Of a DNA stretch of 64,000 nt, positions 1 through 64,000 are shown in pieces. The stretch comes from an uncultured Desulfobacteraceae bacterium (lineage in GTDB: Bacteria > Desulfobacterota > Desulfobacteria > Desulfobacterales > UBA5852). Within the stretch, counting starts at the first letter, position 1; each line of letters starts with the position of its first letter. The stretch is from the NCBI GenBank assembly GCA_913060875.1, contig CAJXSL010000004.1, positions 248,001 through 312,000 of the forward strand. The letters run 5' to 3'. The translations under genes were made by a program, and so were the position numbers. A model generated the notes under the pieces. The model was not told the origin of the DNA, searched no databases, and saw only the letters and a program-made list of their open reading frames with translations.

Positions 1-1284
1 TACCCGCCCGAGCGGGTGCAGGCCATCACCGGCGTGGCCGTACGCGACATCGAGGCAATGGCCGATCTGTATGCCAATCACGGCCCGAGCGCCCTCCTCT
101 ACGCCATGGGCATCACCCAGCACACCACCGGCGTGGACAACGTCAAATCCTGCTGCAACCTGGCCCTGCTCTGCGGCTACGTGGGCGCGGCCGGCGGGGG
201 CGTCAATCCGCTGCGGGGGCAGAACAATGTCCAGGGCGCCTGCGACATGGGCGGCCTGCCCAATGTCTTCACCGGCTACCAGCCCGTGACCGTTCCGGAA
301 AACGTGGAGAAGTTCTCCCAGGCCTGGGGCCGTCCCCTGTCGGACAAGCCCGGCCTGACCATCACCGACATGGTGGGCGCCATGCTGGACGGCCGTCTCC
401 GGGCCCTCTACGTGATCGGCGAAAACCCCAAGCTCAGCGACCCGGACTGGAACCACCTGCACCACGCCCTGAAGAAGCTCGACCTGCTGATCGTCCAGGA
501 CCTGTTCCTCTCCGAGACCGCCCAGATCGCCGACGTGATTCTGCCGGCGGCCGCGGTGGCCGAGAAGGACGGCACCTTTACCAGCTCCGAGCGCCGCTGC
601 GCCCGCATCCACAAAGCGGTGGAGCCGGTGGGCCAGGCCCTGTCCGACTGGGAGATCATCAGCCGCCTGTCCACGGCCATGGGCTATCCCATGGAATATG
701 CGGGCCCCAGCGACATCTTCGATGAAATGGCGTCCCTGACGCCCAAGAGCTATGCCGGCATGTCCTACGAGCGCCTGGGGCTAGACGGCCTGCAGTGGCC
801 CTGTCCGGACAGCGATCACCCCGGCACGCCCATCCTGCATACCCAGAGCTGCGCCCGCGGCCTCGGCAAGTTCCACGCCATCGCCTACCAGGATCCGGCG
901 GAGATGCCCGACCAGGAATACCCCTACTTCCTGACCACGGGCCGCATGTTCGCCCACTACCATACCGGTACGATGACGCGCATCTCGCCCCACCTGGATG
1001 CCGAGCAGCGCCGGGGCTATGTCAGCATTCACCCCGCCGATGCCAGCAAACTGGACATCGCCGACGGCGACCTGCTGGTGCTGGCCTCCCGCCGCGGGGA
1101 GATGGAAGCCCCGGCCCGGGTGAACGCCAACGTCCAGCCGGGCTGCCTGTTCATGCCGATTCACTTCGGCGAAAACCCGGCCAATGTGCTCACCAACGCG
1201 GAAGCCTATGACCCCCTGGCCAAGATCCCCGAGTTCAAGGTCAGCGCCGTGCGCGTGGCCAAGGCCCCGGAAGCCCGTCCCTGA
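1..1284 (+). CDS. fdhA: Formate dehydrogenase alpha subunit, C-terminal part (5' end outside window)
   Basis: The frame is open from base 1 and stops at 1282-1284, giving about 427 residues, so only the C-terminal half to two thirds of a molybdopterin (Mo or W) oxidoreductase is present. Motifs seen are YAMGITQHTTGVDN, GGGVNPLRGQNNVQGACDMG and a later YFLTTGRMFAHYHTGTMTR segment followed by HPADA and MPIHFGENPANVLT, the pattern of the FdhA/FdhF group. The last ~120 residues form the molybdopterin dinucleotide-binding domain. The enzyme oxidises formate to CO2, passing electrons to an iron-sulfur partner that must lie upstream. The selenocysteine/cysteine site and the iron-sulfur cluster are outside the window, so the subtype cannot be settled. 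An oxyanion importer lies near 8-11 kb and could supply the metal. Confidence 0.93.
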   Translation, partial: YPPERVQAITGVAVRDIEAMADLYANHGPSALLYAMGITQHTTGVDNVKSCCNLALLCGYVGAAGGGVNPLRGQNNVQGACDMGGLPNVFTGYQPVTVPENVEKFSQAWGRPLSDKPGLTITDMVGAMLDGRLRALYVIGENPKLSDPDWNHLHHALKKLDLLIVQDLFLSETAQIADVILPAAAVAEKDGTFTSSERRCARIHKAVEPVGQALSDWEIISRLSTAMGYPMEYAGPSDIFDEMASLTPKSYAGMSYERLGLDGLQWPCPDSDHPGTPILHTQSCARGLGKFHAIAYQDPAEMPDQEYPYFLTTGRMFAHYHTGTMTRISPHLDAEQRRGYVSIHPADASKLDIADGDLLVLASRRGEMEAPARVNANVQPGCLFMPIHFGENPANVLTNAEAYDPLAKIPEFKVSAVRVAKAPEARP

Positions 1285-1291
1285 AAACAAA

Positions 1292-1322
1292 TCCGGCCGG
1301 ACGCTCACAGCGTCCGGCCGGA
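1292..1322 (-). terminator. 14-bp hairpin between fdhA and the cassette array
   Basis: The arms 1292-1305 and 1309-1322 are perfect inverted repeats with a 3-nt loop. Read on the minus strand the stem is followed by a T-rich tract (ATTTGTTTTC), so it fits an intrinsic terminator for leftward transcripts leaving the cassette array. On the plus strand, after fdhA, no T tract follows, so termination there would be weaker. Confidence 0.7.
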
Positions 1323-1339
1323 AAGTAAAATACCTGCGT

Positions 1340-1372
1340 GCTAAAACGTAGACTTCCCACCCGACAGGTTTT
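1340..1372 (-). repeat. Degenerate or truncated attC-like site at the outer end of the array
   Basis: On the minus strand the segment begins AAAACCTGTCG and ends ACGTTTTAGC. The AACCTGTCG part matches the start of the attC site at 3278-3341, and AAAAC/GTTTT can pair as the outer arms. It is much shorter than the other sites, so this is a weak call, supported mainly by its place downstream of the last cassette ORF. Confidence 0.3.
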
Positions 1373-1383
1373 ATCTAAGTCAC

Positions 1384-1800
1384 TTAATTTTTTAGCTTTA
1401 TTTTAAATCGGCACGCATCATCCCCCGACAGGATGGATTTGAGCATGTCAATCTCAAAATCCTGATTAAGACCGATCTCAAATTTATGCTGAAGATTGCC
1501 GAGTGTGCAGAAGCAGAGCGTCTTCGATGCACCATCTGTGTCTTCATTAACTAACGGGCAATAGCACCGGTCGAACACCACATAGTATTGACCGTCTTCG
1601 TTCACCACTCGCCATTGGCTGATGAGGTTATCGAGAAAATCCAAGTCGTTTCTTGAGTTCTTCTTAATTTCAAGAAGCTTTTCATCCGGGAGATGCGTGA
1701 AGGGACATTTTGCACCACACCCACCTAAAATGCGTTTTCTTGTTGGCTCATCAACATTTTCATCGAGCTGGTTCAGCAATTCCTTTATCCAGATTGTCAT
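1384..1800 (-). CDS. Cysteine-rich cassette protein, DUF6144-like
   Basis: A 138-residue protein starting at the ATG MTIWIKELL (1800); a longer frame reaches 1884 but would overlap the next gene. Visible features are GGCGAKCPFTHL near residue 25, then CYCPLV, LCFCTLGN and a terminal GDDACRFKIKL. The Cys spacing with a final GD..C.F motif resembles small DUF6144-type proteins and the last part of V4R or L-2-amino-thiazoline-4-carboxylate hydrolase-like folds. I cannot name a function. The protein is probably cytoplasmic, with several cysteines that could bind metal or an Fe-S cluster. It is the last ORF of the cassette array and lies 20 nt after the neighbour at 1821-2258 without a clear attC between them, so the two may share one cassette. 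Confidence 0.75.
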   Translation of the reverse strand: MTIWIKELLNQLDENVDEPTRKRILGGCGAKCPFTHLPDEKLLEIKKNSRNDLDFLDNLISQWRVVNEDGQYYVVFDRCYCPLVNEDTDGASKTLCFCTLGNLQHKFEIGLNQDFEIDMLKSILSGDDACRFKIKLKN

Positions 1801-1820
1801 GGGTTTTCTTCCACTATCAA

Positions 1821-2258
1821 TTAATGAAATTTTCGGGCTAAGCGGTTGTTTTGCCGCACATAATCTGTAAATTCTTGAGACCACGGCAAATCAATTGTCA
1901 TTTCTTGCGGATCATTTAGTTCAAGTTTGCCGTATGCATAATCAGATAATTGTGTGTTTTTTGATGCGGATGGCGAGTTCAGAGCGCCGTCAATTGATTG
2001 TGTCGTATCGGACAGGGTAATTTTCAAGATTTTTTCCCAGGGTATCAATGCTGAGGATGTAAACCAACTCAGTGGTATTGTATCTGAAAAAACAAGTCCC
2101 TTTGAAGAAAGCGATACTTTTTTTGTTCGAATGTCACAGGCATCTTTGATCGTAAGCCGGCATTTACCGATTATATATTTGGGGAAGCCAAATTCAAATT
2201 TCATTTGGAATTGGGAAGAGAGCTGATATCGACTTTTAAGAGTTGCCCAGATATTCAT
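1821..2258 (-). CDS. Hypothetical cassette protein
   Basis: A 145-residue ORF from the ATG at 2258 (MNIWATLKSRYQLSS). The frame stays open up to 2360, but that extension runs through the attC-like site. The protein is soluble and beta-rich in appearance, with FGFPKYIIGKCRLTIKD and SLSSKGLVFSDTIPLSW segments that suggest a PH-like or lipid-binding fold; this is only an impression. No catalytic motif is seen. The AT-rich codon use contrasts with the GC-rich genes outside the island. No good Shine-Dalgarno sequence precedes the start, as is common for integron cassette genes. Confidence 0.6.
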   Translation of the reverse strand: MNIWATLKSRYQLSSQFQMKFEFGFPKYIIGKCRLTIKDACDIRTKKVSLSSKGLVFSDTIPLSWFTSSALIPWEKILKITLSDTTQSIDGALNSPSASKNTQLSDYAYGKLELNDPQEMTIDLPWSQEFTDYVRQNNRLARKFH

Positions 2259-2314
2259 AATGAACGCTTTTTCTTGGTAGAAAAGTAGGTGATTAATTTG
2301 AAAGTTGCCCGGAT

Positions 2315-2356
2315 ATTTAACGCAAAGGTTACCTGTGTAGCATGTCTGCGTTCGGT
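2315..2356 (-). repeat. Short attC-like recombination site
   Basis: On the minus strand the segment runs from ACCGAAC to GTTAAAT, the latter a match to the R' consensus GTTRRRY. AACGCA and TGCGTT pair as outer arms. At 42 bp it is short for an attC. The GNAT gene ends inside it, which is typical of cassettes. Confidence 0.45.
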
Positions 2357-2847
2357 GCACCGTTTAATTGGCCGTTTTTTTCCTCATTGAGATCCAACAC
2401 CCAGTACACGACACCGGGAAGCGGATTTTTATAATATGGTTCCGTTCTGCGAAAGCCGAGTTTCTTATAAAGATTCATGGCTTCTGTGAGCCTGTCGAGT
2501 GTATCGAGCCGCATCAATGAGTAGCCAAGTTCCCGTGCGACCACAATAATCTCCCGGGCAAGTCGTCTGCCCAAGCCTATCCCTCTGGCCTCTGGTATGA
2601 CAAAAAGACGCTTCATCTCGCATATACCATCGTCCAGTCTGCGAACAGCAACACACCCGACTATTCTTTCTCCTTCAAGACCTACGAGGAGATCACCACC
2701 AGGAGGCGAATACTTTCCAGGCAAACTGGCCAGTTCCTCCTCGTAACTTTGGAAACATAGATCGACATCCAGGAATGCTTCGTATTTCCGGAAGAGCAAA
2801 CGTACCTCTTCAATCTCTGTTTTCGTCTGTGCTTGTTTTATTCTCAT
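2329..2847 (-). CDS. GNAT family N-acetyltransferase (cassette gene)
   Basis: A 172-residue single-domain GNAT. The acetyl-CoA binding motif A is clear in the middle: MKRLFVIPEARGIGLGRRLA, followed by EIIVVARELGYSLMRLDTL and then MNLYKKLGFRRTEPYY, the normal order for this fold. It probably acetylates a small molecule or peptide amine; the substrate is unknown. The start (ATG at 2847) lies 6 nt from the neighbouring attC and the stop lies inside the next one, so the whole reading frame fills one cassette. Small acetyltransferases, including aminoglycoside resistance enzymes, are frequent integron cargo, but nothing here marks it as a resistance gene. Confidence 0.9.
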   Translation of the reverse strand: MRIKQAQTKTEIEEVRLLFRKYEAFLDVDLCFQSYEEELASLPGKYSPPGGDLLVGLEGERIVGCVAVRRLDDGICEMKRLFVIPEARGIGLGRRLAREIIVVARELGYSLMRLDTLDRLTEAMNLYKKLGFRRTEPYYKNPLPGVVYWVLDLNEEKNGQLNGAPNADMLHR

Positions 2848-2853
2848 TTCTCA

Positions 2854-2917
2854 GGCCAACGACTAAGCTGAGACGCGCGGCAGTTTGCGCGTCGATTTCT
2901 CAAGCGCCAGGTTATGC
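2854..2917 (-). repeat. attC recombination site
   Basis: A 64-bp imperfect palindrome. On the minus strand it runs from GCATAACCTGGCGCTTGAG to CGTTGGCC, with an inner perfect GACGCGC/GCGCGTC stem and an 8-nt loop. The AACCTG.CGCTTGAG part is shared with the site at 3278-3341. It lies immediately downstream of the ORF at 2958-3281 and upstream of the GNAT start, as expected for a cassette boundary. Confidence 0.75.
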
Positions 2918-2957
2918 ATGGTTTGTATTCAGATAATACAATTCATTTAACCTGTGT

Positions 2958-3281
2958 TTATCTAAATATTGCTGAACAATTGTCACATTTTTTTGGGGTA
3001 CCGAATTTAATGCTTTTGGCAATGGAATATCCGCAATTAGGGCAACCAATCTTCATGAATCTGGCAATCTGGTAACAATAAATTATCCCCAAAGACAATA
3101 TGGCCAAAAGGGCAAGCCATGATGGTGCATTAAGGTGATCAATAAGGTATCCAACTGCCGCAAAAATCAAAAACGTAATGAGAGCATTTCTTAAACGGCG
3201 GTTGATTTCTGGTTTTATTGATTCTTTGAACTCATTTGTTAGGTCAACTCTCGCCAAACTCAAAATCCTACCTTGCTGCAT
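2958..3281 (-). CDS. Membrane-anchored zinc-ribbon protein (cassette gene)
   Basis: A 107-residue protein from the ATG at 3281 (MQQGRILSLARVDLTN); the 5' extension to 3323 would run through an attC. Two hydrophobic segments near residues 35-50 and 55-75 are followed by a short C-terminal zinc ribbon CPNCGYSIA...KKCDNC. This predicts two membrane passes with the ribbon on the cytoplasmic side. No enzyme motif is present and the function is unknown. The gene is bounded by attC-like sites on both sides. A second cassette (3876-4220) has the same layout with unrelated sequence. Confidence 0.7.
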   Translation of the reverse strand: MQQGRILSLARVDLTNEFKESIKPEINRRLRNALITFLIFAAVGYLIDHLNAPSWLALLAILSLGIIYCYQIARFMKIGCPNCGYSIAKSIKFGTPKKCDNCSAIFR

Positions 3282-3341
3282 AACGTTTAATCTGTGTGGG
3301 CGGAGCGGTATTCTTCGTCCCAACTCAAGCGACAGGTTAGC
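3278..3341 (-). repeat. attC recombination site
   Basis: On the minus strand the site runs from GCTAACCTGTCGCTTGAG to AAACGTTATGC, with GTTGGGACGAAG and a CCGCTCCGCCC segment forming the imperfect inner arms. It shares the AACCTG.CGCTTGAG start with the site at 2854-2917. It lies between the stop of the lipoprotein ORF and the start of the zinc-ribbon ORF, whose ATG overlaps the site edge. Confidence 0.75.
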
Positions 3342-3346
3342 AATAT

Positions 3347-3817
3347 CTACTGAATTCTGTGAAAAACAACCTTAAGGGGGTTTTCATCCAAATTCATAAG
3401 GACGACCATCTTTGTTTTTGATAATTCCAATATCTTTGCTCTGTCCTCACCATTATCCGTATGATCTACATTTTTTACAAAGTCGATAAGCTCTTTATCT
3501 CCATTATAATTATAAAATTTGTAATCGATTGTATTCTCTATTATATATAATCCATCGATTCGCCAGGTACTAATATCTCTGTAATGCCAAGTAGCCTTTT
3601 TATCACCAACTTTAAAAGCGTACTCACCTTCCACCAGACATTTACCTGATTCCTCATAGGATACCATCGCATTAATTAATACTGTTGAAGACGAGTCACC
3701 TAATTGATTTGTGAATTTCCAAGTTCCGACTAAATCCGATGGAGAATAGGTTCTTTGATAACTACAACTGCAAATAAAAATAATAATTATAAGCCATATT
3801 GATCGAAAAGGATTCAT
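3347..3817 (-). CDS. Small predicted lipoprotein (cassette gene)
   Basis: A 156-residue protein with an N-terminal hydrophobic stretch ending in a lipobox-like IFICSC at about residues 13-18, then a polar beta-rich domain containing LVGTWKFTNQLG and a later WRIDGLYIIENTIDY. The LVGTW start followed by short strands resembles lipocalin-like or META-type small secreted domains, but I do not assign a family. It should be exported and lipid-anchored. The AT-rich sequence differs strongly from the flanking chromosome. An attC-like site lies just past its stop. Confidence 0.7.
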   Translation of the reverse strand: MNPFRSIWLIIIIFICSCSYQRTYSPSDLVGTWKFTNQLGDSSSTVLINAMVSYEESGKCLVEGEYAFKVGDKKATWHYRDISTWRIDGLYIIENTIDYKFYNYNGDKELIDFVKNVDHTDNGEDRAKILELSKTKMVVLMNLDENPLKVVFHRIQ

Positions 3818-3833
3818 ACTATTTATGTCACTT

Positions 3834-3893
3834 GCTAACGCCGCGTGTTAGGGGCGGCATGGTTTTCGCCGTCCCCTACAAACGCATGTTATG
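3834..3893 (-). repeat. attC recombination site
   Basis: A 60-bp imperfect palindrome, on the minus strand from CATAACATGCG to CGCGGCGTTAGC, with a strong inner GTAGGGGACGGC/GCCGCCCCTAAC pairing around a short loop. The GTTAGC end matches the attC core. It overlaps the 3' end of the ORF at 3876-4220 and precedes the lipoprotein gene start. It is the clearest of the attC sites. Confidence 0.8.
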
Positions 3894-4220
3894 TTTTCGT
3901 TCTATTTTTAATTCCGGGTGTCTTTCATAAAAGCCATCCAGTTCATAAAGACTCACTTTACATTTTGGGCAACTATTATTTTTAGTTTCAGAGCGAATGT
4001 AGGTCGTTAAACATTCTTTGCAGATTAGATAGTCACTAACAGACTTCCATTTTCTTTTTCTTATGACAGTAATAAATAAAAATATGCCGAAAATGATTAA
4101 AAGAATTCCTGCAAATTTCGGGACTGGGACATCATATGTAGAAAACCAACCTGTTGAATAAAAGATATATCCACAAGCTATCATTAAAGCAGCAAATATT
4201 ATTTCAGATATAAATTTCAT
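3876..4220 (-). CDS. Membrane-anchored zinc-ribbon protein (first cassette)
   Basis: A 114-residue protein with hydrophobic segments at about residues 5-22 and 35-53, then a zinc ribbon CKECLTTYI...SCPKCKVSL and a short tail. The layout (two membrane segments, C-terminal four-Cys ribbon) matches the cassette product at 2958-3281, with little sequence similarity beyond the cysteines. No catalytic motif is visible and the function is unknown. The stop codon lies inside the attC site at 3834-3893. It is the cassette closest to the integrase and hence, under the usual model, the most recently inserted. Confidence 0.7.
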   Translation of the reverse strand: MKFISEIIFAALMIACGYIFYSTGWFSTYDVPVPKFAGILLIIFGIFLFITVIRKRKWKSVSDYLICKECLTTYIRSETKNNSCPKCKVSLYELDGFYERHPELKIERKHNMRL

Positions 4221-4464
4221 AAAACATAACTATAATATTATACTGCTGCGGTTTTTATACGAAAAATTGTTTCATGAAACATTCAATACAGCCTGTGCCA
4301 TAGATGACACGGCACTTACAATATTCAATATAAAACAAAAACTTATGTGAAAGTAAACATTATTTGGAGAATTTTCTTTAGACCATAATTGCAGGTTTTT
4401 CCTCTAATTCACGTTATTATCCTGCTGCAGGATAATAACAGATATAAATTATACCCAGACATTT
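4221..4464. other. AT-rich spacer between integrase 3' end and first cassette (candidate attI/leader)
   Basis: No ORF is supported here. The segment contains three inverted repeats: a perfect 14-bp palindrome TGTTTCATGAAACA at 4268-4281, a GTGCC/GGCAC pair near 4295-4318, and a 27-bp palindrome at 4413-4439. In an integron whose integrase faces its cassettes, attI and the cassette promoter would be expected in this interval. No attI core could be identified by eye, so the role is inferred from position only. Confidence 0.4.
4413..4439. repeat. 27-bp perfect palindrome downstream of intI
   Basis: Two 13-nt arms (starting GTTATTATCCTGC) flank a single central base. It lies 26 bp past the integrase stop. 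The 1-nt loop and lack of a T tract argue against an intrinsic terminator; a protein-binding site or recombination site is more likely. Its function is unknown. Confidence 0.6.
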
Positions 4465-5280
4465 CTAATCCAATGGGCTAACAACACCATGCTTGTTTTT
4501 GTTGACCACATGCGTATAGATCATCGTCGTTCGCAAGTCCGTATGCCCCAATAAGTCTTGAATTGTACGAATGTCATAGCCGTTTTCAAGCAGATGAGTG
4601 GCAAAACTGTGTCGCAACGTATGGACGGTTACCTGCTTATTGATAGCGGCTTTTGCGCGCGCGGACTTGATCGCCCTTCTTAAATTGTCAGGATAGAGAT
4701 GATGCCGACGAAAAATTTCGGTTCTTGGATCACGCGAATCTTTGTGCGATGGAAAAATCCAGAATCATCCCCATTCTTTTCCTGCATTCGGATACTTTTT
4801 CTCAAGAGCCAAAGGCATCATGACGCCATTAGCATCTTTTTCGCGATCTCTTTCATAAAGCAAGCGCACCGTCTCCAGATGATCTTTTAAATTTTCTCTT
4901 AAACTCGACGGGAGCACAGTTTCCCGATCCTTGTCGCCTTTTCCAGATCGCACAGTTACCGCCTCACGTTCAAAATCGATATCTTTAACCCTAAGATTCA
5001 CACACTCGGCCAAACGCAGTCCACATCCATAGATCAGTCGAGCCATCAATAGATTTGTTCCTCGCATTGCCTTAAAGAGCCGATCGATTTCCGAGCGCGT
5101 CAATACCACTGGCAGCCGTTTCGTCCTCCTGGCCCTGATAGCATCGGCAATATCGCCGAGATCCTTGTTTAGCGTGTGCCTGAACAAGAAAAGAATTGCA
5201 TTGATAAAAGGTAAGTTTTGAAATTCTGCATAACCTTGGCAGCTATCAAAAACCATACCAGCTAATCGAGACAGTAAATT
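4465..5280 (-). pseudogene. intI: Integron integrase (IntI-type tyrosine recombinase), interrupted
   Basis: Reading leftward, homology to IntI starts near FINAILFLFRHTL (about 5210) and runs through RARRTKRLPVVLTRSEIDRL, YGCGLRLAECVNLRVKDID (first catalytic Arg), SGKGDKDR (Lys) and LALEKKYPNAGKEWG, the IntI-specific segment. There the frame meets TGA at 4765-4767, where relatives have Trp. The same frame then continues without error for 100 codons: [24 protein letters not shown] (HxxR), [16 protein letters not shown] (His and the nucleophile Tyr) and ends VVSPLD, stop at 4465. No N-terminal SAM-like domain is recognisable upstream. The gene is therefore probably inactive, by a 5' loss plus one nonsense codon, unless the TGA is read through or is a sequencing error. 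It points the same way as the cassettes. Confidence 0.85.
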
Positions 5281-5890
5281 CAGATGGTTATCACGGCATA
5301 AATCGTCCGATAGCACTATTAACGGTGCACTGTGCCCTGATTTTTGTGCAAACTGCCGCATTGTTGAGTTGCGGAATGCCCGGCCACAAATAACGATGTG
5401 CATAGGCCTTTTTCGGACCTGCGAGGGAATGCAACTGTGACGACAACGAAGCCACTGCATCCCGCGGTCCGTATTTAAGTGGCAAGACTTGCACCACGGT
5501 TTCCCGCATTGCACGGGTAAGGCGGGGGCCGGCGAAGGGGTTTATGCTCAAAACGCTTATCAGGTTTTTTACATGATGACAAGGACTTGCCAGGGAGAAC
5601 GGTTCCTCTGCAGGACACTGAAATTTTGGGGAAAAGCGGGGTCTGTCGGAAAGCGCTAAAGCGGGGAATTCGGTTTCCTGATCACCTCTTGAATGGTGGG
5701 AAAGCGTACTGGATTCCGGATCGCGTCCGGAATGACCGATTAAGATCCTTTCCAATTCAGAAATGAGCGTATTTTGGCACGGGGACGGCTATACAAGGGT
5801 ATTTGAATCCGACCTTTGGCCCTGGAATCCTCGAATCCTTGAATCCTCTTCCCCCTTAACAAGAGAAACCCACCTAAAAATCAGCCCTCC
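5281..5890. other. Intergenic, degenerate; no supported gene
   Basis: Long frames exist on the minus strand, but their translations show no recognisable domain and have biased composition. The stretch carries an ATTCCGGA/TCCGGAAT palindrome at 5713-5733 and a motif made of repeats of TCGAATCCTTGAATCC at about 5827-5848, both of which recur in other intergenic gaps of this window. A remnant of the missing integrase N-terminus might be hidden here in other frames, but I could not find it. Confidence 0.5.
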
Positions 5891-6898
5891 TCACGGCAGC
5901 CGATAAATCACGCCCCCCCACGTAAGCCCGGCCCCCAGCCCGATAAAGAGGACATTGTCCCCGGGCTTGAGCATTTTCTTTTCCATCAACTCGTCCATGG
6001 CGATGGGAATGGTGGCGCTGGTGGTGTTGCCGTATTCCTGGATGTTGTTGTAGATCTTTTCTTCGGGCAGTTTCAGGCGGTCCCGGAATGCTTCGTTGAT
6101 CCGCAGGTTGGCCTGGTGGGGCACCACCATGTCGATGTCCGCCAGCTCCAATCCGGCTTTGGCCAGCACCTCGCCGGCCACCTCCGGCAGGCGGGTGACG
6201 GCCATCTTGAAAACGGTGCGCCCATCCATGTAGGGGAAGTATTCCCTGTTGGCCAGCATGTCGGGATCCATGGCGTAACCGCTCTTGCGGGCCGGAATCC
6301 CCACCTGCAAGGCATTGGCATGCTTGCCGTCCGCATGAAAGACGGATGCCAGGATACCGACCGCTGCATCCGTTTCTTCCGCTGCAATGCAGACCGCCCC
6401 GGCGCCGTCGGCAAAGATAACAGCCGTATCGCGGTTGGCGGTGGTCTTCTCCATGAACCGGCTCTGGTAATCCGCGCCGACCAGCAGGACCTTGCGGACG
6501 AGACCGCTGCGGATGTAGGCATCGCAAACCTCCAGCCCATGCAGAAAGCCGGTGCACTGCTGGCGGATATCCAGGGCCGGCTTATAGCCGCCGCCCAGTT
6601 TGTCCTGCAGGTGCGCCCCCGCACCGGGGATGTAGGTGTCCGACGTCATGGTGGCCATGACAATCAGGTCCGGGTCGGAAGGTGCCCACCCGGCGCGGCC
6701 CAGGGCGACCCGGGAGGCTTCCAGGGCAAGGTCCGAGGTGCCCACGTCATCCCCGTCCGGCACCCAGTAGCGGGCTTCGATCCCGGTGCGCTGCCGGATC
6801 CATTCGTCCGTGGTGTCCATCATGTGGGTCAGGTCCTCGTTGGTGACCCGGTTGGCCGGAAGATATCTGGCGGTGCTTTTGATAATGGCGCGTTTCAT
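5891..6898 (-). CDS. fabH: 3-oxoacyl-ACP synthase III (FabH-like)
   Basis: Condenses an acyl-CoA with malonyl-ACP to start fatty acid synthesis, in the cytoplasm. From the ATG at 6898 (MKRAIIKSTARYLP, preceded by GAGG at good spacing) the protein has 335 residues, normal for FabH; a longer frame upstream has no support. Catalytic residues are all visible: Cys115 in RQQCTGFLHG, His in VVPHQANLRI and Asn in EYGNTTSATIP, with the C-terminal GLGAGLTWGG loop. The gene stands alone, without fabD, fabG or acpP, so it may be a secondary copy or act in a specialised acyl chain pathway; several KASIII-like enzymes in secondary metabolism look the same. Confidence 0.92.
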   Translation of the reverse strand: MKRAIIKSTARYLPANRVTNEDLTHMMDTTDEWIRQRTGIEARYWVPDGDDVGTSDLALEASRVALGRAGWAPSDPDLIVMATMTSDTYIPGAGAHLQDKLGGGYKPALDIRQQCTGFLHGLEVCDAYIRSGLVRKVLLVGADYQSRFMEKTTANRDTAVIFADGAGAVCIAAEETDAAVGILASVFHADGKHANALQVGIPARKSGYAMDPDMLANREYFPYMDGRTVFKMAVTRLPEVAGEVLAKAGLELADIDMVVPHQANLRINEAFRDRLKLPEEKIYNNIQEYGNTTSATIPIAMDELMEKKMLKPGDNVLFIGLGAGLTWGGVIYRLP

Positions 6899-7169
6899 CA
6901 GCGTTATCCTCTTCTTGCCGCCCATTGGCCGGGGCAGTGCTTTTATGGGCAAGTTGGCGATACGTCGGCTGGCTCGAAAGGATGACGCCGTGCTGGCAAT
7001 GCGATCAGGTGGAGTTGTGGCTTCAGGCGCTGTGACAGGATGAGAAGGCCGGCCTTCTGAACATCATAAGGCGGCGGACCTCAAGGTCAAGTTAATCTCT
7101 GAAATGCCATTGACTTGTGGGGACTGTTTTTTTGTGAAAGGCGTGATTGCTTCCTTTTCTGATAGGCCT

Positions 7170-7309
7170 GTAAAAAGTCTTTTATCTGTCATTCCGGATT
7201 TCGGATCGGCGTCCGGGACAGGCTTTGATCCGGAATCTCTAACTTCCTGATATCAATGGATTCCGGCTTTCGCCGGAATGACGTCTAAACGGGGAATTCG
7301 ACTTTTTAC
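7170..7309. mobile_element. 140-bp MITE-like element, copy 1
   Basis: The element is bounded by 10-bp terminal inverted repeats, GTAAAAAGTC (7170-7179) and GACTTTTTAC (7300-7309), and carries internal palindromes such as ATTCCGGCTTTCGCCGGAAT. It has no coding capacity. A second copy of the same 140-bp length lies at 14604-14743 with about ten mismatches. Flanking target duplications were not evident. It fills most of the gap between fabH and the DUF364 gene. Confidence 0.75.
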
Positions 7310-7408
7310 GGTTCCATTTTTTCTTTTTCGGAAAAGAAACGGAATAGGCACGGCCGCCCCCTTGAATCCTTGACCCCTCGGCCCCTTATCCCTTCCCCAT
7401 TCCCCGCC

Positions 7409-8191
7409 TCAATGCCCGCAGTGGCAGTACTGGAGGCAGTCCGTGAGATAAGCGATGCCCGAAACCGTCACCCCGTAGAACACCAGAGGGCGATCGCCGA
7501 TCACGGTGTGGTAGGTGTTGTTCACCAGGGTGCTGCCGGTGGCAAAAATGACATCGCCCCATTCGATCATGTCGCGATTGTGGGCCACGTCTTCGATGGG
7601 GACGCCGTAGCGGACCTGGTTCCGGTTGTCCGGATCCATGTCCGTCACCCGGATTTCATAATGCCGGGCCAGATGATCCACCATGGCCGGCTGGAGCCCG
7701 GCAAAGGCGATGCGGGGTTTGCCAAAGGACTCGCGCACATAGTTTACGATATTTTCGGCACACGCCTCCGGCTCCTTGTCCTTGCAGTGAACCGTGCAGT
7801 CGATGCAGCCCAGGTGCCGCAGCACCGCATTCAGGCTGGAAACGAACACCGCCCGCTCGAAATTGTCCGCCAGGGGCAGCGCCAGGACATCTTCCAGGGT
7901 CCCGCTGTAATTCCCGGGCAAATCCGTAAAGGCCTGGCCTTTGTCACCTGCGAAATCCGCCTCCACCATGACTTCCCGTCCCTTGACCAGGGGAAAGTCC
8001 TTGCGTTCGGGGTTGCCGATGGATTCTTCCGGCTTGAGGGTGCGGGCGGCCACCACGTTGACGGCTTGGGCCAGCAGGTCGTTTTCCCTGGCGATCTTGT
8101 GCAGTTGGGCCCGGAGCTGGTCATAGGTGAGGTCGGCAATGGTCAGGGCGCCCCGGTAACGATCCCGGCGGCTTTCATTTTGTGTGGGCAC
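7409..8191 (-). CDS. DUF364 family protein linked to oxyanion importer
   Basis: A 260-residue protein if translation starts at the GTG at 8191, which has AGGAG 7 nt upstream and overlaps the end of the ABC ATPase gene by 17 nt; the frame extends to 8248 without better support. The N-terminal part holds a DUF4213-like segment, followed by the Rossmann-like DUF364 domain with LGCIDCTVHCKDKEPEACAE, KPRIAFAGLQPAMVDHLARHY, VIFATGSTLVNNT and GITVSGIAYLT-like elements. This family is described as putative heavy-metal chelating. Its Cys-rich segment and C-terminal CLQYCHCGH could bind metal. It is the last gene of the modABC-like operon, so a role in molybdate or tungstate handling is inferred. Confidence 0.8.
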   Translation of the reverse strand: MPTQNESRRDRYRGALTIADLTYDQLRAQLHKIARENDLLAQAVNVVAARTLKPEESIGNPERKDFPLVKGREVMVEADFAGDKGQAFTDLPGNYSGTLEDVLALPLADNFERAVFVSSLNAVLRHLGCIDCTVHCKDKEPEACAENIVNYVRESFGKPRIAFAGLQPAMVDHLARHYEIRVTDMDPDNRNQVRYGVPIEDVAHNRDMIEWGDVIFATGSTLVNNTYHTVIGDRPLVFYGVTVSGIAYLTDCLQYCHCGH

Positions 8192-9287
8192 GTGTTTTCT
8201 CCTGAACGGGTTGTTGGCTGGGGTGTTGGGCAGCAACGATTTTGACATGCTGCCTGGGGATCAGGGCGTACATGGGGTCCCCCTCGCGGCTTGGCAGCCG
8301 CTGCAAGGTGTCGTGGGAGACCAGGGCCTGCAGGCCGGCGCCGTTGACGTGCATGTCCACCAGGAAAGCCGGGCCTTCCGGCATCACATGGCCGAGCACC
8401 GCCGGCACCACATTGAAGCCGTTGGCGGACACGGGCCGTTCCTTTTGCAGGGTGATGACCTCGTGGCGGATGGCCACGTCCACCTCATCCCCCGGCGCAG
8501 CGGCGTCCAGGCTGGCAAGCTGCACGCCGCCGATATCGATCCGGGTGTCATCCTTCGCCGTCGACACCACGGTGCCCCGGATCAGGCAGGCCCCCACGAA
8601 ATCGGCGATAAACTGCGACCGGGGCCGGGCCAGGACATCATGCAACGATCCGAACTGCAGCATGCGGCCGCCCTTGAAAACGGCCAGCTTGTCGGCAAAG
8701 GCCCAGGCGTCGTCCAGATCGTGGGTAATGTGCACCACCGTGGTGCCGCGTTCGCGCACCGCGTTTTTGAGCAGGACGCGGGCCTCGCGGCGGGTTTGCC
8801 GGTCCAGGGCGGAGAAAGGCTCGTCCATGAGCAAAAGCCGGGGTTCGGCAATCAGGGCCCGGGCCAGGGCAACCCGCTGCTGTTCGCCCCCGGAAAGGGT
8901 TGCCGGTTTGCGGTGCAGCAAGTGATCGATGTGCAGGGAGGCCGCCATCTGCCGCACGTTATCCTCCAAATCAGGCCCTTTGTGCTTCTTCAATCCGTAG
9001 GCAATGTTGCGAAAAACCGTCATGTGGGGCATCAGGGCATAGTCCTGGTAGACGATCCCGATGTGCCGACGCTCCGGCAGTTCATGGGTAATGTCCCGGC
9101 CGTCAAGCCGAACGCGCCCCTGATCCGGCTCCCAGAACCCCACCAGGGCTTCGATGAAGATGGTCTTGCCGGCCCCGGTGGGACCGATGATGGTCAGGTA
9201 GTCGCTCCTGTCGAGGGACAGGGAAACCCCCGCCAGCTGGAACTCCGCCAGACGGACATGCAGATCGGACACCTCCAGGAAGCTCAT
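8175..9287 (-). CDS. ABC transporter ATPase, ModC/WtpC-like (molybdate/tungstate)
   Basis: A 370-residue ATPase of an inner-membrane importer. Walker A is GPTGAGKT near residue 36, the Q loop is IVYQDYALMPHM, the signature LSGGEQQRVALARAL, Walker B LLLMDEPFSALD and the switch His in VVHITHDLDDA. About 130 further residues after the ATPase domain form a TOBE-like regulatory region (DVAIRHEVITLQ), as in ModC/WtpC and sulfate-type CysA. The gene overlaps the permease gene by 4 nt (ATGA), so the two are translationally coupled. The substrate is inferred from the ModA-like binding protein in the same operon; tungstate and molybdate cannot be told apart from sequence. Confidence 0.88.
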   Translation of the reverse strand: MSFLEVSDLHVRLAEFQLAGVSLSLDRSDYLTIIGPTGAGKTIFIEALVGFWEPDQGRVRLDGRDITHELPERRHIGIVYQDYALMPHMTVFRNIAYGLKKHKGPDLEDNVRQMAASLHIDHLLHRKPATLSGGEQQRVALARALIAEPRLLLMDEPFSALDRQTRREARVLLKNAVRERGTTVVHITHDLDDAWAFADKLAVFKGGRMLQFGSLHDVLARPRSQFIADFVGACLIRGTVVSTAKDDTRIDIGGVQLASLDAAAPGDEVDVAIRHEVITLQKERPVSANGFNVVPAVLGHVMPEGPAFLVDMHVNGAGLQALVSHDTLQRLPSREGDPMYALIPRQHVKIVAAQHPSQQPVQEKTRAHTK

Positions 9288-10072
9288 AACCCCACCTCAG
9301 CCCGTTCAAAAAAATAGATCGCCACAAAGGAAACCACCGTCAGCACGATGCCGCTGGTCAGCGCCATGCCCATGTTGCCGTAGGAGATATTCAAATAGAG
9401 GGTCATGGGCAGCACTTCGGTTTTCATGTAGGTGCCCCCCGCCAGGATCAGGACGGTCCCGAAGGTGCCGATACAGCGGGCAAATGAAATCACGGTGGCC
9501 GCCAAAATGCCGTTTTTGGCCAACGGCAGGGACACATTGCGAAAGGTTTCCCAGATGGAATAGCCCAGGGAGCGGGACACGAATTCCAGCTTGGGGTCGA
9601 TATAGTCGAAGGTGGACTTGAGAATCCGGCTGGCATAAGGCAGGGCCGTGAAAAACTGGGCCACCACGATGCCCTGCTTGGTGAAAACGAACTGCAGGCC
9701 CAGGGCCTTGAACAGGGAACCCACGAAAGTGCTGCCGAACAGCAGCAGCAGGCAGAGGCCCAGCACCAGTTCGGGGAAGGCGATGGGCAGATCGAGTATG
9801 GTTTTGACCAGGCCTTTGAAGGGGAAATCAAAGCGGGAAAGGGCGAAGCCGATGGGCATGGCAAACACCATCACCAGCAGGGTGGACAAAATCCCGGTCA
9901 CCAGGGAGAGCTTGAGGGAATAGCGCATCTCCGCACTCAGCAGATTCGCGCGCACATCGCTGATATCCGGCACCAGGAAAAGGGCGGCGATGGCCGCCAC
10001 CAGCAGAAACGTCACCAGCAGCGCGCCCCCGATGGTGCAGATCCGAAAACTGTCGGCGGCTAGGGAGCGCAC
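9284..10072 (-). CDS. ABC transporter permease, ModB/WtpB-like
   Basis: A 262-residue inner-membrane protein with about six hydrophobic helices. The first follows a short N-terminus (IGGALLVTFLLVAAIAALFLV), and the cytoplasmic EAA-type loop is SRSLGYSIWETFRNVSLPLAKNG, where the ATPase docks. Length and layout match ModB/WtpB permeases, which form homodimers. It overlaps the binding-protein gene by 13 nt upstream and the ATPase gene by 4 nt downstream, so the three components should be made in balance. Confidence 0.9.
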   Translation of the reverse strand: MRSLAADSFRICTIGGALLVTFLLVAAIAALFLVPDISDVRANLLSAEMRYSLKLSLVTGILSTLLVMVFAMPIGFALSRFDFPFKGLVKTILDLPIAFPELVLGLCLLLLFGSTFVGSLFKALGLQFVFTKQGIVVAQFFTALPYASRILKSTFDYIDPKLEFVSRSLGYSIWETFRNVSLPLAKNGILAATVISFARCIGTFGTVLILAGGTYMKTEVLPMTLYLNISYGNMGMALTSGIVLTVVSFVAIYFFERAEVGL

Positions 10073-10818
10073 GGCTCAAACCCCCATTTTTCCCAAATTG
10101 CCAGGCCTTCCGGGGAGGCCACGTAGGCATTGAAGGCCTGGGCCAGCTCCCGGTGGGGCGCTTTGGTGCAGACCGCCGTGGGAATGGTTTTGATGATGTT
10201 GCGCGGGGCATCGATGGGCACGACGTCGATTTTGCCCTTGCCCTCGGCCCAACTGGTCAGGTCGCGCCAAATGATGGCGGCGTCCACCTGCTCCAGCGCC
10301 ACGTAGATCAGCAACTGGTTGACCGTGGGGGCATACACCTGGATATTGGGCTGCACGGTTTCCCACAGGTTCGCCTTGACCAGGATTTTTTTGGCCACCC
10401 GGCCGATGGCCGGCGCCTTGGGGTCGCCGATGGAAACCCGCACACCTTCGCGGGTCAGGTCGTCCAGTCCGGCCACCTTGGCGGGGTTGCCCCTGGGAAC
10501 GGCGATTACGGGCTTGTGCAGCACGAGGTTGCGGATGGAGTCTTTCTCCACCCAGCCGTTTTTGAGGGCATCCATGGTGTATTTGGCGGCCCCCGGAATC
10601 AAAACGTCGCAGGGCTGGCCCGCGCCCAGCATCCCGAAAATTTCACCGGATCCGCCGTAATGAATGTCCACCTCGACCTTGTGCTGAGCCTGAAAATTGG
10701 CCCGCATCTCTTCCAGGGGCTTGATCAGCCCCGCACCGCTGAACACCGTCAAATCCGCGGCGGACACGCTCAACGCCGTCAATAAAACCAGCAACCATCC
10801 CAATCCGATCGATTTCAT
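10060..10818 (-). CDS. Periplasmic oxyanion-binding protein, ModA-like
   Basis: The ATG at 10818 has GGAGG 6 nt upstream and begins a clean signal peptide, MKSIGLGWLLVLLTALSVSAA, giving a 252-residue protein; the frame upstream to 10911 is not needed. The mature part starts with LTVFSGAGLIKPLEEM and contains YGGSGEIFGMLGAGQPCDVLIPG and VPRGNPAKV, the arrangement of ModA-type binding proteins. It captures molybdate or tungstate in the periplasm for the following permease and ATPase. No ModE-type operator was recognised upstream. Confidence 0.88.
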   Translation of the reverse strand: MKSIGLGWLLVLLTALSVSAADLTVFSGAGLIKPLEEMRANFQAQHKVEVDIHYGGSGEIFGMLGAGQPCDVLIPGAAKYTMDALKNGWVEKDSIRNLVLHKPVIAVPRGNPAKVAGLDDLTREGVRVSIGDPKAPAIGRVAKKILVKANLWETVQPNIQVYAPTVNQLLIYVALEQVDAAIIWRDLTSWAEGKGKIDVVPIDAPRNIIKTIPTAVCTKAPHRELAQAFNAYVASPEGLAIWEKWGFEPCAP

Positions 10819-11278
10819 TTGGAACCTCCGTTTGAAGTACGTCACAACTGCCCCGTCCCGATACCACAGTTGTAAGCATATGTCCATAAACATACCGATT
10901 AATTTTGTCACGGGCGCAAAACAACCATTTCAAACCAATACTCTGTCATTTTAACAGCGGGAGGGGTTGTGCGGATCATAAAGCGGTGCCCGGTCGACAC
11001 CAGGGGGATAGACCTATTGTGCCGGATTCCGGATCAAGTCCGGCATCTTGTTGGCTATCGGAATGGAAATGGGGAAGATTCCGGATGCGTCCGGAATGAC
11101 GTTGAAACAGGGAATCCTGTTTCGAGGAAGTCTACCGAGAGGAAAATCCCCGAGGGTAAAATGTTATCGGGCAAACAAGGGCGATTGTTTGGGATGGTCG
11201 AAAAATAATCCGGCCCTTCGGCTGCCGGTACCCGAAAGTACCGACCGCCGATCAGCAGAACGTATATTGGGAAACCGA
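10819..11278. other. Intergenic with dispersed palindromes, no gene
   Basis: Upstream of the importer operon and downstream of clpB. An ATTCCGGA/TCCGGAAT inverted repeat with a 4-nt loop lies at 11078-11097 and a related diverged copy around 11026-11044. A CGGTAC/GTACCG hairpin with a 6-nt loop lies near 11226-11243, downstream of clpB, but without an adjacent T tract. ORFs here are composed of repeat sequence and are not supported. Confidence 0.6.
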
Positions 11279-13861
11279 TCAATCCTGTTCAAAAACGATG
11301 CGATCCCCCTCCCGGTCGGCACGAATCCGCGAGCCCTCCCCGACGCTGCCCTTGAGCAGTTCCATGGCCAGAGGGTTTTCGATATACTGCTGAATGGCCC
11401 GTTTCAGGGGGCGGGCGCCGTAGACCCGGTCGTAGCCCTTTTCGGCCAGGAGGTCCCGGGCCGCGTCGCTGAGCTCCAGGGTGATGTGGCGTTCGCCCAG
11501 GCGCCTGGCCAGGTGCCCCATCTGGATATCCACGATGGCCGCGATTTGCTCGGGCCGCAGCCCCAGGAAAATAATGGTCTCGTCGATGCGGTTTAAAAAC
11601 TCCGGCTTGAAGCTGGCCCGCAGGGCCTCCATCACCCGCCGCTCCATTTCGCCGCGGTCGTTTGCCGCCAGGTTATGGATCATCTGGCTGCCCACATTGG
11701 AGGTCATGATAATGATGGTGTTCTTGAAGTCCACGGTGCGGCCCTTGCCGTCGGTCATGCGGCCGTCGTCCAGAATCTGCAGCAAAACGTTGAAGACTTC
11801 CGGGTGGGCCTTTTCGATCTCGTCGAAAAGCACCACGGCGTAGGGCCGGCGGCGCACAGCCTCGGTGAGGTAGCCGCCCTCGTCGTAGCCCACATAGCCC
11901 GGAGGGGCACCGATCAGGCGGGCCACGGAATGCTTCTCCATGTATTCGGACATGTCCACCCGCACGATGGCCTGCTCGCTGTCGAAGATGAACTCCGCCA
12001 GGGCCTTGGCCAGTTCGGTCTTGCCCACGCCGGTGGGTCCCATGAAAATGAAGGAGCCGATGGGACGATCCGGATCCTGCAGTCCGGAACGGGCCCGGCG
12101 CACGGCATTGGAAACGGCCGCGATGGCCTCTTCCTGGCCGATGACCCGACGGCCCAGGCGCGCTTCCATACGCACCAGTTTTTCGCGCTCGCCTTCCAGC
12201 ATCTTGCTGACCGGAATACCGGTCCAGCGGGAAACCACCTCGGCGATGTCCTCGTCGTCCACCTCTTCCTTGAGCATCTTCTTCTCGCCCTGCAGCTCGG
12301 CCAGTTTGGTGCGCACCGCCTCCATGCGGCGCTCCAGTTCGGTGGCCTTGCCGTAGCGGATTTCCGCCACCCGGGCCAGGTCGCCGTCACGCTGGGCCAG
12401 TTCCGCCTCGGTGCCCAGCTGCTCCTGCTGCTCCTTGATCTCCCGGAGTTGCTGGATCAACTGTTTTTCATGCTGCCAGTGGGCTTTCATGCCCCGCATG
12501 GCCTCACCCAGGCTTTCCACCTCTTCATCCAGTTTTTGCAGGCGGTTCCGGGAATCCGGATCGGACTCCTTCTTGAGGGCCTGGCGCTCGATTTCAGCCT
12601 GGGTGATGCGGCGCTGGATCTCGTCGATCTCGCTGGGCATGCTGTCGATCTCGATGCGCAGCTTGGAGGCGCACTCGTCCACCAGGTCGATGGCCTTGTC
12701 CGGCAAAAAACGGTCGGCAATATAGCGGTCCGACAGGGTGGCGGCCGCCACGATGGCGGAATCCTTGATGCGCACCCCGTGGTGCACCTCGTATTTTTCC
12801 TTGAGTCCCCGCAGGATGGAGATGGTGTCTTCGATGGTGGGCTCGGGCACCAGCACCGGCTGGAAACGGCGTTCGAAAGCGGCGTCCTTTTCGATGTACT
12901 TGCGGTATTCCTTCAAGGTGGTGGCCCCCACGCAGCGCAGGGTGCCGCGGGCCAGGGCCGGTTTGAGCATGTTGGAGGCGTCCATGGCGCCCTCGGCCGC
13001 GCCGGCCCCCACCAGGGTGTGGAGTTCGTCGATAAACAGGATGATGTCGCCTTCGGCGTTTTCCACCTCTTTTAAAACCGCCTTGAGGCGGTCTTCGAAT
13101 TCCCCCCGGTATTTGGCCCCGGCGATGAGGGCCCCCATGTCGAGGGCCACCAGGCGCCGGTTCTTGAGGGATTCGGACACGTCCCCCTCGGCAATGCGGC
13201 GGGCCAGGCCCTCCACGATGGCGGTCTTGCCCACGCCGGGCTCGCCGATCAAAACCGGATTGTTCTTGGTCCGGCGGGAGAGCACCTGGACGATGCGGCG
13301 GATTTCTTCGTCACGGCCGATCACCGGGTCCAGCTTGCCCTGGCGGGCCAGTTCGGTGAGATCCCGGCTGAACTTCTCCAGGGCCTGGTATTTCTCTTCC
13401 GGGTTGGGGTCGGTAATGCGCTGGGAGCCACGGATTTCCATGAGCACCTTGAGCAGGTTGCTCCGGGTCAGGCCGTGGCGCCGGAGAATCGATGCCGCCT
13501 CGCCGCCCTTGGCGTCCGCCAGCACCAGCAGGATGTGCTCGATGCTGACGTATTCGTCTTTCATCTTGGCGGCCTCGTCAAAGGCCTTTTCCAGCACGGC
13601 CCGGGTGTCGAGCGCCATATAGATCTCCTGGGCGCCGCTGACCTTGGGCAGGCGGTCCACCGCCGCCTGGACCTCGTCGCGCACCGTATCCGGGGACACC
13701 CCCAGCTTGCGCAGCACCGTGCGGGCCATGCCCTCCTTCTCCTCCAGCATGGCCAGCAGCACGTGTTCGTTCACGATCTGCTGGTTGCCAAAGCGCGATG
13801 CCAGCGACTGGGCGTTCTGGACCATCTCCTGGGATTTAATGGTCAACTTGTCAAACCGCAT
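11279..13861 (-). CDS. clpB: ATP-dependent disaggregase ClpB
   Basis: An 860-residue AAA+ chaperone, the usual length, that resolves protein aggregates with DnaK in the cytoplasm after heat stress. Order of domains: N-terminal Clp repeat domain (residues 1-150), NBD1 with Walker A GEPGVGKT near residue 205, the long coiled-coil M domain (about 400-530, rich in E, Q, R and L) that separates ClpB from ClpA/ClpC, and NBD2 with GPTGVGKT near 607 and the sensor-2 region [18 protein letters not shown]. The start at 13861 has AGGAGG upstream. The gene stands alone; no sigma32-type promoter or CIRCE element was recognised. Confidence 0.97.
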
Positions 13862-13990
13862 CCATGCCTCCTGAAATTGATTGATGACCGCAAAGGTCTG
13901 AAATTAACACGCACAAAGTAGACATTATCGATAGACTGTCAACCAAATTCATTGCATTACTTTTAATACTAAATAGATTTTAATAATGGA

Positions 13991-14509
13991 TTACCACGCA
14001 TGCCAGTCAGAAGCCGCCCGCAAGCTCTCGTACAACACGATGCCCACCGTGGTGGAGAGGTTGAGGCTGCGGATCGCCCGGCTGATGGGGACGTGGTAAT
14101 GGGCCTCGGGATAACGCTTCAGGATGGCTTCCGGCAGGCCCCGGGTCTCGGAGCCGAAGACCAGAAACAGGCGTTCGGGCAGGGGCATGTGGTGGTGCGG
14201 CCGGGCAGCCAGCTTGGTGAACAGGCAGACCTCGTCCGGCCCGGGCGCCATGCCGGCCTGGAAATGATCGAAATCGTTCCACACCGACAGATTCACCCGG
14301 GGCCAGTAATCCAGCCCGGCCCGTTTCACCTGGCGGCTGTCCAGGGAAAACCCCAGGGGCCGCACCAGGTGCAAGGCCGCGTTGGCCCCCAGGCAGGTAC
14401 GCCCCACGTTGCCGGTGTTCCAGTGCACCTCCGGCGCCACCAGCACCACGTGGCGTTCGGGGGAGGGAGGCGGTTCGCTTGTTGAAATGCTGGGATCGGA
14501 TGGTTTCAT
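13991..14509 (-). CDS. trmL: tRNA (cytidine(34)-2'-O)-methyltransferase
   Basis: A 172-residue SPOUT methyltransferase that adds a 2'-O-methyl group to the wobble base of certain tRNA-Leu species. The three SPOUT motifs are present: WNTGNVGRTCLGA near residue 32, LFLVFGSETRGLPE in the middle, and SLNLSTTVGIVLYE at the C-terminus, which together form the knotted SAM pocket. The length fits TrmL, without the extra RNA-binding domain of TrmH or RlmB. The gene is monocistronic, between clpB and a repeat-rich gap. Confidence 0.9.
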   Translation of the reverse strand: MKPSDPSISTSEPPPSPERHVVLVAPEVHWNTGNVGRTCLGANAALHLVRPLGFSLDSRQVKRAGLDYWPRVNLSVWNDFDHFQAGMAPGPDEVCLFTKLAARPHHHMPLPERLFLVFGSETRGLPEAILKRYPEAHYHVPISRAIRSLNLSTTVGIVLYESLRAASDWHAW

Positions 14510-14603
14510 GGGGGAATTGTACCGGTTAAGGATTCAAGGGGTCAAGGATTCGAGGGGTCGGAGGACAATCAGAATCCCGTTGGATCATTAAAAAGATGGG
14601 CCC

Positions 14604-14743
14604 GTAAAAAGTCTCTCATCTGTCATTCCGGATCCCGGATCGACGTCCGGGACAGGCTTTGATCCGGAATCTTTGACTTGCTGATATCAATAGATTCCGG
14701 CTTTCGCCGGAATGACCTCTAAACGGGGAATTCGACTTTTTAC
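14604..14743. mobile_element. 140-bp MITE-like element, copy 2
   Basis: The same terminal inverted repeats as copy 1 are at 14604-14613 and 14734-14743. The length is identical, with about ten substitutions relative to 7170-7309 and no indels. It is inserted downstream of the trmL start side in a gap without genes. No transposase is encoded nearby, so mobilisation would have to be in trans. Confidence 0.75.
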
Positions 14744-14880
14744 GGTTCCATCCTATAAGAGACACATATGGCCGTTTTTCACGTCTTTGTTCTTTCCATA
14801 AAATGGGAGTCTCCTCCCCGCAGGAGGCAGGCAAAACCTTGAATGGCTCCTTTGGACGAAGCTTACCACCTTTTGACCTT

Positions 14881-14936
14881 ATGGTTTTGGCTTTCCCATT
14901 GTCCCGCGCCGAGCATCGACGGGGCGGACGGATTAA
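14881..14936. repeat. Dispersed intergenic repeat, copy A
   Basis: Contains TTGTCCCGCGCCGAGCAT, found again at 15788-15846, with similarity extending on both sides (GGTTTTGG/CTTTCCC before, CGGACGGATTA after). It does not belong to a gene. Hypothetical frames across it translate to Arg/Pro-rich sequence. The surrounding gap (14744-15216) shows no supported gene. Confidence 0.55.
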
Positions 14937-15216
14937 AGCGCGCGGACTGTCTGAGCCCGCCGTAGCCAAGGCGAAGGTGAGCGAGTTTCCGCGTGCTCCG
15001 GCCGCACCGGCGACGCGCAGGGAAACCCCGTAGGGGTCGCGGGACACGGGCGTGCTCTTTTGCTTCGTTTTCTGGCACGGGACAGAAAATGAAGAAATCT
15101 TTTTAGAAAAGCACGCCAGGCTGGACGAACCTTTCCGGAAGATCCATCAGAGTGGCGGGCATGTATCCGACCTTAATTCGTTTCGACCCATCAGGTCCAA
15201 ATAGGACCTTTTCAGA

Positions 15217-15765
15217 TTAGAATTTACGCGGCTTGCAGACAACCTCCCTCACCCGCAGATCGAAAAACGACGATTGATGCGCCGGCTTGACCACCAGAGC
15301 CGTATCCGCCCCTTGGGAAGAGCCGCCAATGGCGATGATGTCCCGGCCGGACAGGGCCCCGGCATCCGCCGCCATGATGGCCACCTCGACGGCCACCTTG
15401 GCACCCTGGCCGAAAATCTTGAGGGTGTCCGCCATGAGCAGCACCGGGCAGACCCCGCCCTGCTTCTTGGCCACGCTGCGCTCCACCCCGGAAAGGGCGT
15501 GGGTGGCGGTTACCACCCGTACGCCTTTCTGGGTCAGCTCCTGCTGCACCGTTTCAGGCATGACCGGCTGGAAAGGCTCCTTGAACCCATAGTGATAGGT
15601 CACCGCCGTGATCCGAAAGCCGGGGCAGTGGGCCAGGGCTTGGAAGGCGGTTTCCCCGCTGGTGGTGGCCAGGACGATTTCATCCAATCCCAACTCCCGG
15701 CCGCGCCGGGCCGCCTGGGTCAGGGTGGGTACCGTGTTGACTTTTCCGGGTTGATCGAAATACAT
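15217..15765 (-). CDS. Stand-alone pyruvate kinase C-terminal-like domain protein
   Basis: A 182-residue protein that aligns by eye with the alpha/beta C-terminal (PK_C) domain of pyruvate kinase, with no TIM barrel. Landmarks are LDEIVLATTSGETAFQALAH near residue 27, RITAVTYHYGFKEPF, VRVVTATHALSGVERSV and IAIGGSSQGADTALVVKPAH. In pyruvate kinase this domain binds allosteric effectors; free-standing copies are common in anaerobes and have no established role. Start at 15765 has AGGAGA upstream. It probably binds a small phosphorylated ligand, by analogy only. Confidence 0.78.
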   Translation of the reverse strand: MYFDQPGKVNTVPTLTQAARRGRELGLDEIVLATTSGETAFQALAHCPGFRITAVTYHYGFKEPFQPVMPETVQQELTQKGVRVVTATHALSGVERSVAKKQGGVCPVLLMADTLKIFGQGAKVAVEVAIMAADAGALSGRDIIAIGGSSQGADTALVVKPAHQSSFFDLRVREVVCKPRKF

Positions 15766-15787
15766 TCATCCTTCTCCTAAAGGTTTG

Positions 15788-15846
15788 CCGTTTTGGGTTT
15801 TCCCTTTGTCCCGCGCCGAGCATTGGCGGAACAGACGGATATAAGC
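15788..15846. repeat. Dispersed intergenic repeat, copy B
   Basis: Second copy of the sequence around TTGTCCCGCGCCGAGCAT described at 14881-14936, more diverged on its right side (CAGACGGATATAAGC). It sits in the divergent spacer between the PK_C-like gene and the amidohydrolase gene. Confidence 0.55.
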
Positions 15847-15907
15847 CCGCTGTTATTCGCCAGGACTTCCTGACATTCGACCACCAACGACCCCTGGAGC
15901 CTACACC

Positions 15908-16753
15908 ATGATCATCGACATCCACACCCACATCTTTCCGCCGGAAATCCGTCAGGACCGCAACGCCTGCTTTCCCTCCGAAGACGCCTTCTACCGCCTT
16001 TACAGCGATCCGCGCGCCTGCATGATCGGCGCCCGGGAGCTGGTCGACACCATGGATGCGGAGGGCGTGGACCGCTCGGTGGTCTTTGGCTTTCCCTGGC
16101 GATCGGCCGACCGGTTCCGCCAGCAGAATGACTACATCATGGAAGCCGTAGCCCGTTACCCGGACCGCCTGATCGGCCTGGCCTGTTTCGATGCCGACCA
16201 TCCCGCCGCCGCCGAGGAAACCTTACGCTGCCTGGAAGGCGGGCTTTCCGGGGTCGGTGAACTGGCCTATTACGAAGGCGGTATCACCGAAGAAAACCTG
16301 GACCGCCTGACGCCGGTGATGGATGTCTGCCGGGAAAAAGACGTCCCCGTGCTGATCCACACCAACGAACCCATCGGCCACAACTACCCGGGGAAATCCC
16401 CCAACACCCTGAGCCAAATCTACAGCCTGGCCCAACGGTTCCCGGACAACCGCCTCATCCTGGCCCACTGGGGCGGCGGGGTGTTTTTCTACGCCCTGCT
16501 CAAAAAAGAAGTGCGGGAAGCCCTCCAAAACGTCTGGTACGACACAGCGGCCTCGCCCTTCCTCTATGACGCCGCTATCTGGGAAACCGCCGCCCGCATC
16601 ATCGGCGCGGACAAAATTCTCTTCGGCACGGATTGCCCTTTGTTGAAACCGACCCGCTACTTCCGGGAGATCGACGCCAGTCCCCTGAGCGCCGAAGACC
16701 GGGCGCTGATCAAAGGCGGCAATGCGGCGCGGGTGCTCGGCCTGACGGTGTGA
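15908..16753 (+). CDS. Amidohydrolase family protein (Amidohydro_2 type)
   Basis: A 281-residue TIM-barrel metal hydrolase or decarboxylase. The N-terminal HTH (MIIDIHTHIFPPE) gives the first metal ligands; VLIHTNEP and LILAHWGGG supply further His residues; and the final Asp is in ILFGTDCPLLKPTR. This is the PF04909 pattern, which includes 2-pyrone-4,6-dicarboxylate hydrolases and acid decarboxylases. The substrate is unknown and no pathway gene is adjacent. The start at 15908 follows a purine-rich GGAG. The gene is divergent from the PK_C-like gene. Confidence 0.85.
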   Translation: MIIDIHTHIFPPEIRQDRNACFPSEDAFYRLYSDPRACMIGARELVDTMDAEGVDRSVVFGFPWRSADRFRQQNDYIMEAVARYPDRLIGLACFDADHPAAAEETLRCLEGGLSGVGELAYYEGGITEENLDRLTPVMDVCREKDVPVLIHTNEPIGHNYPGKSPNTLSQIYSLAQRFPDNRLILAHWGGGVFFYALLKKEVREALQNVWYDTAASPFLYDAAIWETAARIIGADKILFGTDCPLLKPTRYFREIDASPLSAEDRALIKGGNAARVLGLTV

Positions 16754-16807
16754 AGAGACCCCAAGGGGTCAAGGATCCAAGGATTCGAGGGTTCCAGGGG
16801 AACAACA

Positions 16808-16839
<32 letters not shown>

Positions 16840-16980
16840 AATAAAATCTTTGTGGGCACCGTTGTAAACTCCCGGGCTGTAATTCTCTGTGCCTTTCTCG
16901 TCCTCAATATTCGGCGACCCTGTTTTTGAAGTCCCTTTCAGCTTGACGCTTTGAGCTTGGGGCGCTTCCAAGGGCGGCCC

Positions 16981-17670
16981 CTACCCCGTCATCCCCCGCT
17001 GCATCTCCTCCCAAATGGGCCGGATCCCTTCCTGATGCTCCGGCGGGACCATGAGAACAGGCGCCGGCTGGTTGGGGATCAGGCCGGGCGCCTCGGTCGG
17101 GGCACGACCTTCCCGGTAGGCCGTACAGCGATCTTCGCTGCCCAGGGCTTGGAGCACATCCTGCATATTGCCGAAGCACCCCGGGCGGTCGATATGTTCG
17201 ATGGTCTGGAGAAAGACCGTGTTGACCGTCAGGACCCAGTCGTCCACGTCCGCATAGCCATTCACGCCGCAGGCCTGCCGGGAGAGCATGCAGCGGCAGC
17301 CGAATGGCCGTAACGGGTAGAGGGTACAGGCGGCATCGGCCAGCAGGGGGCAGCGGGAACCGTCATGGACCGCGTCGTCTTCCGGCGGATCCAGGCCGTC
17401 CCGGCAGCGGGCGGCAATCTGGTTGGTGGTCCAGCGGGGCCTGAAGATAGGCTGATCATCGACGCCCGCCAGGGCGGCCAGGCACTTGTCCTGCGCTTCC
17501 GTGTCCAGACCCCGGAGCAGGTGCAACCCCTCCAGGGTGGTCATGGTCACGTTCCGGGAGCAGCAGTCCGCACAGTACTTGCGGCAGGCCAGGTCCCCGA
17601 GGGAAAGACAGAACCGGTCGTAGACCGCATAGAGGTGATCGAGAAGGGCAAGTCGGCGGTCGATGGTCAC
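16981..17670 (-). CDS. YkgJ-type cysteine cluster protein
   Basis: A 229-residue protein with the CxxxxxxxxCPxL-type zinc or iron-sulfur cluster pattern: CRKYCADCCSRNVTMTTLEG near residue 29, then SRCPLLADAACTLYPLRPFGCRCM in the middle and a further Cys soon after. Proteins of this family are thought to hold an Fe-S cluster or zinc, and their roles are mostly unknown. Translation starts at a GTG that overlaps the stop of the upstream gene by 4 nt (GTGA), so it is coupled to the exported protein at 17667-18887. A joint function is inferred from this only. Confidence 0.8.
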   Translation of the reverse strand: MTIDRRLALLDHLYAVYDRFCLSLGDLACRKYCADCCSRNVTMTTLEGLHLLRGLDTEAQDKCLAALAGVDDQPIFRPRWTTNQIAARCRDGLDPPEDDAVHDGSRCPLLADAACTLYPLRPFGCRCMLSRQACGVNGYADVDDWVLTVNTVFLQTIEHIDRPGCFGNMQDVLQALGSEDRCTAYREGRAPTEAPGLIPNQPAPVLMVPPEHQEGIRPIWEEMQRGMTG

Positions 17671-18887
17671 GGTGTCGGCCCCCTGGCGCCGGCGTTTCCC
17701 ATGGCCAGTTGCGGCGCTTGGTCCGGAAGCCGCCCCAGGGCCTTCTGCATGTAGTCCAGAAACAGCATGGCCTCGAGCTGCGGACGGGTCAGCTGCTCCA
17801 GATAGCCGTTGTCAGCCATGGCCCGGGCGTACCATTCGTCCGGGAAATCCTTTTCATCGCCGTAGCGCGCCTGGAGGGTCTCCAACTGCTGGCGGCCGCG
17901 CGCCTGCAACTGGGCGCGGCTCAGTTGGCCGATGGCGGCGGCCGCCGCGGCAATCCGGGACGGCTCGGGCAGCTGGGGGGCTTCCAGAATGTCCCGGTAC
18001 GTCTCGGCATAACGCTCCAGGCCGCGCCGGATATGGCTGCGGCGGACAAAATTCATGTCGTTCCACCCCGCCCGCAGCCACTTGAAGACACCACAGCGGA
18101 CCAGGGGGCGGTCGTCGTCCGCCTGGACATAGACAATCGCGGAGAAGGCCGCGTACATGTAGGATTCCACCCACCCGAGGCCCATCTTGTTGATGCCCTT
18201 CTCCCCGCTGTAGATAAAATCCCAGCTGGTGTCGGGCCCCAGCACGAAGCCCTTGCGCCCGACATCGGAAATGTCGCGCTGGCGGGCCAGGGAAATCCAG
18301 ACCACGCGCCCGTCGACCCGGCACATGACCAGGGTGCGCTCCAGGTCATAGCTGTAGTAAGCGCCGGTAAACAGATCCGGCGCAATCTCCTCGTGTTCGA
18401 TGCCATGGATGACAAAAGGCGTGCGCAGATCGCCCAACCGGTCCGCAATATCTTCGGGTAAGGGCCGGGGCCGGCCGTTGACTTCTTTCCAGTGGGAATG
18501 ACGCACCGAGGACAGGGCTAAGACATGGGACGGAATCACCGGATGAAAGGCATATTGCAGGATGGTCGCCAGGGATCGCTGCAAATCGAATTCATGATAG
18601 ACCAGGGGATCCGGAAGCGCGTCTCCTGCGGCATAGTAGTGATCGCCGTCCGGCTTGTCTTGGAGGATAAAATCAATCAACGGCCCCAGTTCGCGGGTGT
18701 CCACGGTGTCGGGCCGGGCCGCGTCGCTCAATTCCAGGAGATAGTTCAACCCCGGGTGGATGGTGTCCGGCAGCGGACTTTCGGCGGCCAATGCCAATGG
18801 CGCTGAAACGAAAGGTGCGCATAAGACTGCCACAAGACAATGAATAACAAGCATACGGCGGCCAATGCCGCCCCCCGATATCATCAT
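17667..18887 (-). CDS. Exported protein of unknown function
   Basis: A 406-residue protein with a hydrophobic N-terminal signal (about residues 11-34, MLVIHCLVAVLCAPFVSAPL then ALAAES), so it is likely periplasmic. The mature part is acidic and helical, with conserved-looking stretches YAFHPVIPSHVLALSSVRHS, MCRVDGRVVWISLARQRDIS, NKMGLGWVESYMYAAFSAIVYVQ and a C-terminal helical region. No known domain was recognised; in particular there are no heme (CXXCH) motifs. Two N-terminal ATGs are possible (18887 and the one before MLVIHC). It is co-translated with the YkgJ-type protein. Confidence 0.75.
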   Translation of the reverse strand: MMISGGGIGRRMLVIHCLVAVLCAPFVSAPLALAAESPLPDTIHPGLNYLLELSDAARPDTVDTRELGPLIDFILQDKPDGDHYYAAGDALPDPLVYHEFDLQRSLATILQYAFHPVIPSHVLALSSVRHSHWKEVNGRPRPLPEDIADRLGDLRTPFVIHGIEHEEIAPDLFTGAYYSYDLERTLVMCRVDGRVVWISLARQRDISDVGRKGFVLGPDTSWDFIYSGEKGINKMGLGWVESYMYAAFSAIVYVQADDDRPLVRCGVFKWLRAGWNDMNFVRRSHIRRGLERYAETYRDILEAPQLPEPSRIAAAAAAIGQLSRAQLQARGRQQLETLQARYGDEKDFPDEWYARAMADNGYLEQLTRPQLEAMLFLDYMQKALGRLPDQAPQLAMGNAGARGPTP

Positions 18888-19044
18888 GTGTTCTTCATCC
18901 TGCTATCCCCGTGCATCCGGGGATGGTTTTATTTCAAAGTATAGAAAATCTCGCATTGACAATCGCGGGAGTGTCAACGATAGTTTCATGGAGCCGTTCA
19001 CCGCCCGCGCCGCCAATCTTCCCTTGCAAGGAGCTTCTCAGGAC

Positions 19045-20925
19045 ATGATCACCACCGCGCCCATTGAATGGAAAAAACAAACCGTGACCCCGGAACAGGC
19101 CCTGGCCCGTATCGAGCCGGGAATGAACATCTTTATAGGTACGGGTGTAGCAGAACCGCTGACCACGGTCAAAGCCCTCATGGCTTCCGGCGCCCCCAAC
19201 CTGCAGGACCTGCAGCTGACCCAGATTGTCAGCTTCGGCGATGCCATTTCCCTCAAGGAGCTGCAGTCCCACAAATACCGGCTCAGAACCTTTTTCTCCG
19301 GCTGGGTCGCCAGCGAAGCCATCGACACCGGCCGGGTGGACCTGATCCCCAGCCGCTTTGCCCGGATACCGGAACTCATCGAATCCGGCCAGATCGGTTT
19401 CGATGTCGCCATCCTGCAGATAACGCCCCCCAACGAAGCCGGCTATTGCAGCCTCGGGGTGGCCGTGGATGCGGCCCGCCAGGCTTTGGAAGCTTCCGAC
19501 CTGGTCATCGGTGAGATCAACCCACGGACCCCCTACACCTACGGCGATACCTTCGTGCACCTTTCCGAGTTCGACCTGCTGGTGGAGGCCACCGAGCCCC
19601 CCATCTACTTTTCCCGCTGGCCGGTGGACGAGGTTTTCGACCAGATCGCCGCCAACGTGGCCTCCCTCATCGAGGACGGCAGCTGCCTGGCCTATTCCAT
19701 CGGGCCGGTCTACGAGGCATTAAGTAAGCACCTCTGCCACAAACGCAACCTGGGGATTCACACCCCCTTCCTGACGGATGCCACCATGGACCTGATCAAA
19801 AGCGGGGCCGTCACCAACCGGCGCAAGGGAATATTTCGCGGCAAATCGGTAACGTCCTATGCCTTCGGCACTCCGGAACTCATGAAATGGCTGGACCGCA
19901 ACCCCCTGATCGAATTCCAGAGCACCGACCGGGTCCTGAACCCCATGCGCATCGGCAGCAACCCGCGCTTTGTCAGCCTGCTGCCGGCCCGCAAGGTCGA
20001 CCTGTCCGGCCGCATCGCCCTGCACGTGGGCCGCGGCAACGTGGTGGCCGGCCCGGCTGAAGCCGGGGACATGGTGGGCGGGGCGGAGTTGTCCGCCGAC
20101 GGCAAATCGATTTTTGCCCTGCCCAGCCGCAACCGCAAGGGGGAGGCCAACATCCGGCTGAGCGTCGAGCAGTTCCCCAACCAGTTCAACCTGCGTGAAT
20201 CGGTGGATATGGTGGTCACCGAGTGCGGGGTGGCCCACCTCAGGGGGCGCACGGTGCGGGAGCGGGCCCTGGCCCTGATCGAAATCGCCCACCCGGACGA
20301 CCGGGAAGATCTGGTGGCCCAGGCCAAGGCCGAAAACATTCTCTACCCGGACCAGATCTACCTGGCGGACAATGCCCGCCTGTACCCCGCCGACATTGCC
20401 ACCCGGCATGCGTTCAAGGGGGACTTGACCGTCGATTTCCGGGCCATCAAACCCTCGGATGCGGAAGATATGCGCCGGCTGTTCTACCGGTTTTCGGACA
20501 CCTCGGTCTACTACCGCTATTTCAGCCCCATCAAGACCATGCCCCATGCCAAAATGCAGCAATACGTGAACGTGGACTTCAGCCAGACCTTGTCCATCGT
20601 GGGCCTCGTCCGCGAGATGGGGGAAGGCCGCATCATTGCCGAGGGGCGTTTTGTCCGGGAGCCCCATGGGCCGGTGGCCGACGTGGCCTTTGTCGTGGAT
20701 GAAAAGTTCCAGGGGCACGGCATTGCCACGTTTATGCTGAAGATGCTGATCCGGCTGGCCAAGGAACGCGGCCTCAAAGGGTTCAAGGCCGACGTCTTAA
20801 GTTCCAACAAATCCATGCTGAAGGTTTTCGAAAAAAGCGGCCTGGCCGTCGAGGCCCGCGTGGTGGACGGCGTCTACGAACTGAACCTGCCCTTCAGCGG
20901 CCCGGTCAGGGCCGGCAGCCGCTAA
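19045..20925 (+). CDS. Acetyl-CoA hydrolase/transferase fused to GNAT acetyltransferase
   Basis: The start chosen is the ATG at 19045 (MITTAPIEWKKQ) with AAGGAG 11 nt upstream, giving 626 residues; an in-frame ATG at 18988 is an alternative. The first ~440 residues form an acyl-CoA hydrolase/CoA-transferase (IFIGTGVAEPLTTVKAL at the start, PPNEAGYCSLGVAVDAARQA, and the C-terminal VDMVVTECGVAHLRGRTVRERA loop). The last ~170 residues are a GNAT domain (VADVAFVVDEKFQGHGIATF then LSSNKSMLKVFEKSG). The first part would exchange CoA between short-chain acids; the second may acetylate a protein lysine using acetyl-CoA, which would link acyl-CoA level to protein acetylation. That link is inference. 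Confidence 0.88.
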   Translation: MITTAPIEWKKQTVTPEQALARIEPGMNIFIGTGVAEPLTTVKALMASGAPNLQDLQLTQIVSFGDAISLKELQSHKYRLRTFFSGWVASEAIDTGRVDLIPSRFARIPELIESGQIGFDVAILQITPPNEAGYCSLGVAVDAARQALEASDLVIGEINPRTPYTYGDTFVHLSEFDLLVEATEPPIYFSRWPVDEVFDQIAANVASLIEDGSCLAYSIGPVYEALSKHLCHKRNLGIHTPFLTDATMDLIKSGAVTNRRKGIFRGKSVTSYAFGTPELMKWLDRNPLIEFQSTDRVLNPMRIGSNPRFVSLLPARKVDLSGRIALHVGRGNVVAGPAEAGDMVGGAELSADGKSIFALPSRNRKGEANIRLSVEQFPNQFNLRESVDMVVTECGVAHLRGRTVRERALALIEIAHPDDREDLVAQAKAENILYPDQIYLADNARLYPADIATRHAFKGDLTVDFRAIKPSDAEDMRRLFYRFSDTSVYYRYFSPIKTMPHAKMQQYVNVDFSQTLSIVGLVREMGEGRIIAEGRFVREPHGPVADVAFVVDEKFQGHGIATFMLKMLIRLAKERGLKGFKADVLSSNKSMLKVFEKSGLAVEARVVDGVYELNLPFSGPVRAGSR

Positions 20926-21086
20926 CCCGAACATTTCACGTAAGTTTTCACCCTGCGGACGCGCCCGGGGCATCCATTGCCGGCGTTATCAGGAGCTTGC
21001 CGTAGCATGCGACCAGCGGTGCTCCTGACCGCCATACCAATGAACGCCTCAAACGCTTGGAATATAAGGGATAAATCTGCTTCGCG

Positions 21087-22544
21087 CTATTTTTCTTTTT
21101 GGGCCTTCAGGGCGGCTTGCAGTTTATCGGCCAGGGACCCCATGGACTGCCCGCCGGACGGCGCAAAGGACTGCCAGTTGCCGCCGCCGTCGGCCCGTTC
21201 GCCCGGCCCCAGGCCCAGCCGCCGTTGTTCCAGATCGATGGATTCGATGGTCACGGGGAGCGCATCGCCGGGTTTGGCCTTTTCCAGACGGCCGGCATCG
21301 GCGGCATCTTGCCAGCGGGCTTTGGGCAGCAGACCGGTGACCCCCGGCTCGATGGCGACAAACAAGCCAAAAGGCGCTTTTTTCTCCACGGTTCCCGTCA
21401 CAACCTGCCCCTGGCGGTATTTGTCCGGCAGGCGCTGCCAGGGGTCGCCCCCCACATCCCGCAGGCTCAGGGAAAGTTTGCGTTCCTTGCGGTCCACGGA
21501 TTTGATCATGACAGAGACCGTCTCGCCCGGTGTAACGATATCCTCCGGCTTGCGCACCCGTTTAATAAAGCTCAGTTCACTGATGTGGATCAACCCCTCG
21601 ATGCCCGGGGTGAGCTCGGCAAAGGCCCCGAAGGGCGCACAGCGGGTGATCTTGGCGGGCACCACATCGCCGGCCTTGAACCGCTCGATGTCGGATTCCC
21701 AGGGATTGGCCCCCACCTGCTTGAGAGAGAGGGCGATTTTGGGCAACTGCTTGTCCTCGCCGGGTTTGATTTCCAGCACCTTGACCGTCAGACGATCCCC
21801 CTCACGGACCACGTCGCCGGCGTTCTCCACCCGGGACCAACTCAATTCGGATATATGGCACAACCCCTCCACACCGGGGGCCAACTCCACAAAAGCGCCA
21901 AAGGGAACCAGGCGCACCACCTGGCCTTCGTGCAGAGTGTCCGGTTTCAGGTCCGCCATAAACGCTTCCCGGGAGGCTTCCCGCTCCTTTTCCAGCAGAC
22001 GGCGCCGGGAAACCACGATGTTGCGGCCCCGTGCTTCGAACTGGGTCACCAGAAAGGAAAAGGTCTGCCCCACGAAGTCCTCCGGGGTTTCCACGTAGCG
22101 GATGTCGATCTGGCTGACCGGACAAAACGCCCGCTGCTGGAGCAGCCGGACGTCGAAGCCCCCCTTGCAGGTGGCCTGCACCTTGCCTTCCACCGGTATC
22201 TGGCTCTCGTGGGCCTCCTGGAGCATCTGCAGTCCGCCGAAACCGCTCAAAGCTTTGGAAAGCCGGATTTCGCCCTCCTCCCGGGCCACCACGAATAAAT
22301 CCAGCGTATCGCCGACTTCACAGGTCAGCTGGCCGTCGTCATCCAGGAGTTCGGCCCGTTCCACCGATCCGTCGATTTTGGTCCCCGTGTCCACGAAAAC
22401 CGCATCCTTGCCAATGGCAATGACCCGCACCGCGACTTTGTCGCCCACCTGCAGCGCATCCGCAGATCGTCCTTCATAAGCATCCAACAGTTCGGCAAAA
22501 CTGGGTTCTTCTTCCGGGATATCGTTTTCGTTGTCTTCGGTCAT
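21087..22544 (-). CDS. S1 RNA-binding domain protein (ribosomal protein S1-like)
   Basis: A 485-residue protein of about five tandem S1 domains. Repeats of the type [48 protein letters not shown] and [17 protein letters not shown] are plain in the second half, while the first two domains are more diverged. The N-terminus is acidic ([13 protein letters not shown]). The start at 22544 follows AAGGTGG with good spacing; an in-frame codon 30 nt upstream is less likely. It binds single-stranded RNA, probably at the ribosome, as a shorter paralogue of the six-domain S1. It has no partner genes. Confidence 0.85.
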
Positions 22545-22827
22545 GGTTTCCACCTTGTTGACATGGTTGTTCAAACGCCGTCTCCGCGCCCCTGTTTGCG
22601 TTCACGGCCGACAGGACCGCCCGGCATCGCTTTTCTCTGAAGGGGTGGCATGCCGCAATGGGGCTCCGGAGAACGGGACAATGTTAACGCTTGAGTTTTT
22701 CCTGCCACCGTTTATATCGACACGGCGCGCAAACACAATCCTAAACTTGCACTCGGCCAGAAAATCCATAAATTATGGGCCACTCGGATCTACCCGCATA
22801 CCACCCCTAACAGGAGGAACATCATCG

Positions 22828-23766
22828 ATGGGCAACCAATTCAAAACGGCCGTGCTCCTTGCGGCCCTGACCGCTTTCATTATCATGATCGGCGGCATGA
22901 TGGGCGGCCGCCAGGGCATGATCATCGCCTTTATCCTGGCCGGCGGCATGAACTTCTTCAGCTACTGGTATTCCGATCGGCTGGTGCTGCGCATGTACCG
23001 CGCCCAGGAAGTGAATGCATCCCAGGCGCCGGAATTGTACGGCATGGTGACGCGCTTGAGCCGCAATGCCGGTTTGCCCATGCCCCGGGTCTATGTCATT
23101 CCCCAGGACACGCCCAATGCCTTCGCCACCGGCCGCAACCCCGAGCATGCGGTCGTGGCCGTCACCGAAGGCCTGATGAAGCTGATGGACCCCGGGGAAA
23201 TCGAGGGCGTCCTGGCCCATGAACTGGGGCACATCAAAAACCGCGACATCCTGATCGGCACGATTGCCGCCACCATGGCCGGGGCCATCATGATGCTGGC
23301 GTCCATGGCGCGCTGGGCCGCCATTTTCGGCGGCGGACGGGGAGACGACGACGAAGGCGGCATGGGCGGTCTGGGCCTGATCGTCATGTCGCTGCTGGCC
23401 CCGGTGGCCGCCATGATCATCCAGATGGCCATTTCCCGCTCCCGGGAATACCTGGCGGACGCCACCGGCGCGGCCATTGCCGGACGGCCGGACGGCCTGG
23501 CCGACGCCCTCGAAAAACTGGGCGCCTACAGCCAGCGGCGTCCCATGCAGGCCAATCCGTCCACCGCCCATATGTTCATCGTCAACCCGCTTTCCGGCCG
23601 CAGCTTCCAGAGCCTCTTTTCCACCCATCCGCCCATCGAGGAACGCGTATCCCGGCTGCGGGGCGCCCCAGCGTCCCCGTCATCGCCGCCGCCCCCGCCG
23701 TCCCGGGGTGGTTCGGGATCCGTGGACAGCGGCAAAGCCTTCTGGGACCGCATGTCCGGCCGGTAG
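22828..23766 (+). CDS. htpX: Membrane zinc metalloprotease HtpX
   Basis: A 312-residue M48 peptidase of the inner membrane that degrades misfolded membrane proteins. The ATG at 22828 ([17 protein letters not shown]) has AGGAGG 10 nt upstream; the long frame before it is not coding. Two N-terminal hydrophobic segments precede [10 protein letters not shown], the HEXXH zinc site, near residue 133. Two more membrane segments follow ([15 protein letters not shown] and [18 protein letters not shown]), then [13 protein letters not shown], giving the third zinc ligand Glu. The C-terminus has a Pro/Ser-rich linker ([10 protein letters not shown]). Confidence 0.93.
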
Positions 23767-23791
23767 TGCCCGCCTGCACATCCCCAAACGC

Positions 23792-23819
23792 CGACACCCG
23801 GGAGCCAGCCCGGGTGTCG
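23792..23819. terminator. Hairpin after htpX
   Basis: CGACACCCGGG and CCCGGGTGTCG form a perfect 11-bp stem with a 6-nt loop, placed 25 nt past the htpX stop and before the convergent small gene. No T tract follows on either strand, so it may be a Rho-assisted or bidirectional end rather than a classic intrinsic terminator. Confidence 0.55.
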
Positions 23820-23856
23820 CATCGCTAGAATCGTTTCAATTCTTTGGAAGAGGGTA

Positions 23857-24084
23857 TCAACGGCAGGAGCAGTGCTTGCACCCTGTGGGTCGCTTAGGGC
23901 GTCCCGACCTGGGAACCGAGGTCCCGGCCGGTTGGGCAGGGGAATCCCTCCTGCAGACACGGCAGCGGTCGTCGCTGCACTGCTGGCAGGCAAAACAGTC
24001 CGGGCAGGGGTGTTTACGGGTTCGAATATCCTCATCGGGCACGAACACCCGGCCCTTGATGCCGGGGTGGGATTGAAATGCCAT
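23857..24084 (-). CDS. Small cysteine-rich protein
   Basis: A 75-residue ORF. It carries CPDCFACQQCSDDRCRVCRR in the middle and ends CKHCSC, eleven or so cysteines in CxxC-type spacing, after a positively charged N-terminus (PGIKGRVFVPDED). This could be a two-site zinc or Fe-S binding protein. The Shine-Dalgarno sequence is weak. The dense, regular Cys pattern would be unlikely in a shadow frame, but no homology can be stated from memory with certainty. Confidence 0.55.
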   Translation of the reverse strand: MAFQSHPGIKGRVFVPDEDIRTRKHPCPDCFACQQCSDDRCRVCRRDSPAQPAGTSVPRSGRPKRPTGCKHCSCR

Positions 24085-24141
24085 GGTTGCCGTCCCTGGG
24101 GTTTAGCCCGGATGTTTCATGAAATATTCGGGTTAGACCGG

Positions 24142-25539
24142 TTAATGCCCTAACCTGCCGGCGCAATTGCCGGTGCCGAAACGCTTGAAAACCACTTGCA
24201 GCGGATCGATGGTCAGAAAGCCATCGATTTCCGGCTCCCGCCGTCCCGCCACCAGGGGTTCCATCGTCTCGCCGAAAAGGCTGGCCAGCATCAGGTTGAG
24301 GCATTCGCGCAGGCGGCTGTAAGCATAGTGCTGGGATGCGATGCTGTAATTGGTTTCGACCATCTGCGCCCGCCGCTCCGGCGACGCGAGGATCTCCCGC
24401 ACGACCTGAACGGTCTGCTTGGAAAGGTAGCCATCCATGACCGCCAAATCAAATCCCAGGGGTTCGATGTCGCGCACAAAGGTGGCGTAACGGTTGACCA
24501 GCAGGGGTTTGCGGAAATAGATGGCCTCCAGGAAGGCGTTGCCAAAGCCTTCGTAAAGACTCGGGTAGGTAATGAAATCGGCGTGGGGATAGATATCCCA
24601 GAGGGTATGGGCGGCCGCGCGGGATTCGCCGGCATACCAGGGATCGGAAAGCCGCGTGGTCACCAGCCGTAAATCCACCATGTTCTCGCAGGCATAATCC
24701 TTGAGCCACTCGGCGTAATCGAAACCCTCGTCGCCGGCTTCGTGGGAGATGACCAGCTTGCAGCGCGGTTCATTCAGCGCTTTGACCAGTTCGATGGCAT
24801 GCTCGATGCCCTTGCGCCGCACGATTCGGGTGGGCTGCAGGATCATGATATCGTCAGGGGCCAGGTCGATGGAGGCCCGGAAACGCCGGGTGCCCTCTTC
24901 GTCGATCTGCGGGGGCGTTTTGAAATCGAGCACATTGGGCACGATAATGGACGCAATCCCTGTGCGCAGGGCCAGTTGTTCCCGGGCTTCGGAATTGATG
25001 ACCGCATGCTGGATATTCGGCAAATGGGGCGGGAAAGCCATCCGCAGGTAATCGTTGATCGCATTGACCGAATACCGCACGCGCTCCCAGTAGAAATCAT
25101 GATGGTGGCAGATGGTGGGAATCTGGGTTTCCGCCAGGGTTTCCGTCAGGGCCAGGCCCAGGGGCACATGCATGGGTATGGTCAGGGCATTCTGGACAAT
25201 CAGCAGGTGGATATCGAATTGCCGGATAAAGGTGTGCAGGTGCTCCTTGAGGAGGGCCCGCTGGTCGTGAATCGCCCGGGTAACGGAGGGCTTGCGTTCC
25301 CGTCGCCCAATGACCTCCCGGTTGATCCAGTCATTGGTAGGGTCCTGGAAATGGGCTTCCTTGACCAGATAGCGGCTGCCGTTGCCGCGATCGAGGTCCC
25401 CGGCAAACCAGTAGCAGTGATGGCCGTTCTGCTGGAAAACCTCGGCCCATTTGCTGGATTCCAGGGTAACCCCATCCGTACCGGCGAACCGCGTGGATAC
25501 AAAACCGACATTCAGGTGCTTCACCGCTCCACTCCGCAT
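24142..25539 (-). CDS. Glycosyltransferase, GT4-type
   Basis: A 465-residue GT-B fold enzyme. The N-terminal half starts LNVGFVSTRFAGTDGVTLES, the acceptor-side loop, and holds ICHHHDFYWERVRYSV; the C-terminal half has ILQPTRIVRRKGIEHAIELV and the nucleotide-sugar binding EX7E-like ITYPSLYEGFGNAFLEAIYF. It transfers a sugar from a nucleotide donor; the acceptor is unknown. The start may be the ATG at 25539 or a GTG at 25524 preceded by GGAG. No other polysaccharide genes are next to it, so a compatible-solute or glycolipid role is as likely as an envelope one. Confidence 0.85.
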   Translation of the reverse strand: MRSGAVKHLNVGFVSTRFAGTDGVTLESSKWAEVFQQNGHHCYWFAGDLDRGNGSRYLVKEAHFQDPTNDWINREVIGRRERKPSVTRAIHDQRALLKEHLHTFIRQFDIHLLIVQNALTIPMHVPLGLALTETLAETQIPTICHHHDFYWERVRYSVNAINDYLRMAFPPHLPNIQHAVINSEAREQLALRTGIASIIVPNVLDFKTPPQIDEEGTRRFRASIDLAPDDIMILQPTRIVRRKGIEHAIELVKALNEPRCKLVISHEAGDEGFDYAEWLKDYACENMVDLRLVTTRLSDPWYAGESRAAAHTLWDIYPHADFITYPSLYEGFGNAFLEAIYFRKPLLVNRYATFVRDIEPLGFDLAVMDGYLSKQTVQVVREILASPERRAQMVETNYSIASQHYAYSRLRECLNLMLASLFGETMEPLVAGRREPEIDGFLTIDPLQVVFKRFGTGNCAGRLGH

Positions 25540-25904
25540 TCATCCAGGATCATCATGCATTCTTGGTTGTGTGTATCGGTTTTCCAAAAACCCAGGGGGT
25601 GAACATAAGACGCGCGTAAGGTTTGACAAGCTTCGCATGGCGGGTGGACGGAGATCGCGGTGATAACGGCTGGCAGGTGAAGGCGGGCATGACCAACAAC
25701 GGCCCTGATGACAACCAGGCCTCTTCGGGCAGATCCAGGCTATCCGTGCAAAAAGGATCTATGATAATTCCCATGGCATCGCCAACGCTCGCAAAACATG
25801 AAAGGGGACTTCACTTCGTCACTGAGCCATATAGGGCGCGATTACACCATATATAGTGCCTTGTCAATGGAAACATCAATATATAGCATATTTTTAAGGA
25901 GACA
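25540..25904. other. Intergenic, nothing recognised
   Basis: About 365 bp between the glycosyltransferase start and the end of the downstream membrane-protein gene. It is GC-rich on the left and AT-rich (TATATAG-type) on the right. No tRNA, attC, terminator or supported ORF was seen. Confidence 0.6.
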
Positions 25905-27002
25905 TTAGCGAACCTCATTTTTCCGCGGCAGGCCCAGAGACAGGATGGCGTCGCCGATGAGGGCGCACTCCAAACCGAAAGGCAGGTAACCGGCATAGCC
26001 CAGAAACGGCATCTCAAACAGGTGCAGGCGGTCCACCCACGGCACGGTGTAGGACCAGCGCGCCAGACTATAATAGTTCCACATTTCCCAGAACAGGCCA
26101 CAAACCAAACCGGCCAGAGCGGCGGCCGCCGCCATGCCCCAAGTCCCCCGGCAGGCATCTTCCAATAACGGGCAGCACCCGCCCAGCACCTGAAATGCCA
26201 GCACGATGAGCAGCGGGGACAGCCACAAAAAGGGAAAACCAACGTCAGGGGCCGCCCCCGCCAGAATAAGGCCGAAACCGGCAACGGCCAACGCCCCCCC
26301 GACCGCCGGCCGGGACAAAACCGCCCCTGGCAGCCGCCGGCCCTGCAAGGCGCCGGAGACCCGTGGAAACGACGCCAGCCACTCCCGCACCGACAGGACG
26401 GCCGGCAGCACCGTGGCAAACGACAGCGTTGCAAGAATGAAATAGGTCAGGGGAGGATAGTCGGCACCGGAATAGTGCCAGTTCTGGACGAATCGGTTGA
26501 GGTATTCAAAAAACCACCAGAAAGCTGCGCTGACCGGAAACAGCGCACTGAACACCACGGGGCGCGCGGTCATCAGGCAAGTACCGGTGCGGCGTCGGGC
26601 GAGGCCGTTGACCACCAGGATAAAAGCGCCCCAGAGCATGGGGAAAGTGTGGGGTTGGAACGCGCCAAACCAGGAAAATCGGTTCCAGGCCAGGATCCAG
26701 GCGGCGCCCCCCAGGACGGCGCCGGCCCATCCCCACCAGGGAAACGCCTGACGGGTGACCGGCCGGGCCGGAGCGGTTGGCGGGCGCAGCAGGCTGATCA
26801 CAAGCGGCGCCGTGCTCACCAGCACCAGTCCGCCGATCAAAATGAAGGCCGTCCAGGAAAAGGGGGCGTGTTCGATGAATCGCGACCGGGGGGGGAACTC
26901 GAAATAGCATGTCAGCGGCCCGCCCCGCCACAGCACCCCCAGGGGGGGCAGGGCCACCAGCATGAACCCCATTGCCATCCATCGGCCGGGATGCATGATC
27001 AT
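25905..27002 (-). CDS. Multispanning membrane protein of unknown function
   Basis: From the ATG at 27002 (MIMHPGRWMAMGFM, preceded by AAGGA) the protein has 365 residues; the frame is open to 27083 but would then approach the trxB end. It has about ten hydrophobic segments, many Trp and Pro residues, and conserved-looking loops FEYLNRFVQNWHYSGADYPP and FWEMWNYYSLARWSYTVPWVDRL, both in aromatic-rich positions near a membrane edge. No transporter or enzyme motif was recognised. The gene lies just downstream of trxB, but with its own ribosome site. Confidence 0.75.
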   Translation of the reverse strand: MIMHPGRWMAMGFMLVALPPLGVLWRGGPLTCYFEFPPRSRFIEHAPFSWTAFILIGGLVLVSTAPLVISLLRPPTAPARPVTRQAFPWWGWAGAVLGGAAWILAWNRFSWFGAFQPHTFPMLWGAFILVVNGLARRRTGTCLMTARPVVFSALFPVSAAFWWFFEYLNRFVQNWHYSGADYPPLTYFILATLSFATVLPAVLSVREWLASFPRVSGALQGRRLPGAVLSRPAVGGALAVAGFGLILAGAAPDVGFPFLWLSPLLIVLAFQVLGGCCPLLEDACRGTWGMAAAAALAGLVCGLFWEMWNYYSLARWSYTVPWVDRLHLFEMPFLGYAGYLPFGLECALIGDAILSLGLPRKNEVR

Positions 27003-27052
27003 GCCTTTCCTTAACGTATACCGAACGGGAATGAGACCTTCCGGCCGAAAGG

Positions 27053-28027
27053 TCAGGCCAGCAGGTCGGCCGGCATCTCGCAAACCTCGGCGCTGCCCTT
27101 GCGCAACTCCACGTGATGGGCCGAAGCCAGGGCCGCCACCGATCCGTCCGCCGCCGAAATCACGATCTGACGGAAGGTCTTCTCGCGCAAATCACCGATG
27201 GCGTAGATGCCGGCGATGGCCGTCTCGCAGTTCTCGTTGGTCATGACATACCCGTCGGCATTCATTTTGATGCCGGCCGGAACGATCTGGTTGTTGGGCA
27301 CAAAACCGATAAAAACGAAAACGCCGTCCACATCCAGCGTGCGCTCTTCCGCGGTTTGGGTATCTTTGAGCCGGGTTCCCACCACTCCGGTTTCATCCGC
27401 CAGGATCTCGGTCAGGACCGTGTTCCACAACATCTCGATATTGCAGTCGTCCAAGACACGCTTTTGGAGAATTTTGCTGGCCCGCAGCTCGTCCCGCCGA
27501 TGGGCGATGTAGACTTTCTTGGCCAGCTTGGCCAGATACAGGGCCTCTTCCGCCGCCGTGTCGCCGCCGCCCACGACAATGACCGTCTTGTCTTTGAAAA
27601 AGAACCCATCGCAGACCGCGCAATAGGACACACCCTTGCCGTAGTAGTCATCCTCTCCGGGAATACCGAGTTTGCGGGGGCTGCCGCCGGTCGCCATGAC
27701 CACGGCATGGGTCTTTAAAACCTGGCCGTCATCCAGATGGACTTTGTGCCAGTCCATGCCCGGTTCGATCTCGGTCACTTCCTGGTTGCGCATTTCCAGG
27801 CCGTAGGATTCGGCATGCTGCACGAATTTCATGGACAGCTCGGCACCGCTGGTATGCTCGAACCCGGGATAGTTTTCCACCTCGTCCGACATGGTGACCT
27901 GCCCGCCGGACACCCCTTTTTCAATCAGGACGGTTTTAAGGGCGGCCCGCATGGCGTAAATGCCGGCCGAAAGACCGCCGGGCCCGCCACCCACGATAAT
28001 AACGTCATAAGTCTGGTCATTGGACAT
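27053..28027 (-). CDS. trxB: Thioredoxin reductase
   Basis: A 324-residue flavoprotein that passes electrons from NADPH to thioredoxin. The FAD motif VIIVGGGPGGLSAGIYAMRA is at the N-terminus, the redox-active CAVC is in YCAVCDGFFFKDK near residue 138, and the NADPH site is VIVVGGGDTAAEEALYLAK. The C-terminal second FAD segment is IYAIGDLREKTFRQIVISAADG. GGAGG lies upstream of the ATG. No thioredoxin gene is adjacent in the window. Confidence 0.95.
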   Translation of the reverse strand: MSNDQTYDVIIVGGGPGGLSAGIYAMRAALKTVLIEKGVSGGQVTMSDEVENYPGFEHTSGAELSMKFVQHAESYGLEMRNQEVTEIEPGMDWHKVHLDDGQVLKTHAVVMATGGSPRKLGIPGEDDYYGKGVSYCAVCDGFFFKDKTVIVVGGGDTAAEEALYLAKLAKKVYIAHRRDELRASKILQKRVLDDCNIEMLWNTVLTEILADETGVVGTRLKDTQTAEERTLDVDGVFVFIGFVPNNQIVPAGIKMNADGYVMTNENCETAIAGIYAIGDLREKTFRQIVISAADGSVAALASAHHVELRKGSAEVCEMPADLLA

Positions 28028-28107
28028 GCTGTTCCTCCTGCTGCATGAAATGTATTTTAATGTGGTGCTCGTAACCGTATTGTCTTGCGGCGCCGGGCGT
28101 TCGTTGA

Positions 28108-28968
28108 TCAGGCGGTATAGGTTGTCTGCGACGCATGATCGGCCGCACGCGCGCTCATGGCCTGCATGAGTTCCGAAGTCCGGCGGCCCGGCCGGCCGTT
28201 GCCGATCTGCTGGTCATCCACCTGGACCACCGGCACGACCCCTTTGTTGGTGCCGGTGATAAAGACTTCGTCGGCCCGGAGAAGTTCCGCCAGGGTCAGG
28301 TCCCGGACCTCGACCTCAAAAAGGCTCTGGGCCAATTCCAGGATAAACCCGCGGGTAATGCCCGATAAAATTTTCCGGCCGGGGGTCACCAGCCGATCAC
28401 CGGTGAACATGAAAATGTTGCTGGTGGTGCACTCATAGACGCCGCCGTCACGATCGACATAAACAGATTCCACCGCCCCCTTGGCGCGGGCTTTTTGCAT
28501 GGCCAGCGTGGCGGAAAGATAATTGATGCTCTTGGCGCCCGGCAGGATGCGGCGGCTTTTCATGGTGGTGATCTTGACCCCTTCGCTATACCAGGCCTCC
28601 GGCTGCCGGGGCATTTCCGAAACCAGCACCAGCAGACGCGGCTGCCCCTGGTGGGTCATGAAGTCCGGGCTCGTCCCCCCGGTGACAATGATGCGGATAT
28701 TGGATTCCGAATGCGCACTGGTTTCGTTGCGCCGAAGTGTTTCCAGAATGATCCGGGTCAGTTCCGCGGTGGTCCAGGGCAGCAGCAGGCCCATCTTGTG
28801 CACCGAATGCTCCAGGCGTTGGAGATGCTGTTCCAGCGCAAACGGATGGCCGTTGTAGGTGCGCAACAGCTCGAAAGCCCCCAATCCCCTCAAAACCGCC
28901 AAATCGTTGACCGGAATAACCGCCCGGTCGGCCGGGACGAATTCACCGTCGACGTAATAGATGTCCAT
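28108..28968 (-). CDS. PLP-dependent class IV aminotransferase (branched-chain type)
   Basis: A 286-residue fold-type IV aminotransferase. The PLP lysine is in ILPGAKSINYLSATLAMQKA near residue 147, followed by VYECTTSNIFMFTGDRLVTPG and the phosphate-binding GITRGFILELA. The first part has RGLGAFELLRTYNGHPF. This family includes branched-chain aminotransferase IlvE, D-amino acid transaminase and aminodeoxychorismate lyase. Length and the RTYNG segment fit IlvE or D-alanine transaminase best; specificity cannot be fixed by reading. The gene stands alone, 80 nt from trxB on the same strand. Confidence 0.85.
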   Translation of the reverse strand: MDIYYVDGEFVPADRAVIPVNDLAVLRGLGAFELLRTYNGHPFALEQHLQRLEHSVHKMGLLLPWTTAELTRIILETLRRNETSAHSESNIRIIVTGGTSPDFMTHQGQPRLLVLVSEMPRQPEAWYSEGVKITTMKSRRILPGAKSINYLSATLAMQKARAKGAVESVYVDRDGGVYECTTSNIFMFTGDRLVTPGRKILSGITRGFILELAQSLFEVEVRDLTLAELLRADEVFITGTNKGVVPVVQVDDQQIGNGRPGRRTSELMQAMSARAADHASQTTYTA

Positions 28969-29209
28969 ATGCCCCTGCGTTCTCCATTATCTCTGCGCCT
29001 CTCGCTTTCGCGCTCCGATTCAACCGCCATCGCCCTGATGGCCTCCCATATCAGGAAGCCCGGGGCTTTGCAATTCCCGTCTCGATAGCACTGGAAAGGG
29101 ATCTAATTATCCGGTATAGTAGGGAATGATGATCAATTGTCAATCGCCTGACACATCCATTTCGCGATCTGGAAACGACCGCCGCCGTTAATGACAAAGG
29201 AGTTCGCCG

Positions 29210-30031
29210 ATGCCTGATGATCAATTCTACCGCGTAACGAAAAAACCACCCATCGCCTGGGTTCACCTGAACCGCCCGGAGAAAAAAAATGCCATGAATC
29301 CCCCTGCCTGGCGTGAAGCGCCGGCCATATTCGAGGCCCTCGATCAGGATCCCGCTATTCGCGTCGTCATCCTGGCGGCCGAGGGCCCCTGCTTTTCGGT
29401 GGGTATCGATCTGGTGGAAATGGCAGGCGCACTGCCGGAAATCATGGAGAAAGAGCAAATGGGCGGTGTCAAGCTGCGCCTGCTGAAAAAAATCGCCGCG
29501 CTCCAGGAAACCATGACCTGTATCGAACGCTGCCGCAAACCGGTGATCGCCGCGATCCACGGCTATTGCATCGGGGCCGGTCTGGACATGGTGACGGCCT
29601 GTGACATCCGGCTCTGCTCCCGGGATGCGGTTTTCTCCCTCAAAGAAGCCGCCGTCGGGTTCGTGGCCGACGTAGGCGTCCTACAGCGGATCCCCCTGAT
29701 CGTGGGGCAGGGTATCGCCCGGGAACTGGCCTACACGGCCAAAACCATCGATGCCGCTCGCGCCCGGGAGATTCTGCTGGTCAACGACATTCTGGATGAC
29801 CACACGGCCCTGATGGCCGCGGCCGAAGCCATGGCCCGCGAGATTGCCGCCAATGCGCCCCTGGCTGTCGAAGCGACCAAAGACGTTCTCAACTTCGGTG
29901 TCGGCAAAAGTGTCGACGACGGCCTGCGCTACGTGGCCTCCATGAGCACGAATATCGTGCCGTCCAAGGACCTGATGGAAGCGTTTACGGCCTTCATGGA
30001 AAAACGCCCCCCCAAATTCACGGGGGAATAA
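29210..30031 (+). CDS. Crotonase family, dienoyl-CoA isomerase-like
   Basis: A 273-residue enoyl-CoA hydratase/isomerase superfamily protein. The oxyanion-hole parts are FSVGIDLVEMAG and IHGYCIGAGLDMV. The segment ACDIRLCSRDAVFSLKEAAVGFVADVGVLQRIP carries three acidic residues (Asp in CDIR, Glu in LKEA, Asp in VADVG) at the positions of the catalytic triad of delta3,5-delta2,4-dienoyl-CoA isomerase. This suggests double-bond movement in unsaturated acyl-CoA degradation rather than hydration. The ATG at 29210 follows AAGGAG. It is divergent from the aminotransferase gene and convergent with the aldo/keto reductase. Confidence 0.87.
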   Translation: MPDDQFYRVTKKPPIAWVHLNRPEKKNAMNPPAWREAPAIFEALDQDPAIRVVILAAEGPCFSVGIDLVEMAGALPEIMEKEQMGGVKLRLLKKIAALQETMTCIERCRKPVIAAIHGYCIGAGLDMVTACDIRLCSRDAVFSLKEAAVGFVADVGVLQRIPLIVGQGIARELAYTAKTIDAARAREILLVNDILDDHTALMAAAEAMAREIAANAPLAVEATKDVLNFGVGKSVDDGLRYVASMSTNIVPSKDLMEAFTAFMEKRPPKFTGE

Positions 30032-30047
30032 CGGACGGCCTGGCCGC

Positions 30048-31007
30048 CTACCACTTCCAGAGCACGGGGTTATCGTCCAATACCGCCGCCACCGGCCGGC
30101 CGATGCGATCCATTTCCGCCAGATCTTCCGGCGTCAGGCTGACATCCGCCGCCCGGGCGTTCTGGCGCACCTGGGTTTCGTTGCGGGCGCCGGCGATGGC
30201 GCAGGCGCCGGGCTGGGCGATGACCCAGGCCAGGGCCAGCTGGCCCAGGCTTATCGCGTACCGCGCGGCAATGGGCTTGAGCCCTTCGAGCGCTTCCTGA
30301 ACCCGTGTAAATACCGGTTCCTGAAACAGACGGTTGGCGCGGCGATGATCCCCCCGTTTGAAGCGATGTCCGGGTCCGAACTTGCCGGTCAGAATTCCCT
30401 GGGCCATGGGGGAGTAGGCCAGGATCGTGAGACCTTTGTCCCGGCAAAGGGGCAGGGCGTCTTTTTCCACATGCCGCCAGAGAAGTGAATAGGGCGGCTG
30501 CAAACTTACGATATCACCGAATGCCAGTGCTTCGGCCAACTGGTCCCGGGAAAAATTGGACACCCCGATTGCCCGGATCTTGCCCTGGTCCTTTAAACCG
30601 TTCAGGGCTCGCATGGTTTCTTCGATGGGCACCACCGGGCTGCCGAAGGTGCCCGACGGCCAGTGGATCTGGAAAAGGTCGATGGTGTCGGTCCCAAGGT
30701 TTTTCAGGGAACGCTCACAGGCGGCCTGGATCTGGTCGTGCCGGAGCTCGTTGGCAAACACCTTGGTGGCAATCACCACCTCATGGCGCCGTTCCGCAAC
30801 AGCCTTGCCGACAACCCTTTCGGAATGCCCCTTGCCGTAAACTGCCGCCGTATCGATGGTCGTAATCCCTTCGTCGACGGCCGCCTGGATGGCCCGGGTG
30901 GTTTCGCCATCGTCAACATCGGCCCACATGTCGCGCCCGGCCTGCCAGGTCCCCATGATAACCGGGGAAATCATGATGTCCGTATGGCCCAACTTACGCA
31001 GTTGCAT
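30048..31007 (-). CDS. Aldo/keto reductase
   Basis: A 319-residue (alpha/beta)8 NADPH-dependent oxidoreductase. The ATG at 31007 (MQLRKLGHTDIMISPV) has GGAGG upstream and matches the normal N-terminus. Catalytic Asp-Tyr-Lys-His residues are visible: IDTAAVYGKGHSE (Asp, Tyr), EVVIATK (Lys) and LFQIHWPS (His). NADPH contacts are in the C-terminal CAIAGARNETQVRQNA. It reduces carbonyls; the substrate is unknown. Its stop is 16 nt from the convergent crotonase stop. Confidence 0.9.
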   Translation of the reverse strand: MQLRKLGHTDIMISPVIMGTWQAGRDMWADVDDGETTRAIQAAVDEGITTIDTAAVYGKGHSERVVGKAVAERRHEVVIATKVFANELRHDQIQAACERSLKNLGTDTIDLFQIHWPSGTFGSPVVPIEETMRALNGLKDQGKIRAIGVSNFSRDQLAEALAFGDIVSLQPPYSLLWRHVEKDALPLCRDKGLTILAYSPMAQGILTGKFGPGHRFKRGDHRRANRLFQEPVFTRVQEALEGLKPIAARYAISLGQLALAWVIAQPGACAIAGARNETQVRQNARAADVSLTPEDLAEMDRIGRPVAAVLDDNPVLWKW

Positions 31008-31176
31008 AGCCCCCTCCTTATTTGGCAATTGACTGTATTGTGCATTCATTCATAAAATAGTGGTGTTCAGGCCCTGCTGTCGGTGGCCCTGAACCCGGTA
31101 TCAGGGTGCTTCAAGCGTACTGCCCTTGATCCCGCCCGGTAATCCACTTGAATGAAAAAAGGCATAATCTGCAGCC

Positions 31177-33936
31177 ATGGCCGTTTGCGCGAAGGATAAC
31201 CTTTTTCGAATCCTCTTGCATCTGGGATGCGCCGCCCTCATCGCCCTGCCGGCCACCCCTGCTTTAGGCCGCCTGCCCGATACGCCCGGCCACGAAATCC
31301 TGATTCTCCACTCTTACCACAAAGGCATGCTGTGGACGGATGCCATCAGCCAGGAACTGACATGTACATTGCGCCGGGTCCAGCCGGCGGTGAAGATCCA
31401 TGAAGAATACATGGATACCAAGCGGTATGACACGGCATCGTATCACGACCTCGTGGCCGATCTTTTGTATTTCAAATATGCCGCCTGCCATCTGAGTGCC
31501 GTCGTCACCTCGGACGACAATGCCTTCCGCTTTGCGCTGCAACACCGCCACAACCTTTTCCCCGGGACACCGATCGTATTTTGCGGTGTGAACAACCTCG
31601 CGATTTATCGCCAAAATGTCAACCAACCGCTCGACAACGTCACCGGGGTAGTGGAGTCCTTTGATATACGCTCGACACTGGAAACAGCGTTGCGCCTGCA
31701 CCCGAAAACACAAACCGTTTTTATCATCAACGACCGCACCACCACCGGCAACAGCAATCGCCCCATTCTGGAGCGTCTAACCCGGGAATTCGCCCCGCGC
31801 GTGCACTTCGAGTGGCTCGAGGATCTCTCCATGTCCGCCTTATTGGATGCGGTCGCCCATCTTCCCGCAGACAGCCTGATCCTGCTGATGTCTTTCAACC
31901 GTGACAGGGACGGACAAGCTTTCAGTTACCTTGAAAGCATCCAGCTGATCAGTGCCAGCGCCAATCGCCCGATTTACGGTGTCTGGGGGTTTTACATCGG
32001 CCGGGGCATCGTCGGCGGTATCGTGACGAGCGGAACGTCCCAGGGAAAGACCGCCGCCGAACTCGTCAAACGAATCCTCAGGGGGGAGCCGGCGGATATG
32101 ATCCCCATCGTCACGTCCAGTCCCAATCGCCCCATGTTCGATCATCGGTTGCTGGAGCGCTATGGAATTCCGTCCGAACGGCTGCCAACCGGCAGCATCA
32201 TCGTCAATCAACCCTTCAGCTTTTACGCACGCTACAAATGGTATCTGTGGGGTGGGGCTCTGGTTGGCGCCGTGGAGCTGATCATCATCCTGCTGCTGAT
32301 GATGAATATCCGCAAACGCCATCGGGTCGAAGGGCGTCTCAAGCAAAGCAGGGAACGGTATCAGCGCATCTTCGAGAACATCCAGGATGCCTATTACGAA
32401 GTCAATATGGACGGCGTTATTCTGGAAGCCAGTCCGTCCATTGAAAATGTTTTAGGTTTTCCGCGCAGGGCCTTCATCGGCATGCCGATCCAGGAACTGT
32501 ATCACAACCCCGCCGATCGCCGCCCGATGCTCGATCTGATCATGCAAGAACGGCGGGTGGTGGATCGCGAAGTGACCCTGCTGAGCGCCGGTGGAACACC
32601 GGTGGACATCGCCATAAGCGCCCTGGTGATTTGTGATGCCGACGGCCGACCGTCTAAAATCGTCGGCAGCTTACGGGATATTTCCAGGCGCAAGGAGGCC
32701 GAACGCAACCGGCAAACCCTCCAGCAGGCGCTGGAACGCTCCAAGCGCATGGAGGCCTTGGGGCTGATGGCCGGGGGAGTCGCCCATGACCTGAACAATA
32801 TCTTGTCGGGGCTGGTGACCTATCCCGAATTGCTGCTCATGGACGACAATCTGCCTCCGGGTGTTCGAAACGCGGTCGAAACCATACAAAAATCCGGCCA
32901 GCGGGCCGCGGCCGTCGTCGATGATCTGGTCACGATTTCACGGGGGTTTGCCGGCCCCCACGCACCGTTGGACCTGAACGCGGTGGTCGAAGAATTTCTG
33001 GCCTCCCCTGAATGTCATGCCATCCGCCAACGGTACCCGGATTGCCGCGTAACCCAAGCGCTGACGGATCGCCTCCCGGCCCTTGCCGGATCGCGAATTC
33101 ACATCATGAAATCCCTTATGAATCTGGTAATCAACGGGTTCGAGGCCATCGACGAAGCAGGGTCCAAAGGAGAGGTGAACCTGTCCACCGATCATCGCCA
33201 TATCACTGCACCGGTCCAAGGTTATGCCACCATTCCGCACGGCGACTATGTGGTGCTTACCGTCGCCGACACGGGCAAGGGTATCGGCGCTGAAGACATG
33301 GAACGCATCTTCGAACCGTTTTACAGCAAAAAAATTCTTGGCCGCAGCGGCACCGGACTGGGGCTGACCGTTGTCTGGAACACCCTCCAGGATCATCGGG
33401 GCTACGTCGATGTGCAATCGGACCGCCGCGGCACGGTTTTTTCGCTCTATTTCCCCACCACGCAGGCTTCACCGGCCGCCGAGGCCGCACCATCACCGCA
33501 ACCGGTCCACCGGGGACAGGGAGAAACCGTTTTGATTGTCGACGATGAGGTCCTGCAATGCCAAATTGCATCCGAACTGTTGTCCACTCTGGGATACTGT
33601 CCGGTAGCGGTGAACAGCGGCGAAACGGCCATTGAATATGTCCGGGAAAACACTGTCGACCTGGTCCTGCTGGATATGGTAATGGATCCTGGCATCAATG
33701 GCCACAAAACCTATATTGAGATAAACCGGCTCCAGCCGGGCATCAAAGCCATCATTACCAGCGGCTTCGCCGAGAATGAAGATGTCCGCAAAGCCCAGGA
33801 AGCGGGTGCCGGCCTTTTTCTCCACAAGCCCTATACGATTGAATCCCTGGCCGACGCCGTACACGCAACGCTTCGGGGCGCAGGCCCGGCCATACCGTCG
33901 CCGTCTCACATCAAACCCAGGGGGGAAGCATCATGA
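31177..33936 (+). CDS. Hybrid sensor histidine kinase with periplasmic ABC-type binding domain
   Basis: A 919-residue protein. Residues 1-30 are a signal or first membrane segment. About 40-335 form a periplasmic domain of the ABC-transporter substrate-binding family (HEILILHSYHKGMLWTDAI at its start). A membrane helix lies near 355-378 (LWGGALVGAVELIIILLLMM), then a PAS domain (400-520), the HisKA phosphoacceptor His537 in GGVAHDLNNILSGL, an HATPase with DTGKGI and GTGLGLTVVW (640-765), and a receiver domain with Asp833 in DLVLLDMVMD and a late Lys. It should sense a ligand outside the membrane. Its stop overlaps the start of the LUD gene by 4 nt; no response regulator or DNA-binding partner is near. 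Confidence 0.9.
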   Translation: MAVCAKDNLFRILLHLGCAALIALPATPALGRLPDTPGHEILILHSYHKGMLWTDAISQELTCTLRRVQPAVKIHEEYMDTKRYDTASYHDLVADLLYFKYAACHLSAVVTSDDNAFRFALQHRHNLFPGTPIVFCGVNNLAIYRQNVNQPLDNVTGVVESFDIRSTLETALRLHPKTQTVFIINDRTTTGNSNRPILERLTREFAPRVHFEWLEDLSMSALLDAVAHLPADSLILLMSFNRDRDGQAFSYLESIQLISASANRPIYGVWGFYIGRGIVGGIVTSGTSQGKTAAELVKRILRGEPADMIPIVTSSPNRPMFDHRLLERYGIPSERLPTGSIIVNQPFSFYARYKWYLWGGALVGAVELIIILLLMMNIRKRHRVEGRLKQSRERYQRIFENIQDAYYEVNMDGVILEASPSIENVLGFPRRAFIGMPIQELYHNPADRRPMLDLIMQERRVVDREVTLLSAGGTPVDIAISALVICDADGRPSKIVGSLRDISRRKEAERNRQTLQQALERSKRMEALGLMAGGVAHDLNNILSGLVTYPELLLMDDNLPPGVRNAVETIQKSGQRAAAVVDDLVTISRGFAGPHAPLDLNAVVEEFLASPECHAIRQRYPDCRVTQALTDRLPALAGSRIHIMKSLMNLVINGFEAIDEAGSKGEVNLSTDHRHITAPVQGYATIPHGDYVVLTVADTGKGIGAEDMERIFEPFYSKKILGRSGTGLGLTVVWNTLQDHRGYVDVQSDRRGTVFSLYFPTTQASPAAEAAPSPQPVHRGQGETVLIVDDEVLQCQIASELLSTLGYCPVAVNSGETAIEYVRENTVDLVLLDMVMDPGINGHKTYIEINRLQPGIKAIITSGFAENEDVRKAQEAGAGLFLHKPYTIESLADAVHATLRGAGPAIPSPSHIKPRGEAS

Positions 33937-34586
33937 AAGACCCTATCACGCACTATTGGAACCTGAAAATCGAAGCCCTGCAAGGTGTATTGGAGAAGAA
34001 TAACTTCGAAGTCCACCTGGCCCCGCAACCCGAGGATGCGGTCCGGATCGTCACCGAAACCATTCTGCCGGCGGTCAAGCCCACCAGCATGTCCTGGGGC
34101 GGGTCGCGCACCTTTGTGGAATGCGGTCTCTACCGGCAGCTGAAGGATATGGATGGCATCAAGGTCATTGACACCTACGACACCTCGATTTCCGATGAGG
34201 AAAAGGGGGAACGACGGCGGCAGGCCCTGCTGGTGGACCTGTTTTTCACCAGCACCAACGCCGTGACCGAAAGCGGCCATCTGGTCAATCTGGACATGAT
34301 CGGCAACCGTATCGCGGCGCTGACCTTCGGGCCCAAGTCTGTGGTGGTCCTGATTGGCCGCAACAAAATCGTGCCGGACCTTGAAAACGCCTGGGATCGA
34401 ATCAAAAATTATGCCGCCCCGGTGAATACGATGCGACTCGGGAAAAAAACGCCCTGTCGTGAAACGGGTTTCTGTCAGGACTGCAAGAGCCCGGATCGCA
34501 TCTGCAACACATGGACGATTACGGAAAAAGCCTTTCCCCCCAAACGGGTCAAAATCATTCTGATCAATGCCGACCTCGGCTTCTAA
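33933..34586 (+). CDS. LUD domain protein (LutC/YkgG-like)
   Basis: A 217-residue LUD-domain protein. The early WGGSRTFVECGLYRQL (near residue 55) and later FFTSTNAVTESGHLVNLDMIGNRIAALTFGPKSVVVLIG are family hallmarks. The C-terminal tail has four cysteines (PCRETGFCQDCKSPDRIC) that could bind an Fe-S cluster or zinc, as in single-subunit LUD proteins of anaerobes. LutC-type proteins act with Fe-S subunits in lactate oxidation, but no lutA or lutB is near. The ATGA overlap makes it translationally coupled to the sensor kinase, an unusual partner. Confidence 0.85.
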   Translation: MKDPITHYWNLKIEALQGVLEKNNFEVHLAPQPEDAVRIVTETILPAVKPTSMSWGGSRTFVECGLYRQLKDMDGIKVIDTYDTSISDEEKGERRRQALLVDLFFTSTNAVTESGHLVNLDMIGNRIAALTFGPKSVVVLIGRNKIVPDLENAWDRIKNYAAPVNTMRLGKKTPCRETGFCQDCKSPDRICNTWTITEKAFPPKRVKIILINADLGF

Positions 34587-34655
34587 AGGGATGGCGCGAC
34601 ACCCACGGCGGGGCCGCCCTCCGCAACGCCAACCTGACCAGCGGAACCACTCGTG

Positions 34656-35696
34656 ATGAACCGCATGCCCAAACTGATCGGTCTCGATCTGGGATTCGGG
34701 TTTACCAAATGCACCGATGGCCAGCGATCGATAATTTTCCAGTCCCATATGCGCGGAGGGATAGCGGATGGCCAAGGCAGGGGGGAACCCACCAAGGGTA
34801 TTCATGCCATTCAGGTCGATGGTAAGGATTATACCGTCGGGGATGACGCCGGCGGTTCTTCGCTGTTTGAAGACTTCGCCCGGCGCCCCAAGCGGCTTTT
34901 CGAAACCTATGGCCGTCACCTGGTGCTGGCGGCACTGGCCCCCTTTTCCAATTTTGAAACGCCCATATGTGCGGTCGTCGGCCTTCCGGTGGCCTTCTTC
35001 CGCCAGTGGGAGACCCAACTGCAGGAAAAACTGACCGGATATCACAAAATTAGGATCTACCAGGCAGACCGCACCTGCACCCGAAAAAACATTTACCTCC
35101 CGAAAGTCCATATGGTGCCGCACCCCCTCGGGACCTTCACGAACCTGATTATGGATGGCGACGGTGGTTTCCGGTCGTCCGACTATGCCCGCCAGAAAGT
35201 GGCACTGGTGGATGTCGGTTTCCGAACCACGGACGTCATCGTTATGGATGCCGGTCGGTTATGCAACCGGGGCAACCGCACCATCGAAATCGGCATGGCC
35301 AACGGGTTTGAGTCGATCGCCCAACGACTTCGTCGCGAAACAGATCTTATTCCGGATCTGGACCGACTCTACAAGGCCATTCGCATGGGGTTTCTCCGGA
35401 TTGAGGACCAGGAATACAATTTGAACAACCTGCGTGCAGAAACCTATCAGTGGCTGGCCACTGCTTTGGCGGACCGCATCAACGATACCCTGAAGGACGA
35501 TTGGGACTTGGAACGCGTGGTCCTGACCGGCGGCGGGGCCACGGATATCGGGGAGGATCTGGCGCCCCGGCTCGATGGGGATGTCGTCATGATCGAGCAT
35601 GCCGAAGACATGCGTCTGAGCAATGCCCAGGGCCAGTTGTCACTCGCGCGGCACATGTGGGGCGTTACCGGTCTGTGCGAAAACGACCGGCAATAA
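34656..35696 (+). CDS. ParM/StbA-like actin-family protein
   Basis: A 346-residue actin-fold ATPase. Phosphate-1 loop KLIGLDLGFGFTKCTDG is at the N-terminus, phosphate-2 is VALVDVGFRTTDVIVMD near residue 185, and the adenosine motif is VVLTGGGATDIGEDL near 290. These match ParM/Alp and archaeal Ta0583-like actins rather than MreB or FtsA. Plasmid members segregate DNA with an adaptor and a centromere. No adaptor ORF or repeat array is next to it, and flanking genes look chromosomal, so it may be a degenerate segregation remnant or a differently used filament. A GTG 3 nt upstream and an ATG at 34665 are alternative starts. Confidence 0.82.
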   Translation: MNRMPKLIGLDLGFGFTKCTDGQRSIIFQSHMRGGIADGQGRGEPTKGIHAIQVDGKDYTVGDDAGGSSLFEDFARRPKRLFETYGRHLVLAALAPFSNFETPICAVVGLPVAFFRQWETQLQEKLTGYHKIRIYQADRTCTRKNIYLPKVHMVPHPLGTFTNLIMDGDGGFRSSDYARQKVALVDVGFRTTDVIVMDAGRLCNRGNRTIEIGMANGFESIAQRLRRETDLIPDLDRLYKAIRMGFLRIEDQEYNLNNLRAETYQWLATALADRINDTLKDDWDLERVVLTGGGATDIGEDLAPRLDGDVVMIEHAEDMRLSNAQGQLSLARHMWGVTGLCENDRQ

Positions 35697-35784
35697 GCAT
35701 CCCCCCAAAACCGAAGCCGCAGGCAGCGCCCAAAGAAGGCTTTAACAAGGAACGGGGCCTTGACCATCCCCGGTATATAGGCCC

Positions 35785-36978
35785 ATGCCCCTGTCCCAGG
35801 ACCCAAATAAAGACAGCAACTTAACCTTTTCAGAAGCACTGCCGCAGCTGCTGCTCCTATCGGCCATCTTTTTCACCACTTTCCTGGCCCGCATTATCAT
35901 AGCGCCCCTGCTACCTGCCATCCAGGCGGAACTCAACCTCGACCACCACAGTGCCGGCAATCTTTTCCTGGTGCTTTCCACCGGATATTTCGTATCGCTG
36001 GTGAGCACCGGTTATCTGAGCAGTCGGTTTCAACACCGCACCCTGATCATCACCTCTTGTCTCGGCCTGTGGATTGCCCTCTCAACCGTCGCATTGACCC
36101 CCACCCTGACCCATCTTAAAGTGGCAACTTTTCTCATAGGACTGGCCGCAGGACTTTACCTGCCGTCCGGCATCAGTGCGGTCACCGGCCTGACCCGTCC
36201 GGCCCATTGGGGACGGGCTTTGGCCGTTCACGAGCTGGCGCCCAACCTGGCTTTCATCCTGGCACCCCTGACCGCCGAGCTGGCCCTTGTCCATACCACC
36301 TGGCGCACGGGAATGGTCCTGGTGGGCGTCGTGGCCCTGCTGTTGGGGTTACTCTACATCGCCCGCGGAAGCGGGACCGCTTTGCGGGGGGATATTCCGG
36401 ATCGGCAGGCGATTCAGAACCTGCTTCGCCAACCCTTCCTGTGGTTGCTGATCGCCTTGTTCAGCCTGGGGATTTCATCCACCCTGGGTATCTACACCAT
36501 GCTCCCCCTGTACCTGGTCAGCCATCATGGAATGGATCATGCGAGCGCCAATACGCTTCTGGCGACGAGCCGCATCGCCGCCCTCCCCATGGCCTTTGCG
36601 GGTGGATGGGTGGCCGATCGTTTCGGTCCCCTGGTGACCATCCGGCTCGTGTTTCTAGCGGCCGGATTTCTCACCGTCATGCTGGGATTGACGAGGGGAC
36701 CCTGGCTGCAGGGCGCCGTTTTCTGCCAACCCGCTCTGGCCGTCTGTTTTTTCCCCGCCGGTTTCAGTGCGCTATCGTCCCTCAGCCCGCCGCAATATCG
36801 CAGTATCGCGGTTTCACTGGTGATTCCCTCGGCTTTTCTGATCGGGGGCGGCGCTGTTCCCTATTCCATCGGATGGCTCGGCGATATTCATCTTTTCCGG
36901 CAGGCATTCGTCCTGATCGGCCTGCTGATCACCTTGGGCGGCTGCCTCACAGCGCTGTTGCCGCCCCTTGATCGATGA
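35785..36978 (+). CDS. MFS transporter
   Basis: A 397-residue inner-membrane protein with twelve hydrophobic segments in two halves. The second-to-third segment loop contains GYLSSRFQHRTLI and the equivalent loop of the second half GGWVADRFGPLVTIRL, the MFS loop 2-3 motif (G-X3-D-R-X-G). Substrate unknown. The N-terminus is short and polar before the first helix. It lies between the actin-like and CBS-ACT genes on the same strand. Confidence 0.88.
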   Translation: MPLSQDPNKDSNLTFSEALPQLLLLSAIFFTTFLARIIIAPLLPAIQAELNLDHHSAGNLFLVLSTGYFVSLVSTGYLSSRFQHRTLIITSCLGLWIALSTVALTPTLTHLKVATFLIGLAAGLYLPSGISAVTGLTRPAHWGRALAVHELAPNLAFILAPLTAELALVHTTWRTGMVLVGVVALLLGLLYIARGSGTALRGDIPDRQAIQNLLRQPFLWLLIALFSLGISSTLGIYTMLPLYLVSHHGMDHASANTLLATSRIAALPMAFAGGWVADRFGPLVTIRLVFLAAGFLTVMLGLTRGPWLQGAVFCQPALAVCFFPAGFSALSSLSPPQYRSIAVSLVIPSAFLIGGGAVPYSIGWLGDIHLFRQAFVLIGLLITLGGCLTALLPPLDR

Positions 36979-37054
36979 GTTTCAGTTGACACCCTTTAAG
37001 GGGTTGCTTAGAATTCCGATAAACAAGACGCCCTTACCCAGAGGAGGAATTGCC

Positions 37055-37729
37055 ATGTACGTCGGAACCGTGATGCGGACCGAATTGGTCACCATTCCAC
37101 CGGACACCACACTTCTCGCCGCCCAGGACACTTTGGACAAAAAGCAGATCAACCATCTCCTGGTGGTCGACGGGGATGGTGAGTTGCTCGGCATCGTTTC
37201 GGATCGGGACTTGAAGAAAAGCTGGGCTTCATCCGCCACCACCCTCAGCAAAAATGAACTGATGTACTTGCTGGACCAGGTAACGGTCGCATCGATCATG
37301 GCCAAAAACACCATGACAATCGCCCCCGGCACCACCATTGAGCGCGCCGCCCTGCTCATGAACCAAAATCGCATCAACGCGCTGCCGGTTCTGGATGGGG
37401 AGGAGCTGGTGGGCATTATCACTTCAAGTGATGTCATCACGGTTCTTCTGGAGGCCATCGGCATCGAAAAAGACAGCGCACGGCTCACCGTCCTGGTGAA
37501 AGACCGTGTCGGCGTCATTTCGGATATCTCCCAAACGCTTCGCGAGCAGGGCATCAATATCCGCAGCCTGTTCACCTGGCCCGAAAAAGGCCACCCCGGT
37601 GTTTACTACCTGGTGGTGCGCGTCCCGGCGGCGGATGGCGAAAAAGCCGCCAGCAGCCTTAAAACGGCCGGGTTCAAAATCCTGTCACAGTACGCCAAAA
37701 ATCTTGACCCCTACCTGCCCGGCAACTGA
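37055..37729 (+). CDS. CBS-pair and ACT domain protein
   Basis: From the ATG at 37055 (MYVGTVMRTELVTIPP, preceded by GAGGAGG) the protein has 224 residues. Two CBS motifs, NHLLVVDGDGELLGIVSDRDLKK and NALPVLDGEELVGIITSSDVI, make an adenosine-nucleotide-binding pair. A C-terminal ACT domain (LTVLVKDRVGVISDISQTLREQGINI) should bind a small ligand such as an amino acid. The arrangement is that of AcuB-like regulatory proteins. No enzyme domain is attached, so it likely regulates a partner. It sits 3 nt from the thioesterase gene and may be co-expressed with it. Confidence 0.85.
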   Translation: MYVGTVMRTELVTIPPDTTLLAAQDTLDKKQINHLLVVDGDGELLGIVSDRDLKKSWASSATTLSKNELMYLLDQVTVASIMAKNTMTIAPGTTIERAALLMNQNRINALPVLDGEELVGIITSSDVITVLLEAIGIEKDSARLTVLVKDRVGVISDISQTLREQGINIRSLFTWPEKGHPGVYYLVVRVPAADGEKAASSLKTAGFKILSQYAKNLDPYLPGN

Positions 37730-37732
37730 GTC

Positions 37733-38494
37733 GTGGAATCTCAAGCGCCACCGATCTGGCGGGAGGTCTATCCGGTGCGTTCCTATGACGTGGACGCCCG
37801 CGGGCGGCTGGGTATCGCATCCATCTGCAATTTCATGCAGGATGCCGCAGGCTGCCATGCGCACGCCTTGAACTTATCCGTTGAACATTTACACGCGATT
37901 CACCTCACCTGGGTACTGGTGCGCATGCGTGTCGAGATAGATCGCCACCTGGGATGGCAGGATCGCATGCATATTGAAACCTGGCCGTCGCACCAGGACA
38001 AACTCTTCAGCCACCGGGATTTTATCCTGCGCGACGACGAAGGCGAAACGATAGGGCGAAGTGTCACGGTTTGGGTACTGATGGATTTACAGCGCTGGCG
38101 GCCCCAACGCCTGGGTGCGCTTCCCCATCCCTTGCCCATAGGGGAGCGCCCCCGTGCCATGGCAGCCATACCGGATAAAATCGACGTGCCCGAAACGTTT
38201 GCCACCGAGCAGATGTTTCGGGTCGGGGATGGCGACCTGGACCGCAACGGCCACGTCAACAATGTTCGCTACATTGAATGGGCCCTGGAGACGGTGCCGG
38301 TGCCGATTCTCAACACCTGCTGCCTGGACACTTTGGAAATCAATTTCACCGGAGAAGCATTTCATGGCGAAACCATCCGGGCCGCCAGCCAACCCCTGGA
38401 CGATCCCCGGCCGTCCTTTCAGCACGGCATCCAGCGTCAACCGGCCGGAGCAGAGCTTGCACGGGCCCGGACACAGTGGCAACGCATGGATTAG
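37733..38494 (+). CDS. Acyl-ACP thioesterase
   Basis: A 253-residue double hot-dog protein that releases fatty acids from acyl-ACP. The first hot-dog includes VRSYDVDARGRLGIASICNFMQDAAG and WVLVRMRVEIDR; the second includes the segment DLDRNGHVNNVRYIEWAL, with the Asp/Asn/His residues conserved in plant-type FatA/FatB and bacterial TE enzymes. Translation starts at GTG 37733, directly after the CBS-ACT gene. Bacterial members feed free fatty acid or other lipid-modifying pathways. Confidence 0.85.
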   Translation: MESQAPPIWREVYPVRSYDVDARGRLGIASICNFMQDAAGCHAHALNLSVEHLHAIHLTWVLVRMRVEIDRHLGWQDRMHIETWPSHQDKLFSHRDFILRDDEGETIGRSVTVWVLMDLQRWRPQRLGALPHPLPIGERPRAMAAIPDKIDVPETFATEQMFRVGDGDLDRNGHVNNVRYIEWALETVPVPILNTCCLDTLEINFTGEAFHGETIRAASQPLDDPRPSFQHGIQRQPAGAELARARTQWQRMD

Positions 38495-38523
38495 CAGACC
38501 GCTATCGCGAAAGGCCATTTGTC

Positions 38524-39087
38524 ATGAATGACACAGCTTCCCCCAAAGTGCTGGTACCCATTGCCGATGGCACGGAAGAAATCGAAGCCGTCTGCATCAT
38601 CGATGTCCTGCGCCGGGCCGGCGCCGATGTCACCGTAGCGTCGGTGAAGGACCATGAAATCACGGCATCCCGCGGCGTTCGGATCGTGGCCGACTGTTTG
38701 ATCGAAGACTGCCGGGACAACGATTACACGTTGATTGTCCTGCCCGGCGGGATTCCCGGCGCGGAGCACTTGCGCGATTCGCCCACTCTGATCCAAATGC
38801 TGCACCGCCACAAGGCGGCAGGCGGTCTCTACGGCGCCATCTGTGCCGCCCCGGCTGTTGTGCTGTCCCATCATGGATTGCTCGACGGTTGTCCCGTCAC
38901 AGGGCATCCCGCCTTTGCAGACCAGTTAAGGGATGGCCAGCCTGTTGCGGACCGCGTGGTCACCGGAGACCGCTGCATCACCAGCCAGGGGCCCGGGACC
39001 GCCCTGGAGTTCGCCCTTGCTTTGGTTGCCCGACTATTCGGTCCCGACAGGGCAGCGGAAGTTGCCGCCCCCATGCTCGTCGGCTGA
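38524..39087 (+). CDS. DJ-1/PfpI family protein
   Basis: A 187-residue protein starting at ATG 38524. The nucleophile Cys lies in GLYGAICAAPAVVLSHHGLL, and the conserved Glu is in ADGTEEIEAVCIID, as in DJ-1 and YajL. Members act as glyoxalase or deglycase, chaperone or thiazole-related enzymes. YajL-like deglycase activity is the likeliest general reading but is not proven. It follows the thioesterase gene on the same strand. Confidence 0.88.
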   Translation: MNDTASPKVLVPIADGTEEIEAVCIIDVLRRAGADVTVASVKDHEITASRGVRIVADCLIEDCRDNDYTLIVLPGGIPGAEHLRDSPTLIQMLHRHKAAGGLYGAICAAPAVVLSHHGLLDGCPVTGHPAFADQLRDGQPVADRVVTGDRCITSQGPGTALEFALALVARLFGPDRAAEVAAPMLVG

Positions 39088-39212
39088 ACGGACTCTTTCC
39101 TGCGCCCGCACAGAAGATGAAAACGGGAAGGATTGTAGAAAAAACATCTTTATGTCATAATACGCCGACAGTTGATCCAAGCGACACGCCACCACAACGG
39201 GAAGCCCGATAC

Positions 39213-39650
39213 ATGGAAGAGCCAGCCTCATTCAGCCAGGTCTCACGATCCGCAAAACCGTTATATGGACCGCGCAAGCTCCTGATCTGCGGTTTTACGC
39301 CTGAAGGCCAGGCAGCGATTGACGATGTTATCACCGCCGCGGCCATCGATAAACTTCCTTTGGTTTACGCGGGCAGCGACGATCTGGAAATGTCCCTGAG
39401 CGACCTTTTGGCACGCCAGGACAAGACGGGCCATGGAAAACCGTCTCGCATGCCGGCGGCCATTATCATGGCAGGAATCAGCGAAAACGAACTTCACCAA
39501 CTGATGTCGAGCTACCGAAATGTCGGCATGCCCCAACCCATGTGGGCCACACTGACGCCCACCTCGGAAAACTGGACGCTGCGTCAGCTGCTGAAAGAGT
39601 TGTCGGCCGAACGAGCCGCATTGGCAAAACAATCGTCTCCGCGCCCTTAA
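39213..39650 (+). CDS. DUF3783-like protein
   Basis: A 145-residue protein from the ATG at 39213. It opens with an extended tail, then KLLICGFTPEGQAAIDDVI, PLVYAGSDDLEMSLSDLL, a MPAAIIMAGISENELHQLM strand-helix unit, and ends in PMWATLTPTSENWTLRQLLK. The pattern is that of a small alpha/beta DUF3783-type domain. No active site is recognised. It is followed by the enolase-superfamily and radical-SAM genes, which makes a shared role possible but not shown. Confidence 0.6.
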   Translation: MEEPASFSQVSRSAKPLYGPRKLLICGFTPEGQAAIDDVITAAAIDKLPLVYAGSDDLEMSLSDLLARQDKTGHGKPSRMPAAIIMAGISENELHQLMSSYRNVGMPQPMWATLTPTSENWTLRQLLKELSAERAALAKQSSPRP

Positions 39651-39698
39651 AACCAATGACCGGTTTCACCGATGCCACACGGTAATGAAAGTGGCCCA

Positions 39699-40955
39699 AT
39701 GCGCATCAATCGAATTCAGTGTTATCATTACAACAGAGCGTTCACAGTTCCCTTTGACTCCCTTCAAACGCAAAGAAGACATGCCGACTCCGTCATCGTC
39801 CGCATGTGGTGCGACAACGGCGTTTCCGGTTTCGGTGAAGGTGCGCCGCGCCCTTATGTCACCGGAGAAGATGTTGCTTCAGTCGTTGAATGCATCAATT
39901 CCATTTTCGCCCCCATCCTGTTTTCCTCCGGAATAAAAGATCTGGATACGGCCGCCGGGCTCCTGACACAATGCGAAGCCGCCTGCCAAAACAACGCTAT
40001 CAGGGCCTATCACGCGGCGCTGGCCGCCATTGACCTGGCGCTCATGGATATCCTGGAAAATGCCGATCGGTTGTCGGCAGGGTCTCTTTACGGCCGTCAG
40101 CTGCGGCAGCAGTTGCCGTTTTCGGCCTCCGTCCCGTTTTTACCACTGAACCTGATCAAAGACTTTTTCCCACTTCTGAATGCCAAACTCGATATCAAGA
40201 TTATCAAAATCCTCATTGACGACAATCCCCAGCGCAACCGCGAGCGGGTCCAGTTGATCCATAGTTTGGCCAACGCCGACCAGGAGTTAAGGCTTGAAGC
40301 CAATGGCAAATTGAGTTTTGACCAAATCCAAAATCAACTTGACCATCTCCAGCCTTTTGGCATTGCTGCGATTGAGCAACCCCTGCCGCCCGCCGACAAT
40401 GCCCGCCTGCCCGAGCTTCGACAGTCGAGCGGTATGGCGATCATTGCCGATGAATCGCTGGTCAGTATCGCCGATGCCCGAGCATTGATTGAACTCGAAG
40501 GGTGCGATGTTTTCAACATCAAGGTATCCAAATGCGGTGGGATTCTTCGGGCCCGGTCCATTGCGAACCTGGCGGCAGCGCATGGCATTGACTGTCACGT
40601 CGGAACCCATGTCGGTGAAACCGAACTTCTGGGCGCTGCGGGGCGTCATCTGGCCTGCGCATTACCGAATTTCGATGCTTATGGAGGGGGATCTCCCGTT
40701 TTGTTTTCGCGCCTTTTTGCCGCAGATTCCGATCCACAGCCCAAGACGTCAACTGTTCCCGAAAAAGAAAACGTGATCGCGCCCTCAGCCAGGGAAGACC
40801 TTTTGCGCCAAAGCCCACTGATCAGTGACACCGGCAAGCCTTCCGGTGCAAAGCGGATCGATCCATCTGGGCTTCAGCCGCAGGTAAATCGCCCTCGCGG
40901 CGATACGGAAAACTGTACGACCGCAAACCACGCATTAAATCAAAGGGACAAGTAA
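39699..40955 (+). CDS. Enolase-superfamily protein, dipeptide epimerase/MLE-like
   Basis: A 418-residue protein from the ATG at 39699; another ATG lies at 39672. The N-terminal capping domain (SVIVRMWCDNGVSGFGEGAPRPYVTGED) and barrel fit the muconate-lactonizing/dipeptide epimerase group. The Lys in FNIKVSKCGGILRAR and acidic ligands in AAIEQPL and IIADESL are present. However, the usual KxK motif reads KIIK (K in IKIIKILIDD), and the first metal ligand Asp is Glu (RLEANGK), so the active site is unusual. About 70 polar residues follow the barrel, probably a disordered tail. Stop and next start overlap (TAATG), coupling it to the radical SAM gene. Confidence 0.8.
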   Translation: MRINRIQCYHYNRAFTVPFDSLQTQRRHADSVIVRMWCDNGVSGFGEGAPRPYVTGEDVASVVECINSIFAPILFSSGIKDLDTAAGLLTQCEAACQNNAIRAYHAALAAIDLALMDILENADRLSAGSLYGRQLRQQLPFSASVPFLPLNLIKDFFPLLNAKLDIKIIKILIDDNPQRNRERVQLIHSLANADQELRLEANGKLSFDQIQNQLDHLQPFGIAAIEQPLPPADNARLPELRQSSGMAIIADESLVSIADARALIELEGCDVFNIKVSKCGGILRARSIANLAAAHGIDCHVGTHVGETELLGAAGRHLACALPNFDAYGGGSPVLFSRLFAADSDPQPKTSTVPEKENVIAPSAREDLLRQSPLISDTGKPSGAKRIDPSGLQPQVNRPRGDTENCTTANHALNQRDK

Positions 40956-42313
40956 TGCCAAAACTTGTACTGATAAACCCTGTCGGGAAAAAAAGCGGCT
41001 ACCTCATGAGCAGTATTTCCCGGTTTGCCCCGCTCGGATTAGCCTATATTGCCGCCGTAACACCGGGACACTGGGATATCGAAATCATCGACGAAAATTT
41101 TGACACCTTCGAATATACGGCCGCCGACCTTGTGGGCATAACGGCCTTCACCAGCAACATTAACCGGGCCTACGACATTGCCGATACGTACCGCCGAAAA
41201 GGTACGAAAGTCATTATCGGCGGCATTCATGCATCGATGGCCCCGGACGAAACCGCCAAGTTTGCCGATACCGTCGTTGTCGGTGAAGCCGAAAACATCT
41301 GGCCGCAAATCATCGCGGACTTTGAACAGGGCCGTCTCGCCCCGTTGTATCAAGGGCCCCGAATCGACCTGTCCCAGGGGAACCTGCGCCCCCGGCGGGA
41401 CTTGCTGCACCCGGGCTATTTTTGGCAATCGGTGCAAACGTCCCGTGGCTGCCCATTTGACTGTTATTTCTGTTCGGTCAGCCGCTATTTAGGGCGGCGC
41501 TACCGCCAGCGTCCGGTGGAAGATGTCCTGGAAGAACTCGAATCCATCGAAAGCCCCAATATCGCCTTTGTCGACGACAACCTTATCGGCTACGGCGACG
41601 ACAGCCGCGCACGGGCCAAAGCACTTTTCCGCGGCATGATCGACCGCAAACTCAATAAAAAATGGTGGATGCAGACCTCCATCAATGCCGCCGAGGACGA
41701 ATCCGTCATCAGGCTTGCGGCGGAAGCCGGCTGTCTCTTTGTATTCATCGGCTTTGAAACCATTGACCAGGGATCGCTCAAGAAAATGAAGAAGGGGGTC
41801 AACCTCAGGGCGGGTGTGGAAAGCTACCAGGCGACGGCACGAATTTATCACCGTTACGGCATTGGTGTATTGGGTGCATTCATCCTGGGGAATGATCATG
41901 AGTCGGCCAACTATTACAAGCGTCTGGCCGATTTTCTTCTCAAATCCGGAATCGATGCCTTTCAAATCAGCATTCTGACACCCCTTCCGGGCACACGCCT
42001 CATGGATGATCAAATCGCCGCCAGCAACTTGATTTATGACAATTTCCCCGATGACTGGGAGAAATACCGTTTTTCTTACATGGTGCACTATCCCCAAGGG
42101 ATTGACCGCGAGACGGTCTACATCGGGGACAACTACATCAAAAACCGTTTGTACGCTTTTCCCTTTTTTCACTATCGAATGTTGCGTTCATTCTTTCAAC
42201 TCAAGAACCCCTATAATTTCATGGTAACGGTAAAACTGAACCAAGCGCTAAAACGCAGTTGGAAGAACTCGCACTACTATCAAAAATATCCCAAACGATT
42301 TGACGTCAACTGA
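40955..42313 (+). CDS. B12-binding-domain radical SAM protein
   Basis: A 452-residue radical SAM enzyme with an N-terminal cobalamin-binding-like domain (residues 1-130, with KVIIGGIHASMAPDETAKFADTV and VVGEAENIW) and a C-terminal SAM barrel. The cluster motif CxxxCxxC is Cys166, Cys170 and Cys173 in TSRGCPFDCYFCSVSRYLGRR. The AGCLFVFIGFET stretch is typical of this clan. These enzymes methylate unactivated carbons or do ring contractions. It starts at ATG 40955, sharing one nucleotide with the enolase-family stop, so the two proteins are made together. Substrate is unknown. Confidence 0.87.
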   Translation: MPKLVLINPVGKKSGYLMSSISRFAPLGLAYIAAVTPGHWDIEIIDENFDTFEYTAADLVGITAFTSNINRAYDIADTYRRKGTKVIIGGIHASMAPDETAKFADTVVVGEAENIWPQIIADFEQGRLAPLYQGPRIDLSQGNLRPRRDLLHPGYFWQSVQTSRGCPFDCYFCSVSRYLGRRYRQRPVEDVLEELESIESPNIAFVDDNLIGYGDDSRARAKALFRGMIDRKLNKKWWMQTSINAAEDESVIRLAAEAGCLFVFIGFETIDQGSLKKMKKGVNLRAGVESYQATARIYHRYGIGVLGAFILGNDHESANYYKRLADFLLKSGIDAFQISILTPLPGTRLMDDQIAASNLIYDNFPDDWEKYRFSYMVHYPQGIDRETVYIGDNYIKNRLYAFPFFHYRMLRSFFQLKNPYNFMVTVKLNQALKRSWKNSHYYQKYPKRFDVN

Positions 42314-42388
42314 CGCATCGGGATGACGCGATGGAGGGGGAGATGTCCAAATGGTTGGTGGTTTGTATAAAAATTTGGATAAGGCTGT

Positions 42389-44338
42389 TTAAGCGGACAC
42401 CACGCGCAGCCATGGCTTACGCGGTGCTTTATGCTTGAAATACGCGAGAAAAGCGTCGACCACCCGCCTGTCGAAATGGGTGCCTGCTTTTGACTGCAGG
42501 AGTAAAATGGCGTTCTCTTCCGTCATGGGGTCGCGGTAATGACGCATGGAGGTAATCGCCTCGAAAAAGTCGGCCACGGCGATGATTCGGGCCCCCAGAG
42601 GAATCGACTCGCCTTTCAATCCATCGGGATAACCGTTGCCATCGTAGCGTTCATGATGCCCTCCGGCAATATCCGGAACCTGGGCAAAAACACCTTCGAA
42701 ATGCACCTGCTCCAGAATCTCCCTGGTTTTTTGGGCATGCATCCGAACGATTTTGGTTTCCTCTTCTGTTAGGACACCCGGTTTTTTCAAAACGGCATCC
42801 GGGACACCAATTTTACCGTAATCGTGCAGCAGTGCGGCGACACGAACCGCCTCCTTGTATTCCCGATCCACAGCCAGTTCGTCGCAAATCCCCATGGCAT
42901 AGAGGGTAACATTTTCCGAATGTCCCTTGGTCAGCGGGTCCCGCGCATCGATTGAGGCGCCCAGTACGCGCAACAGTGAGTTCATCTGGCGTTCGCGTGC
43001 TTCAATCAACTGGGCATTCTTGATGCTGATGCCGAGGACCGATGCGACACCATTGAGCAGCCGCAGATCCGTCTCGACCAACGGGCGATTGGTATTTAAG
43101 TTGTCCACCGCCAAAATACCCAGCGCGTCTCCGTCACTGACAATCGGGCAGCAAATAAAGGCTTTGGATCCAACCTTCTTGGCGAACTCAAGGCTACGCG
43201 GCGACAATTCGTCCTGTATATCGTCAAGATCATCGATTAAAAATGGCTTTTGCTCACGATAGGAAACGACAAAAACCCCGCGAGACCCAGGTTTGTCCAA
43301 GCTAAAATACAGATGCTCAAGCCATTTGCGGTGCAGATGAGAATAGCCGAAACCCGCCTTGAATTCCAAACGTGTCTTTTCCGGATTGGCTAACAGAATC
43401 ATGCCGCGGTCAAAATCCAAGCGATTTTGAATTGTTTGAATAATGCTTTTCAAAACAGCCGCAACCGTGGTTTTGCCGCTGATGGCCAACCCGATCTCAT
43501 TGGTTACAATGGAATTGTTATAGTTGATATTAATCTGGTCCAACAATTTCTCAGTGGAATCCATCAAGTGCGTGTGGCTTCGCTTTAAATCACTTTTTTC
43601 AATTTCCTGGCACACCAGCGAAACCAGCAGTGAGATTACCAGGGCCGCCGTCATTGATGTCACGACGGGAAAACCCGGCATGATCATCGCTGCCGTAACC
43701 AGGCCACCACCGATCAATGCCAGAACGATCGGGCTGAGTCGGCGCCAAACCAGAAGGGGTGATTTCTCCCAGGTAATGATGTAGCGGCAACAGCTGTCTC
43801 CCCGAAAAACACACTCGGGGTGGTCGACACGGGGGAATTTGTTCAAAAAGCCCGCGCCGATAGACTCTAAAAACCCTATTCGGTTCTCACACTGGAATGG
43901 TTGCTCCTGGACTCCGCCCCGGGGTGTAACGCGAATCTCGACTCTGTTGCCACTCAACCTTAGCGGCTCGAAAGTCGTCGAGCGTGTAAACTTGCTCGAT
44001 GCCAAACCCACCATGCTGTAAGCTTTAGCAGGATCGACCATGCCAAGAATATAGGGCCGAATCAGCCCGACAGCGTCTGGTGATGCGGCGTAGCGCCCGG
44101 CCTCTCTGGAGATATGGGGATTGTTCGTTATCTGGGAGAGCCGCTTATGGAAACGGTTGATTTGGTTTTGACTGAACCAGTGCCCGGGGTCCTTGACCTC
44201 ATACATTTCCATGTCGGCATAGGAAAGCAGGTCATGTACATTAACGTCGGCATAGCGCACACGAATAAGCCGGATATATGTGTCAATTATCCTGCTGTTG
44301 TAAAGAGGTGCGTCGTTGTCGTAATTAAGAGGGGGCAT
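42389..44338 (-). CDS. HD-GYP domain c-di-GMP phosphodiesterase with GAF domain
   Basis: A 649-residue protein. The N-terminal ~190 residues form a cytoplasmic sensor of the heme-NO/V4R-like kind, with FRGDSCCRYIITW at its end. Two hydrophobic segments follow (about 200-245), then a GAF domain (about 290-440, GMILLANPEKTRLEFKAG to SDGDALGILAVDNLN) and the HD-GYP domain: HSENVTLYAMGIC, LLHDYGKIGVPDAVLKKPG and GGHHERYDGNGYPDGLKG, all catalytic motifs present. It should hydrolyse c-di-GMP to GMP. It lies 25 nt after the PilZ-type gene on the same strand, so both probably belong to one operon. Confidence 0.92.
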   Translation of the reverse strand: MPPLNYDNDAPLYNSRIIDTYIRLIRVRYADVNVHDLLSYADMEMYEVKDPGHWFSQNQINRFHKRLSQITNNPHISREAGRYAASPDAVGLIRPYILGMVDPAKAYSMVGLASSKFTRSTTFEPLRLSGNRVEIRVTPRGGVQEQPFQCENRIGFLESIGAGFLNKFPRVDHPECVFRGDSCCRYIITWEKSPLLVWRRLSPIVLALIGGGLVTAAMIMPGFPVVTSMTAALVISLLVSLVCQEIEKSDLKRSHTHLMDSTEKLLDQININYNNSIVTNEIGLAISGKTTVAAVLKSIIQTIQNRLDFDRGMILLANPEKTRLEFKAGFGYSHLHRKWLEHLYFSLDKPGSRGVFVVSYREQKPFLIDDLDDIQDELSPRSLEFAKKVGSKAFICCPIVSDGDALGILAVDNLNTNRPLVETDLRLLNGVASVLGISIKNAQLIEARERQMNSLLRVLGASIDARDPLTKGHSENVTLYAMGICDELAVDREYKEAVRVAALLHDYGKIGVPDAVLKKPGVLTEEETKIVRMHAQKTREILEQVHFEGVFAQVPDIAGGHHERYDGNGYPDGLKGESIPLGARIIAVADFFEAITSMRHYRDPMTEENAILLLQSKAGTHFDRRVVDAFLAYFKHKAPRKPWLRVVSA

Positions 44339-44363
44339 GCCGGCTTTTTCATCTACTGTAAGA

Positions 44364-46466
44364 TTAATGCTTGGCCATTCGAAACATACGATCGATAAAC
44401 TTAAAGTATTTGTCTGAATAGCGCGTATTCAATATCCAGAGACAATATGTTTTCTCAATGGGGATCTTCATCGCTTCGACAGCCTCGACAGGATACATCA
44501 ACAGCGGCATGTCAATACTGAGCTGGTAATCGCGGAAAATCCGACACAGCCCATTTTCGATGATGGTGCGATCCACTTCATGCTTGTCGATGATGAGCAC
44601 CTTGACACAATTGGTAAGATCCGAAAGGTTCAATCCGATATTGGATCGATGGATGATAATGCAGGCGCACAGCCTTCCGCGCCGCCTCAAGGCCAAAAGA
44701 GTCCGATCTTTGGCAAACCCGTGATGACGATATTCATCCATCAAATCCTGTGAGTCAAAGGTGTGCAGATCCAAATCCAGGCAGTCAAGCATCAGACCAC
44801 CGGAGTAATGCTGGTACCAGTGCCCCAGTTCCTGCATATCCGATTCGTCACACTCGGCCAGTTCCCACTCGGGTGGCAGCACTTCGAATACCTCTGAGTC
44901 TCCGCCCATGTGGCAATAAGCGAATTCATCGATCGAGCAGCCATTCTGGTCTTTGGCATAGCGGTTGAAGCCACCGAAAACACTGCTAGGGAAATGATTC
45001 TCAGGGCGAAAATAGCACATCAGATATTTCATGTGCATCGAATACAAACGGTGTGAATCGTAGGTAAAGCAGCCGATCTGATTTAATACGGTGAGTCCGG
45101 CGCGAACCATAAAGCGTTTGCGGGCAGCGTGATGGTGAATCAACCAGGCATTTTCATAAAGCCGTACCATGGCCATATGGGCCAGAATGCGGCCTTTGTT
45201 CTGATAGATAAAATGCCGGGCGATGGTTGGGTTCTGGGTGTAGAGCTTCCAGTACGTTTCTTTGATCTTCTCTTTATTCGCCTGGATATAGGCATACTTT
45301 TTAGGATAAATGAACCCCGTTTCGAAGAAGAAATCCCAGAGCGCATCCATCTCAACGCGGGTATTAATATAAGAATTTTGGTTATCGGCCTGGTGTAACA
45401 AGGACAACAGCTTCAAATGCTCATTGCTGTCCATGTCGATAATGGCCAGCCCATTGACGATTTCACAGGACTCGTCATCACAGTCCGTCATGTTGCGATA
45501 GAGCACTTGGGCTTTGAAACGAATGGTCAGGCTATCCGCAAAAATTAATTCGACATCCGGAAGCATCATACCCGGCAGCAGCAATGAGTTGCCGACGCCT
45601 TCTACTACGGACAACCCCGAACCGGAGAGATCTTGTACTTTCAAGTTGACCGTTTGCCGCGTAAGCGGGTGTTGGAAAACAATATTCGGCGTTGGTTTCA
45701 GTTTTAGGCGTTTGCTGCGATAGGCTTTAGGGTTGTAACGATGAATCGACTGGGCCTGCGGCTCTAATACAAACCGGCGCCGCTGTCTGCCATTGTCGTG
45801 CTTGAGGATCGTAAAATCACCGGAGTAGATCAAATCACCACCGTCATAGACGATAAGATTCAGCAACTGATCATCATCGATACACTGAAATGTTTGCGGT
45901 GGGTTGATGTCGAGTTCCACAAGGAATGAACCGGTGCTGAACTCCACGAGTTCCCCTCGAAATAGCATGCTGTTTTGAATAACCTGCACCGGTACGCCAT
46001 CGCATGCGATACGGGTTTCGCGCCGATTGGAAATCTCCCAGCAATGCTCCGGCAGTTCAACGGACAACCCCTCCGCATCCAGCTTTAAAATTTGTGGTTC
46101 TACCATCAGGGCCGTTGCCCCATCGTCCACAAAGAAGGAAGTAAACTGATAATTATCGACGAGTGGGGCGACTTTTTCAGACTCCAGCCAAACGCAATCC
46201 AGCCGTTCCCCACAGCAAGGCAAAGGGCGTGCCTTGGTCGTCAGCGTACGCTCAAAACGCTTATGGGACATAACAACTTGAATGGTCCCATTCTGGAAAT
46301 TGATATAATTGAGTTTATTGATAAGATATTCGCGTTTGAGACGCGATCGATGGATGTCTTGTGCCGTGTCCGGTTCGATGGCAGGAGGAAGTTTTTTTTG
46401 ACTTCCTTCAATATCCGATTCGGCATTAGGTGTGGTGGGTTCGCTCTGGCGGCAGGCCCTTCTCAT
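44364..46466 (-). CDS. PilZ-domain protein with C-terminal acyltransferase-like domain
   Basis: A 700-residue protein without membrane segments. A first PilZ-like segment has RRETRIACDGVPVQVI with FSTGSFLVEL (about 145-190); a second, near 250-360, has YRSKRLKLKP and the DxSxxG motif DLSGSGLSVVEG. Both RxxxR-type and DxSxxG features are c-di-GMP contacts. The last ~330 residues look like a GNAT-type or FemX-like acyltransferase (YTQNPTIARHFIYQNKGRI then HHHAARKRFMVRAGLTVLNQ and a PEWELAECDESDMQELGHWY helix). Binding of c-di-GMP controlling an acyltransferase is inferred. It is upstream of the HD-GYP gene in the same operon. Confidence 0.72.
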   Translation of the reverse strand: MRRACRQSEPTTPNAESDIEGSQKKLPPAIEPDTAQDIHRSRLKREYLINKLNYINFQNGTIQVVMSHKRFERTLTTKARPLPCCGERLDCVWLESEKVAPLVDNYQFTSFFVDDGATALMVEPQILKLDAEGLSVELPEHCWEISNRRETRIACDGVPVQVIQNSMLFRGELVEFSTGSFLVELDINPPQTFQCIDDDQLLNLIVYDGGDLIYSGDFTILKHDNGRQRRRFVLEPQAQSIHRYNPKAYRSKRLKLKPTPNIVFQHPLTRQTVNLKVQDLSGSGLSVVEGVGNSLLLPGMMLPDVELIFADSLTIRFKAQVLYRNMTDCDDESCEIVNGLAIIDMDSNEHLKLLSLLHQADNQNSYINTRVEMDALWDFFFETGFIYPKKYAYIQANKEKIKETYWKLYTQNPTIARHFIYQNKGRILAHMAMVRLYENAWLIHHHAARKRFMVRAGLTVLNQIGCFTYDSHRLYSMHMKYLMCYFRPENHFPSSVFGGFNRYAKDQNGCSIDEFAYCHMGGDSEVFEVLPPEWELAECDESDMQELGHWYQHYSGGLMLDCLDLDLHTFDSQDLMDEYRHHGFAKDRTLLALRRRGRLCACIIIHRSNIGLNLSDLTNCVKVLIIDKHEVDRTIIENGLCRIFRDYQLSIDMPLLMYPVEAVEAMKIPIEKTYCLWILNTRYSDKYFKFIDRMFRMAKH

Positions 46467-46834
46467 TATCTACGACCTTTCATTCCCGAAATAGATCAGC
46501 CTTAAAATAGCCGGAAGGTAGTGTCTTGGCCATTTCATTGGGCAGCGGCAAGAGGATTCGCTCTTGATTGAATTAGCACATAAAATAAGGGAGTTCAACT
46601 GCTTGCGGTTTGTGACTCACTGATATTTCAGCATAAAATAGTGTATGATTTATCCTTCATCGCTTCTGTTGTAGGTTTTTTATTCTTCCGGCACAAGATA
46701 TGGTGAGATGTGAAAAATAATCTATAGAAAAAAATATTGTTGTGTTCGGGTTTTTTATCCAGGCTCCGTTATCACGGGGCTTTGGCTAATTGGGGTCAGC
46801 AATTTAAGGGAATACAAGATATAGTAGGAGGAAT
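46467..46834. other. Intergenic, nothing recognised
   Basis: About 370 bp upstream of the PilZ-type gene and downstream of the MBL hydrolase gene. It is AT-rich with several T runs. The c-di-GMP operon promoter is presumably here, but no convincing -35/-10 pair was fixed. No RNA gene or c-di-GMP riboswitch was recognised. Confidence 0.55.
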
Positions 46835-47656
46835 TCAGAGCTTCAGGATGGGTCCGGAGCGATCCTGCCTGGCGACCGAGATGGCGATACCGCCTTCACC
46901 GATAGCCTGTTTGACGGTCTTCAATGCCTGGGAAGACGTATTATTGGTTTCACTCAAATGGCCTAGAACGACGTGTTTTAAACCAGGATGCATAATTTCA
47001 CGCAATAGGGCTTCCGCGTCCTCATTGGAAAGATGGCCGTTACGGCTTTTAATGCGTTGTTTCAGGGGCCAGGGGTAAGGACCGTTATGCAACATTTCCA
47101 CATCGTGATTTGCTTCAATCACCAGAAGATGACACGCCTTTAGATATTGTTTTACAAGTCCCGTGGCAACACCGAGATCCGTGGCGATACCGATTTGGCT
47201 GCCATTCATACTAATGGTGAACCCTACAGGGTCAACGGCATCGTGGGAAACGTTAAACGGGTGGATCCGAAAGGGCGGAATGTCAAACGGGATTCCCGGC
47301 TGAAAAGGGCATAAGCGCGGAATCTTCCCCATGGCCGAGAGAGCGGCGTTCGCCGTTTCACTTGACATGAAAACCGGCAGATTAAAGCGGCGGGCCAAAA
47401 CGCCCACCCCACGAATGTGGTCCGCGTGCTCGTGGGAAACAACGATAGCCTGAAGATGATCGGGAGCTAAAGAACGTTCACCCATGCGCCGTTCGATTTC
47501 ACGTCCGCTCAGGCCCGCATCCACCAGGATGGACCTAATTCCCGATCCAACGTGGATGCAATTGCCTTTGCTGCCGCTTGCCAGCATGCATAAGGTAAGA
47601 TCTTCCCGGTCTTCACTTGAGTCGCCAGTTTTAGCGAAATCCGTTCTGGGGCGCAT
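46835..47656 (-). CDS. MBL-fold metallo-hydrolase (YycJ/WalJ-like)
   Basis: A 273-residue protein from ATG 47656; an upstream GTG (47701) is an alternative. The fold shows ASGSKGNCIHVGSG at the N-terminus, the zinc motif SHEHADHIRGVGVLARRF near residue 85, GIATDLGVATGLV (second Asp) and ANHDVEMLHNGPYPWPLKQRI, then VLGHLSETNN (last His). These features place it with WalJ/YycJ-type double-strand exonucleases of the beta-lactamase fold. The gene ends the tRNA-Gly/nusA/pnp strand run. Confidence 0.88.
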   Translation of the reverse strand: MRPRTDFAKTGDSSEDREDLTLCMLASGSKGNCIHVGSGIRSILVDAGLSGREIERRMGERSLAPDHLQAIVVSHEHADHIRGVGVLARRFNLPVFMSSETANAALSAMGKIPRLCPFQPGIPFDIPPFRIHPFNVSHDAVDPVGFTISMNGSQIGIATDLGVATGLVKQYLKACHLLVIEANHDVEMLHNGPYPWPLKQRIKSRNGHLSNEDAEALLREIMHPGLKHVVLGHLSETNNTSSQALKTVKQAIGEGGIAISVARQDRSGPILKL

Positions 47657-47775
47657 CCATTCTGATCCTGATCGGAGGGGGTCTCGTCTAAAATGAAACA
47701 CAAGAAGACGTCATGGGAACATGTACCGGGATCGGACGCCATAGCCAGCCACAGATCGCCCCATTCGCTTTTGTC

Positions 47776-48246
47776 TCAACCACGAATCCCGGTATGGCCA
47801 AACCCCCCGTCATCACGGTCTGTCGTGGCCAGGTCTTCCACGACCGCCACCTGAACGCGGCATACACGCTGAACTACCATCTGGGCAATACGGTCGGCCC
47901 GTTGAATCGTAAACGCTTTGTCGCCTAAATTGATCAAAGCGATTTTGACTTCCCCGCGGTAATCGGCGTCAATTGTCCCGGGAGAATTGATAAGCCCAAT
48001 CCCATGTTTCACGGCCAACCCGCTGCGCGGGCGGATCTGCGCTTCGTAACCTTCCGGCAGGGCCATGGCGAAACCGGTGGGCACAAGGGCGATGTCTCGT
48101 GGTGAAAGGGCCAGGGGCGCATCGACCGCAGCATAAATATCCATCCCGGCGGCTTGGGGGGTCATATAGCGCGGCAGGGGGATATCGTCATCAATCTCCG
48201 GGCGAAGACGCAAAAAAGACAGCGTTGGGTTGTCAGCTACACCCAT
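47776..48246 (-). CDS. dut: dUTP pyrophosphatase
   Basis: A 156-residue trimeric enzyme that hydrolyses dUTP to dUMP and pyrophosphate. ATG 48246 ([19 protein letters not shown]) follows AGGAG. Motifs in order: [10 protein letters not shown] (1), [12 protein letters not shown] (2), [17 protein letters not shown] (3), RIAQMVVQ (4) and the C-terminal [13 protein letters not shown] (5; the usual Ser-Thr-Gly loop reads HTG here). It lies 80 nt past the M16 protease gene. All residues of the active site are present. Confidence 0.95.
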
Positions 48247-48326
48247 GGGAGTTGCTCCTGGCAAGGGCCTCTGTTGTCCCCACAGCCATTTCGAATCCGG
48301 ACATCTCGTTTTCCGAAAGAAGTTCG

Positions 48327-49595
48327 CTAGGATAACCGGATGACGTTCTTGAATTGTGCATCGTCCGATAGCGGCCCCAGTACTGTCAGCACAAGCTGAT
48401 CGTTACCGAAAAGCCGGCCGGCAAGCATTTGAATATCTTCCGCCGTTACCGTCTCGATATGGTCGACGGCTTCCCTTAAAGGAATATAGCGCTTAAAATT
48501 GATTTCGCCCTGGGCCAGGCGAACCATCTGGTTGTCAGTGCTTTCACTGGCCAAGAGCATATTCCCCTTGGTGAACTCTTTCGCATCCCGGAGTTCACTC
48601 GGGCTTACCGGAGAGGAAGTCAAATGACGGACTGTCTCCCCGATAAGGGACGTCACTTCCACCGCCCGCGAAGGTTCGACACCGGCATAGACCCCGAACA
48701 TGCCCGTATCTTCATATGAAATAAGGTAGGAATAGACGGCATAAGCCAATCCGCGTTTTTCTCTGATTTCCTGAAAAAGCCGGGAGCTCATATTCCCGCC
48801 AAGAATGGAATTCATCAGGGAAAAGGCAAAGCGATCTGGATCCGTGGTTGCCAATCCGGGGGCAGAAAGACAGATGTGTACCTGCTCGAGTTTGCGATGG
48901 CATACGTCAACATGTCGACTGCCACTCGGCGTCGAACGTTGGGGAAAGCCATTGCCGGGCTGGATATTTTCGAAGGCCGGCGCAATCCGGTCGACAAAAG
49001 CCTGATGCTGGAGCTTCCCGGCGGCCGCAATGATGATACGCTCCGGTTGATAACAGCGATGAAAAAAGTCACGAACGGCCGTGGCATCAAATCGAAGAAC
49101 GTTTTCGGGGGATCCCAAGATAGATCGCCCCAACGCATTGTCACCCCAGTAGTTTTTCCCGGAGAGAACATGAATATACTCTTCCGGATTATCCTCCACC
49201 ATGCCGATTTCCTGAAGGATGACAGGACGCTCGCGTTCAATTTCGGTGGCTTCGAAAACGGAATTCAAAAAAATGTCGGTAAGGATGTCGACCATGGTAT
49301 CCATATGGGATTCCAATACCCGCGCATGATAGCAGGTGTTTTCCATGGCCGTGAAAGCATTGGTCTGACCGCCGATGGCATCAAACTCTTTGGCAATCTG
49401 GTAGGCGGTCCGCTTCCGTGTCCCTTTGAAGATCATGTGTTCAATGAAGTGGGAAAGCCCGTTTTCTTCCGGGCTTTCATCGCGTGCCCCCACATTGACC
49501 CACACCCCCATTGACACGGAGCGGACATACGGCATTTGCTTGGTAAGAATCGTAACGCCGTTGGATAAAACGGTTTTATTTACGACCTGACCCAT
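48327..49595 (-). CDS. M16 family zinc peptidase
   Basis: A 422-residue peptidase. The inverted zinc motif HFIEH is in [20 protein letters not shown] near residue 50, and the distant Glu is in the [23 protein letters not shown] region. The start ATG 49595 overlaps the pnp stop by 20 nt and has AAGGTGG upstream; a GTG at 49607 is an alternative. M16 single-domain proteins in this position (after pnp) are common in bacteria and are thought to process peptides in the cytoplasm. It belongs to the long nusA operon. Confidence 0.9.
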
Positions 49596-51687
49596 CAGGA
49601 CGTCCACCTTCTTCTTCGAGAATCGCCTTATGGCTCAGGCGGATTTTTCCGTCACGATTAATTTCAAGCACTTTGACCTTAAGCGTGTCGCCTTCTTTCA
49701 CGATATCCGAAACGCTGGACACACGGTGGGTTGCCAGCTGGGATATATGACAAAGGCCATCGGTGCCGGGCAAAATCTGAACAAAGGCACCAAAGTCCAT
49801 TATACGAACAACTTTTCCATCATAGACTTGGCCCACTTCCGGCTCCATGGTGATGTCGCCAATCATTTTCAATGCGGCATCGCCATCCTCTTTCGAAACG
49901 GCCGCGACCTTCACCAATCCGGAGTCATCGATCTCGATGCGGGTATTGGTTTCCGACTGAATCATCCGAATGGTCTTACCGCCGGGGCCGATGATTTCTC
50001 GAATTTTATCCGGTTTGATTTCGACCGTCATGATGGCCGGTGCATAAGGCGATATATTCTCCCTCGGCGCTTCGATTGCTTCCGTCATTTTGGAGAGAAT
50101 ATGCAGGCGCCCCTGTCGGGCCTGCTCAAGCGCTTTGGCCAAAATATCCTTGGAAAGCTCGTGGATCTTGATATCCATTTGCAGGGCTGTGATACCCTCA
50201 CTTGTTCCGGCGACCTTGAAATCCATATCGCCGGTATGGTCTTCATCGCCCAGAATATCCGAAAGAACGACGACATTGTCGTCATCTTTGACCAGCCCCA
50301 TGGCAATGCCGGCCACCGGCGCCTTGATCGGAACACCCCCATCCATCAAAGCCATGATACCGGAACATACGGTGCCCATAGAAGAAGACCCGTTGGACTC
50401 CAAAACCTCGGATACCAAACGAATCGTGTAATCGAAATCTTCCTTGTCCGGAAGAACTTTTTCAATCGCCCGTGTCGAAAGGCCACCGTGTCCGATGTCT
50501 CGACGGCTGGGTCCCCCGATACGGCGCGTCTCACCAACCGAATAGGGCGGGAAGTTGTAGTGCAGCATGAAAGGCCGGAACTCCTCCCCGCTGAGGGTTT
50601 CGACACGCTGTTCATCCTGACCGGACCCCAGTGTCAGGACCCCCAGAACCTGGGTTTCCCCGCGGGTAAAAAGGGCGCTTCCATGGGGGCGGGGCAGTGT
50701 ACCGACTTCACAGGTAATGGGCCGAATTTCATCGAACCGGCGGTTGTCGATGCGGCGCGCCTCTTTGAGAATGAGATCCCGGCAGACCGCCTTCTGAAGT
50801 TCATCAAAAATAGCATAAACTTCATCCCGGCGATCGGCATAATCCTCGCCGAGGGATTCAAAGATCTCCATTTTCAAATTTCGCAGGGCGTTGTTCCGGG
50901 CGACCTTGGCCGGCGTCACCACAGCAGCTCGAAACGGTTCTCTGGCCTTATCTTCGATAAGTCGAACCAGTTCCGGGTCCTTTTCCGGAGGATCAAAGGC
51001 GCGTTTCGGCACCCCGCAGGCCTCTTTCAGTTCCAGCTGCAGATCGATAATGGGCTGGATGGCCTGGTGGCCGAAATAAATCGCCTCCAGCATATCCTCC
51101 TCGCCGACTACGTCGGAGCCGCCTTCGACCATCACCACCCCTGTGCGTGAACCTGCCACGATGATGTTGATATCGCAGTTTTCGCAATCGCAAATGGGCG
51201 GGTTGGCAACAAACTCCCCATTGATCCGGCCGACACGCACACTGGCGATTGGCCCGGCAAAGGGAATATCCGACAATTCCAGTGCCGTCGATGCCCCGAT
51301 CATCGCCAAAATATCCGGATCATTTTCCATATCCATGGACAATACCGTGGCAATGACCTGTATTTCAGAACGGTACCCCTTGGGGAATAACGGTCGAATC
51401 GGCCGGTCAATCAAACGTGCGGTCAGTGTTTCTTTCTCGCTCGGCCGACCGATTTCCCGGCGAAAATAGTTTCCGGGAATCCGCCCGGCGGCATAAATTT
51501 TCTCCTGATATTCTACCGTAAGCGGCAAGAAATCCCCTGGTCGTTCATCCTTGGAGGAAACGACGGTTACCAGGACCATGGTTTCCCCATACTGAACCAG
51601 AACCGCGCCGGAAGCCTGTTTGGCCAATTTGCCGGTCTGGATGCTCAGGGTGCGGCCCCCGATTTCTGTTTTTACTGTTTTTTCCAT
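49576..51687 (-). CDS. pnp: Polyribonucleotide nucleotidyltransferase (PNPase)
   Basis: A 703-residue 3'-5' phosphorolytic exoribonuclease, trimeric. Two RNase PH cores are followed by KH ([16 protein letters not shown] near 560) and S1 ([21 protein letters not shown] near 625). The N-terminal core includes [26 protein letters not shown]-like elements and the second the [20 protein letters not shown] substrate loop. It lies downstream of rpsO, with a hairpin between them. Length is as usual for PNPase. Confidence 0.97.
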
Positions 51688-51768
51688 TTTGCCTCCTGCA
51701 GATTACAGATCTCGGAAACCGCCTAGGGGTTCCCATCGCTATAATCATGCTGGATACGAGCTAATTCG

Positions 51769-51791
51769 GGCCGTCGCCACATACGACGGCC
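51769..51791 (-). promoter_or_regulatory. Hairpin in the rpsO-pnp spacer
   Basis: GGCCGTCG and CGACGGCC pair perfectly (8 bp) around a 7-nt loop, 82 nt upstream of the pnp start and 123 nt after the rpsO stop. In E. coli the same spacer holds an RNase III-cut hairpin that lets PNPase control its own mRNA. This hairpin has no T tract, so a processing or control role is more likely than termination. Confidence 0.5.
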
Positions 51792-51914
51792 ATCATACCT
51801 CATGATAATTAACTGCAGGGGGTACCGATCGACAGGTGATCTTTCCTCAAATGCCGCAAGAAACCACAAAGAACAGGGATAGCTGCGTTGGCAGGAAGAC
51901 ACACCTTGACGGCA

Positions 51915-52184
51915 TTAGCGCCGTAATCCAAGATTTTCAATAATCGAACGATACCGGTTCACATCTTTGTTTTTGACATAATTGAGCAGACGGCGGCGAC
52001 GGCCAACCAACATGAGCAACCCTCTTCGAGAATGATGATCCTTTTTGTGCACCTTCAAATGCTCGGTAAGATAGGTGATACGATGGGTTAACAGAGCAGC
52101 CTGAACTTCCGGTGACCCTGTATCCGTATCATGCAATTTGTACTGTTCAATCAGCCGTTTTTTATCTTCGGTTGTAAATACCAC
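51915..52184 (-). CDS. rpsO: 30S ribosomal protein S15
   Basis: An 89-residue protein if started at the GTG at 52184 ([16 protein letters not shown]), with AGGAGG ten nt upstream; the in-frame TTG at 52193 would leave almost no spacing. The length then equals that of S15. Conserved parts are [41 protein letters not shown] and [16 protein letters not shown]. It binds 16S rRNA in the central domain. It is followed by pnp. Confidence 0.95.
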
Positions 52185-52259
52185 TGTCTTCAAGCCTCCT
52201 CTTAATTAAATGATGCTCACGTAAAATAGGCAACCTTCTGTTATCACCGTCGTTCCATC

Positions 52260-53180
52260 TTACACATAGACTCCGCAATAGGTCATCCGATCCCCCTGAA
52301 GCGGGGCCGAAACGACGGCCATCAAGTCCCCGTTGTGGTCGAGAACCTTGAAATAGGCGCCTTTATCACCATTCGTCATTACCGTTGCATCCGGCGGTAA
52401 GTCGGTGAAGTCCCTTACTAGTATAACACCGCCACATCGAATCTTGGCGGCCGTTGCTCGACTGGCCACAAGGGCGGGCATGCCCCGTAAAGCGGCCCCC
52501 GGCGGAATCAGCGCAACCGGTGTTTGGGGGTCCTCCGCCCAGTCGTTTAACATCTTCAGGCTGACGGTTTCGCCGATGTCGAACCCGCTGCTCATGGTGC
52601 GCCTCAAGGCATTGAGGTGTCCGCCACAGCCTAGCGCATGACCGATATCGGCACAAAGCGTCCGGATATATGTCCCGGCCGAGCACGTCACAGAAAATCG
52701 CACTTTGGGAAGCGCAACGGCCCGGATGTGCATCGCTTCGATAAAAACCCTGCGTGCGGGTTTTTGAACCGGTCGGCCTTTGCGTGCCAATTTATAAAGT
52801 GCCACGCCATGATGTTTCAGGGCGGAATACGCCGGCGGCACCTGTTCAACAACCCCGCTGAAGCGCTCGAAAACCTGTTGCAAATCACCTTCCGAAAACG
52901 CCGGCACCGCCCGTCGGTTGGTGACTTGCCCGGTGGGGTCCTGCGTATCGGTTTCAACACCGAGACAAAGTTCAGCCTCGTATTGTTTCCTGCCTGCCAG
53001 GAAAAACTGCGCCAGACGGGTCGCCTGACCCACCAGGCAGACCAGCACACCCGTTGCAAATGGATCAAGTGTGCCGGCGTGCCCCACCTTCTTGGCTCCC
53101 AAAAGCTTTTTGACTTTCCCGACCACTTGTGCGGAAGAAATACCAGCCGGTTTGTCAATGATCAGAACACCGCCGCGCAT
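52260..53180 (-). CDS. truB: tRNA pseudouridine(55) synthase
   Basis: A 306-residue enzyme that makes the TPsiC-loop pseudouridine. The ATG at 53180 (MRGGVLIIDKPAGISS) is chosen; a TTG at 53204 would overlap the upstream gene. The catalytic Asp is in KVGHAGTLDPFATGVLVCL near residue 40. Later parts are GQVTNRRAVPA, FSVTCSAGTYIRTLCADIGHALG and a C-terminal PUA-like domain (RCGGVILVRDFTDLPP). Confidence 0.95.
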   Translation of the reverse strand: MRGGVLIIDKPAGISSAQVVGKVKKLLGAKKVGHAGTLDPFATGVLVCLVGQATRLAQFFLAGRKQYEAELCLGVETDTQDPTGQVTNRRAVPAFSEGDLQQVFERFSGVVEQVPPAYSALKHHGVALYKLARKGRPVQKPARRVFIEAMHIRAVALPKVRFSVTCSAGTYIRTLCADIGHALGCGGHLNALRRTMSSGFDIGETVSLKMLNDWAEDPQTPVALIPPGAALRGMPALVASRATAAKIRCGGVILVRDFTDLPPDATVMTNGDKGAYFKVLDHNGDLMAVVSAPLQGDRMTYCGVYV

Positions 53181-53187
53181 AGCCTGC

Positions 53188-54147
53188 TCAAAGGTTCTCC
53201 GCAATGGCGTTGATTGTTTTCTTGAGATCCTTTAGGGAGGACTCCACGCCAAAGCCAGCTGCGTTAAAATGACCGCCACCGCCGAAAGATGCTGCGATCT
53301 CAGCGACATCGACCGTGCCATCGGAACGTAGACTGACATGAAAACGTTTTTGATCGGCGCCATTTGCATTTTCCATGATCAGCGCCGCCACTCTCACATC
53401 CTCGATGCGCTTGGCATAGTTGATCATACCATCGACATCTTCGGGATTGGTATCGGTCTCGGCAAACATATCGTGTGTCACGGTCATCAGCGACAGCTTG
53501 CCGTTGGGAGATATTTCAATTGAATCCAGCGCCATATTGAGCAGTTTAATGCGGCCAAGCGAATAGGTCCCATAAACATGCTGCGCCACGGTGTAGGGGT
53601 CCACCCCGCACTGAACCATTTCGGCACAAATCACATACGCGGCACTGTTCGTATTGGCAAACCGGAATGACCCCGTGTCGGTTAAAATGCCGGTATAAAT
53701 CGATGTGGCGATGGCCTCATCAATATCGATATGCATTTGCTTCAACAGCCGATAGACAATTTCCGTCGACGAACAAGCCGTCGGATCGACCAGACGGTAA
53801 TGCCCAAAACCCGTATTGGTCACATGATGATCGATATTGATAATCTGCGGTGACCGGTGGACCTGATCCGCCGCCTCGCCAATGCGTTCCATATCGCCAC
53901 AATCCAATATGACCGCCGTATCCCATTCGCGCTTGGGCGGCAGGGTCTGCTTGACCAACTCTACACCCGGCAGGAATCGGTAAACGGCCGGGATGGGGCT
54001 CTCGTTATAAAAATAGACGCGCTTTCCGTACTGCTGTAGTCCCAATCCCAGCGATATTAAAGATCCAATGGCGTCTCCATCGGGATTGATATGTGTGGCC
54101 ACAAATAGGGTCCGACTTTTAATCAGTCGGTCGATGACGGTGTTCAT
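53188..54147 (-). CDS. DHH/DHHA1 phosphoesterase (NrnA-like)
   Basis: A 319-residue protein with the motif order of NrnA: HINPDGDAIGSLISLGLGL (motif I-II), AVILDCGDMERIG, NIDHHVTNTGFGHYRLVD (DHH), and DTGSFRFANT, followed by the C-terminal DHHA1 domain with GGGHFNAAGF. NrnA degrades nanoRNA and pAp, yielding mononucleotides. Its start overlaps the rbfA end by 29 nt. In this operon position, between rbfA and truB, it is widespread. Confidence 0.92.
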   Translation of the reverse strand: MNTVIDRLIKSRTLFVATHINPDGDAIGSLISLGLGLQQYGKRVYFYNESPIPAVYRFLPGVELVKQTLPPKREWDTAVILDCGDMERIGEAADQVHRSPQIINIDHHVTNTGFGHYRLVDPTACSSTEIVYRLLKQMHIDIDEAIATSIYTGILTDTGSFRFANTNSAAYVICAEMVQCGVDPYTVAQHVYGTYSLGRIKLLNMALDSIEISPNGKLSLMTVTHDMFAETDTNPEDVDGMINYAKRIEDVRVAALIMENANGADQKRFHVSLRSDGTVDVAEIAASFGGGGHFNAAGFGVESSLKDLKKTINAIAENL

Positions 54148-54493
54148 CTGTCTCCTCTATCGACCGGAAGAGCTCTTCCATACGGGCGCCGTAATCAAGC
54201 GAATCATCGTAATAAAATCGAATATCAGGCATATAGCGAAGCCCCAGTGCGCGCCCCAGCAGTTTTTTGATATAGGGCCGTGCCTTTTTAAAGCCTTCCA
54301 GGACATTCTTTACCTTTACGTCGTCACCAGTGGTGGCAAAATAGATCCGGGCCGAACGAAGATCCGGTGATACGTCAACACTTGTAATACTGACCCGCTT
54401 CAAACGGGGGTCGCTGACGTGGCGACGCAATATATCGGCCAGGGTATTGCGAATATGCCGGCCAACCCGTTCCGATCTTGAAAAGGTCGTCAT
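54119..54493 (-). CDS. rbfA: Ribosome-binding factor A
   Basis: A 124-residue KH-type protein that helps 16S rRNA 5'-end maturation. Features are RVGRHIRNTLADILRRHVSDPRLKRVSITSVDVSPDLRSARIYF and the IKKLLGRALGLRYMPDIRFYYDDSLDYG segment. Start ATG 54493 overlaps the DUF503 stop by 4 nt. Length is normal, with a short charged C-terminus. Confidence 0.95.
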   Translation of the reverse strand: MTTFSRSERVGRHIRNTLADILRRHVSDPRLKRVSITSVDVSPDLRSARIYFATTGDDVKVKNVLEGFKKARPYIKKLLGRALGLRYMPDIRFYYDDSLDYGARMEELFRSIEETDEHRHRPTD

Positions 54494-54777
54494 AGACTAA
54501 TGATCTCCATTTCCATATCAATGACTTCGGCCAATCCAAGATCTTCGGCCATATTGAAAAATTTATCCACCTTGGAATTGATCACGGCCCGATCATTCCC
54601 CACCATACTGAAACCGATCTCGGCTCTCTGGTGGATATCGTTGGCCCCCACCTCCGCGACCGAAGCATTGAAATGATTCCGCAACCGCATGATGATGGCT
54701 TTGACGATCTTCCGCTTACCTTTCAAAGAACGGCAGTCATGAATTCGATAAACAACACGACCGACACCGACGACCAT
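54490..54777 (-). CDS. DUF503 (YlxP-like) protein
   Basis: A 95-residue protein between infB and rbfA, starting MVVGVGRVVYRIHDCRSLKGKR and continuing NHFNASVAEVGANDIHQRAEIGF. This is the DUF503/YlxP small protein family found at this place in many genomes and linked to ribosome assembly in Firmicutes work. Function in this organism is not established. The start lies 73 nt past the infB stop. Confidence 0.88.
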   Translation of the reverse strand: MVVGVGRVVYRIHDCRSLKGKRKIVKAIIMRLRNHFNASVAEVGANDIHQRAEIGFSMVGNDRAVINSKVDKFFNMAEDLGLAEVIDMEMEIISL

Positions 54778-54850
54778 GGTTTGCCCGCCAACTTACAATT
54801 CAGTGCACTTAGCGTTTACACAAGAATGCGGTTTGCCGTGTAAAAAATTC

Positions 54851-57556
54851 TCATTGGACTTCAGGTCGAATCTCTTCAAGATAGTAGCATTCGATCACAT
54901 CACCGACCTTGATGTCATTGTAGTTTTCAATACCAATGCCGCATTCGTAACCCGTCTGAACTTCTTTGACATCGTCCTTGAAACGGCGCAGGGACGAATT
55001 TTTACCTTCGTAGTACACGACACCGTCCCGAATCAGTCGCATCAACTGACGCCGTTCGATTTTGCCATCCGTGACATGACATCCCGCAATGGCGCCAATT
55101 TTGGGTATCTGGAAAACTTCCCGCACCTCAGCCCGCCCGAGGACGCGTTCCTCGAAAATAGACTCCATCATTCCGGCAATGGCATCTTTGATCTCTTTGA
55201 TGACATCGTAAATGACATTGTGGAAGCGCATATCCACGCTTTCTTCAAGAGCAATGGCCTGCACTTTGGGCGTCGGGCGCACGTTGAAACCGATAATAAT
55301 CGCATTGGAGACGGCTGCCAGGGAAACATCGGATTCGGTAATGGTACCCGATGCGGAATGCACCACATTGATTTTGACTTCCTCGTTGGACAGCTTGACC
55401 AAAGAGTCCTTCAGCGCTTCCATCGAGCCGTCAACATCGGTCTTGATGATCAGGTTAAGATCCTTGACCTCACCTTCTTTCATTTTTTCGAACAGATTCT
55501 CAAGACTCATCCGGTTCGATTTGGCCAGTTCCTTGGTGCGTTGTTTCTGGGTTCGATGGATACTGACCTGCTTGGCATCCTTCTCATCCTTCAAAGCAAT
55601 CAGCTCATCACCGGCAACCGGAACACCGGACAAGCCCAAGACTTCCACCGGGATGGAAGGACCGGCCTCCGTGACGGGATTGCCCTTGTCATTCAGCATG
55701 GCCCGCACTTTACCAAAATGAACACCACAAACCACAGGGTCACCGGTCCGCAATGTGCCTTCTTTTACAAGCACGGTGGCCACCGCACCTCGGCCGGAAT
55801 CGAGTTTGGCCTCCACGACGTGGCCGAAGGCCTGTTTGTCCGGGTTGGCCTTCAATTCCATAACTTCCGATTGAAGCAAGATCATTTCCAGCAATTCATC
55901 GATACCGGTTTTCTGCTTGGCGGAGACATTGACGAATATCGTATCGCCACCCCAGGCTTCCGGCGTCAAACCCTTCTCAGACAACTCACGGTAAACCCGG
56001 TCGGGGTCAGCGCCGGCTTTGTCCATTTTATTGACGGCCACAACCAACGGGACCTCTGAGGCCCGGGCATGATTGATCGCCTCTACCGTTTGAGGCATTA
56101 CACCGTCGTCGGCCGCGACAACAAGAATGACGAGGTCCGTAACCTGCGCCCCACGTGATCGCATGGCCGTAAAGGCCTCATGCCCAGGGGTATCCAGAAA
56201 GGTGATCTGGCCTTTTTCCGTGGTCACGCTGTAAGCACCAATATGCTGGGTGATCCCGCCCGCTTCCAGGTCCGTGACATGGGTCTTGCGGATAACATCC
56301 AGCAGCGAAGTCTTGCCGTGGTCCACATGCCCCATGATCGTGACCACCGGCGGACGCTCAGACAGGGCCTCGGGCGCGTCCTGTTCGATTTTGATCAGAT
56401 CGTCCTCCTCAAAAGCCGCCTTCTCGACTTCATAATCGAATTCTGCCGCGACAAGACAGGCTGTTTCATAATCGATGCTCTGGTTCATGGTCGCCATAAT
56501 GCCTTGCGTCATCAGCATTTTGATGATCTCGCTGGCTTTGATCCCCATTCGTTTGGCCAACTCTGAGAGCACGATAGCTTCATCCACTTTAATTCTCCGC
56601 TTGATCGCTTTGGCCGTCGTGATTTGCGTTTTTTGGCCGACAGCAGCTTTCCCGCGGCCATCCTTGCGTCCTTTTCTGGATCGGCCCCGACCGGAATAGA
56701 GATCGGCCCCCTCGATGACCGATTTTTTCCTGAAGGCAATCTTTTTCTTGAAAAACTTGCGGTCCAGATCTTCTTCGGTTCGTTTTTTCCGCCTCTTTTT
56801 CTTGGAGGCCACTGTATCGACGCCGGTTCGATCCTGGGAGGGCTCTGTTGCAGGCGTTTTGGGCCGAAGTGAAGGCGGTTCGACAGGCTTTGTGGGGAGC
56901 TTGATAATTTTGGCGGCAGGTTCGGTTTTCTTTTCCTTCTTTGGTTTGGGCTCCTGCTTTTTCGCCTTTTCAGGCTTGGGTGCTTCCGCGGGCTTCTCCT
57001 CCGGTTGTTCCACAGCGGTCGGCGCTTCTTGAGGAGTCACGTCTTCAACCGCCTCCTCTGCAATGGCCTCCTCGGCGACCGGTTCCGGCGGGGCAGCTTC
57101 GGAAGGAGCAACTTCCGGCGCCGCTTCAATTTTCTCCTCAGGGGGCTTAGCGATAATCTTGGCCGGTGGTTCGGGCTCGGGAACCGGCTGGGAAGGCACC
57201 ACTTCAGGTTCCATCTCCGACACTGCCGGAGCTTCCTTTTCAGCGGCCTCGACAGCCGCCTCAACTTCCTCGGCCGCCTCCGTCTCCTTGGCGGCAAGAT
57301 CTTCACCTGCTTCCTCCGCTTCCGGTTCGGCAACTTTTTTACGACGTCGGCGGATAACCGTGGGTTTGATCCGTGTCTCTTCGACCTTCTCAGCCGGCTT
57401 ACCAAAAAGATTGCTTTTCACTTGAGCGACGGTCTCATCCTCAAGAGAACTCATGTGACTTTTCACCGTAATGCCCAACTGGCTCATTTTTTCAATAAGC
57501 ACTTTGTTCGTCATGTTGAGTTCCCGGGCAAGTTCATATACCCTGATTTTTGCCAT
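54851..57556 (-). CDS. infB: Translation initiation factor IF-2
   Basis: A 901-residue GTPase that places fMet-tRNA on the 30S subunit. The N-terminal IF2N subdomain ([19 protein letters not shown]) is followed by a long acidic/Pro/Ala/Glu-rich linker (about residues 70-260, [20 protein letters not shown]-like), then a basic part, the second IF2N ([16 protein letters not shown]), and the G domain with GHVDHGKT near residue 408, [13 protein letters not shown] and NKMD. Domains II-IV follow. The long charged linker is typical for deltaproteobacterial IF-2. It lies 84 nt after nusA, with no ylxR gene between. Confidence 0.97.
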
Positions 57557-57640
57557 GCTTTCCCCCTACAATTTGGCTACCAGGCGTGTCATCGATAGCC
57601 ACCGCTCGAGCTGCAATTTCCGGCCAGTATAATACGGTCC

Positions 57641-59098
57641 CTATTCTTTCGCTTCCAAATCCTTCGCATCTTCGACAGGGCTTTCAGGTTCAGCCAGTGC
57701 GGCACCTTCCGCTTCGGCTTCCGATTGCGGCTCCTCCTGCTCGGGTTGGGCCTCACCATCCTCAAGAGCTTCTTCGTCGGAAGCGTCTGCCGCCCCTTCA
57801 CTTTCGGATTGCTTTAGTTCCCCTGTCGCCTGCGATTCGACCTCTTCACTTTCGTCTTCGGCATCCAATACAGCCTGTCGTGCAGCAGAAATAAGGGCTT
57901 GCGCCTTTTCTTCACTGACACCGCGCACCTGCATCAGGTCTTCGACCGTAGCGATGCTTAGTTCATCAATGGAGAAAAATCCGGCTTCATATAACGCATC
58001 CACCAGGCTAACACTTACATCCGGAAGCGCAGCGAGAGACTCATAACCGCTTTTCATGGTTTCATTGTAACGGGATTCGCTTTGGACATCGAGATGCCAC
58101 CCCGTCAACTTTGAAGCCAACCGCACGTTCTGGCCGCGTTTACCAATCGCAATGGAAAGAAAATCGTCCGGCACGATGACTTCCATAGAACGATTGGATT
58201 CATCTATAATAACCCTTGAGATTTCTGCCGGTGCAAGGGCATTGCAAACGAATTTGGCCGCGTCCACATGCCAGGGAATAATATCAATCTTCTCGCCACG
58301 CAGTTCCTGAACCACATTTTGGACACGGCTGCCCTTCATTCCGACACAGGCGCCGACAGGATCGATATCCGAATTATTGGAGGAGACGGCAATCTTTGCG
58401 CGTACGCCCGGTTCGCGGGCAGCGCCCATAATGGATACGATCCCTTCGCTTATTTCCGGAACTTCCGTTTTAAAAAGATCAATCAAAAATTCCTTGTGCC
58501 CGCGCGACAGGATAATCTGCGGGCCCCGTGATTCATGCAAAACATCAAGAATGTAGGCCCGGATGCGATCACCGCGCCGATAGGATTCCCGGGGTACCTG
58601 CTCGCGAACCGGCACCACACCTTCTGTTTGCCCCAAATTAACGATAATGTCCCCACGATCCATGCGTTGAACAATGCCGTTGATTATTTCCCCCTTGCGA
58701 TCGATAAAACTCGCATAGATGGCATCCTTTTCGGCATCCTTCATCTTCTGAATGATGACCTGCTTCGCGGATTGCGCGGCGATGCGTCCGAAAGTCGATG
58801 TATCCATCTTGGTGCCAAGGCTGTCGCCGATTTCGCAATCGGCATCCAATTTACGCCCCTCTTCCAAGGTGACCTCGAGTGCCGGATCTTCCACCGTCTC
58901 TACAACATCTTTAAATTGGAAAACTTCTATTTCGCCGGAATCATCACTGTACTGAACTTCAATGTCGATTCGACTTCCAAATTTTTTACGAGCGGCCGAT
59001 TTAAGCGCTTCTTCAAGCGCGCTGATTAATATCTCGCGATCAATCCCCTTATCTCGGCTAACTTGGTCGACGACTCGCTTTATATCCGCTACGAACAT
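57641..59098 (-). CDS. nusA: Transcription termination/antitermination factor NusA
   Basis: A 485-residue protein. The N-terminal domain (MFVADIKRVVDQVSRDKGI) is followed by S1, two KH domains (VGACVGMKGSRVQNVVQELRG and SIAIGKRGQNVRLASKLTGW), and one helix-hairpin-helix-like repeat (LPDVSVSLVDALYEAGFFSIDELSIATVEDLMQVRGV). The last ~75 residues are strongly acidic and disordered (ESEEVESQATGELKQSESEG and on), with no second AR domain. It starts within the rimP stop (TAATG). It binds RNA polymerase and slows it at hairpins. Confidence 0.96.
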   Translation of the reverse strand: MFVADIKRVVDQVSRDKGIDREILISALEEALKSAARKKFGSRIDIEVQYSDDSGEIEVFQFKDVVETVEDPALEVTLEEGRKLDADCEIGDSLGTKMDTSTFGRIAAQSAKQVIIQKMKDAEKDAIYASFIDRKGEIINGIVQRMDRGDIIVNLGQTEGVVPVREQVPRESYRRGDRIRAYILDVLHESRGPQIILSRGHKEFLIDLFKTEVPEISEGIVSIMGAAREPGVRAKIAVSSNNSDIDPVGACVGMKGSRVQNVVQELRGEKIDIIPWHVDAAKFVCNALAPAEISRVIIDESNRSMEVIVPDDFLSIAIGKRGQNVRLASKLTGWHLDVQSESRYNETMKSGYESLAALPDVSVSLVDALYEAGFFSIDELSIATVEDLMQVRGVSEEKAQALISAARQAVLDAEDESEEVESQATGELKQSESEGAADASDEEALEDGEAQPEQEEPQSEAEAEGAALAEPESPVEDAKDLEAKE

Positions 59099-59628
59099 TA
59101 GTTTTCTCCATTAAAATTGACAAGCCGTGCAATGGATATCTCTTCCAGAGACAAATATATATCCTTATTGTCGCACGATAAGGCGACAAGGTCATTCTCA
59201 ATTCCGCGAAGAATGCCTCTAAAATTTTTTCGGCCATCAATGGGATGCCGCGTCTTGACATGGACCTTATTGCCCTTGAATCGCTTATAATCTTCTTTTC
59301 GACCTAGCGGCCGGTTGCTTCCGGGGGAAGAAACTTCCAGGCTATAGGGCCCGATATCATCCATGGTGGCATCTATAATATCCCCCATCTGGCGGCTGAC
59401 GCGGGCACAGTCATCCACCGTCACCCCACCATGCTTATCAATATATACCCGCAAAACACGCCCTTGAGATTCACGGCGAAACTGAACATAAACCAGCTCC
59501 ATGCCCTCATCGCTGCAGAGCGGTTCCGCAATCGCCCATACCTGGGCAACAACCTGCGTCTCCTTTGGTCGCACCAAAGTCTTCTCTACGCCGTCTGCAT
59601 TTTTCTCTTTGGCCTTGTCCTGACTCAT
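59098..59628 (-). CDS. rimP: Ribosome maturation factor RimP
   Basis: A 176-residue protein from the ATG at 59628 (MSQDKAKEKNADG), with the ATG at 59643 as an alternative; both lie right after the terminator-like hairpin. Family parts are AEPLCSDEGMELVYVQFRRE, GRVLRVYIDKHGGVTVDDCARVSRQ and SLEVSSPGSNRPLGRKEDYKRFKG. It helps assembly of the 30S subunit. The hydrophilic N-terminal extension of about 20 residues is longer than in E. coli RimP. First gene of the rimP-nusA-infB run. Confidence 0.93.
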   Translation of the reverse strand: MSQDKAKEKNADGVEKTLVRPKETQVVAQVWAIAEPLCSDEGMELVYVQFRRESQGRVLRVYIDKHGGVTVDDCARVSRQMGDIIDATMDDIGPYSLEVSSPGSNRPLGRKEDYKRFKGNKVHVKTRHPIDGRKNFRGILRGIENDLVALSCDNKDIYLSLEEISIARLVNFNGEN

Positions 59629-59643
59629 TTCCTCTACCACCAT

Positions 59644-59673
59644 AAAAAACAAAAAACGGGCTTCCGCCCGTTT
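59644..59673 (-). terminator. Intrinsic terminator between tRNA-Gly and rimP
   Basis: The arms AAACGGGC and GCCCGTTT (8 bp, GGAA loop on the minus strand) are followed by TTTTGTTTTTT. This is a complete intrinsic terminator 136 nt after the tRNA and directly ahead of rimP. It should end most tRNA transcripts; read-through or a separate promoter must serve the downstream genes. Confidence 0.85.
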
Positions 59674-59808
59674 CCAAAAACCAGGTACACCGTTAAAGAT
59701 GGCGTGAGACGTTATGTACTCATGCAAGGCACCATAATCAGTAGGTTACATTCCCGGTTCCATACATAACGCTTCCCTTAAACGACCTTTTGAAAAAAAG
59801 GCGGAAAT

Positions 59809-59884
59809 TGGAGCGGGCAACGAGATTCGAACTCGCGACACCAAGCTTGGGAAGCTTGTACTCTACCAACTGAGCTATGCCCGC
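59809..59884 (-). tRNA. tRNA-Gly (anticodon CCC)
   Basis: On the minus strand the cloverleaf is complete: acceptor GCGGGCA/TGCCCGC, D arm GCTCAGTTGGTAGAGT, anticodon arm CAAGC-TTCCCAA-GCTTG with anticodon CCC, T arm GCGAGTTCGAATCTCGT, discriminator T and an encoded CCA. It reads GGG Gly codons. A consensus promoter stands 14 nt upstream. Confidence 0.95.
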
Positions 59885-59897
59885 TTCCGAGCATCTC

Positions 59898-59926
59898 TAT
59901 TTAGGACAAAAACAGTTCTTTGTCAA
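59898..59926 (-). promoter_or_regulatory. Sigma70-type promoter of tRNA-Gly
   Basis: On the minus strand TTGACA, a 17-nt spacer and TAAATA lie just upstream of the tRNA, so that transcription would start about 7 nt past the -10 box, close to the tRNA 5' end. Perfect -35 and spacing make it a strong promoter that may also feed the rimP-nusA-infB genes. Confidence 0.85.
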
Positions 59927-59997
59927 CACGTTTAACCGGCCAGGTTTCCCATAGCGATTGCCACCAATGGCCTTCTCCGGTTAACGCACCCGCCCGG

Positions 59998-60330
59998 TCA
60001 GGAAAGCAGCTTTCGAATCGCCAGGAGTTCCTTGCGCAGAAAGGCCAATTCAGCGTGCAAATCCGTCTCAGTCGGCGCCTCACGTTGACGTAAAAATTGT
60101 CTGGCGCCCTGGATGGTAAATTTCTGGCGGTGCAACAGGTCCTTGATTTCGCGGATACGTTCCACATCCACAGGGCGGTACAGGCGCTGGCCGGACTCGG
60201 TTCGCCGGGGTTTGATACTCGGGAATTCCCCTTCCCAAAACCGCAGCACATAGGAAGGCACCCCGGTCAGCGTGCTGACTTCCCCGATGCGGTAATAGAG
60301 CTTATCCGGTCGTTTCACCTCGGAAGACAT
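59998..60330 (-). CDS. MerR family transcriptional regulator
   Basis: A 110-residue protein with one MerR-type winged helix: YYRIGEVSTLTGVPSYVLRFWEGEFPSIKPRRTESGQRLYRP, then an effector-side helix VERIREIKDLLHRQKFTIQGARQFL. The C-terminal part is short, without a sensor domain or Cys metal site. It has GGAGGAAGA before the ATG. Genes of this type are common after pheT in place of ihfA; the regulated gene is not known. Confidence 0.9.
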   Translation of the reverse strand: MSSEVKRPDKLYYRIGEVSTLTGVPSYVLRFWEGEFPSIKPRRTESGQRLYRPVDVERIREIKDLLHRQKFTIQGARQFLRQREAPTETDLHAELAFLRKELLAIRKLLS

Positions 60331-60370
60331 TCTTCCTCCGGTATGAATTCCCGTGTTAACCCATCGATGC

Positions 60371-62788
60371 TCAGGACGGCAGGTCCGCCTTGTGCGCCTC
60401 CAGCAGTTGCTGTGTTAAATCCCGATGAATGGTGTTCACCGCTTCATCTTCAAGCGTTCCGCTCGCGGAACGGTAGACCACCCGCAACGAAAGGCTCTTT
60501 TTGCCGGCAGGAATCGGACGCCCCTTGAATACATCAAAAATGCTGACGGTTTCAACCAGATCCTCTTCCATCTGGTGGATGCCCAACACAACCGCCTGGG
60601 CGTCCAGGTCATCATCCACGATCAAGGTAATATCCCGTGAAGTAGACGGATAACGCGGCAAAGGATCGGCTTGGATTCTATCGGGAATGATGGGGGACAA
60701 GCGATCAAGATCGATTTCGAACAGGTAAGCCGGTTGTTTTAAATTGAACCGGGCAAGGACCTCGCCGTGGATTTCGCCGACACAGCCGACCCTTTGGTCG
60801 GCAATAACGACATCCGCGCCCGCACCCGGCCTTAGATAGGGGGTCCGGCGCTTATCGATGCGGCTAAAACGAATATCGTCAAGCCTCAATCCGCACAGCA
60901 GCCCTTCCAGAGCGCCTTTGATGTCGTAAAAATCACAGGCCACCGTTTTTTGATTCCAGGAGCCTTCATACCGGGCTCCGGTCCACAGCGCCGCCAGAAA
61001 ATCCGTTTCGATCGGTTGGCAGTCCTTGCCCTGACTGACAAATGTTTTTCCGATTTCAAATATTTTCAGGTCTTTGGTTTGCTGAGCAATATTGCGGACA
61101 GCTGTATCCACCAAGCCCGGAACCAGGGATGTCCGCATAACATTCTGGTCCTCGGTAAGCGGATTCAGGATCTCAACGATTTTACGGCGCGGATCGTCTT
61201 CGGCCAGGCGCATTTGATCACAGGCGCGCTGACTGATAAAACTATAATTAATCGCCTCCGCGAATCCCATACCGTTCATCAACGATTGTACCGACCGCTT
61301 AAGTTCAAGGCGGCCATTCAGCTGGGCACTACCGGCAGCCACATGGGGCATACGCGTTGCGATGCGATTGTACCCCCATAAGCGGGCAATTTCCTCCAGC
61401 ACATCTTCCGGCTGGCGGATATCCACCCGAAAAGACGGTGGCCAAGCATCAATACCGGCCCCATCCTGGGCCAGCTGGACTTTGATCTCAATGGCTTCCA
61501 GCAGCCGTCCCATTTCCCCGGCAGATAGCGATGTCCCCAGAAGGCGGTTGGTCCGGTCCACGTCAATGCGAATGGGGGCCATTTCCCCGGCGCCCGGGTG
61601 AACGTCGATATGGCCGTCAACGAGTGCTCCCTGGCCAAGTTCGGCAATAAGCTTGGCCGCCCGATTCAAAGCCGCCACGGTTCCTTTTGGATCGACGCCG
61701 CGCTCAAACCGGTGGGATGCTTCCGAATTCAGATTTAATCGTTTGGCCGTCCGCCGAATACTGACCGGATTGAAGCAGGCACTTTCCAGCAGGATGCGGC
61801 GGGTCGACACTTCGACCTCAGAGTTCAGCCCTCCCATAACACCACCGATGCCGACCGGTTTTTCCCCGTCGCAGATCATCAGCATTTCGCCGTCCAGAAC
61901 ACGGTCCTTGTTGTCCAAAGAGGTGAAGTGCTCACCGTCGCGGGCGCGCCGTACCACGATGCGATGGCCTGCTAAGCGATCGAAATCAAAAGCATGCAAC
62001 GGTTGACCAAGTTCCATCATGACAAAATTGGTGATATCCACGACGTTGTTGATGGGCCGCATACCGACCGACCGAATACGGTCTTGGAGCCAGGCGGGCG
62101 ACGGTCCGATCGTAACGCCTTCAATCAGTCGGGCCGTATAACGTGGGCAAAGGTCAGGGGCTTCGATCGTAACACTGGTGATATCGGCAATGGCCTGGTT
62201 TTCATCCGCCTGTTCGGTATCAGGATACCGCAATGAATTTCCCTGGAGAGCCGCGGTTTCACGGGCCACACCGATCACGCTCAGGCAATCCGGCCGATTA
62301 GGCGTCAGATCGATATCCAGAACGATATCAGACAGACTGAGGGCCTCCGCCAAAGGCGTCCCGACCGGCAAATCTTCCGGCAGGGACCAAATACCGTCCT
62401 GGTCGGAACCGAGCTCCAACTCAGCCTCACTGCAAAGCATGCCCTGGGAAGCGACGCCGCGAATCTTGGACTCTGTCAGAATTCGTCCGTCGGGAAAAGC
62501 CGTGCCAGGCAACGCCAGCGGGGTCAGCATGCCTTCTTTAACATTGGGCGCGCCGCAAACAACGGAAAAATGCTGGTCGCCGGTGGTCACATCACACAAT
62601 TTCAACTTATCGGCATTCGGATGAGCGCTGACCGCTTGGATTTGTGCGACTTTAACACTTTCAAGGTAAGCGAAGCGGTCATAGATAGCATCCACTTCAA
62701 GTCCTGCCATGGTCAGTGCTTCAGCCAGGCGATCGGCATCCCACTCGAGCGGGACATACTCTTTCAGCCAACTCAAACTGACTTTCAT
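60371..62788 (-). CDS. pheT: Phenylalanyl-tRNA synthetase beta subunit
   Basis: An 805-residue subunit of the alpha2-beta2 enzyme. Parts in order: N-terminal MKVSLSWLKEYVPLEWDAD, the EMAP-like tRNA-binding domain (VAQIQAVSAHPNADKLKLCDVTTG), the B3/4 editing domain, B5 with the GGLNSEVEVSTRRILLESACF and catalytic-like core (MRTSLVPGLVD), and the C-terminal FDX-ACB anticodon domain (PRYPSTSRDITLIVDDDLD). Length is normal. Starts right after the pheS stop. Confidence 0.97.
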   Translation of the reverse strand: MKVSLSWLKEYVPLEWDADRLAEALTMAGLEVDAIYDRFAYLESVKVAQIQAVSAHPNADKLKLCDVTTGDQHFSVVCGAPNVKEGMLTPLALPGTAFPDGRILTESKIRGVASQGMLCSEAELELGSDQDGIWSLPEDLPVGTPLAEALSLSDIVLDIDLTPNRPDCLSVIGVARETAALQGNSLRYPDTEQADENQAIADITSVTIEAPDLCPRYTARLIEGVTIGPSPAWLQDRIRSVGMRPINNVVDITNFVMMELGQPLHAFDFDRLAGHRIVVRRARDGEHFTSLDNKDRVLDGEMLMICDGEKPVGIGGVMGGLNSEVEVSTRRILLESACFNPVSIRRTAKRLNLNSEASHRFERGVDPKGTVAALNRAAKLIAELGQGALVDGHIDVHPGAGEMAPIRIDVDRTNRLLGTSLSAGEMGRLLEAIEIKVQLAQDGAGIDAWPPSFRVDIRQPEDVLEEIARLWGYNRIATRMPHVAAGSAQLNGRLELKRSVQSLMNGMGFAEAINYSFISQRACDQMRLAEDDPRRKIVEILNPLTEDQNVMRTSLVPGLVDTAVRNIAQQTKDLKIFEIGKTFVSQGKDCQPIETDFLAALWTGARYEGSWNQKTVACDFYDIKGALEGLLCGLRLDDIRFSRIDKRRTPYLRPGAGADVVIADQRVGCVGEIHGEVLARFNLKQPAYLFEIDLDRLSPIIPDRIQADPLPRYPSTSRDITLIVDDDLDAQAVVLGIHQMEEDLVETVSIFDVFKGRPIPAGKKSLSLRVVYRSASGTLEDEAVNTIHRDLTQQLLEAHKADLPS

Positions 62789-62789
62789 G

Positions 62790-63797
62790 CTAAAATTGCC
62801 TCAAAAACCTTAGATCATTGTTGAAGAATTTACGGATGTCGTCAATTCCGTATTTCAGCATGGCAATCCGCTCGACCCCCATCCCGAAAGCGAAGCCGGA
62901 ATACTTTGTGGTGTCATAGCCGACGCTTTTGAAAACATTAGGATGCACCATTCCGGAACCCAATATTTCCAGCCATCCGGAATGGGAGCAAACGCGGCAC
63001 CCCTTGCCCCGACACATCACACACAGGATGTCAACTTCCGCACTCGGTTCGGTAAAGGGGAAAAAGCTTGGACGAAAGCGTAAACTCGTCTGAGCGTCAA
63101 ACATGGCGTGGATGAAAGTCGTCAGGATCCCTTTCAGGTCGGCGAAGGAAACATCACCGTCAACCATCAACCCTTCAACCTGATGAAACATGGGGGTGTG
63201 GGTCAAATCGGAATCACAGCGATAGACCTTCCCAGGGGCAATAACCGCGACCGGAGGTGCTTGTTTCTCCATCACCCGGATTTGCATCGGAGATGTTTGG
63301 GTGCGCAGGACAATATTGTCCGAAAGATAAAACGTATCCTGCATATCACGCGCAGGATGGTATTTGGGGACATTGAGCGCCTCAAAATTATAATAATCCA
63401 GCTCCACTTCAGGGCCTTCGGCTATACTGAATCCCATCCGGGCAAAAATATCGCAGATTTCGCGTGTAATGCGCGTTATCGGGTGCAGTGATCCCGGTGT
63501 CGCTGGCCGTCCGGGAAGGGAAATGTCAAGTTGCTCGCCCGCGTTCCCCTTGCCGGATTTAAGACTTTCACCGCATTGCCGGATCGCCTCTTCCAGCTTT
63601 TTTTTGGCAATGTTGGCTTTTTTCCCGGTGTCGGCCCGCTGCTCCGGGGGCAGGCTGGCAATATTGCGCAAAAAGGCCGTCAAACGCCCTTTGCGTCCCA
63701 GGTACCGAACCTGAACGGCCTCGAGGGCTTCGGGGGCCGACACACCATCCAATTCATCCAGCGCTTCTTGATATATGCTATCTATCGACTTATCCAC
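62790..63797 (-). CDS. pheS: Phenylalanyl-tRNA synthetase alpha subunit
   Basis: A 335-residue catalytic subunit. GTG start at 63797 (VDKSIDSIYQEALDELD). Coiled-coil N-terminus, then motif-2 region VYRCDSDLTHTPMFHQVEGL, FRPSFFPFTEPSAEVDI and the motif-3 FAFGMGVERIAMLKYGIDDIR. All class II motifs are present. It follows rplT by about 100 nt and is joined to pheT by a one-base gap. Confidence 0.97.
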   Translation of the reverse strand: MDKSIDSIYQEALDELDGVSAPEALEAVQVRYLGRKGRLTAFLRNIASLPPEQRADTGKKANIAKKKLEEAIRQCGESLKSGKGNAGEQLDISLPGRPATPGSLHPITRITREICDIFARMGFSIAEGPEVELDYYNFEALNVPKYHPARDMQDTFYLSDNIVLRTQTSPMQIRVMEKQAPPVAVIAPGKVYRCDSDLTHTPMFHQVEGLMVDGDVSFADLKGILTTFIHAMFDAQTSLRFRPSFFPFTEPSAEVDILCVMCRGKGCRVCSHSGWLEILGSGMVHPNVFKSVGYDTTKYSGFAFGMGVERIAMLKYGIDDIRKFFNNDLRFLRQF

Positions 63798-63896
63798 GGT
63801 GTCGCTCGATCTTTGCTTAGGGATAGAATGTCATCGCAAGGGGGGCAGTGGCAGGCACCGGAAAAACGCGGCCTGCCACACATGCCCTTGTTGGCT

Positions 63897-64000
63897 TTAG
63901 CGTTGCTGCGAAGCCAGGGTGGCAATTTGGGTAAAACCGGCGGGATCTGATACGGCGAGATCAGCCAACACTTTCCGATCCAGCTCAATGCCTGCGCTTT
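63897..64000 (-). CDS. rplT: 50S ribosomal protein L20, C-terminal end (start outside window)
   Basis: The last 33 codons are present, reading [20 protein letters not shown] and then [13 protein letters not shown] before TAA. This is the conserved C-terminus of L20. The spacer to pheS holds a TGGCAGGC/GCCTGCCA inverted repeat (about 63847-63878), with no T tract. Confidence 0.92.

What the first reader, a model, noticed from the sequence alone, without database searches (positions are those of the whole stretch)
42389..46466. Two-gene c-di-GMP module: PilZ-acyltransferase effector and HD-GYP eraser
The 700-residue protein has two PilZ-like segments and a large C-terminal acyltransferase-like domain; 25 nt downstream is a sensor-GAF-HD-GYP phosphodiesterase. 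Joining effector and eraser in one operon would give local control of an acylation reaction by c-di-GMP.
Basis: partly seen in the sequence, partly recalled or inferred. Interest (0 to 1): 0.6.

Follow-up and report, generated by a model that had tools for sequence, protein, structure and literature searches.

The report
c-di-GMP-gated acyltransferase with paired phosphodiesterase
A bacterium of the Desulfobacterota type carries an enzyme that looks like an acyltransferase joined to two sensors for the signal molecule c-di-GMP, encoded next to a sensor protein that probably destroys that signal; the pair is conserved across many bacteria, and one similar enzyme is already known in Myxococcus.

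Summary
In detail: two minus-strand genes, 700 aa (44364-46466) and 649 aa (42389-44338), 25 nt apart. The 700-aa protein belongs to a family of about 55 homologues, mostly Desulfobacterota. It has an N-terminal barrel, two PilZ domains and a C-terminal double GNAT domain. AlphaFold plus structure searches support this; sequence alone barely detects it. Presumed c-di-GMP-contact residues are nearly invariant (R148/R152; R250/R253, D279, G284). The partner is a sensor-GAF-HD-GYP protein with HD-GYP signature residues intact; the pair recurs even in a Spirochaete MAG. Two additions change the picture. (1) The sensor is the constant: in about 10 of 44 loci its output is not HD-GYP (hybrid histidine kinase where scanned). 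(2) A class-I methyltransferase family tracks the PilZ-GNAT (23 of 25 carrier genomes; p about 7e-25), and a natural GNAT-methyltransferase fusion exists. So this looks like a sensor-controlled enzymatic module with c-di-GMP as one input. Closest precedent: PixB of Myxococcus xanthus (two PilZ + GNAT, binds c-di-GMP). Catalysis, substrate, binding and 'local' control remain untested.

The parts
44364..46466 (-). PilZ-PilZ-double-GNAT protein, 700 aa (residues 1-39 disordered)
46032..46349 (-). N-terminal domain, residues ~40-145; matched by the N-terminal barrels of VCA0042/MrkH/YcgR in structure comparison
   Evidence: boundaries approximate
45747..46025 (-). PilZ domain 1, residues ~148-240; R148xxxR152 (47/48), second motif degenerate (D/E-F-S/N)
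   Evidence: (BcsA PilZ Z 10.8, 86 residues, 1.6 A)
45387..45728 (-). PilZ domain 2, residues ~247-360; R250xxR253 (47/48), D279xS281xxG284 (47, 41, 48 of 48)
   Evidence: (MrkH Z 14.1; c-di-GMP-bound PilZ domains Z 11-12)
44367..45383 (-). Double GNAT region, residues 362-700; conserved K390 Y391 H430 W441 H445 N490 S511 D513 G557 Y674
42389..44338 (-). Sensor (V4R-like, tentative)-GAF-HD-GYP protein, 649 aa; hydrophobic stretch between sensor and GAF looks like two membrane spans (read by eye)
42455..42955 (-). HD-GYP domain, residues ~462-628; H473, H505D506, H534, H561H562E, DGxGYP (566-571) and D590 conserved
44339..44363 (-). 25-nt intergenic gap; genes abut or overlap in most relatives that have the pair, consistent with one transcript
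39672..40955 (+). Enolase-superfamily (MR_MLE) enzyme, convergent neighbour; same cluster near 8 family loci, window included
40955..42313 (+). B12-binding radical SAM protein, convergent neighbour; same cluster near 7 family loci, window included

Best explanation
The 700-aa protein is a c-di-GMP-responsive acyltransferase: two PilZ domains (with a YcgR/MrkH-like receptor arrangement) sit on a double GNAT enzyme and switch its activity or access to substrate when c-di-GMP binds. The next gene makes a probably membrane-bound sensor whose HD-GYP domain hydrolyses c-di-GMP, so the sensed small molecule or state lowers the signal that the acyltransferase reads. Shown here by computation: gene order, folds, conserved residues, conserved adjacency. 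Inferred: that c-di-GMP binds, that the GNAT acylates something (probably a small molecule or lipid-like amine in a pathway shared with a methyltransferase and, in some genomes, an enolase-superfamily enzyme and a B12 radical SAM enzyme), that binding activates rather than inhibits, and that control is local.
For: PilZ: 42/48 members hit PF07238; PilZ2 aligns to MrkH (Z 14.1, 114 residues, 2.5 A) and to c-di-GMP-bound PilZ domains (Z 11-12), PilZ1 to BcsA PilZ (Z 10.8); motif residues conserved. Double GNAT: pLDDT 90; best alignment to HisAT (Z 13.9, 261 residues, 4.1 A), also VipF, glucosamine NAT, NMTs. HD-GYP signature residues invariant in 22 homologues. Linkage; full-length sensor-GAF-HD-GYP in 11 of 297 phylum genomes, 10 of which have the PilZ-GNAT (p 5e-10), the eleventh with the gene at the start of a short contig. 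Precedent that a PilZ2-GNAT protein binds c-di-GMP and needs its PilZ arginines: PixB (PMC8316039).
Against: No canonical CoA pyrophosphate loop (Q/RxxGxG/A) is visible at the expected place in either GNAT half (one search read), so the donor, and even catalysis, is uncertain. The R motif of PilZ2 is RxxR, not RxxxR, and PilZ1 has a degenerate second motif. The HD-GYP partner is absent in about 21 of 44 loci, replaced in 10 by a different sensor output. The genome has 17 PilZ matches elsewhere and several other HD-GYP proteins, so the c-di-GMP pool need not be private.
Confidence: 0.6

Rival explanations
1. The core unit is a sensor-controlled biosynthetic module (sensor-GAF protein, double GNAT, class-I methyltransferase, sometimes B12 radical SAM), in which the sensor reports on the pathway's substrate or product and c-di-GMP is just one of two interchangeable outputs. 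The HD-GYP is then not a dedicated local eraser for the neighbouring effector.
For: Methyltransferase family in 25 of 297 genomes, 23 shared with PilZ-GNAT (p 6.5e-25). GNAT-methyltransferase fusion without PilZ, followed directly by a sensor-GAF gene. Sensor output is a hybrid kinase in L045 and L048 and non-HD-GYP in about 10 loci; at least 4 HD-GYP/other switches on a quick tree. The closest relatives of the window's radical SAM gene lie near sensor genes.
Against: PilZ arginines, D279 and G284 are retained almost everywhere, whichever partner is present, so the c-di-GMP input seems to matter to the enzyme itself; HD-GYP is the majority partner and the one in the window's clade. The window's own genome lacks the methyltransferase at E 1e-40.
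Confidence: 0.45
2. The double GNAT is catalytically inactive and acts as a c-di-GMP-switched binding or scaffold domain.
For: No canonical CoA-binding loop seen; Pfam Acetyltransf_1 hit in only 1 of 48 members.
Against: Polar residues of GNAT half 1 are invariant or nearly so (K390, H430, H445, N490, S511, D513, with W441), typical of an active site; W441/H445 equivalents appear in distant relatives with other architectures (by eye).
Confidence: 0.15
3. The PilZ domains are structural only and do not bind c-di-GMP.
For: RxxR instead of RxxxR in PilZ2; degenerate second motif in PilZ1. Some PilZ proteins do not bind (PlpA, PMC8316039).
Against: R148, R152, R250, R253, D279 in 47/48 and G284 in 48/48 members; top structural matches include c-di-GMP complexes; PixB binds although its second motifs are altered.
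Confidence: 0.12

Closest known systems
PixB (MXAN_2604), Myxococcus xanthus (PMC8316039)
   Same: Two PilZ domains and a C-terminal GNAT acetyltransferase domain; binds c-di-GMP in vitro; PilZ arginines needed for development; authors propose c-di-GMP-boosted acetylation.
   Different: PixB's mutated arginines are R121 and R331 (210 apart), here R148 and R250 (102 apart); both PixB PilZ domains lack the second-motif Ser, here PilZ2 keeps DxSxxG; PixB's AT domain was described as one GNAT domain, here a divergent double GNAT; no HD-GYP partner mentioned in the passages read.
HfsK, Caulobacter crescentus (PMC5362036)
   Same: N-acetyltransferase-family protein that is a c-di-GMP effector.
   Different: Binding needs a short C-terminal extension, not PilZ; proposed to be inactivated by c-di-GMP.
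cAMP-dependent acetyltransferase of Mycobacterium tuberculosis (cited in PMC8316039)
   Same: Second-messenger-binding domain fused to, and activating, an acetyltransferase.
   Different: cAMP and a cyclic-nucleotide-binding domain; not examined here.
YcgR / MrkH / VCA0042 / PlzA c-di-GMP receptors
   Same: Barrel plus PilZ arrangement; top structural matches of the N-terminal half.
   Different: No GNAT enzyme attached; here two PilZ domains plus an N-terminal barrel.
Double-GNAT enzymes (HisAT/NAT16 PMC12219266, NMT, VipF, clavulanate-pathway GNAT)
   Same: Same double GNAT fold by structure comparison.
   Different: About 10% identity; canonical CoA loop not seen here; substrate unknown.

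Membership tests
PilZ c-di-GMP receptors (PF07238) | PilZ fold / profile match | tested here: met
   42/48 members match; window protein itself below cut-off; fold matches Z 10.8-14.1
PilZ c-di-GMP receptors (PF07238) | RxxxR and D/NxSxxG motifs | tested here: inconclusive
   PilZ1: RxxxR yes, second motif degenerate. PilZ2: RxxR spacing, DxSxxG yes
PilZ c-di-GMP receptors (PF07238) | binds c-di-GMP | not testable with these tools
   needs ITC or DRaCALA
GNAT superfamily | GNAT fold | tested here: met
   AF2 pLDDT 90; Foldseek E 1.4e-10; VIA Z 13.9
GNAT superfamily | Q/RxxGxG/A acyl-CoA pyrophosphate loop after strand 4 | tested here: inconclusive
   not visible in the aligned columns after the presumed strand 4 of either half; no coordinates to inspect; some GNAT-fold enzymes lack it (general knowledge)
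GNAT superfamily | acyl transfer activity | not testable with these tools
   needs assay
HD-GYP phosphodiesterases | HD pair, further metal ligands and GYP motif | tested here: met
   HD_5 E 5.9e-43; H473, H505D506, H534, H561H562, D590 and DGxGYP conserved in 22 members; ligand roles from general knowledge of HD-GYP
HD-GYP phosphodiesterases | c-di-GMP hydrolysis | not testable with these tools
   needs assay
V4R sensor domain (PF02830) | profile match | tested here: inconclusive
   4/22 HD-GYP members at best E 0.0064, and 2.2e-4 in kinase homologue L048, below the curated cut-off there
PixB orthologue | sequence homology to PixB | not tested

The most novel reading that the evidence does not exclude
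A previously undescribed, cross-phylum signalling-plus-biosynthesis module: a PilZ-gated double-GNAT acyltransferase and a methyltransferase make a small acylated and methylated molecule, and an interchangeable-output sensor (HD-GYP or histidine kinase) detects that molecule and feeds back through c-di-GMP or phosphorylation.
Probability: 0.2. Interest if true: 0.8.

Novelty: new variant of a known kind. Interest (0 to 1): 0.52.

Why it matters
c-di-GMP effectors that directly control an enzyme's chemistry are few, and for the one published PilZ-PilZ-GNAT protein found here (PixB) the substrate is unknown. A large conserved family with fixed gene partners (sensor, methyltransferase, sometimes radical SAM and enolase-type enzymes) gives handles for finding the substrate and for testing whether an effector and its own phosphodiesterase form a local circuit.

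Tried and rejected
Pfam, NCBIfam, PADLOC and PDB sequence searches with the 700-aa protein found nothing beyond a sub-threshold PilZ. Profile search of the PDB gave only a weak YcgR hit (E 0.81) and chance photosystem hits. Defence-system reading rejected: only chance-level Cas3-HD similarity of the HD domain. Phylum-wide co-occurrence of the enolase and radical SAM genes was uninformative because these superfamilies are broad. Promoter/terminator scan: numbers close to shuffles, no use. VIA rows with rmsd over 12 A for two-domain PilZ matches probably reflect different domain orientations and were not used as evidence of domain arrangement.

Full report
OBSERVATION. On the minus strand, 44364..46466 encodes 700 aa and 42389..44338 encodes 649 aa, with 25 nt between the stop and the next start. 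In most relatives that have the pair the two genes abut or overlap, so one transcript is likely.

FAMILY. The 700-aa protein matches 24 of 58 related genomes and 32 of 297 genomes spread over the phylum at E <= 0.001. Named hits are Desulfobacterales/Deltaproteobacteria MAGs and one Spirochaetes MAG. Direct library searches with the single sequence are nearly blind to it.

PILZ. Across 48 full-length homologues, 42 match PF07238, best E 7.9e-9. The full-length AlphaFold2 model (pLDDT 87; residues 1-39 disordered) has three beta-rich domains before the enzyme. In structural comparison, residues 250-366 align to MrkH (Z 14.1) and residues ~247-364 to c-di-GMP-bound PilZ domains of P. aeruginosa proteins and YcgR (Z 11-12). 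Residues ~147-271 align to the BcsA PilZ domain (Z 10.8, 86 residues, 1.6 A). Residues ~40-300 align over two domains to VCA0042. Conservation: R148 and R152 47/48; R250, R253 and D279 47/48; S281 41/48; G284 48/48. PilZ1 thus has the RxxxR motif with a degenerate second motif; PilZ2 has an RxxR spacing with an intact DxSxxG.

ENZYME. The C-terminal 339 residues modelled alone reach pLDDT 90.3 and pTM 0.89. Foldseek matches are GNAT enzymes, mostly double-GNAT (VipF, glucosamine N-acetyltransferase, clavulanate-pathway GNAT, NMT; E down to 1.4e-10). The best VIA alignment is to HisAT, Z 13.9 over 261 residues at 4.1 A. HisAT is a double-GNAT enzyme whose N-terminal half binds acetyl-CoA (PMC12219266). 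In this family the first half carries the stricter conservation (K390, Y391, H430, W441, H445, N490, S511, D513), so I infer that the first half is the active one. The usual acyl-CoA pyrophosphate loop is not evident in either half; the donor is therefore open.

PARTNER. The 649-aa protein has HD_5 (5.9e-43) and GAF (2.4e-13) domains. HD-GYP signature residues, including HD, H534, HHE and DGxGYP, are conserved in 22 homologues. The N-terminal ~190 residues are conserved and resemble V4R only weakly (2.2e-4 in the kinase homologue L048), so V4R is a tentative label.

NEIGHBOURHOOD. Counting the rows by hand (44 loci, window included, the fusion L129 excluded): 23 have sensor-GAF-HD-GYP within 8 kb, 10 have the same sensor with a different C-terminus, 11 have neither (at least two of them cut by contig ends). 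The non-HD-GYP version is a PAS-HisKA-HATPase-receiver hybrid kinase in the two loci that were scanned, L045 and L048; in the others its nature is not shown. On a quick tree, HD-GYP and non-HD-GYP partners change at least four times. A ~270-aa class-I methyltransferase family lies near 27 of the 44. Over 297 phylum genomes, 23 of its 25 carriers have the PilZ-GNAT (Fisher p 6.5e-25; genomes are not phylogenetically independent, so the p value is only a guide). One genome encodes a double GNAT fused to this methyltransferase, without PilZ, immediately followed by a sensor-GAF gene. The window's genome lacks the methyltransferase at E 1e-40 and the four same-genus loci show none within 8 kb; there an enolase-superfamily gene and, in some, a B12 radical SAM gene lie convergent to the operon.

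INTERPRETATION. The simplest reading is a PilZ-switched acyltransferase with a sensor-driven c-di-GMP phosphodiesterase beside it. The swap of the sensor's output and the methyltransferase link suggest that the sensor serves the pathway and that c-di-GMP is one wiring option. The two readings overlap, so their confidences are not exclusive. Whether control is local cannot be judged; the genome holds 17 PilZ matches elsewhere and several other HD-GYP proteins.

KNOWN RELATIVES. PixB of M. xanthus has two PilZ domains and a GNAT domain, binds c-di-GMP, and its authors propose c-di-GMP-boosted acetylation (PMC8316039). It makes the basic idea already known. This family differs in arginine spacing, motif state, double GNAT and gene partners. 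Homology to PixB was not tested.

VERDICT.

Noticed in passing
L151:5115-7046 (G029): Natural fusion of a double GNAT (no PilZ) with the linked methyltransferase family, followed by a sensor-GAF gene and a second GNAT homologue at 10254-11354.
   Followed up: partly
L131:5216-8113 and L132:3958-6333: Distant PilZ-GNAT homologues (L131 with what reads by eye as an extra N-terminal PilZ) in clusters with radical-SAM-like proteins of another family and the methyltransferase.
   Followed up: partly
A3 alignment, 2 of 22 members: Two of the sensor-GAF-HD-GYP proteins also match PilZ (best 1.2e-11), suggesting an HD-GYP with its own c-di-GMP receptor domain; probably the two ~768-aa members in L133 and L142.
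   Followed up: no
L142 and L143 (G082): One genome carries two copies of the PilZ-GNAT / HD-GYP pair.
   Followed up: no
L048:6308-8374, L051:4495-6558: Enolase-superfamily enzyme fused to an alpha/beta hydrolase next to the PilZ-GNAT gene.
   Followed up: no
window 37733-38494: ORF resembling an acyl-ACP thioesterase by eye, upstream of the enolase-type gene; possible link to acyl supply.
   Followed up: no
G139:C7, G066:C8, G087:C6, G104:C43: Closest relatives (59-61% identity) of the window's B12 radical SAM protein lie within a few kb of a sensor-GAF gene in four genomes.
   Followed up: no
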